From a virus: a stretch of DNA of 28,144 bases. A program made the translations under genes and the position numbers. Within the stretch, counting starts at the first letter, position 1, and every line of letters begins with the position of its first letter. Under the pieces are notes generated by a model. That model was not told the origin of the DNA and made no database searches. It saw nothing but the letters and a program-made list of their open reading frames with translations. This document shows positions 1-28,144 of the stretch, one piece after another. Location of the stretch: the IMG/VR virus record IMGVR_UViG_3300037104_000139, positions 1-28,144 of that record; one strand, written 5' to 3'.

Positions 1-42
1 GCATCACGCGAATTTCCGCAAGTTACAAAATAGTTGAAAACA

Positions 43-600
43 ATGGGGCTTCGTGGACCAGCCAAAAAGCCAACCGCGTTAGAGGCGGCGCAGGGATTTC
101 CGGGCAAGCGCGCGGTGAATGACCACGAGCCGCAGTTTGCGGAGGGTGAACCGGACATGCCGCGGGGATTGAGCAGGGGTGCGCGCAGGATCTGGGGCAT
201 CACCGTGGCGATCATGCTACAGGTCCCCGGCCTGCTCACCATCGCGGACGGAGCGGTGCTCGCGGACTATTGCGAGGTGCGGGCGGATAAGGACGTGCTC
301 CAGCGCGCCAACCGGGATAACGAGCGGCGGGCCGTGGCCCAGGCGATAGCGGAGGCCAAGGCGAAGGGCGGAAAGTTGACCAAGGCGGAACTCCGGGCCG
401 CCGCCGCGAGTGCCCAGATGTCGAAGACGGGCCGGATGCTGAACACCCTGCGTCACCGGGAAAACGTTCTCCGGCGTGAACTTGGCCTGTCCGCTTCGGC
501 GCGCAGCAGTATCCACATCAGCGGAGCGCAGCGCGAGCTACACCCTGACCCCGAGGAAGTGGCGACGTTTGCCCGCGGGCCGCAACTGCTGAAGGTGTAA
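43..600 (+). CDS. terS: Phage terminase small subunit, P27 family
   Basis: Small terminase, the DNA-recognition component that loads the phage genome onto the large terminase motor at the start of packaging. The N-terminus reads GLRGPAKKPTALEAAQGFPG followed by KRAVN, the hallmark opening of P27-type small subunits (Gly/Arg-Pro-x-Lys-Pro-Thr-Ala-Leu, then Gly-x-Pro-Gly-Lys-Arg). The rest is a mainly helical, charged domain of about 185 residues, normal for the family. I chose ATG at 43. An in-frame TTG at 34 would add only three residues, and neither start has a convincing Shine-Dalgarno sequence. A reading frame ending in TAG at 31-33 touches the left edge, so an upstream gene probably ends just before this one. 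The large terminase follows after one small gene. Family call is firm; the exact start is less certain. Confidence 0.9.
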   Translation: MGLRGPAKKPTALEAAQGFPGKRAVNDHEPQFAEGEPDMPRGLSRGARRIWGITVAIMLQVPGLLTIADGAVLADYCEVRADKDVLQRANRDNERRAVAQAIAEAKAKGGKLTKAELRAAAASAQMSKTGRMLNTLRHRENVLRRELGLSASARSSIHISGAQRELHPDPEEVATFARGPQLLKV

Positions 601-603
601 GGT

Positions 604-786
604 GTGACGGAACTTCTGATTTTCGTCTTCGCTGGATTGCTCATCACCTGGGTTTTTGCCGTAGTTCCGTACCGGGAGGAGCAGCGAAGACTGCGTAATC
701 TGGCGGCCTACCGAGCTAACCCAAAAGCGGGATGGCCACCGCTCCGACGATTACCAGAGCCTCCGCCACCACCGAAACTGCCATAG
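604..786 (+). CDS. Small single-span membrane protein between terminase genes
   Basis: A 60-residue protein of unknown function. Residues about 3-22 form one hydrophobic segment (LLIFVFAGLLITWVFAVV), followed by a basic stretch with several Arg and a proline-rich C-terminus (PEPPPPPKLP). The start is GTG at 604, with GAAGG at 591-595 eight bases upstream, inside the end of the small terminase gene. It sits between the two terminase genes and is eight bases from the large subunit. A one-span architecture with a positive tail could fit a small holin-like or spanin-like protein, but no lysis gene is nearby and nothing in the sequence proves this. I do not recognise a named family. Confidence 0.6.
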   Translation: MTELLIFVFAGLLITWVFAVVPYREEQRRLRNLAAYRANPKAGWPPLRRLPEPPPPPKLP

Positions 787-794
787 AAAGATGA

Positions 795-2489
795 ATGCGA
801 TTTTGTTCCTTCTGCGACGAGCCTACGGAATGGGCCGAACTTCTGAGCGATGGGCGCCTGCGCTGCGCGGCATGCAAGATCACCCGGTTCTTCGAGCGCG
901 AGCTCACGCTCACGGGCGATTACGCCGGCCAGCCGTTCGTGCTCATGCCGTGGGTGCGCGGAGTCATACGGGACATTTTCGGGACGCTGGACGATGACGG
1001 CACCCGAGTCTACCGGGACGTGTATTTAGAGATGCCAAACGGAAGCTCGAAAACGACGATCTGCGCCGGCTTCGTGGTGGCCCTGCTGGGGACGGCACAA
1101 GGAACCGGGACGGAGGTCTACTCGGCGGCCACCACCAAAGAGCAAGCCTCGATTGTTTTCCGCGCCGCGGCGCAGATGATCGGCGCCAACCCGCGGCTGT
1201 CATCCAGGATGCTGGTCACGCCATCAACCAAGACCATCGTGCGGCGCGACGATCCGACGAGCTTCTACAAGGCGATCTCTGCCGATGGTTTCGCGCATGA
1301 CGGGCTGGCACCTTCGTTCGTAGTCCGGGATGAGCTTCACCGCTGGCGAACGTTTCGCGCGCTCGAACTTAACGAGGTTCTGGAGCGTAAGGTCATGAAG
1401 CGGAAAAACCCGCTCATCATCGACATCACCAGCGCCGGGGATCCTGATGAATCGCCGCTCTGTTACCGCCGACACGAATACGCGATCCAGATCAAAGAGA
1501 AGGTCTTCCAGGACCCCCGCTTCTACGGGCGGATCTGGGCCGCCGATTCGAAACGCATTGAAGCCGATCCGGACTACTGGAAGTCGAAAGAATCGCGCAT
1601 TGCAGCGAACCCGAGCCATGAGGACAACGGAGGGTACGTCCGCGACAAAGACCTCGCGGACCTCTGCCGCAAGGCGGAGAACGATCCGTACATCCGTTCG
1701 GACTACCTGCGCTACCAACTCGGATACTGGGGCCAGCAGGAGGATTCGGTTATCGATATCGTCAAATGGCAACAGTGCGGTGGGGGCGTAGACCTTCGAA
1801 CCTGGCCCACATACGATGACGAGTTGCTCATCAGGGATTGGGGCTTGGTCGGCGAGCCATGCTGGGCCGGAGTGGATGCGTCCTGGACTGTCGATCTGAC
1901 CGCCCTGGCGCTACTGTTCCCGCCTGGAAAGTGCGAGCAATGGTCCGTGCTGCTGTACTACTGGATGCCCGAAGAGAAGGTTGCCGAGCGGGAGCGGCGC
2001 GACAAGGTCCCGTACTCGGAGTGGGTTAGGCGCGGTTTCATAACGTCAACGCCCGGCAACTCTGTGAAGCTCGATGCCATCACGGACAAAATCAAACGGG
2101 CTAACGGAATGTTTCAGCTTCGGGAGATGCCTTTTGACCCGTGGAATTTCAAGAATACCGCCGAGAAGTTGGAGAAGGAAGAGGGAATCACGGTGGTGGA
2201 CATCGCCCAGACTTTCAAGATGCTGAGTTCTCCCACGAAGGAACTGCTTGCGCTGTACCTCGACCAGCGAATCCGGCACGGCAACAACCCGGTCTTCAAC
2301 TGGAACGCGCGGTGTCTGCGGCTCCAGGGTGATCACAAGGATAACGTGCAGCCGAGCAAGCCAGAGCGATCCAAATCGTCCAAACGCATCGACGGGATCT
2401 CCGCAACCGTGACCGCCATGGCGCGGGCGCTGGCAGCGGCGCCCAAGAAGCACTCGATTTATGCGACCCGCGGGTTACTCACTCTATGA
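795..2489 (+). CDS. terL: Phage terminase large subunit (ATPase and nuclease)
   Basis: Packaging motor that hydrolyses ATP to pump DNA through the portal and cuts concatemers. At 564 residues it matches Terminase_1-like (HK97 gp2-type) proteins. The N-terminus has two CxxC pairs (C4/C7 and C24/C27), a probable zinc ribbon. The deviant Walker A is MPNGSSKTT with Lys86. Walker B is VVRDE with D179-E180. The RNase H-fold nuclease aspartates are visible as GVDASW (D361), PFDPWN (D448) and KRIDGIS (D533). The start is ATG at 795; the ATG at 791 lies in another frame and gives only a short shadow. The stop overlaps the next start as ATGA. All catalytic motifs are present, so the gene looks intact. 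Confidence 0.97.
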   Translation: MRFCSFCDEPTEWAELLSDGRLRCAACKITRFFERELTLTGDYAGQPFVLMPWVRGVIRDIFGTLDDDGTRVYRDVYLEMPNGSSKTTICAGFVVALLGTAQGTGTEVYSAATTKEQASIVFRAAAQMIGANPRLSSRMLVTPSTKTIVRRDDPTSFYKAISADGFAHDGLAPSFVVRDELHRWRTFRALELNEVLERKVMKRKNPLIIDITSAGDPDESPLCYRRHEYAIQIKEKVFQDPRFYGRIWAADSKRIEADPDYWKSKESRIAANPSHEDNGGYVRDKDLADLCRKAENDPYIRSDYLRYQLGYWGQQEDSVIDIVKWQQCGGGVDLRTWPTYDDELLIRDWGLVGEPCWAGVDASWTVDLTALALLFPPGKCEQWSVLLYYWMPEEKVAERERRDKVPYSEWVRRGFITSTPGNSVKLDAITDKIKRANGMFQLREMPFDPWNFKNTAEKLEKEEGITVVDIAQTFKMLSSPTKELLALYLDQRIRHGNNPVFNWNARCLRLQGDHKDNVQPSKPERSKSSKRIDGISATVTAMARALAAAPKKHSIYATRGLLTL

Positions 2490-2677
2490 AGAAGCTTGAC
2501 CTTCAGGACGTGCTGATTCTTGCCGGCTTCCTGACGTTCGAATCCGGCGTGGCCGCGATCTACTGGCCGGCGGCGCTGATTCTGGCCGGCCTGATGTTCT
2601 TTTCGTTCGCACTCTTGATCGAGCGCTCCCAGCGCATAGCGAAGCGTGAAGCGTTGGCGGCGAATCGGAGACAGTAA
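2486..2677 (+). CDS. Small two-span membrane protein between terminase and portal
   Basis: A 63-residue hydrophobic protein. Residues about 8-26 and 28-46 are apolar and separated by a Tyr-Trp-Pro turn (AIYWPAALILAGL). A short basic tail ends in NRRQ. Small membrane proteins with a YxPAALxxAG-like core are common between large terminase and portal in siphophages and prophages, but their role is not established as far as I know. The gene is coupled on both sides: its ATG overlaps the terminase stop (ATGA at 2486-2489) and its TAA shares a base with the portal ATG at 2677. This argues for a conserved operon member rather than a chance reading frame. Confidence 0.7.
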   Translation: MKKLDLQDVLILAGFLTFESGVAAIYWPAALILAGLMFFSFALLIERSQRIAKREALAANRRQ

Positions 2678-4269
2678 TGGGTTGGCTGAGTAACAACCTC
2701 GGCATCAAGGCGTTCTCGCTCGAAGATCCGGCGCAGCCGCTGCTGCCCATGAGCGCGCTTTTTGAATCGCTCGGGATTGGCCGTTCCGACGCCGGCATGA
2801 TGGTCAACGAGAAGCAGGCGCTGCGGCTCACCACGGCATATGGCTGCATCAAGATTATCAGCGAAGACCTCTCGCGCATCTCTCTCGACATCTTCCAGCA
2901 GATGCCCGATGACAGCATGCGGCTGGCGACGACGCATCGCTGTTACCCGCTCCTACATGATCGCCCGAACCCGAATATGTCGAGCCAGGTCTGGCGCGCG
3001 GCCATGCTCGCATCGGTCTCCTCCTACGGAAATGGCTATTCGTGGATCAAGCGTGATAAAGCCGCGCGCGTGATCGCGCTCGTGCCGCTCGATTCCGGCA
3101 GGACCTCCCCGGTGAAGATCAACGGGGAGTTTGCCTATGCCACCACGCAGACGGACACCGGCCAGGTTGCGCGGATCGACCCCGAGAACATGTTGCACTT
3201 CATGGGTCTATCCCTCGATGGCATCGTGGGACTTTCTCCAATCCAGCTATGCAAGAACGCCTTCGGACTGAGCATGGCCGCCGAAAAGTTCGGAGCGCAG
3301 TTCTTCGGAAATGGAGCCCGAGCCACAGGAGTACTGAGCCACCCGCAGACGTTGGAGCCGGAGGCTTACGAGAACCTCAAAAAGTCCCTGCGCGAATGGG
3401 CCACCGGGGAAACAGCCCTCCGGCCCGTCATTCTCGAGGAGGGCATGAAGTGGGAGCAGATCAGCATCCCCCCCGAGGATGCCCAGTTCATCGCCACGCG
3501 GAAGTTTCAAAAAGAGGAAATAGCTTGCCTCTACCGCGTGCCCATGCACCTTCTCCAGGATCTCCAGCGGGCCACCAACAACAACATCGAACACCAGGGG
3601 CTCGATTACGTCCGCTTCTGTCTTTCGCCGCGCGCGGTGAACATGGAACAGGAGATCAATTATAAGCTCCTCAGTGGCCCGTTTATCTGTGAGCACAACT
3701 TCATGGACCTGACGCGCGGGGACTTCGCCTCGCAGACGGCCGGACTGATGGCGCTTCGAAACGGCGGCATCTATCATGCCGACGATGTGCTCCGGGCGCT
3801 CAGGCAGAATCCGATAGGCGAGGCCGACGGCGGCCACATTCGGATCGTTCAAGGGGCATACATTTCCCTCACGTCCCTACTGCCCGGCGCAGAGGATAAC
3901 TCGGCGGCCGGCGGCGGCGCCGGCACCAATTCCGACGAGGGGAACCCGGCCGCCGGGTTACGGGGCCATCAGATCATCGCCTCCTACCGCCGGCTGTTCC
4001 GGGATGCCGTCGGGCGTGCGATCAACCGTGGTGGAGAGGCCGAATTCACCCGGCGCGCGATTTACCCGGCGGTCGCGTCAATGGCCCAAGCGCTCGTTGC
4101 GCAGCGATTCGGAAACGCCGAGCTATCGAGGCGGGAGCTGGAGGCCGTCGAATCGCAGGTCGCGGAAATCGCCTCCGCCGCCGCCGGTTGGCAGAAGAAA
4201 GACGCCGCGGCCATTGCGGCACGAATCACAGAACAGGTTTACGGCGCACTCGCGCTGGAGGTTTTATGA
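2677..4269 (+). CDS. Phage portal protein, HK97 family
   Basis: Forms the ring at the special capsid vertex through which DNA is packaged and to which the tail module is joined. The first 400 or so residues follow the HK97-type portal pattern: an early conserved helix (TTAYGCIKIISEDLSRI), the core segment with GNGYSWIKRD, the clip/stem region, and the NNNIEHQGLDYV motif at residues 301-312. Residues about 405-425 are a Gly/Ala/Asn-rich linker. They lead into an Ala-rich helical C-terminal extension of about 100 residues that is longer than in a minimal portal. The next gene starts within the stop codon (ATGA at 4266-4269). Function assignment is firm; the role of the extension is unknown. Confidence 0.95.
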   Translation: MGWLSNNLGIKAFSLEDPAQPLLPMSALFESLGIGRSDAGMMVNEKQALRLTTAYGCIKIISEDLSRISLDIFQQMPDDSMRLATTHRCYPLLHDRPNPNMSSQVWRAAMLASVSSYGNGYSWIKRDKAARVIALVPLDSGRTSPVKINGEFAYATTQTDTGQVARIDPENMLHFMGLSLDGIVGLSPIQLCKNAFGLSMAAEKFGAQFFGNGARATGVLSHPQTLEPEAYENLKKSLREWATGETALRPVILEEGMKWEQISIPPEDAQFIATRKFQKEEIACLYRVPMHLLQDLQRATNNNIEHQGLDYVRFCLSPRAVNMEQEINYKLLSGPFICEHNFMDLTRGDFASQTAGLMALRNGGIYHADDVLRALRQNPIGEADGGHIRIVQGAYISLTSLLPGAEDNSAAGGGAGTNSDEGNPAAGLRGHQIIASYRRLFRDAVGRAINRGGEAEFTRRAIYPAVASMAQALVAQRFGNAELSRRELEAVESQVAEIASAAAGWQKKDAAAIAARITEQVYGALALEVL

Positions 4270-5144
4270 CTGGAAGCCCTGACGTAATCAAGGCCCTGCA
4301 GGCGGCCGTTGCAGCCAACGAGCGGCCGCCGAACGCGGCGGTACCAGCGCGGCCGCGCTTTCAAGCCTCGATCCTTCCCGATGGCACACTTGAGATGCTG
4401 ATCTACGGAGACATCGTGGATGCGGCCACCATCAGCATGCTGGAGTCCTGGGGCTGCTCCACCGAAGGGCTGATCAGCGCCACCGCCATCAAGAAGCAGA
4501 TGGACTCGGCCGGCGGCTACACCAAGATTGCATTGCGCGTCAACTCGCCCGGCGGTGACGCCTTCGAAGGCATTGCAATTCATTCCCTGATGCGTTCGCA
4601 GGGCAAGCCGGTGGCCGTCTTCGTGGATGGAGTTGCCGCCTCCTCTGCCTCTGTCGTGGCGATGGCGGGAGACACGATCACGATGGGGCCGAGCTCCATG
4701 ATGATGATTCACAATGCCTGGTCCGACTGCCGCGGCTACGGCAGCGACATGCGCAAGATGGCCGATACGCTGGATAAGGTTTCGGAGGCGATTGGCCAGG
4801 CGTATGTGGATCGCACCGGAAAAACGACGGCGGAAATCCGGGCTCTCATGGATGCCGAAACGTGGATGTCCTCCCAGGATTGCTTGCGAGACGGATTCTG
4901 CACCGAGATCAGCCAGGCGGAGGAGCCGGAAGCGATGGCGCTGGCGCAGAGGTTCCGCGCGCGATTCCAGGCGAAGGCTGAGTGCGAATGCTCGTGTGAG
5001 AATTGCGCGGCGTCGAACTGCGACGCCTGCACCGACGCGGACTGCGCCGACAAGAACTGCAAGGACTGCCCAATGCAGGAAGGCGCCAGCGCGGCATCGG
5101 ATCTGAGTCTGTACGAGGCCCGCATATCGATGCTGGGCCGCTGA
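4266..5144 (+). CDS. Head maturation protease, ClpP-like (S14), with Cys-rich C-terminus
   Basis: Serine protease that trims the capsid protein's scaffold domain during prohead maturation. The ClpP fold is recognisable from RVNSPGGDAFEGIAI, the nucleophile motif GVAASSASVVAMAG (Ser126 most likely), His149 in MMIHNAW and a plausible acidic partner at D196 in MDAETWM. Length from ATG 4266 is 292 residues. An upstream in-frame start at 4188 lies inside the portal gene; 4266 overlaps the portal stop and matches family lengths. The oddity is the C-terminus: nine cysteines at residues 240, 242, 244, 247, 252, 255, 260, 265 and 268, interspersed with Asp, Asn and Lys. This looks like a metal-binding or disulfide-rich appendage after the protease domain. 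A 96-base gap separates it from the capsid gene. Confidence 0.93.
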   Translation: MTGSPDVIKALQAAVAANERPPNAAVPARPRFQASILPDGTLEMLIYGDIVDAATISMLESWGCSTEGLISATAIKKQMDSAGGYTKIALRVNSPGGDAFEGIAIHSLMRSQGKPVAVFVDGVAASSASVVAMAGDTITMGPSSMMMIHNAWSDCRGYGSDMRKMADTLDKVSEAIGQAYVDRTGKTTAEIRALMDAETWMSSQDCLRDGFCTEISQAEEPEAMALAQRFRARFQAKAECECSCENCAASNCDACTDADCADKNCKDCPMQEGASAASDLSLYEARISMLGR

Positions 5145-5240
5145 ATCGAGTTAAAAGCCGATCCCACAACCATCGGCAAGCGAGGCGTGGGCGCCAGGGC
5201 GCTCGCAGGCGCGCAACCTGAACAACACAAGGAGAAGCTC

Positions 5241-6578
5241 ATGTACGCCAAAGCGTTACGGGAAAAGCTCGCGCCACTGGCCGCCCAGTTGCAGGCCATT
5301 GTGGACAAAGCGAAAAACGAAAACAACCGGGGCCTGACCTCCGAAGAGCGTGAGAAGTTTCACGCGCTCGAAACCGAATACACGGCCCTCGAAGACAGCA
5401 TCAAGGCCGCCGAAAAGGCGACCTCCATTGTGGACGCGCTGGCCGCCGCGCCGGGTGGCGTAAAGCCCACGGAAGTCCAGGTGGAAGAGCTCCAGGACAC
5501 CATGCGGATCACCGGCAAGGCCCGCGCCGAGCGCATGAAGGACGCCGCTTACCGGGCGTTCTCGAAATGGCTGCGGCATGGGCTGGCCGCGCTCGACTCC
5601 GAGGAGCGGATTCACATGCGGATCGATAACGATCCCAGGATTCGCGCTCAGCAGACGCTCACCACCACGGGCGGCGGCTACCTGATCCCTACCGGATTTT
5701 CCGGCATGCTCGAAGAGGCCAAGAAATGGTTCGGCGGGATCGAAGGCGTGGTGGAGAAGTTCACCACGGAAAGCGGCGCTCCCTTTCCCTGGCCGACCGT
5801 AAACGACACGACGAATCGTGGGCGCATCATCGGCGTGAATGTGCAGGTGACCGAAACGGACTTCGCGTTCAACTCGGTCACGTTCAACGCTTACATCGGA
5901 TCGAGCGACCTGATTCTGATCCCGCTCGCTCTGATGCAGGATGCCTTCTTCGATATGGACGCCCTGACCGCGCGCCTGCTCGGTACCCGTCTCGGACGTC
6001 TGTACAACTGGAAGTGCACGCTCGGGACCGGCTCCTCCGAACCCTATGGCATCGTGCCCGCGGCCTATGCCGCCGGGGGAACCTACCAGTTCGCCAGCGC
6101 CAGCGGCGCCGGCGTCACGGCCCCGGCCTATGCGGACCTGGTGGAGCTGGAGCACACCGTCAATCCGGCGTACCGGTTCAACCCGGCCACCCGCTGGATG
6201 TTCAGCGATCTGGTGCTGAAATCCCTCAAGAAGATGGTGGATAGCGTGAACCGGCCGCTATGGCAGCCGGGGCTTTCGGCCAGCTTCCGCGACGGCGCCG
6301 CGGTGGATCTGATCGCGGCCAAGCCGCTCATCCTCGATCACCCCTATGTCATCAACCAGGACATGGCGACGCCGGCCGCCAGCGCCAAGTCCGTGCTCTT
6401 CGGCGATATGAGCACCTTCAAGGTGCGTGAAGTGGCCGGAGGAACCACGGTCATGCGGCTGGTGGAGCGCTACGCCGATTACCTCCAGGTCGGCTTCATC
6501 GCCTTCCAGCGGTTCGATTCCCAACTCATCGATGCCGGCACGCACCCGGTAGCCGTCGGCATCAACGCCACGAGCTAA
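5241..6578 (+). CDS. Major capsid protein, HK97 fold
   Basis: Builds the icosahedral shell. Residues 1 to about 135 are a highly charged, coiled-coil-rich delta (scaffold) domain (for example LTSEEREKFHALETEYTALE). They are followed by the junction QQTLTTTGGGYLIPTGF, where HK97-type capsid proteins are typically cut and the mature N-arm begins. The remainder fits the family: E-loop and P-domain region, LYNWKCTLGTGSSEPYGI, and the A-domain end with VLFGDMSTFKVRE and RYADYLQVGFIAFQRFD. Start ATG 5241 has AAGGAGA at 5229-5235, the best ribosome binding site in the region, as expected for the most abundant protein. No separate scaffold gene is seen, consistent with the built-in delta domain. A strong terminator follows 26 bases downstream. 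Confidence 0.96.
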   Translation: MYAKALREKLAPLAAQLQAIVDKAKNENNRGLTSEEREKFHALETEYTALEDSIKAAEKATSIVDALAAAPGGVKPTEVQVEELQDTMRITGKARAERMKDAAYRAFSKWLRHGLAALDSEERIHMRIDNDPRIRAQQTLTTTGGGYLIPTGFSGMLEEAKKWFGGIEGVVEKFTTESGAPFPWPTVNDTTNRGRIIGVNVQVTETDFAFNSVTFNAYIGSSDLILIPLALMQDAFFDMDALTARLLGTRLGRLYNWKCTLGTGSSEPYGIVPAAYAAGGTYQFASASGAGVTAPAYADLVELEHTVNPAYRFNPATRWMFSDLVLKSLKKMVDSVNRPLWQPGLSASFRDGAAVDLIAAKPLILDHPYVINQDMATPAASAKSVLFGDMSTFKVREVAGGTTVMRLVERYADYLQVGFIAFQRFDSQLIDAGTHPVAVGINATS

Positions 6579-6604
6579 GCGAACACCGGATTCTCCCATC
6601 TGCA

Positions 6605-6644
6605 GCGTGCGGCCCAATATCCTCCAGGGGCCGCACGCCTTTTT
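6605..6644 (+). terminator. Intrinsic (rho-independent) terminator after capsid gene
   Basis: A perfect 11-base stem, GCGTGCGGCCC at 6605-6615 and GGGCCGCACGC at 6628-6638, encloses a 12-base loop. It is followed by C and a run of five T at 6640-6644. It sits between the capsid stop and the homing endonuclease gene and would terminate or attenuate late transcription after the head genes. Confidence 0.88.
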
Positions 6645-6671
6645 GAAAGACAACGGTCAGCCGACTGTCTT

Positions 6672-7172
6672 ATGCGCGAGTCGCTTCACATACACCACAT
6701 CTGCCCGAGGCACCACCTGGGATATGAGGATAATTCCCCAGATAATCTAACCCCTCTAATTTCGGTGAGGCTTCACGCAGAATTGCATCATGATCTATAT
6801 CGAAAATTCGGGAAAATTGGCGATCTTATTGCGTGGAGGATGCTCTCCGGTCAATCACTGAAGGGAATTGCTCCGTGGAACAAAGGCAAGACTGGCGTGT
6901 ACTCGAAAGAGATGCTGGCAGGCATCGCCAAAAGCAGGACGGGCAGACTCCATTCGATGGAAACGCGCACGAAAATGGCCTGTTCACAAAAGGGCAAAAA
7001 TACATGGAGCAAGGGGCGGCGGCTATCCGAAGAGCATCGAAAACAAATTGCAGCCGCGCGCGCAAGGCGCAATCCCCTGAATCCCCGCGCCAAACGTAAA
7101 TTCCTAGAAGTCGGAGCGCTCTACCGATTCAAGTCCGGCCACATCCCTTGGAATAAGAGGATCGGAGGGTAA
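6672..7172 (+). CDS. HNH homing endonuclease with NUMOD3-type DNA-binding repeats
   Basis: A free-standing mobile endonuclease gene of 166 residues. The N-terminal HNH motif is compact: HIHHICPRHH (His8/His9), PDNLTPL (Asn25) and RLHAELHH (His35/His39). It is followed by LYRKFGKIGDLIAWRMLSGQ, the arrangement typical of phage HNH homing nucleases. Residues about 68-130 carry repeated Lys/Gly/Ser-rich modules (NKGKTG, RTGRL, QKGKNTWSKG, LSEEHRKQIAAARA) that match NUMOD3-like DNA-binding repeats. The gene is visibly more AT-rich than its neighbours and has no good Shine-Dalgarno sequence, both signs of insertion. It lies between the capsid terminator and the connector gene, and its last codons contain the GGAGGG that probably serves the connector. 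Confidence 0.88.
   Translation: MRESLHIHHICPRHHLGYEDNSPDNLTPLISVRLHAELHHDLYRKFGKIGDLIAWRMLSGQSLKGIAPWNKGKTGVYSKEMLAGIAKSRTGRLHSMETRTKMACSQKGKNTWSKGRRLSEEHRKQIAAARARRNPLNPRAKRKFLEVGALYRFKSGHIPWNKRIGG
7164..7169 (+). promoter_or_regulatory. Shine-Dalgarno GGAGGG for the connector gene
   Basis: GGAGGG lies inside the last codons of the HNH gene. It is seven bases before ACG at 7177, the codon at which family-like N-terminal residues of the connector begin. It is 52 bases from the first ATG at 7222, too far to serve that start directly. This supports initiation at 7177. Confidence 0.55.
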
Positions 7173-7221
7173 TTTTACGGCCCTAATCTGCACAGCCCCG
7201 CCACTCGTTGAACCGGTCTCG

Positions 7222-8064
7222 ATGCAAGAGCTGAAGGACATGCTCCGCATGGACCAGGGCGATACCACCCAGGACGACGTCCTGACGACGCTCGAAGTAG
7301 CGGCGCGGGCGTGGTGCGAAACACTCACACAGCGCCGCTTCGTTCAGCAGACCTGGGCGCTGATGATGGATTTCTTCCCCGGTTACATCGACATGAAGCT
7401 GGCCGGCCAGAAGGTGTCGTCTCCCTTCGTCTCCGGATCGAACGCCGTGCTGGTGGGCATTCGTTACGCAATCCTGCTTCCGTATCCGCCCGTGCAGAAC
7501 CTGGTCGCATTCGTTTACCAGGATGCCAACGGCGCCGTTGCGGACATGACGAACGGGCATCCAGACGCCCCGGCAGAATGGAACTTCGTCTTGGATCTGC
7601 AATCACAGCCGGCGCGCCTCACGCCGCTGTTCGGCCAAATGTGGCCCGTGGCTCGCGTGGTCGTCAATGCCGTGCAGGTGAACTACAAGGTCGGCTACGC
7701 CACGCCGATGGCAGTGACCACAACAAGCGGCGCCGACGCCCTCACGGGCGGTTCCTTCACTCAATCGAACGTGGGCCAGCCGATCTCGATCCCAGGGGCT
7801 GGCGTACTTGGAGGGTGCCTGAACACGGTAATAGCCTCGGTCGACGATTCCGGCGCGGCGTCGATGCGCGATCCAGCATTGACCGGCGGGGCCGCGACCG
7901 CGCTCCTGGTCACCAATGGTACGCCGGGGCATTGGGAACTGCTGAAGCTTGCCATCAAGGTCTTGGTGAACGCCTGGTACGTGAACCGCATTCCGAGTTT
8001 TGACGCCAAGGCGCGCGATTGTGTGAAAGCGGTCTTGGGTCCGGTCATGGATTTGAGGCTTTGA
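7222..8064 (+). CDS. Head-tail connector (gp6-like), with inserted beta domain
   Basis: Adaptor ring that binds beneath the portal. The coordinates use the only ordinary start codon, ATG 7222. The same frame is open from 7108, and codons 7180-7221 read ALICTAPPLVEPVS, the usual N-terminus of connector proteins before the helical MQELKDMLRMD segment. Translation therefore most likely begins at ACG 7177, giving 295 residues. The fold is supported by LEVAARAWCETLTQRRFVQQ, a central strand region and the C-terminal helix ELLKLAIKVLVNAWYVNR. Between GYATP and that helix, residues about 163-232 (numbered from 7222) form an extra Gly/Ser/Thr-rich beta region (GGSFTQSNVGQPISIPGAG) absent from simple connectors. 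Head-closure protein follows directly. Confidence 0.88.
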   Translation: MQELKDMLRMDQGDTTQDDVLTTLEVAARAWCETLTQRRFVQQTWALMMDFFPGYIDMKLAGQKVSSPFVSGSNAVLVGIRYAILLPYPPVQNLVAFVYQDANGAVADMTNGHPDAPAEWNFVLDLQSQPARLTPLFGQMWPVARVVVNAVQVNYKVGYATPMAVTTTSGADALTGGSFTQSNVGQPISIPGAGVLGGCLNTVIASVDDSGAASMRDPALTGGAATALLVTNGTPGHWELLKLAIKVLVNAWYVNRIPSFDAKARDCVKAVLGPVMDLRL

Positions 8065-8427
8065 ATGTCGCTCGGCTCCGATTGGCCCACGGTTGATCCT
8101 GGACGGTTCCGGCATCAGATCACTCTCTTGCAGCAGGTCGCGGGGTCGGATGCGTCGGGCGCGAAGGTCGATTACCGGGCAGATGATATTCCCGTGACGG
8201 CGTGGGCTGATTTTGAGTACCTCCGGGGAACCGACATCATCAAAGCCGGTCAGGATATCTCGCAGGTGTACGTCAAGGTCACCATGTGGTTTCGGCCGGA
8301 GTTCACAGCGAACAAGCGAATTCAGACCTCGGACGGCGCGCAATTCGTGATTCAGGCTGTGGAGAACGTGAGGCGGATGAACATCTACGCCGTGTTGATG
8401 TGCCTCGGGATCGGGCCGAATAACTGA
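8065..8427 (+). CDS. Head closure / head-tail joining protein
   Basis: A 120-residue protein matching the phage head-tail joining family (SPP1 gp16-like). These proteins plug the connector after packaging and form the surface on which the tail docks. Visible hallmarks are the opening PGRFRHQITLLQQVAGSD, then VTAWADFEYLRGTDIIKAGQ, and the strand pair VKVTMWFRPEF / FVIQAVENVRRMNIYAVLMC. ATG 8065 directly abuts the connector stop. In canonical siphophage order the next genes are an HK97 gp10-like protein and the tail terminator. Here the radical SAM and glycosyltransferase cassette comes next instead, ten bases downstream. Confidence 0.9.
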   Translation: MSLGSDWPTVDPGRFRHQITLLQQVAGSDASGAKVDYRADDIPVTAWADFEYLRGTDIIKAGQDISQVYVKVTMWFRPEFTANKRIQTSDGAQFVIQAVENVRRMNIYAVLMCLGIGPNN

Positions 8428-8437
8428 AGGCGACAAG

Positions 8438-9679
8438 GTGAAGGAAGTTCTTCTAATCAATCCGCGGTCCGAGTTCCTCGCGGAGCCGGCCTTCGTGCCT
8501 CCCCTGGGCTTGCTCTATTTGGGAGCCGCGCTCGAGGCGCACGGGTTCCGCGTGCGGGTGGCTGATCTGAACTTGCCCGGTGAGACGCTCGATGGATATA
8601 ACCCATCATTGATCGGAGTGACCTGCGTCACGGCCCAGTTTGTGGCGGTGCGATCTCTGGTCTCACGATCCCGGTCTCTCTATCCGGGCGTACGGGTGGC
8701 GGTTGGAGGGCCACACCTCTCGGTGCGCAGGGATGCGGAGCGCCTGGGCGCGGATGTTGGCGTCGCCGGCGACGGAGAGGAAACGATCATCGCTTTGGCT
8801 GTTGGGAATGGCGAGGGCCGCGGGCCCGTGGACGTCGACCGGTACCCGATTCCCGCACGTCATTTGGTGCCGATCGCGGATTATTCGTGCGCGGTGGACG
8901 GAGAAGCCGCAACTTCGCTTGTCTCGCAACGGGGCTGCCCGTTCGCGTGTGCTTTCTGCTCGCGATGGGCCAGCACGCGCAAGGTGCGCGCGCGGCTGGT
9001 CGACAACGTCATCGAGGAGATCGGCCAGTTGAAGGATATGGGTTTCGGCTCCCTGGTCTTCCATGACGATGAGATGAATTTATTGAACGCCCGTCTGCTG
9101 GACCTCTGCCGGCGAATGGCTCCGCTCGGCATGCGGTTCAAGGCCAACGCGCGGGCGGACCTGTTGACGCGCGAGCAGGTTGAGGCCTTCGCCGCGGCTG
9201 GATGCTCGTGGCTGTGTTTCGGCGTAGAGAGTGGATCAGCGGAGATACTGCGCAGAGTTTCTAAGGGAACGACTCCCGAGGTCAACTCGCTCGCGCGGCG
9301 GTTCTGCCGCGAGGCGCGGATCAAATTCAAGGCATTCACCATCATCGGTCTGCCGGGCGAGACGCGAGAGACCGTGGAGCAGACGCGGCGCTGGTTGATT
9401 GAGAACGAAGTAGACGATCTGACGGTCACGATGCTGGTTCCATACCCCGGTAGCGCGATCCACGAGCACCCGGAACGATTCGACGTAGAGTTCGAACTCG
9501 ATTACGAGCGGCGCGGCGTTCCCTTCCGCGGCGCGGCCGGCCTGGAACTGCCACGCACCACGCGCACAACCGCCCTTGACGCGGGCGAGCTGGCGGAGTT
9601 GCCCGAGATCGTCGAAGCATCGGTGCGCCGAGAGTTGGGCTTATCGCGCCGCACGTCCGGCCAGGAGGTCGCGGCTTGA
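8438..9679 (+). CDS. B12-binding-domain radical SAM enzyme
   Basis: A 413-residue radical SAM protein of the class with an N-terminal cobalamin-binding domain. Residues 1 to about 130 are the Rossmann-like part (PPLGLLYLGAALEAHGF, VGGPHLSV, GDGEE). No DxHxxG motif is visible, so any cobalamin would be held base-off without protein histidine. The [4Fe-4S] cluster motif is CPFACAFC (C167, C171, C174). TIM-barrel signatures follow: FHDDEMN, FGVESGSAEILRRVSKG and IIGLPGETRET. Such enzymes methylate or rearrange unactivated carbons using S-adenosylmethionine; the substrate here is unknown. The start is GTG 8438 with AAGG at 8427-8430. Its stop overlaps the TTG start of the glycosyltransferase gene, so the products are probably made together. 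Intact and unexpected in a structural operon. Confidence 0.93.
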   Translation: MKEVLLINPRSEFLAEPAFVPPLGLLYLGAALEAHGFRVRVADLNLPGETLDGYNPSLIGVTCVTAQFVAVRSLVSRSRSLYPGVRVAVGGPHLSVRRDAERLGADVGVAGDGEETIIALAVGNGEGRGPVDVDRYPIPARHLVPIADYSCAVDGEAATSLVSQRGCPFACAFCSRWASTRKVRARLVDNVIEEIGQLKDMGFGSLVFHDDEMNLLNARLLDLCRRMAPLGMRFKANARADLLTREQVEAFAAAGCSWLCFGVESGSAEILRRVSKGTTPEVNSLARRFCREARIKFKAFTIIGLPGETRETVEQTRRWLIENEVDDLTVTMLVPYPGSAIHEHPERFDVEFELDYERRGVPFRGAAGLELPRTTRTTALDAGELAELPEIVEASVRRELGLSRRTSGQEVAA

Positions 9680-11097
9680 GAGCGCTGGCCATCATGCCCG
9701 TCCGGAACGAGGCGGACATTTTGCCCTGGACCGTCCAGCACCTCGTTGACCAGGGCGTCGAGGTGTACATCATCGACAATTGGAGCACAGACGGCAGTTG
9801 GGAAATGCTTTCCTGGCTGCCGATCAGCGGGCGGGAGCGGTTTCCCTCGAGCGGTCCCGAGGATCGCTATAACTGCCTCTCCATGCTACACCGCGTCGAT
9901 GAGGTGGCCGCCGCGTCTAAGGCTGACTGGTGCATCTTCCACGACGCCGATGAAATTCGGCGCAGTCCGCGACCAGGCGAAACGATAGTCCGCGGCCTTC
10001 AGCGAGTAGAGGCCGAAGGCTACAACGCGGTCAATCACAATCTGTATCTGTTCAGGCCGATTGACGACGATTATATCGGCGACCCGGAGAGGCACTTTTC
10101 CTATTACACCAGGGCGCACGTCGACTGCGGGCTGAACCACATCAAGGCGTGGAAGAACACCGGCAGGTTGACCGGCCTGGGAACGCGGGCGGCCGGCGGA
10201 GGCCACGCCTTCGGCTTTCCGGGGATGAAAGTCCATCCCCAAAAGTGGGTCCTAAAACACTACCCGATTCGCGGGCAGCGGCACGGCGCCCGCAAGATGG
10301 CCGAGCGCCTGAATCGCTGGAATACAGAGGAGCGCTCCTGGGGCTGGCATGTCCAGTACGAGGGGTTGTCGGCTGGCTCTAACTTCCTCGAGGATCCGAA
10401 CACCCTCCAGTGCTGGGAGGATAACCTGCCGCGCGTGACCATCGTCACCCTCTCGCGTTTCAAGGACGTGTTTTTGCGGCTGCACGAATCCGTCAACCAC
10501 TACGCCGCCACATTCCCGCGCCTGATGGTATCGGATGGCGACTGGGTGTCGCCTTCTCCCTGGACGGTGGTGCGTGGTAAGCGTCCGTTCGTTTTCGCGC
10601 GCAACTGGAACATCGCCATCGAAGCCACCGATTCGGATTCGGACGTACTGTTTACCAATGACGATGTGATTTTCAGTCAGCCAGGCACCGTCGACGAGCT
10701 GCGCCGAGCGGCGTACTCCAAAACAAATATAGGAATCGTCTCTCCACAGGTTGTCGGAAGCGTAGCGAACCCATTGCAGGTCTCCGGATGCAGGCTCCGC
10801 GAGGTCACGCTGGCCCAGCATGAGCTTGCATTCGTCTGTGTCTATATCAAGCGCGCGGTATTGAGCGCGGTTGGCGAAATGGACGAGAGATTTACGGGCT
10901 ACGGTTCCGATGATTTCGATTTCTGCCGGAGGGCCCAGCAGGCGGGGTTTACGCTCGCGGTCACGCCAAAGGCCACGGTGATCCACGGGCATGAAAGTGG
11001 CACAGGCTCGACGTCGTACCGCCGGATCATGTCCGATTCCGACTGGCGCGCGTCAATGGCCGATATGAATCGGGTGCTGGAACAGAAATGGGCGTGA
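9676..11097 (+). CDS. Two-domain glycosyltransferase (tandem GT2 / GT-A)
   Basis: A 473-residue soluble protein with two GT-A domains. Domain 1, residues 1 to about 245, has the opening ALAIMPVRNEADILPWTV, IIDNWSTDGS and the metal-binding FHDADE (D90, D92); it resembles the Glyco_tranf_2_4 type. Domain 2, residues about 254-470, begins RVTIVTLSRFKD. It carries TNDD (N328-D330) in place of DxD, and the acceptor/catalytic region GYGSDDFDFCRRA (D412, D413, D415), like rhamnosyltransferase-type GT2 enzymes. There is no membrane segment, so it should act in the cytoplasm. The start is TTG 9676 inside the radical SAM stop (TTGA), and it overlaps the next gene by 10 bases. Donor and acceptor sugars cannot be read from the sequence. 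Confidence 0.93.
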   Translation: MRALAIMPVRNEADILPWTVQHLVDQGVEVYIIDNWSTDGSWEMLSWLPISGRERFPSSGPEDRYNCLSMLHRVDEVAAASKADWCIFHDADEIRRSPRPGETIVRGLQRVEAEGYNAVNHNLYLFRPIDDDYIGDPERHFSYYTRAHVDCGLNHIKAWKNTGRLTGLGTRAAGGGHAFGFPGMKVHPQKWVLKHYPIRGQRHGARKMAERLNRWNTEERSWGWHVQYEGLSAGSNFLEDPNTLQCWEDNLPRVTIVTLSRFKDVFLRLHESVNHYAATFPRLMVSDGDWVSPSPWTVVRGKRPFVFARNWNIAIEATDSDSDVLFTNDDVIFSQPGTVDELRRAAYSKTNIGIVSPQVVGSVANPLQVSGCRLREVTLAQHELAFVCVYIKRAVLSAVGEMDERFTGYGSDDFDFCRRAQQAGFTLAVTPKATVIHGHESGTGSTSYRRIMSDSDWRASMADMNRVLEQKWA

Positions 11098-12467
11098 CGC
11101 TCATCACGCCGACCGGGGGCAGGCCCGAGGCGTTCTCCCTGTGCGAACGGTGGATAGCGCGCCAGACCTATCGCGGAGAGGTTCAGTGGATCGTGGTGGA
11201 CGACTGCGAAAGATCCACGCCTTTGACAATGGGGCAGGTCTCTATACGCCCGCAACCTTTCTGGCGCCTCGGGGAGAATTCGCAGCACCGGAACATCCTT
11301 GCCGCATTGCCTTTAGTTCAGTTCGACAAGGTGCTCATCATCGAAGATGACGATTGGTACGCACCCACCTACCTTGAGACGATGGCGTGGCGGCTGGAGG
11401 CTGCCCCGCTTGTGGGCGAATATCCCGGCCGATATTACAACGTTCGGTCTCGCATGTGGATGGACTGCGGAAACGACAAGCATGCCTCGCTGTTTCAGAC
11501 GGGAATCCGCGCCAAATACCTGCCGTTGCTGAAGGGGGTCTGCGAATCTGGCGCATTGATTGATGTGGCGCTGTGGGGAACGGCCGGCGAAAAGCAATTG
11601 TTCGGTGGCAATGAGACGGTGGGAATAAAGGGCCTTCCGGGTCGACCCGGGCAGGGTTGGCCCCACCGGCATGGCGGCGAATTGATGACGCCAGACCCGG
11701 ACCTCGAGCTGCTGTGTTGGTGGATCGGAGAGGACGCCCGCGCCTATCGCGAATTTTTCAATGTGCCGCTCGTGTCCTGCATCTGCCCCACTACCGAGCG
11801 GCGCCGGGAATGGCTGCCGCGTGCCATCGACAGCTTTCAGCGCCAGAGCTGGCCCAACAAGGAAATGTGGGTCATTTCCGAGGACGAGTCCGTGGGGCTG
11901 ATCCCAGTTGGCGACCCGCAAGTGCTCTTCCGTTTTGAACCTAGGCGCGGGTTGAGCCTTGGGGAAAAGCGCAATTTGGCCTGCGAGCAAAGTCGTGGCG
12001 AGATAATCTGCCACTTCGATGATGACGATTACAGTGCCCCGGGCCGTATTGCCGATCAGGTTCGGCGCCTCCAGCAGACGGGCAAGGAGGTAACCGCATA
12101 CCACACGATCCTGGTCCGCGAAACTCGCGATATCCGCGTGGTGGAGAACGGCAAGGCCCGGCCGAGCTCGGGCTGGTGGAGTCTTCACAAGACCGACGGC
12201 TTGGTGACCGGAACGTCTCTATGCTACCGCCGCGAATGGTGGCAGGGACATCGATTCGAGCCGGTAGGTTGCGGGGAAGATGATCGTTTCTGGGCTGCCG
12301 CAGAGCGGGCTGGCGCCGCGATAGCGGTTGACGGCCGCGATCTGCTCTACGCCACGAACCACGCCGACAACGTGAGCGGGCGCGTGATCGGGGGCGCGGC
12401 CTGGGAAGAATTGGCGGGGAACCCGTACATGCGGCGTTTTCATCGCGCTGAGGAGGCGCTTGTATGA
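11088..12467 (+). CDS. Second two-domain glycosyltransferase (tandem GT-A)
   Basis: A 459-residue protein again built from two GT-A units. Domain 1 starts GVTLITPTGGRPEAFSLCER. It has WIVVDDC (D38, D39) for nucleotide binding and IIEDDDWY (D87-D89) as the metal site. Domain 2 starts near residue 226 (LVSCICPTTERRREWLPRAI), with the metal site HFDDDDYS (D311-D314) and a late acidic motif GEDDRFW (E397-D399). There is no transmembrane or signal sequence. I recall single-domain relatives of domain 1 annotated as glycosyltransferases in phage genomes, but cannot verify that here. Its stop overlaps the tail-terminator start (ATGA), so the cassette feeds straight into the tail genes. Confidence 0.92.
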   Translation: MGVTLITPTGGRPEAFSLCERWIARQTYRGEVQWIVVDDCERSTPLTMGQVSIRPQPFWRLGENSQHRNILAALPLVQFDKVLIIEDDDWYAPTYLETMAWRLEAAPLVGEYPGRYYNVRSRMWMDCGNDKHASLFQTGIRAKYLPLLKGVCESGALIDVALWGTAGEKQLFGGNETVGIKGLPGRPGQGWPHRHGGELMTPDPDLELLCWWIGEDARAYREFFNVPLVSCICPTTERRREWLPRAIDSFQRQSWPNKEMWVISEDESVGLIPVGDPQVLFRFEPRRGLSLGEKRNLACEQSRGEIICHFDDDDYSAPGRIADQVRRLQQTGKEVTAYHTILVRETRDIRVVENGKARPSSGWWSLHKTDGLVTGTSLCYRREWWQGHRFEPVGCGEDDRFWAAAERAGAAIAVDGRDLLYATNHADNVSGRVIGGAAWEELAGNPYMRRFHRAEEALV

Positions 12468-12880
12468 TCGAGGCTGGACTTGTAGCGCTGGTCCAGCAGG
12501 GTATCGCGCCGGCGCTCCCTGGTGTGCCGGGCGGCTTCGCCGTTCAATTACCCAAGGATCAGATCTCCTCGGCCTCGGCGATGGCTTGGACGTACCGCTG
12601 CATCGTTGCCGAGCCAACGTACACTCTCCAGGGCCAGGACCCGTTTACCGGCTTGGAGCTTCAGATCGATTGCCATGGGTATGCGATGGCCGACGCTATC
12701 GCGCTCGCCCGGGCCGTCGATGGGGTTTTGCGCGGCGGCTATTCGGGTGTGCTGCCGGACGCCGATCACACGGTGGTACAGGGAATCTTCCGCATGGCGC
12801 CCTTTACCGACGGATTCAGCGATGCGAATCGCAGTTACGTGCGGACGCTGGAATATCTCGTGAATTACGACCAAATCTAA
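12464..12880 (+). CDS. Tail terminator / tail completion protein (gp17-like, DUF3168-like)
   Basis: A 138-residue protein that would cap the growing tail tube and set the head-joining end. Features fitting the family are the N-terminal IEAGLVALVQQGIAPAL, the central strands WTYRCIVAEPTYTL, GLELQIDCHGYAMADAIALA with a helix and RAVDGVLRGGY, and a last strand RSYVRTLEYLVNYD. It starts in the stop codon of the second glycosyltransferase gene and is followed, after TAAGGAG, by the tail tube gene. The position immediately before the tube protein supports the call. Individual motifs are weak in this family, so the name rests on context and size as well as sequence. Confidence 0.8.
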   Translation: MIEAGLVALVQQGIAPALPGVPGGFAVQLPKDQISSASAMAWTYRCIVAEPTYTLQGQDPFTGLELQIDCHGYAMADAIALARAVDGVLRGGYSGVLPDADHTVVQGIFRMAPFTDGFSDANRSYVRTLEYLVNYDQI

Positions 12881-12889
12881 GGAGAAGAC

Positions 12890-13357
12890 ATGGCTTACAC
12901 TTCGACTCAGGCCCAGAGTGGCAACGGAAGCATTCTGGCCATCAACACAGGTACCGTCAGTTCCGCGATCTGGACGACGGTCGGAGAAATTTCCGATATC
13001 GCCCAATCGGGGAAGACGAACAAATCGGATGACGCCACAAACCTGCAAAGTTCGGCGGAGGAGTTCATCCCGACGATTCTTACCCCCGGATCCTGGGGAC
13101 TGACCCTCAACCGCGTCTCCGGCGATGCCGGCCAGGCGGCGGTTCTTGCATCCTTCAACGCACTTCCGCCGACGATCAAGCAGTATAAGATCACGTTGCC
13201 CAAGGCGGCCGGCCAGAGCACCACCGGGGATGCTTTCGCATTCTCCGCTATGGTCGAGGAGTTCAACGACCTCGGGACAGTGAAGGCCGACAAGAAGATC
13301 TCCACCCAGGCGAAGTTGAAGGTTTCGGGACCGATCGTTCTCACCGTCGGCAGCTAA
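12890..13357 (+). CDS. Major tail protein (tail tube)
   Basis: Stacks in hexameric rings to form the tail tube. The 155-residue protein is Ser/Thr/Gly/Ala-rich and beta-dominated. It begins MAYTSTQAQSGNGSILAINT and includes TVGEISDIAQSGKTNKSDD, EFIPTILTPGSWGLTLN, then a helix (DAGQAAVLASFNALPP) and closing strands FSAMVEEFNDLGTVKAD. This is the usual compact tube protein of lambdoid and HK97-like phages without an added Ig domain. A strong AAGGAG ribosome binding site at 12880-12885 fits high expression. It is flanked by the tail terminator and the assembly chaperones, as expected. Confidence 0.9.
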   Translation: MAYTSTQAQSGNGSILAINTGTVSSAIWTTVGEISDIAQSGKTNKSDDATNLQSSAEEFIPTILTPGSWGLTLNRVSGDAGQAAVLASFNALPPTIKQYKITLPKAAGQSTTGDAFAFSAMVEEFNDLGTVKADKKISTQAKLKVSGPIVLTVGS

Positions 13358-13358
13358 A

Positions 13359-13727
13359 ATGGCGAAGCATAGCGTTGCCGGAACGGTGGCGGACCCCACC
13401 ATCGAATTCGCCGATCTGAAACTGGCCGGGAAGACCTACCGTCTGGTCTACAGCTTCAACGCCATCGCCGAGGCGGAGCACGTCGCTGGCTGTAATCTGC
13501 TAGCTGGTCTCGAAAGCCTGCGCGACCTCACGGCGCTGCAACTGCGCGGACTGCTCTACGCGGCCATGTCGGTGGCGGATCCCAAGATCACCATCGAACA
13601 GGCTGGCTCCCTGGTCCGACTGGATACCATCGAGCCCATTACCGAGGCGTTGGGCAAGGCTTACCAGCTTTCCATGCCAGCGAAACGGGCGGACCCTCCC
13701 GCGGCCAGCGCGCCGGCCGAAAGCTGA
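13359..13727 (+). CDS. Tail assembly chaperone (gpG-like)
   Basis: A 122-residue acidic-to-neutral protein that would coat the tape measure during tail assembly. It opens with a strand region (EFADLKLAGKTYRLVYSFN) and continues as helices (IAEAEHVAGCNLLAGLE, LTALQLRGLLYAAMS). It ends in a flexible Pro/Ala tail, the normal shape of the first chaperone upstream of a tape measure gene. It begins one base after the tube stop. The -1 frame is open across its whole second half and continues into the gpT-like gene at 13760, so a longer frameshift product is likely, as in lambda gpG-gpT. The slippage site is not obvious. Confidence 0.86.
   Translation: MAKHSVAGTVADPTIEFADLKLAGKTYRLVYSFNAIAEAEHVAGCNLLAGLESLRDLTALQLRGLLYAAMSVADPKITIEQAGSLVRLDTIEPITEALGKAYQLSMPAKRADPPAASAPAES
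13683..13727 (+). other. Probable -1 frameshift zone of the chaperone pair
   Basis: The frame of the downstream gpT-like protein is -1 relative to the gpG-like gene and is open from about 13496. In it, codons 13724-13759 read LSNRELWARCWS immediately before the ATG at 13760, and this looks like real coding sequence. No canonical X-XXY-YYZ heptamer was found before the stop at 13725-13727. The alternative is reinitiation, for example at CTG 13724 overlapping the stop or at ATG 13760. Confidence 0.45.
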
Positions 13728-13759
13728 GCAATCGCGAACTCTGGGCGCGCTGCTGGTCG

Positions 13760-14053
13760 ATGGCGCGGGTGCATTTGGGGCTAACGGATAAAGAATTCTA
13801 CGCCCTGACCCCGCGCCAGTTCCACCTGTTGATAGATCAGCACCGGGCGCGCGTTGAGCATCAGGAGCTGCTCGCTGGGACCGTCGCGTCCGCTGTGGCC
13901 AACTGGAGTATGAAGTCCCCCAAGGAACCGCTCTGCGCCGCGGATTTCATGCCATCGCGTCGAGAGAGGGAAAAAGAAAAACCGCGGCGGGTGAACCGCC
14001 GGCGGGTGGCGACGAGGGTCCGCGCATTCCTGGCGGCCCAAATACATGCCTGA
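13760..14053 (+). CDS. Tail assembly chaperone, gpT-like part
   Basis: A 97-residue protein as drawn from ATG 13760, probably normally made as the C-terminal half of a gpG-T fusion. Family-like features are HLGLTDKEFYALTPRQFHLL near the start, a helix with ASAVANWSMK, and the CAADFMPSRRERE segment, which resembles the DFMP motif near the end of gpT-like proteins. A very basic tail follows (EKEKPRRVNRRRVATRVR). The frame is open well upstream, so the true N-terminus is likely fused to the gpG-like protein. It overlaps the next gene by eight bases. Function follows lambda gpT: binding tape measure and tail tube protein during assembly. Confidence 0.78.
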   Translation: MARVHLGLTDKEFYALTPRQFHLLIDQHRARVEHQELLAGTVASAVANWSMKSPKEPLCAADFMPSRREREKEKPRRVNRRRVATRVRAFLAAQIHA

Positions 14054-14504
14054 CGAGTTCTCAATCCAAATCTCCGGTATAGAGGAGACCTGCGCGATGC
14101 TCACGATGGCCCCCGCCCACATCGCAAAGGCGGCATATGCACGGGCGCTTACGGCAGCCTGCCAGCCCGTTGTTGTGGCGTTGCGGATAAATACTCCTGT
14201 CCTCACGGGAGACCTGCTGAAGCACCTGATGACTGACGTGGCTTTGGATGCCGACGGTCGCGGAGGAGTGGCCCAGGTCGGCTTCGGAAAACTCGGTTAC
14301 ATCGCCAGGTTCGTCGAGTACGGCCACCGTCAGATCGCTCATGGTCATAGCCACAAAGCCATAAGCGGGCCGGTCGCAGAGAATCCATTTATGCGGCTGT
14401 CGGCTGCTCAGTCATTGGATGCAGCACTTGAGGCCGCCGTCAATTCACTCAAGGAGAGCTTCGCCGAGGGCATTCCCGGAATACCAGCAGCAAAGGCAGC
14501 CTGA
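14046..14504 (+). CDS. HK97 gp10-like neck/tail protein
   Basis: A 152-residue protein with the gp10-family pattern: an N-terminal helix with AAYARALTAACQPVVVALR, the NTPVLTGDLLKHL motif (the family's P-V-x-T-G-x-L), YIARFVEYGH (the family's F-V-E-[FY]-G), and a Pro-containing ENPFMRLSAAQSL corresponding to the usual P-F-L-R-P-A. Homologues act at the head-tail junction, usually encoded between head closure and tail terminator. Here the gene is downstream of the tail chaperones and directly before the tape measure. Its start overlaps the chaperone stop by eight bases and its stop is three bases from the tape measure ATG. Confidence 0.85.
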   Translation: MPDEFSIQISGIEETCAMLTMAPAHIAKAAYARALTAACQPVVVALRINTPVLTGDLLKHLMTDVALDADGRGGVAQVGFGKLGYIARFVEYGHRQIAHGHSHKAISGPVAENPFMRLSAAQSLDAALEAAVNSLKESFAEGIPGIPAAKAA

Positions 14505-14506
14505 CC

Positions 14507-17161
14507 ATGCCAGCAAAAGCGGGACAGATCGTAATCGACATCTCCATTGGCCAAGCGAAGATGTTGCTGGACCTCGAAAGCGCCAAAGGAAAACTGCGCG
14601 AGTTCGGAGCGGCTGGCGTCAATCAGTTCCGTCAATTTGGCGAAGCCGGAGTCAGCGAGCACCGGGCAGTCGCGGCGGCCATGAAAACCGTCGAGGGGAA
14701 CTTCCTCAACAACAAGCGCGCGGCCGATTCATTTCTGATGACGATCCCTGGCTTGGGGAAGGCGGTGCAGGCAGCTTTCCCGGTCATCGGGGCAATCGCC
14801 TTCGCCGGCGTGCTGGTAGAGATCGGAAATAAGGTCCACGATTTCTTCAAGCAAATGAGCGAGGGCCCCGAAAAGATGGAGGGGACGTTCCGAAAGGCCG
14901 GCGACGCGCTGCGCACCACGGACGATGAGTTGCTGGTCTCTAACGCCCGGCTGGAAAACGAAATCGCAAAATTGGAGGGAAAACCGGAGAATCAGTTGAA
15001 ACTGGCCGTAGAGGAGACGGCCCTCGCCTTCGATAAGCTCGCCGATTCCATTGACCGGATGCTTTCCGGTTCTTACAAGGCTTTGTCTGAGACCATAATC
15101 GGAGAGTTTGACGACATCATCCATTTCATGATGGGAGTCCACAAAGACGTGGACATCTCATCTTTAATCGGGGGCGCCACGGGCCTCGGTGGGATGAATG
15201 CGGCAATCGCCAAAATCAAAGCGGATGCGGACAAGACGATTGACGCGATTCGCACCCCGCCATCCACCGCCACGCCGGCACGGTTCGGGGTGGCGCCTCC
15301 GCCGAACGCTGGAATTGCCGCCGGCCTTCCAGGATTCCATATCACGGGCGGCGGTATTCCGGAACCGAGATTGCCCATCGAAGGGCTGGTTGGACAGTTC
15401 AAGATCGCAGGGACAAACCCGTTAGAACAGGAGAAGGAGGCTATTCGCAAAGCCTACACTGAGATTCTGAAAATACAGCAGGACGGGTACGACAAGCTGA
15501 AAGCCGAGTTCGACCGGGTAAGCAAGCTTGGTGGCATCAAATCCCCTGAATATTTGGAGGCCCTTCAGTTCGGCCAACAGCAGCTTCAGGCCGAAATGAA
15601 GGTCACGCGCGATACAATCGCGAACGCCTCCCTGGTCGAGAAAAAGGGCGGAGCGCAAGAGGATTCTGAGAAGCGCAAGACGGCCGCCGCGCAGGCCAAA
15701 AAAGACCAGGAAGAACTTAACCGGATCAGCCGTGAATACTGGGCCGCGCAGGATGCGGGATTATCGGTCCTGAAAAAGATCGAGGGGCAGCGCCAAGAGG
15801 AACTGGACAAGCTGAAGGAGAGAACTGACCTTTCCGCTGGCGCTAAGGCAACTGCGGCCCAAGGCATCAATGCCACGTTCGACCTCAGGTACATGAATGC
15901 CTGGACTGAGGCAATGGATAAAGCCGAGTTGGGCATCTACGCGCTTTACGATGAGACCGGCCGCCTGAAGGATGTCACGTCTCGACATGAACAAGCTCTT
16001 CGCAAGGACAATGAGGCGGTCAAGGAAGGGATCAAGTCCCTGGACGAATATAAGGGAGCTCTCGGAAAAGCGTTCGTGGAGCTTGGAAAGCTAAATGAGG
16101 CTCAGGGCAAGCTGAAGGCGGAGCATCAGTCCCGAATGACGAGCATGGCTCCTGGCGCTGCAGCCGATCCCCTTGGCACGCTTCGACTCCAGCAGGCGCC
16201 GGAGAGGGCGGCCATCGAAGAGCAGTACAAAGCCGCTATCGGTCTCGCCAACCAGGCCCTTGCGCTGGCTCAGCAGGATAACAACCAGCAGGCTGTCCTG
16301 CTGGCGACGCTGGAAAAGCAACGGATCGAAGCGGAACGAAAGCTTGCGGTGGACCGGCTCGACGATGAACTGGCGGAGAAACAGGCCGAGACCCGACAGA
16401 AGGGCGTCAAAGATTTCTTCCGCGAGATGCAGGGACAAGCTCAGACCGCGGGGAACATCTTCTATGACGCGATGACCTCCGGGCTCGATAGGGTTTCGGA
16501 TCAGCTTGCCAAGTTGCTCACCGGGCAGAAAACAAACTTCGGGAAGATGCTCCAAGGCCTCGGTGAAGAGATGGTCAAGGAGAGCACGAAGAGCCTGATG
16601 CATCAGGGGCTCGGAAAGCTCGGGGACCTGATTTTCGGGAAAAAGAAGGATGTCGAGGCGCACAAGCCGACGGGGAACCCCGGCGATGCGGTCCACGTCT
16701 TGGTTGACAACCAGCCGGGCGCGCCGGGCGCTCCAGTGTCGGCCGGTAACTTCCAGAACTTGGCTGGACTGGTTGGCGCCGGATCCAGTGGCCTGGCGGG
16801 GCTGCTCAAGGGCCTCTTCTCTGCTGGGGGTGCCGGCGCGTCTTCGGGACTTACCGAAGCGGTGAGCAGCAGTATCACCTTCATGGCCGGGGGCGGTGAC
16901 GTGGACCCTGGCGGCGCCTACGTGGTGGGCGAGCATGAGCCGGAGTTCTTCAGCCCCCGCACGGCAGGCACGATTACGCCGGCCAGCAAGATCGGAGGAT
17001 CATCCACCACGATCAACCACATCGATGCCCGCGGCGCGGACCTGGGCGCGGCCAATCGGATCTCGCGGGCGCTCGAAGCCACGCATCAATCGGCGGTGGC
17101 CACCGCGGTACGGGCCAACGCGCAGCGGTCCTGGCGCGTGCCCCAAAGGGCGAAAGCGTAA
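14507..17161 (+). CDS. Tail tape measure protein
   Basis: At 884 residues this is the largest alpha-helical protein of the tail; it sets tail length and is later ejected toward the host membrane. It has long charged coiled-coil stretches (for example residues about 300-560, rich in Lys, Glu, Gln and Ala) and a hydrophobic segment at about 80-106 (AFPVIGAIAFAGVLVEIG). A second Gly/Ala/Leu-rich region lies near 745-790. The C-terminus carries the typical ending GGAYVVGEHEPEFFSP with an imperfect GTITPAS. At the usual 1.5 angstrom per residue the tail would be near 130 nm. The stop overlaps the next start by one base. Confidence 0.95.
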   Translation: MPAKAGQIVIDISIGQAKMLLDLESAKGKLREFGAAGVNQFRQFGEAGVSEHRAVAAAMKTVEGNFLNNKRAADSFLMTIPGLGKAVQAAFPVIGAIAFAGVLVEIGNKVHDFFKQMSEGPEKMEGTFRKAGDALRTTDDELLVSNARLENEIAKLEGKPENQLKLAVEETALAFDKLADSIDRMLSGSYKALSETIIGEFDDIIHFMMGVHKDVDISSLIGGATGLGGMNAAIAKIKADADKTIDAIRTPPSTATPARFGVAPPPNAGIAAGLPGFHITGGGIPEPRLPIEGLVGQFKIAGTNPLEQEKEAIRKAYTEILKIQQDGYDKLKAEFDRVSKLGGIKSPEYLEALQFGQQQLQAEMKVTRDTIANASLVEKKGGAQEDSEKRKTAAAQAKKDQEELNRISREYWAAQDAGLSVLKKIEGQRQEELDKLKERTDLSAGAKATAAQGINATFDLRYMNAWTEAMDKAELGIYALYDETGRLKDVTSRHEQALRKDNEAVKEGIKSLDEYKGALGKAFVELGKLNEAQGKLKAEHQSRMTSMAPGAAADPLGTLRLQQAPERAAIEEQYKAAIGLANQALALAQQDNNQQAVLLATLEKQRIEAERKLAVDRLDDELAEKQAETRQKGVKDFFREMQGQAQTAGNIFYDAMTSGLDRVSDQLAKLLTGQKTNFGKMLQGLGEEMVKESTKSLMHQGLGKLGDLIFGKKKDVEAHKPTGNPGDAVHVLVDNQPGAPGAPVSAGNFQNLAGLVGAGSSGLAGLLKGLFSAGGAGASSGLTEAVSSSITFMAGGGDVDPGGAYVVGEHEPEFFSPRTAGTITPASKIGGSSTTINHIDARGADLGAANRISRALEATHQSAVATAVRANAQRSWRVPQRAKA

Positions 17162-17562
17162 TGTCCACGTACCTGGGATGGACCATAGTTTCGATGCCCA
17201 CGGATCCGCCGGCGCCGGCGTCCCTGGAGTTCGCGCACAACGCCGTTGCGGGCGCGAACACGAATCCCTTTACCGCGCAGCAACAGACCTACGATTGGCA
17301 GGCGAATTGGAAAGAGGCCTCCGTCTCCATGGCGTCCATGACGGCGGCGCAAGGCGCGCTGTGGGCCGCATTCATCGAGTCCTGCGATGGGGTCGCGAAC
17401 GTGTTTCAGTTTCCCTCCGGGGTTTGCACCCTCTTCCCCAACGAGTTGACCACGGACGGCACAACCCCGCGCTATTGGAGGCTCAAGGCTAACAAGGTCC
17501 AGTGGACGATCAAAGAGGGCAAAATTTACGGGCTGACCTTCGAAGTTCGAGAGGCAAAGTAG
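17161..17562 (+). CDS. Minor tail protein (distal tail, gpM-like position)
   Basis: A 133-residue beta-rich protein. It begins with TYLGWTIVSMPTDP and contains NPFTAQQQTYDWQANWKEAS, MTAAQGALWAAFIESCDG, NVFQFPSG and a C-terminal strand VQWTIKEGKIYGLTFEV. This recurrent phage family is found directly after the tape measure and before the gpL/J-type genes, in the place of lambda gpM or a distal tail protein. I infer a role in the tail-tip ring that joins the tube to the hub; no catalytic motif is visible. It shares one base with the tape measure stop. Confidence 0.75.
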   Translation: MSTYLGWTIVSMPTDPPAPASLEFAHNAVAGANTNPFTAQQQTYDWQANWKEASVSMASMTAAQGALWAAFIESCDGVANVFQFPSGVCTLFPNELTTDGTTPRYWRLKANKVQWTIKEGKIYGLTFEVREAK

Positions 17563-17564
17563 AC

Positions 17565-17816
17565 ATGGCAATTTCACCACACAACTCCAAGGCGATCAAG
17601 GAGCTTATCGCTGCCGGTATTATCCCGCCAGAGTGCATCCGCTTCGAGTTACTGGCTGAGGCCGGTGAGACCGTTCGCCTTCGATACGAGGTTCATGCCT
17701 CTGAGGATCAAATCCAGCAGATCGCAGATGCGCTAAAGCGTAATCCAGAAGAAACGCGGGAGATGGCAAGATCCATTGTCCTCAAGGGCCCGCGGTCGCA
17801 GGTGGAGATCTCTTAG
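17565..17816 (+). CDS. Conserved-looking small protein of unknown function in the tail-tip module
   Basis: An 83-residue protein starting at ATG 17565, two bases after the previous stop. The longer in-frame start at 17502 lies inside that gene. It has an N-terminal helix (SKAIKELIAAGIIPPECIRF), a strand pair (FELLAEAGETVRLRYEVH) and a helix (EDQIQQIADALKRNPEETRE). The fold looks like a small alpha/beta domain. There is no signal, membrane segment or metal motif. The ribosome binding site is weak, so it may be translated by coupling. I do not recognise the family. Its position between two minor tail genes suggests a small tip component or assembly factor. Confidence 0.65.
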   Translation: MAISPHNSKAIKELIAAGIIPPECIRFELLAEAGETVRLRYEVHASEDQIQQIADALKRNPEETREMARSIVLKGPRSQVEIS

Positions 17817-17820
17817 AACC

Positions 17821-18399
17821 GTGCCGCGCACAACCTCATCCACGTTGCTGGCGGCGCTTCAAGCCCGCGACCTTCAGCCCGCTATCTTCGTGCAGATACA
17901 GTTCGTGTCGGCTGTCGTGCGTCTCTGGTCTGGCGCGGGGTCAGTTACGTGGAACGGACAGACATGGATCGGCATAGGGTCGCTGCTGGGCGTTAGCGTC
18001 ATTGAGGACGCGGCCACGGTCGAGGCGCGTGGCATCTCGATCACATTGAGCGGGCTGGATGCGTCGCTGCTGGCCGGCGCGCTCTCTGATTTCAAAACCG
18101 GTCTGCCGGCGAGCGTGCTGTTCGGCGCGTACTCGGGCGGCTCGCTTATCGCCATCCCGATTGTGTCCTGGAGCGGGCGCACCGATATACCCGAGATCAG
18201 TTACGACGGGGAGACGGCGACCATTACCATTGCCTGTGAGAATCGGCTGGCCGATTCCAACATTCCGGTGGACCGCCGGTACACGAATCAAGATCAGCAG
18301 ATGACCTGGCCCGGAGATCTCTGCTTTCAGTTCGTCGACGGCCTCCAGGAGATGACGCTCTTTATTGGCGGCCAGGCCAACACCACCAACAACATCTAA
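17821..18399 (+). CDS. Minor tail protein (gpL / DUF2163-like hub region)
   Basis: A 192-residue protein starting at GTG 17821, four bases after the previous stop; the in-frame start at 17776 overlaps that gene. Sequence features are TTSSTLLAALQARDLQPAIF, VVRLWSGAGSVTWNGQTWIG, IEDAATVEARGISITLSGLD and EISYDGETATITIACENRLA. This is the two-lobed beta pattern of tail-tip proteins related to DUF2163/gpL. The C-terminal QQMTWPGDLCFQFVDGLQEM region also fits that group. Only one clear Cys-rich metal site candidate is absent, so I see no evidence for the iron-sulfur cluster known from lambda gpL. Its stop shares a base with the J-like gene start. Confidence 0.75.
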   Translation: MPRTTSSTLLAALQARDLQPAIFVQIQFVSAVVRLWSGAGSVTWNGQTWIGIGSLLGVSVIEDAATVEARGISITLSGLDASLLAGALSDFKTGLPASVLFGAYSGGSLIAIPIVSWSGRTDIPEISYDGETATITIACENRLADSNIPVDRRYTNQDQQMTWPGDLCFQFVDGLQEMTLFIGGQANTTNNI

Positions 18400-21300
18400 T
18401 GGCTGGAATACTCAAACTCATCGCGGGTTACGCGGAAATCTCTGCCGGAATCGCCATAGACATATACGTTCCGGGCGGCGCCGTGTTTGGTAACGCTCTG
18501 ATCGGCATGGGCGTCGGCACGATGATATCCGGCGTCGGCTCTCTCATTCAGGGAGATCCGGTCAAGGGCTTCGGCACCACGATGCGAAACCCCATCGCTC
18601 CGTGGCGTTGTTGTTATGGACGGCAAAGGACGGGCGGAACGCTGGTCTACATGCACCAGTGGGGCAACAACAAACAGGTGCTCGACATGGTGATCGTCCT
18701 GGCCGCGCACCCGTGTGAGTCCGTCGATGAGCTGCTGTTCGACCAGCAGCGCGTGCAGATCGATACCTCAGCAATTCCAACCAGCGCCCGGGCCGGATAC
18801 ACCATTCCCGCGCCGGAGGCAGGCAGTGGAACGAGTTTCTCACCTCTCCAGCAAACCAACGTCCCCATCAGCTCCATCAGCCGCGCCGCCAACGTGGTCA
18901 CCGTCGTGCTCTCGCGGGACATCCCGTATCTGACAGAGGGAGATCAGATCGGCATCACCAACGCCAACGGCGGCGGCATTCTGGATACGTATGCTCTGAC
19001 TGGGGTTTTCCAGGTCGCAGAAATCATCAGCCGGGTGAGCGGAGTCCTGACGTTCACCTATCTCTCCGGCGGCGTTGCTTGCTCCGTGAACAATGAGGGC
19101 GGCGCAACGACACAATGGGCGGACTACGGCCGCAACGTCTACATGGAGGTCCTGAGCGGAAAGCAGTTGCTCGGCGAGACCTTCATCGGCATGACGGCGG
19201 GCGTCCCATGGCAGGGAACGGGGAAATTATGCACGCCGGCAAGTCCTCAGCAAGCGGGCGGCACATCGAGCGCCAACCCCTGGACGAATTACTGCTCCCT
19301 GCAGGGCAAAACCGCGGTCTTCCTCCGCATCACCCTGGACACCAAGTACTTCGGTTCCGGCCTCCCGATGATCAGCTTCTACATGCGGGGGAAGAACGAC
19401 ATATACGACCCTCGCTTGGGGGCACTGTCTGGAATTGGCGCGGCTGGGCTGGCCGCTGCCGGAAGTGGTTATCACGCCGGAGGCATGTACCAGGCGGGCG
19501 ACGTCCTCACGGTCACGCAATCGGGGGCCTCGGGCGGCCAGATCACAGTAACCGCGGTAGACGGTTCCGGGGCGATTACGGCCTTTGTGGTCACGGCTTC
19601 CGGCAGCGGATACTCTATCGCGAGCGGATTGGCCCTATCCGGGGGCCATGGGTCCAGTGCCACGGTGAACATCACGCTCTTGACGGGCGCAGCCGGGTCA
19701 TGCGGCTACAGCGAGAATGCTGCGCTCTGCATCGCCGATTTTCTGGCCGATCAGACCTGGGGATACAAAGCGCAGTACGGAACCGATATCCCCGCCGATG
19801 CCCTGACCGCGGCGGCCAACGTCTGCGATCAGGCCGTTTCCCTGGCCATCGGTGGATCAGAGCCGAGATATGCGTGTAATGGGCAGTTCGAGGTAACCAC
19901 GAAGCGCGGCGAGACTCTCCAGAACCTACTCACATCATGCGCAGGCAGGATCAGCCCAGAAGCTCCGTTCGTGATCCAACCTGGCTACTGGGTCGGGCCG
20001 ACCTTGCCGGCCGGGATTGCGGCGGCGGCCCTGGCGGCCATCGGGAGCGGATACCAGGCGGGCGACGTGCTCACGGTTGTCCAATCGGGCGCGTCCGGTG
20101 GCCAGATCACGGTGGATGCCACCAACTCAACGGGCGGGATCATCGACTACCATGTGAGCGCGGCCGGCTCGGGATATTCCGGCGCGAACGGTCTGGCGGT
20201 CTCCGGTGGACACGGCGCCCTTGCGACGTTCAGCGTCACCATGTTGACCGGCGGGGCCGGCGCGAACCTCCAAGCCATCGCTGCCGGCGCGCCGCACTGG
20301 AGGCCCACGAGTTCCATCCGCGATCTCTTCAACGGGTGCAAGGGCACATACATCAGCCCGGCGAACAAATGGCAGTCAACGGATTTCCCAGCTTACGCGC
20401 AGGATTCGATGCACGGCTACAGCGGGCCCTTGCAGTACGGCGGCGATGTCCTGCTGGCGGCCGATGCAGGGGAACGGCGCTGGCTTGAGCTGCATTTGCC
20501 GTTCACGATCTCGGCGCCCACGGCCCAACGTATCGCCAAGATCGAACTATTGCGGCGCCGCAACGGTGGGACCGGAACGTTTCCGCTGAACATGGCTGGC
20601 TACCAGTTCGCGCCTTTGGATAACTTCGAGGCCACGGTCCCATTTCTGGGATTCGCCGGCAAGCTGCTCGAGGTCCAGTCTACGCGCTTCCGAGTCGACG
20701 CTCACGGCGATACGGTTACCCTCGGCACGGAGATTGATGTCCAGGAGACCGATGACAGCATCTACAACTGGAGCACGGAAGAGGAACTGAGCGCGCAGGG
20801 ATACGTGCAGGGCAGTTGGGGAACGGGGACGTTCGCGGAGACGGTCCCGCTGCCATGGTCGCCGGGATATGCGGCACCGGCGGCTGGCGATGCGGTGGGC
20901 GGCGCGGCCCGGTTCGGCGTGCAGCCGGTGTATGGACTGGACACCAACGGCGCGCCGACGGTCGCGGTAGTGATCAAGGGCACGGCACCAGTGAGTCTAC
21001 TCGATACGGGAATTGCGCGGCCGCAACTTACGTGCGTGCCGTCGAATACGGGCGGCTCGATTCCGGCGGGCACCTACGTGGTCGGGCTTTCGGCGCGGGA
21101 TGGCAGCGGAGCGAACTACCACAGCACGGATTATCTGAGCCTGGCGGTGGTGGTGATCGGCGGCTCGGGAACGGGATCGGTCGCAGTGACGGCGAATTGG
21201 GGATCGGGCGACGATGGCGGCGACCTGTACATGGCGGCGTTGCGGCTGGACGCGTATGGAGGTGAACTGGCGGCCGGCTCGTATGCGATGCACTGGCAGC

Positions 21301-22403
21301 AGACCTTGACTCCGGGGCAATCGATCGCCAGCCTCACGAGTTTCAACCAGGCGAGCGAAGGTGGCCCCGATCCGCTGTTCGATCATTTCCAGATCGTGCT
21401 GATGCAGGAAATCCACGGGGGCCCGTGGGCGCAACAGGTGCTGGCGCTGTCGCCGGGGGTTCCGGGCACGAACGCGGGATACATCCAGTTTGGGGACCCC
21501 GATGGCGGATCGGGGATGACTCACGATCAATGGGCGGGGTACGTGCTGACGCTGCTGGCGAAGACGGATCAGGCGGCGGAGATCCCGGTGCTGAATCTCG
21601 CCATCGCAACCAACGGTGCGAGCGGTGCGGGCGTGTTCGTTTGCACAATCGGACCCGGGGCGGACGGCAATCTGCCGGCGGATGTAAGCACCACACTGGC
21701 GGTGGGAGACCTGCTGTTGATGCGGCACAAGGCGACCTTCACGGCGAATGGTTTTTCCGATTCGAACATCGCCAACGAGTATTATCCGGCGGGGGCCACG
21801 GCCGTGGAGTCGGGGCATCTTGCGATCATGGTGGACGGCGTCGACAAAGGGGACGTGCAGACGGTCGCGAGCGTGACCGAATCGTCTCCCGGATCGGGAC
21901 TGTTCGACACATTCAACCTGGCGGGGGCCTGGCTGGTTACGCCGAATACGGGGGACCATGTGGTGATTGTTGCACCGGGAGAAGTGGACACGCCGGCGGC
22001 TTCGATGCCGGTGCAGGTGGATGTGCCAAACCTCCAGGGGCAGGCATGGCTGATCTTGGTACGGACCTGTGACGCGAACGGAAACAGCGGACCGGATCTG
22101 CAGGCGCCGATGGCGGAGATCTACTTTTTCGGCGCGCAGGGGACGCGGACGATCACGGGCGATGCCACGATGCTGGAGACGGACTCCACGGTGGAAGCTA
22201 TCATCACCGTGGCGGCCACGTATACAGCCTTGCCATTCTCGCAGGTGCCGAATCAACTCTTTATTGTGCAGAACGCCAGGGCGTCCACGGCTGCGCTGAC
22301 AATCCAGCTTCAGAGCGGAGATGAGTTCGAGGAGGACGGCACCAGTCTCTGGGTTCTGCTGCCGGGTCAAAGCAAGAGCTTTAAGGTGCATGGCAATGGG
22401 TAA
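18399..22403 (+). CDS. J-like tail tip / host-specificity protein with duplicated beta domain
   Basis: At 1334 residues this is the central hub or tip protein that initiates tail assembly and carries host-contacting domains. The N-terminus has a Gly-rich hydrophobic stretch (VFGNALIGMGVGTMISGVG), followed by the paired beta-barrel core with KQVLDMVIVLAAHPCESVD and IADFLADQTWGYKAQYGTDI, typical of J-type proteins. Two copies of an about 85-residue Gly-rich domain interrupt it at residues 345-433 and 539-621 (shared core QAGDVLTV and SGASGGQITV). The C-terminal third is Gly/Ser/Thr-rich with fibronectin-like strands. It starts in the previous stop (TAATG), and the fibre gene begins inside its end. 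Confidence 0.88.
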   Translation: MAGILKLIAGYAEISAGIAIDIYVPGGAVFGNALIGMGVGTMISGVGSLIQGDPVKGFGTTMRNPIAPWRCCYGRQRTGGTLVYMHQWGNNKQVLDMVIVLAAHPCESVDELLFDQQRVQIDTSAIPTSARAGYTIPAPEAGSGTSFSPLQQTNVPISSISRAANVVTVVLSRDIPYLTEGDQIGITNANGGGILDTYALTGVFQVAEIISRVSGVLTFTYLSGGVACSVNNEGGATTQWADYGRNVYMEVLSGKQLLGETFIGMTAGVPWQGTGKLCTPASPQQAGGTSSANPWTNYCSLQGKTAVFLRITLDTKYFGSGLPMISFYMRGKNDIYDPRLGALSGIGAAGLAAAGSGYHAGGMYQAGDVLTVTQSGASGGQITVTAVDGSGAITAFVVTASGSGYSIASGLALSGGHGSSATVNITLLTGAAGSCGYSENAALCIADFLADQTWGYKAQYGTDIPADALTAAANVCDQAVSLAIGGSEPRYACNGQFEVTTKRGETLQNLLTSCAGRISPEAPFVIQPGYWVGPTLPAGIAAAALAAIGSGYQAGDVLTVVQSGASGGQITVDATNSTGGIIDYHVSAAGSGYSGANGLAVSGGHGALATFSVTMLTGGAGANLQAIAAGAPHWRPTSSIRDLFNGCKGTYISPANKWQSTDFPAYAQDSMHGYSGPLQYGGDVLLAADAGERRWLELHLPFTISAPTAQRIAKIELLRRRNGGTGTFPLNMAGYQFAPLDNFEATVPFLGFAGKLLEVQSTRFRVDAHGDTVTLGTEIDVQETDDSIYNWSTEEELSAQGYVQGSWGTGTFAETVPLPWSPGYAAPAAGDAVGGAARFGVQPVYGLDTNGAPTVAVVIKGTAPVSLLDTGIARPQLTCVPSNTGGSIPAGTYVVGLSARDGSGANYHSTDYLSLAVVVIGGSGTGSVAVTANWGSGDDGGDLYMAALRLDAYGGELAAGSYAMHWQQTLTPGQSIASLTSFNQASEGGPDPLFDHFQIVLMQEIHGGPWAQQVLALSPGVPGTNAGYIQFGDPDGGSGMTHDQWAGYVLTLLAKTDQAAEIPVLNLAIATNGASGAGVFVCTIGPGADGNLPADVSTTLAVGDLLLMRHKATFTANGFSDSNIANEYYPAGATAVESGHLAIMVDGVDKGDVQTVASVTESSPGSGLFDTFNLAGAWLVTPNTGDHVVIVAPGEVDTPAASMPVQVDVPNLQGQAWLILVRTCDANGNSGPDLQAPMAEIYFFGAQGTRTITGDATMLETDSTVEAIITVAATYTALPFSQVPNQLFIVQNARASTAALTIQLQSGDEFEEDGTSLWVLLPGQSKSFKVHGNG
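19431..19697 (+). repeat. Beta-domain repeat copy 1 in the J-like gene
   Basis: Encodes residues 345-433. Shares QAGDVLTV, SGASGGQITV, ASGSGYS and LSGGHG with copy 2, and has one extra short Gly-rich insertion (YHAGGMY). Confidence 0.8.
20013..20261 (+). repeat. Beta-domain repeat copy 2 in the J-like gene
   Basis: Encodes residues 539-621. Similar to copy 1 at both protein and DNA level, which indicates internal duplication or recombination rather than distant homology. Confidence 0.8.
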
Positions 22404-24579
22404 GGCCACCACTATCGGCGGAGTCGGATCGCCCGGCAGCGGCGTGCAGGCTCCTGGCACGCTGACATCGGTGTCGGCGACTGACGAGCAGACCCTGCGG
22501 TGGGTGGATAAGCCAACAGCTTTACACGCGGTGGTGAGCGCTGTGCCGGCCGGTGTAAGCCGGCTGCCGATCGACATCACGTTCTGGATCGATAAAGGGG
22601 ACGGCAAGGGAGACGTCTGGCAGGGATCGGACCAGATGACGAGCGCCGGGCAGACGCTGTACATCGGGTCGGAGTCCGCGACCAATGGCGGGATCACGGT
22701 AGATGCGGTGCATGTGCCTACCACGGGAGTGCAATATCCGCCCACGGACGCCGATCAGGTCTGGACACTGCGGGCGGCGGCTGGGAAGTATCTCTCAACG
22801 GACGCGGTGCCGGCGAGCGCGGTGAGCCATTCGTTTACGATGCACAAATCCGGCGCGCCGAGCGCGACAGGGATTTCGAGCGCGAGTGCCGGCCCATCGA
22901 CCACGATGGGGCCGAATGCCGACGGCGCGATGTACTGGAGCATTCCGATATCGTTTCTGACTCCGGGGATGGTGGGCGCGAATCGAAACTGCCGCCGCTA
23001 CGTGTACACGGTGAACATTACCGACGTGGATGGCAATGAGGCGCCGGTGGATCAGGGCGGCGGCGAAGTGCCGGTGGGCAGCGGCGATAACGATGGAAGC
23101 CTGTTTGCCCCCGATCCGCTGGTGGCCACGTTCAATCCGGCGGGTAGCATCTACACTTATGCGCGGTTCTACGTCTACGGCATCGGGCTGGATGCGGGGG
23201 ACGATTGGAACAGCGGCACGCGCACGCTACAAGAATGGCCGGGCAGTCTGACGTACGGAGCGGTGAACTTCGGCGAGCCGCCGGATGGGCGTATCCCTGG
23301 AACGCGGATAGACCCGGCGACGTTGGGGCCGGGCGTGGGGAAGGACCCGAGCACCAAGAAGCTGCTGGTGAAGATCACGGGCCCGCTGTACGCGGACGTG
23401 GCGGGGAACGTGAACTTGGCGCTGGCCAGCGATTTCACGGTGCTGAACGGGGAAGTCACTCAAGCCGCGGTCGATCTGGCCAAGGCCATCAACTTCAACA
23501 CCACGAATTTCACCAAGACTGGCGGCCTGCTGGCGATCAACACGCTTGCGGTGAATCAACTCATCGCGGGTACGGCGCTGTTTGCCGGAGACGTGGTATT
23601 CGCGCGTGTTGGCGGCGGGAAGGTAACGATCAATTCGGCAGGCGTGGCGCTTGGGAGTGACCTTGGAGCGACGCCAGCGGCGAGCCTGACGCTGACTCCG
23701 AACGGCGCAACCATCGCCAAGGGATCTAACTCGCTCGCTCTCGATTCTACTGGGCTGACAGCCAGCGATGCCAGCGGCAATTCTCTGACGCTCAAGACCG
23801 AGGGCGTCCGGATTGTCCGAGGCAGCACAAACATGCTGCTCTCCGCGACCGGGATGGCGCTCACCGACGCGAACGGAAACACGCTGAGTATGGGGGCTGG
23901 CGGGGTTTTGGTCAGCAGGGGCAGCAGCAGCGTGCTGGTGGCGTCCGACGGGGTAACAATCGTGAACGGAGTATTTACCTCGCCGAGGATTATGGTGACA
24001 GGATCGGGCTTCACTGTCACGCTGAACTCGATCAATGGTTTGAGTGTGGCCGGCCCGAATTCAGCGGTTGCCACGTTGACGAATGGCTATCTCTCTTGTA
24101 CGTATGGCTCCTATACCGGGACATACTCAGGTACAGGGTTCGGAGTCATGATCGGGACTTATGCGGTATCCGCCACCGTTGGCTTCGGCCAGGCTCAGAT
24201 AGCAGTTTTGAACGGCTCCGCTGTGTCAATCCTAGCATTCGGAAGTTTGCAGGTAAACGGTATCGCGGCAATTAATGGCGTGGGGCAATTCATCGGAAGC
24301 GGGGGGGTGTTCTGTCCGACCGCACAGGTGGCATGTTCGAGCCTGCTGGTCGGAGCCAACACGGCGATCAACTCATCCAACCAGTTTGTCGGCTTCGGCG
24401 TGAACTGCCCATACTACGGCGTGACGGCGGCGGGGTTCAATCCCTACATCGGGGGGACGCAGTACTACGGTCAATCGCTGGACATCACGATTCTGGACAG
24501 CGGCGGCGGTTACTGCAAGCTGAACGGAGCAGCCGCTAGGCTGAGCTACAAAGGTGGATCGTTTGTGGGGTTAATATGA
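22396..24579 (+). CDS. Tail fibre / receptor-binding-type protein with beta-helix-like repeats
   Basis: A 727-residue protein from ATG 22396, which overlaps the J-like stop and has AAGG nine bases upstream; ATG 22390 is an alternative. The N-terminal half is beta-rich (VGSPGSGVQAPGTLTSVSA, RVGG, PISFLTPGMVG) and resembles fibronectin-like appendage domains. Residues about 350-420 lead into a shaft of six 16-17-residue repeats (S-x-L-x-x-x-x-G pattern) at 23683-23973. The C-terminal 200 residues are Gly/Ser/Tyr-rich with scattered Cys (VFCPTAQVACSSLL, VNCPYYG), a plausible tip domain. Position after the J-like gene and the repeat architecture support a trimeric fibre, though chaperone or receptor are not visible. 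Confidence 0.8.
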   Translation: MGKATTIGGVGSPGSGVQAPGTLTSVSATDEQTLRWVDKPTALHAVVSAVPAGVSRLPIDITFWIDKGDGKGDVWQGSDQMTSAGQTLYIGSESATNGGITVDAVHVPTTGVQYPPTDADQVWTLRAAAGKYLSTDAVPASAVSHSFTMHKSGAPSATGISSASAGPSTTMGPNADGAMYWSIPISFLTPGMVGANRNCRRYVYTVNITDVDGNEAPVDQGGGEVPVGSGDNDGSLFAPDPLVATFNPAGSIYTYARFYVYGIGLDAGDDWNSGTRTLQEWPGSLTYGAVNFGEPPDGRIPGTRIDPATLGPGVGKDPSTKKLLVKITGPLYADVAGNVNLALASDFTVLNGEVTQAAVDLAKAINFNTTNFTKTGGLLAINTLAVNQLIAGTALFAGDVVFARVGGGKVTINSAGVALGSDLGATPAASLTLTPNGATIAKGSNSLALDSTGLTASDASGNSLTLKTEGVRIVRGSTNMLLSATGMALTDANGNTLSMGAGGVLVSRGSSSVLVASDGVTIVNGVFTSPRIMVTGSGFTVTLNSINGLSVAGPNSAVATLTNGYLSCTYGSYTGTYSGTGFGVMIGTYAVSATVGFGQAQIAVLNGSAVSILAFGSLQVNGIAAINGVGQFIGSGGVFCPTAQVACSSLLVGANTAINSSNQFVGFGVNCPYYGVTAAGFNPYIGGTQYYGQSLDITILDSGGGYCKLNGAAARLSYKGGSFVGLI
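23683..23973 (+). repeat. Six short tandem repeats forming three 33-residue units in the fibre gene
   Basis: Units start at 23683, 23731, 23782, 23830, 23881 and 23929. Odd units (16 residues) end in KGSN, RGST or RGSS. Even units 2 and 4 (17 residues) end in DASGN or DANGN. All follow S/N/T-x-L-x-x-x-x-G. The higher-order period is 99 bases. Confidence 0.82.
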
Positions 24580-24902
24580 AGACGTTCGATTTGACTTTCG
24601 GCCCGCGCCTGAAGCTGGGCAACATCCTGGCGGGCGCGGCCGGAAAAACGCTCGGTGAGATAACGGCGCTGGCGGCGGTCTTCGAGCAGGTCCGCTTTAC
24701 CGAGGAAGAACTCAAACAGGTGAAACAGCAGACGGATGGCACGGTGACGCGGTTTGAACCGCCATCGGCGGACTTCGGAAGCATCACCGTAACCATCGAG
24801 GATGGGCAGGCCCAGGTGCTTGACCGCGAGCTGGAGTGCGCACCCCGGCTCGATCTTTCAGACTTAGTGTGGGTCAAAGAATTAAAGGAGAAACTCAAAT
24901 GA
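24576..24902 (+). CDS. Small protein of unknown function downstream of the fibre gene
   Basis: A 108-residue protein whose ATG overlaps the fibre stop (ATGA). It begins with MKTFDLTFGPRLKLGNILAG and has a helical centre (TLGEITALAAVFEQVRFTEE, LKQVKQQ). It ends with a strand-turn-strand (SITVTIEDGQAQVLDREL) and a short charged helix (WVKELKEKLK). There is no signal or membrane segment. Proteins in this position are often fibre-assembly factors or minor virion components, but I see no motif to decide. Its last bases carry AAAGGAG (24884-24890) for the next gene. Confidence 0.7.
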   Translation: MKTFDLTFGPRLKLGNILAGAAGKTLGEITALAAVFEQVRFTEEELKQVKQQTDGTVTRFEPPSADFGSITVTIEDGQAQVLDRELECAPRLDLSDLVWVKELKEKLK

Positions 24903-25291
24903 GATCGGCAGTGAACGCGGTTTTGATTTTGACATTGGTGGCGCTGGCCTCGGGCATCGCCCAGGCGCCAGCAAGTCCACAAGGAGGGCCGTGCTACGTG
25001 TACCCGGCGAGCCCGACCCAGGCCCAGACCATCGTCTGTCAGAACGGCAGCCTGGCTCAGATGGGCGTTGTGATCAATAACGTCGGTACGCCTCAGATGT
25101 CCTATGATGGCGGCGCGGTCACGTTCTGGAAGCCGAACCCCGGCGGGGGCGCGACGGTGACGGCCTTCGGCACCAATCACGTTTTCGTGGACAGCAAAGA
25201 AGGTCAGACCGTGAACGTGCCCTACATGAAGCCCAACGGGCAGGGTGGCACGCTGGTCTATACGCGCGGCGTGCTCACGGCGATCTGGTAG
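24899..25291 (+). CDS. Secreted small protein with Sec signal peptide
   Basis: A 130-residue protein from ATG 24899, overlapping the previous stop, with AAAGGAG upstream. The in-frame start at 24836 lies inside that gene and would bury the signal. Residues 1-23 form a classic signal peptide: Arg near the start, hydrophobic core AVLILTLVALASG and an A-Q-A cleavage site at 21-23. The mature part is Gly/Pro/Thr-rich and beta-like, with two Cys (GGPCYVYPAS and TIVCQNG) that could form a disulfide in the periplasm. An exported protein in a tail operon suggests a superinfection-exclusion, host-surface or lysis-related role. I do not recognise the family. Confidence 0.78.
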   Translation: MRSAVNAVLILTLVALASGIAQAPASPQGGPCYVYPASPTQAQTIVCQNGSLAQMGVVINNVGTPQMSYDGGAVTFWKPNPGGGATVTAFGTNHVFVDSKEGQTVNVPYMKPNGQGGTLVYTRGVLTAIW

Positions 25292-25301
25292 GAGAATCGA
25301 T

Positions 25302-25715
25302 ATGGCACTTAATACGCAGATCACGGACGCCGTCGCCAACGCGATGTGCGCGATTCTGACGGCGCTGTGCAATGGCGGCACGATCAACCTGTACAGCGGA
25401 ACGCAGCCGGCGAATGCCAATACTGCGGTCGGCGGAGGCAACACCCTGCTGGCGACACTGACGCTCAACGGGACGGCGTTCGGAGCCCCGAGCGCGGGCG
25501 TGGCAACGGCGAATGCGATCACATCCGGGACGGCCGTGGCCACGGATACGGCAACCTGGTTCCGCGTGCTCAAGAGCGATGGGACCACGGTGGTGTGGGA
25601 CGGCTCGGTGGGTACGTCGGGCGCCAATCTGAACCTGAACTCGACGGCGATTCAGATCAACGCCACGGTGTCCATCACATCGCTGACGTTTTCGGTGCTT
25701 GAGGCGGGGGCGTAA
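25302..25715 (+). CDS. Phage structural protein, distal tail appendage type
   Basis: A 137-residue Ala/Thr/Asn-rich beta protein. The start ATG 25302 has GGAG at 25291-25294, spaced seven bases; an in-frame start at 25245 lies inside the secreted-protein gene. Recognisable segments are NGGTINLYSGTQPANANTAV, LLATLTLNGTAFGAP, DTATWFRVLKSDGTTVVWDG and NLNLNSTAIQINATVSI. Proteins with this pattern recur in phage tail regions, usually annotated only as hypothetical or tail protein. A small beta-sandwich that decorates the tail tip is the most reasonable inference. No catalytic residues are evident. Confidence 0.75.
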   Translation: MALNTQITDAVANAMCAILTALCNGGTINLYSGTQPANANTAVGGGNTLLATLTLNGTAFGAPSAGVATANAITSGTAVATDTATWFRVLKSDGTTVVWDGSVGTSGANLNLNSTAIQINATVSITSLTFSVLEAGA

Positions 25716-25716
25716 G

Positions 25717-26793
25717 ATGCGGGCGGGGCCGTGGATGGCGCTGGACGCCGGGAAGTTCGAGCAATGGCAGCCCAACCTGCTGGCGCTGCTCAACGAGCCG
25801 AAGCTGGCGCGGTTTGCGCGGTGGAGAATGGGCCTGGGAAGACATATCGCACCGGGTGAAGAGGTGCTGAGCATCAGCCCGCATCAGATCATTGTGCCGG
25901 CGCGGGGCGGGTTGCGGACGGTGTTTCTGCCGCAACCGGCGCTCCAGCGGAGCCTGTACCGCGGCTTCCGACCGGTATTTTGGGGGATGCATGCCTACGA
26001 CTGGCTGCTGCCGGATAGGGTGAGCCAGCGGTGGGTTCGGAGCTTGATTCGACCGATGCGTCCTGTTTTCGAGGGCTTCGGGCTGTCCACGCTGACGGGC
26101 TATTCGCAGGCGGGAGGCGGCGGCGGCAATGTGACGTGCGACGGGGTCGCTGGGTACTACCTGTCTAATCCGGGAGACGCGTTTGCAAACGTGCTCGGCC
26201 ACGCGGGAAACGACCACAGCGCAACGAGCGCGATCATATACGGGCAACTCGGCAGCGGAAACGGATCTTCGGGTTTGTACACGAACCTGTACCGCGCCTT
26301 TGCTTCGTTCAACACGGCCGCGCTTGGAAGTTCAGCCACGATTAGCGCCGCGGCGGTGTCTTTGTATGGGACGAGCAAAGCCTCGGGGTTGGGGACCTGC
26401 GCGCTGGACCTTGTGGGATCGACTCAGGCGGCCGCGAACAATATCGCCAACAGCGATTACGGGGCGGCGGGGGCGAGTTTGTTTGGGTCGATCGCTTATG
26501 CGAGCTTCGGGACGAGCGGCTATAACCAGATTTCACTGAACTCGACGGGCATCGCCGCCATATCGAAGACCGGAGTTACCCTGCTCGCATTTTTGCTGGA
26601 CTGGGATTTCACAGCGACGTTCGGCGGAACCTGGGGGACAACCCAGACGACGAACCTGATCGCCTATTCGGCAGACCAGGGCGCCAGCTACGCGCCGAAG
26701 CTGGTGGTGACTTACACCGTTCCGACGCTGGCGATGAGGCGGGAACTTTCGGGGCTCGGGACCAGGATGGGAAGCAGGCAAGTACAGGGGTAA
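25717..26793 (+). CDS. Tail-associated protein with DNRLRE-like C-terminal beta domain
   Basis: A 358-residue protein from ATG 25717, one base after the previous stop; the TTG at 25699 lies inside the previous gene. Residues 1 to about 130 are a basic, Trp/Arg-rich alpha/beta region (RFARWRMGLGRHIAPGEEVL, RPVFWGMHAYDWLLPDR) that I do not recognise. After a poly-Gly linker near residue 135, the C-terminal part is a beta-sandwich: FNTAALGSSATISAAAVSLY, QISLNSTGIAAISKTGVTLL and SYAPKLVVTY. This ending resembles DNRLRE-type carbohydrate-associated domains. A surface-binding appendage is likely but unproven. The unusual join of the two halves deserves attention. Confidence 0.7.
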   Translation: MRAGPWMALDAGKFEQWQPNLLALLNEPKLARFARWRMGLGRHIAPGEEVLSISPHQIIVPARGGLRTVFLPQPALQRSLYRGFRPVFWGMHAYDWLLPDRVSQRWVRSLIRPMRPVFEGFGLSTLTGYSQAGGGGGNVTCDGVAGYYLSNPGDAFANVLGHAGNDHSATSAIIYGQLGSGNGSSGLYTNLYRAFASFNTAALGSSATISAAAVSLYGTSKASGLGTCALDLVGSTQAAANNIANSDYGAAGASLFGSIAYASFGTSGYNQISLNSTGIAAISKTGVTLLAFLLDWDFTATFGGTWGTTQTTNLIAYSADQGASYAPKLVVTYTVPTLAMRRELSGLGTRMGSRQVQG

Positions 26794-26805
26794 GGGAGAC
26801 AGACG

Positions 26806-27861
26806 ATGGGAGCACTTCTACTTCAGAGCACGGCGTACACGCGCACCTTCCTGATGGTGCAATCGGCCGATCACGTTTCGGCGCTCACGGGCGCGACGGT
26901 GACGGTGAACATCGCCAAAGCGGGCGGGAGCTTCGCGGCGCCATCGGGCGGGGCAACGGCTACCGAGATCGCGAACGGCTGGTACAAGATCTCATTGTCA
27001 ACCACGGACGTGAACACGTTAGGGGATCTCTCTTTCCACTGCACGGCGGCATCGGGCGGCGATCCGAGCGATTTCTGCGACCAGGTGTACGCGGCGCTGG
27101 CGGCGAACACGACGCAGTTCGGCGGGCAGGCGGTGGCGCTCGACGGCAACAACTATCCGAAGGTGGACGTGGTGGACATCGCGGGGACGGCGGTGAGCGC
27201 GACCACGGCGCAGATCGGAGCAAACGTGGTGAACATCGCGGGGGCGGCAGTGAGCACGGCCACGGCGCAGATTGGCGCGAACGTGGTCCAGTTCAACGGC
27301 CAGACGGCACAGACCGATGGGCAGAATCTGCCGAAGGTGGACGTGGAGGACGTGGGCGGCGCGGCGCTGGCCACACACGCGGCGGGGATGATGCCGGCGG
27401 ATGTAAGGGACCTGCTCGGGACGGCCTGGCTGACGCCGGGGACGGCCGGGACGCCGGATGTGAACGCCAAGCTGATCGGTGCGACGGCACAGACCGGGCG
27501 GGATATCGGCGCCAGCGTGCTGCTCTCAAGCGGCACGGGGACGGGGCAAGTCAACCTGTCGGCGGGCACGGTCTCGCTGACGGCGGGGCAGTTCGTCATC
27601 AAAAAGAACGTGGCGCTGTCCGGCGTGACATTCCTGATGACCGATACCACCGGGACGCCGAAGACCGGGCTGAGCGTAACCGCGCAACGGAGCATCGATG
27701 GCGGGGCGCTCGGGGCGTGCGTCAACGCTGTGACCGAGCTGTCGGGCGGGTTGTATAAGATCGACCTGGGAGCCTCAGACCTGAACGGCACATGGATTAC
27801 ATTCGTGATGACGGCGAGCGGGGCGGCAACGAACGCGTTCACCGTTACGACCCAACCGTAA
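26806..27861 (+). CDS. Distal tail/baseplate-type structural protein with internal repeats
   Basis: A 351-residue protein with AGGGAG at 26796-26801 ahead of ATG 26806. The N-terminal domain (ALTGATVTVNIAKAGGSFAA, EIANGWYKISLSTTDVNTLG) and C-terminal domain (LSGVTFLMTDTTGTPKTGLS, ELSGGLYKIDLGASDLNG) have the same plan: a mutable Gly/Thr-rich strand, then a GxYKI-type strand and a D-x-N-x-L-G turn. This is a known layout of phage appendage proteins. The linker holds short repeats (A-B-B-A-B arrangement) at residues about 105-205. The protein probably forms part of the outer tail tip. No enzymatic motif is seen. Confidence 0.75.
   Translation: MGALLLQSTAYTRTFLMVQSADHVSALTGATVTVNIAKAGGSFAAPSGGATATEIANGWYKISLSTTDVNTLGDLSFHCTAASGGDPSDFCDQVYAALAANTTQFGGQAVALDGNNYPKVDVVDIAGTAVSATTAQIGANVVNIAGAAVSTATAQIGANVVQFNGQTAQTDGQNLPKVDVEDVGGAALATHAAGMMPADVRDLLGTAWLTPGTAGTPDVNAKLIGATAQTGRDIGASVLLSSGTGTGQVNLSAGTVSLTAGQFVIKKNVALSGVTFLMTDTTGTPKTGLSVTAQRSIDGGALGACVNAVTELSGGLYKIDLGASDLNGTWITFVMTASGAATNAFTVTTQP
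27172..27285 (+). repeat. Two tandem 57-base repeats in the appendage gene
   Basis: Copies at 27172-27228 and 27229-27285 encode VDIAGTAVSATTAQIGANV and VNIAGAAVSTATAQIGANV. They are flanked by a second repeated motif ending in PKVDV on each side (near 27172 and 27342). Confidence 0.85.
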
Positions 27862-27865
27862 AGTT

Positions 27866-28144
27866 ATGACGCGCCTACTTGGAACTCGAACGGTATTCAT
27901 CGCCTGGGTAGCGTTTCACGCGGCCAGCGGGCCTCCGACTGGCCCCGTGGCCAGCGGCGTGCAGCCGGCGTCGGCAGCCATCGGGACTGTGCCGCTGTCG
28001 TTCCATGGCGCCGATCCGCTGCGCCGGTTCGGATTCGGCTCTCCGTTCCAACACTGGACGGGCTGGATCGTATCGCCGGTGGGACCGCCTATTGGAACGG
28101 TGTCGAGCGGGACAAGGCCGGTGTGCGCCGCCACCGGAACGATT
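27866..28144 (+). CDS. Partial gene running off the window end, unknown function
   Basis: ATG 27866 opens a frame with no stop through the final base, at least 93 codons. The product begins with MTRLLGTRTVFIAWVAFHAA, a weakly hydrophobic start. It continues Gly/Pro/Ser/Thr-rich with two related segments (GPPTGPVASGVQP and VGPPIGTVSSGTRP), suggesting a repetitive appendage protein. It is four bases from the preceding stop and on the same strand as all other genes. No Shine-Dalgarno sequence is clear. Its length and function cannot be judged from this fragment. Confidence 0.5.
   Translation, partial: MTRLLGTRTVFIAWVAFHAASGPPTGPVASGVQPASAAIGTVPLSFHGADPLRRFGFGSPFQHWTGWIVSPVGPPIGTVSSGTRPVCAATGTI

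Follow-up and report, generated by a model that had tools for sequence, protein, structure and literature searches.

Among the closest described systems are the free-standing endonuclease genes of phage T4, in which, according to a review, promoters of essential neighbouring genes are embedded, an arrangement that favours retention of the endonuclease gene (PMC2988022). In this study we analysed a 28,144-base linear phage record from IMG/VR (the window), in which an endonuclease gene of this kind lies between a capsid gene and a head-tail connector gene and an ACG codon stands where the connector would be expected to start. To our knowledge natural ACG starts are very rare in bacteria and phages, and the common gene callers known to us reject ACG, so that genes with this start would enter annotations in truncated form.

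The connector gene and its reading frame

The features considered here, in coordinates of the window, are the following.

5187..6578, + strand: major head protein gene, the upstream neighbour (PHROG_10 major head protein, E 1e-49)
6605..6643, + strand: GC-rich hairpin followed by T5, resembling an intrinsic terminator, between the capsid and connector genes (RNA fold -24.9 kcal/mol, z -3.9)
6647..6671, + strand: short hairpin directly 5' of the HNH ATG, in type 1 alleles only (RNA fold -8.4 kcal/mol, z -2.5)
6672..7172, + strand: free-standing HNH/NUMOD3 homing endonuclease gene, 166 aa, a predicted inserted mobile gene (NUMOD3, homologues, presence/absence)
7164..7169, + strand: GGAGGG, putative Shine-Dalgarno (SD) sequence of the connector, within the two sense codons that precede the HNH stop
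7177..7179, + strand: ACG, replacing ATG/GTG/TTG as the inferred connector start codon
7177..8064, + strand: head-tail connector (adaptor) gene, 295 aa counted from ACG (TIGR02215, PHROG_442, fold of GTA adaptor 6toa_D)
7222..7224, + strand: first in-frame ATG, a rival start at which 15 residues would be dropped (SD energy -2.4 kcal/mol; residues 2-7 predicted strand)
8065..8427, + strand: head closure Hc1 gene, the downstream neighbour (PHROG_25, E 1.4e-10)

Profile matches and a predicted structure indicate that the connector is a TIGR02215 head-tail connector with an adaptor fold. The protein scores 49.6 bits against TIGR02215 (E 3.8e-13; curated cut-off 39) and matches the PHROG head-tail adaptors (PHROG_442), and its AlphaFold2 model (mean pLDDT 83.7) resembles the GTA adaptor 6toa_D both by Foldseek (E 1.6e-5) and by VIA-align (Z 13.4 over 186 residues, rmsd 3.1). 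A sequence search of solved structures gave weak matches by profile and none with the single protein.

Between the stop TAG at 7105-7107 and the next stop, at 8062-8064, the connector frame is uninterrupted, and ATG, GTG, TTG and CTG are all absent from it 5' of the ATG at 7222, as a preliminary description of this DNA had claimed and as a re-reading of the sequence bears out, coordinates included. The frame also contains two minor table-11 starts, ATA at 7153 and ATC at 7186, which that description omitted. It had further placed GGAGGG seven bases 5' of ACG and overlapping the last HNH codons, and the same coordinates were recovered here (7164-7169 and 7177), with the HNH stop TAA at 7170-7172 lying between the two. 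Codons 7180-7221, ALICTAPPLVEPVS, had been taken for the expected family N-terminus, and this agrees with the TIGR02215 alignment: residues 3-68 of the protein are aligned to positions 3-66 of the profile, so the first profile position falls on ACG. The N-terminus predicted for an ACG start is (M)ALICTAPPLVEPVSMQELK. Residue 1 of the model falls on residue 1 of 6toa chain D, the GTA adaptor, residues 2-7 form a confident predicted strand, and the first helix begins at residue 16. Both signals, the SD sequence and the family N-terminus, point to ACG, and a canonical start is absent at the family N-terminus. We consider it likely that ACG is the working start of the connector in the window type.

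Two other regions of the connector may be mentioned in their own right. Residues 71-92 (7387-7452), which follow DFFPGY, are among the best conserved of the family and have a model pLDDT below 50. Residues 174-248 (7696-7920) resemble the decoration protein of Arthrobacter phage Bridgette and tailspike domains (8eci, Z 8.5; weak sequence match); they form an inserted beta domain, for which HK97 gp6, with 97 residues, has no room.

The start codon in relatives with and without the HNH gene

Connector scans gave 31 loci, 51 loci and one bacterial MAG contig labelled Acidobacteria. The start was covered in 50 of the 51 loci, as ATG (33), GTG (11), TTG (1), ACG (4) and AGG (1), and the HNH gene was found upstream in exactly the four ACG loci (tblastn, matches in 4 of 52 loci). 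Together with the window, ACG thus occupies codon 1 in 5/5 HNH-bearing alleles (the others being the IMG/VR contigs L003, L004, L006 and L007). The preliminary description had proposed a comparison with relatives without the HNH gene, and these carry ATG, GTG or TTG at exactly the codon position of ACG in 46/46 usable cases (45/45 and, in addition, L131), with ACG in 0/46. For 5 versus 45 alleles this gives a Fisher p of 5e-7, the alleles being related and not phylogenetically independent. The 46 omit L095 (same contig as L015; start uncovered) and L130, the locus with AGG, which is 27% identical and probably starts a few codons upstream; they include some short contigs (e.g. L118, with ~94 bases upstream) too short to exclude an HNH gene, all with canonical starts, and near-identical pairs (e.g. 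L114/L115 and L105/L106) counted as separate relatives. Among isolate phages there was neither a DNA match to 6560-7300 nor a match to the connector protein.

The junction GGAGGGTAATTTTACGG is the same in the window and in the four other HNH-bearing contigs, which come from four different IMG datasets. The preliminary description had left a choice between initiation at ACG and an original ATG altered by a sequencing error or by a T-to-C transition. The first is supported here. Sequencing error is excluded for practical purposes by a junction that is identical in five records, which represent two HNH types as well as two flanking backgrounds, and a point mutation subsequent to insertion is rendered less likely by the position of ACG inside a block common to different backgrounds, described below. 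That the ACG reflects an error of sequencing or assembly, or that the phage is dead and its connector start broken, is scarcely credible to us: the records are indeed metagenome contigs, but an error would have to recur in all five of them, and in a dead phage one would not expect the connector frames of the HNH alleles to be intact, dN to be below dS, or the element to have spread to two backgrounds. When the connectors of the window, L003, L004 and L007 were compared in pairs, dN was lower than dS in all six cases, so the connector is still under selection.

Occupied and empty alleles of the insertion site

A pattern for codons 2-13 of both close haplotypes recovered six IMG/VR contigs, namely the four occupied ones and two empty alleles, L005 and L008. 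The site is therefore polymorphic, being occupied in the window, L003, L004, L006 and L007 and empty in L005 and L008, and the two empty alleles are near-identical to the occupied ones and have ATG at connector codon 1. The hairpin at 6605-6643, which the terminator pattern scan missed because its loop exceeds the limit of the scan, is retained in both empty alleles, where it lies directly 5' of the connector ATG and is followed by GAAAGACGCCA-ATG or GAAAGACAACCA-ATG. Occupied alleles keep this hairpin and GAAAGA, after which come the HNH gene, TAATTTT and, as codon 1, ACG. As a few bases before the ATG and the T of the ATG itself are gone, the insert represents a replacement at the start codon. 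That insertion of the HNH gene had reshaped the connector start was suggested in the preliminary description, and the near-identical uninserted alleles bear this out; a homing gene element has almost certainly replaced the connector start codon.

Comparison of the occupied alleles indicates that the HNH gene is one that moves independently of the genes flanking it. The window, L003 and L004 have the same HNH gene, base for base (501/501), while their connectors are 97.6-98.9% and the ends of their capsid genes 81.5-96.8% identical. The block without differences between the window and L003 extends over 542 nt, from the T-run before GAAAGA to 4 nt past the A of ACG, in which about 9-17 differences would be expected at the divergence of the flanks. 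L003 and L004 have 946 identical bases in common around the site and so represent one background. On the 3' side of the 542-nt block the window has the haplotype of the empty L008 and L003 that of the empty L005, and the combination of an identical block with differing flanks of these two types shows that the element moved between phage backgrounds. ACG lies within the moved block and thus travels with the element. A second type of HNH gene, present in L006 and L007, is 79.2% identical to the first (dN ~0.15, dS ~0.6-0.7) and is found at this site too, with an identical junction; those 18 nt are only modestly better conserved between the two types than expected (0.79^18 = 0.014).

The homing endonuclease gene

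Its sequence matches, and its presence or absence at one site, indicate that the HNH gene is a free-standing, mobile homing endonuclease gene. The protein matches NUMOD3 above the cut-off (E 9e-9) and annotated homing endonucleases of cyanophages, its best isolate relatives (E 3e-13). The HNH region itself (E 0.0061) is under the Pfam cut-off, and the catalytic part of the assignment is weak on that account. Searches for relatives in viral scans found the same four contigs and weak partial matches (L035-L038) only, and in a bacterial genome scan 42 pattern matches included no relative. The 3'-end sequence GGAGGGTAATTTTAC occurs in 41 stretches of IMG/VR, in which an HNH end together with a connector is found only in the four known contigs; the remaining stretches look like chance.

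NUMOD3/HNH proteins are often intron-encoded, and the HNH stop in GGA GGG TAA lies directly upstream of the connector start in the neighbouring frame. It could be argued, therefore, that a +1 shift at GGG-TAA yields an HNH-connector fusion, or that the HNH segment is spliced out of the mRNA as part of an intron. We regard either as very improbable. No relevant Rfam family, and no intron, was detected in the whole window at the gathering threshold, nor any intron family between 6500 and 7400 at E <= 5, and the part of the insert outside the open reading frame amounts to ~25 nt only. Moreover, precise excision would not restore the unoccupied sequence, since the bases before the ATG are missing on the 5' side, and the fusion of a 166-aa endonuclease to an adaptor ring is implausible. 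All of this is consistent with an HNH gene that is outside any self-splicing intron or intein.

The sequence at 6647-6671, which is missing from the type 2 alleles L006 and L007, folds into a hairpin reminiscent of those that repress homing endonucleases in T4 (PMC2988022).

Some observations on the virion genes further downstream may be added. After the head closure gene, and still inside the virion block, 8438-9679 encodes a B12-binding radical SAM protein (Pfam Radical_SAM E 9.5e-23, B12-binding E 7.4e-19), a gene that is present in 6/17 related loci searched, the closest ones. It is followed on its 3' side by two family-2 glycosyltransferase-like genes (9676-12467), a possible surface-modification island within the morphogenesis operon. 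In L005 ~1.1 kb (L005:6497-7638) separate the radical SAM gene from the gene that follows, the two being adjacent in the window, L003, L006, L007 and L008; this is perhaps another mobile insertion.

Translation signals and alternative starts

In E. coli translation starts very poorly at ACG; in an RFP library its output was 0.1-1.5% of that of ATG (PMC6925171). A strong SD sequence, a low demand for the adaptor ring and perhaps reinitiation would then be needed for ACG to serve the connector. Calculated against the 16S tail, the SD energies are -10.0 kcal/mol in type 1 and -9.8 kcal/mol in type 2 alleles, and when 50 starts were scored only 1 of the other 49 connectors had a stronger value than the window. 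By contrast the nearest empty alleles, L005 and L008, both have an SD energy of -0.9 and are among the three weakest of the 50. The strong SD thus arrived together with the poor start codon. The local RNA at the start is less structured than shuffled sequences (z +1.96), and by RNA folding part of the SD can pair with connector codons 1-3. We found no sigma-70-like promoter in 6400-7400, and no tRNA that might act as a special initiator in the window or in four related loci.

There is little likelihood that initiation occurs instead at another near-cognate codon. ATA at 7153 and ATC at 7186 are minor starts of table 11, but their SD energies in the window are only -2.4 and -3.9, respectively, and GGAGGG lies 16 bases before the latter. 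In the type 2 alleles L006 and L007 an in-frame TTG is present five codons 5' of ACG with an SD energy of -8.4, although the SD-like stretch nearly abuts the codon. Type 2 alleles may thus not need ACG. Type 1, which comprises the window and two further contigs, has TCG in place of this TTG, and it is in type 1, including the window, that the case for ACG is strongest.

A start at ATG 7222, by which the connector of occupied alleles would lack its first 15 residues and ACG would be a dead junction, is unlikely in our view, though there are structural arguments for it. This is the only ATG before the conserved helix and fits the beginning of that first helix at residue 16, and the distant adaptors of HK97 and phage HRP29 begin at or after model residues 9-15, the alignment with HK97 gp6 commencing at residue 9 and that with the HRP29 adaptor at residue 15. 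A truncated product is therefore not structurally impossible, the N-terminal segment being dispensable in some distant adaptors. Homologues without this segment had been named in the preliminary description as evidence against ACG; they were found only as these distant structural relatives and not within the family, in which the canonical start at codon 1 of all usable HNH-free relatives also argues against 7222. The SD energy before 7222 is just -2.4 kcal/mol, a confident beta-strand would be removed, and the strong, ideally spaced SD sequence before ACG would have to be a coincidence. Near-identical alleles whose codon 1 is itself ATG contain the ATG at 7222 as well, so it is no adaptation to the insertion.

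With ACG as the probable start, the following course of events could be envisaged. A free-standing HNH homing gene would have invaded the capsid-connector junction exactly at the connector start codon, and homing would have exchanged a weak SD and ATG for a strong SD and ACG. Ribosomes might then start the connector at ACG with fMet, aided by the strong SD and possibly by reinitiation; with the HNH stop codon placed between SD and ACG, termination-reinitiation is conceivable. The output of a strong SD with a poor start could approximate the low output of a poor SD with ATG in the unoccupied allele, and the essential connector would come to depend on the 3' end of a selfish gene. As the SD and start would now be the element's own, imprecise loss of the HNH gene might silence an essential virion gene, and retention of the element would be favoured. 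Whether such a locus should be seen as a translational addiction module, in which homing deletes the ATG and installs an SD and ACG tuned to the low natural output, giving a heritable natural ACG start, is a suggestion that we make tentatively.

Near-identical occupied and empty alleles provide a natural experiment on how the start signal of an essential gene may be captured by a selfish one, and on how the weakness of a start codon may be offset by a strong Shine-Dalgarno sequence.

Comparison with known systems

A literature search that covered few subscription journals found neither an ACG start in a gene of a bacterial phage nor a homing endonuclease that replaces the start codon of its neighbour. 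A free-standing homing endonuclease that carries expression signals of its neighbour is already known; the distinguishing feature here is the replacement of the start codon by ACG. The connector itself matches the TIGR02215/gp8-like connectors and GTA adaptor 6toa chain D by profile and fold, its start codon alone being unusual, whereas HK97 gp6 lacks both its first strand and its inserted beta domain. With respect to the start codon, the engineered ACG reporters of E. coli show weak initiation (PMC6925171), while the ACG described in this study is a fixed feature of a natural virion gene.

The best isolate match of the HNH protein is QIN96908 of Synechococcus phage S-H34 (39% identity over 73%, E 3e-13). 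Like the HNH gene of the window, the S-H34 gene is located in the neck-gene module, between two neck genes; S-H34 belongs, however, to a different phage group, and the annotated start of its downstream neck gene lies 18 nt beyond the endonuclease gene. The seg and mob genes of T4 (e.g. segG, upstream of gene 32) are likewise mobile genes of the HNH or GIY-YIG kind that lie between conserved genes of the phage, and they share with the present locus the location of a neighbour's expression signals inside the endonuclease gene. In the T4 examples, as the review describes them, those signals are promoters, whereas the embedded signal here would be translational, consisting of an SD sequence and a start codon, with the neighbour's own start replaced by ACG. 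By this analogy the present case would be the translational counterpart of the embedded promoters of T4.
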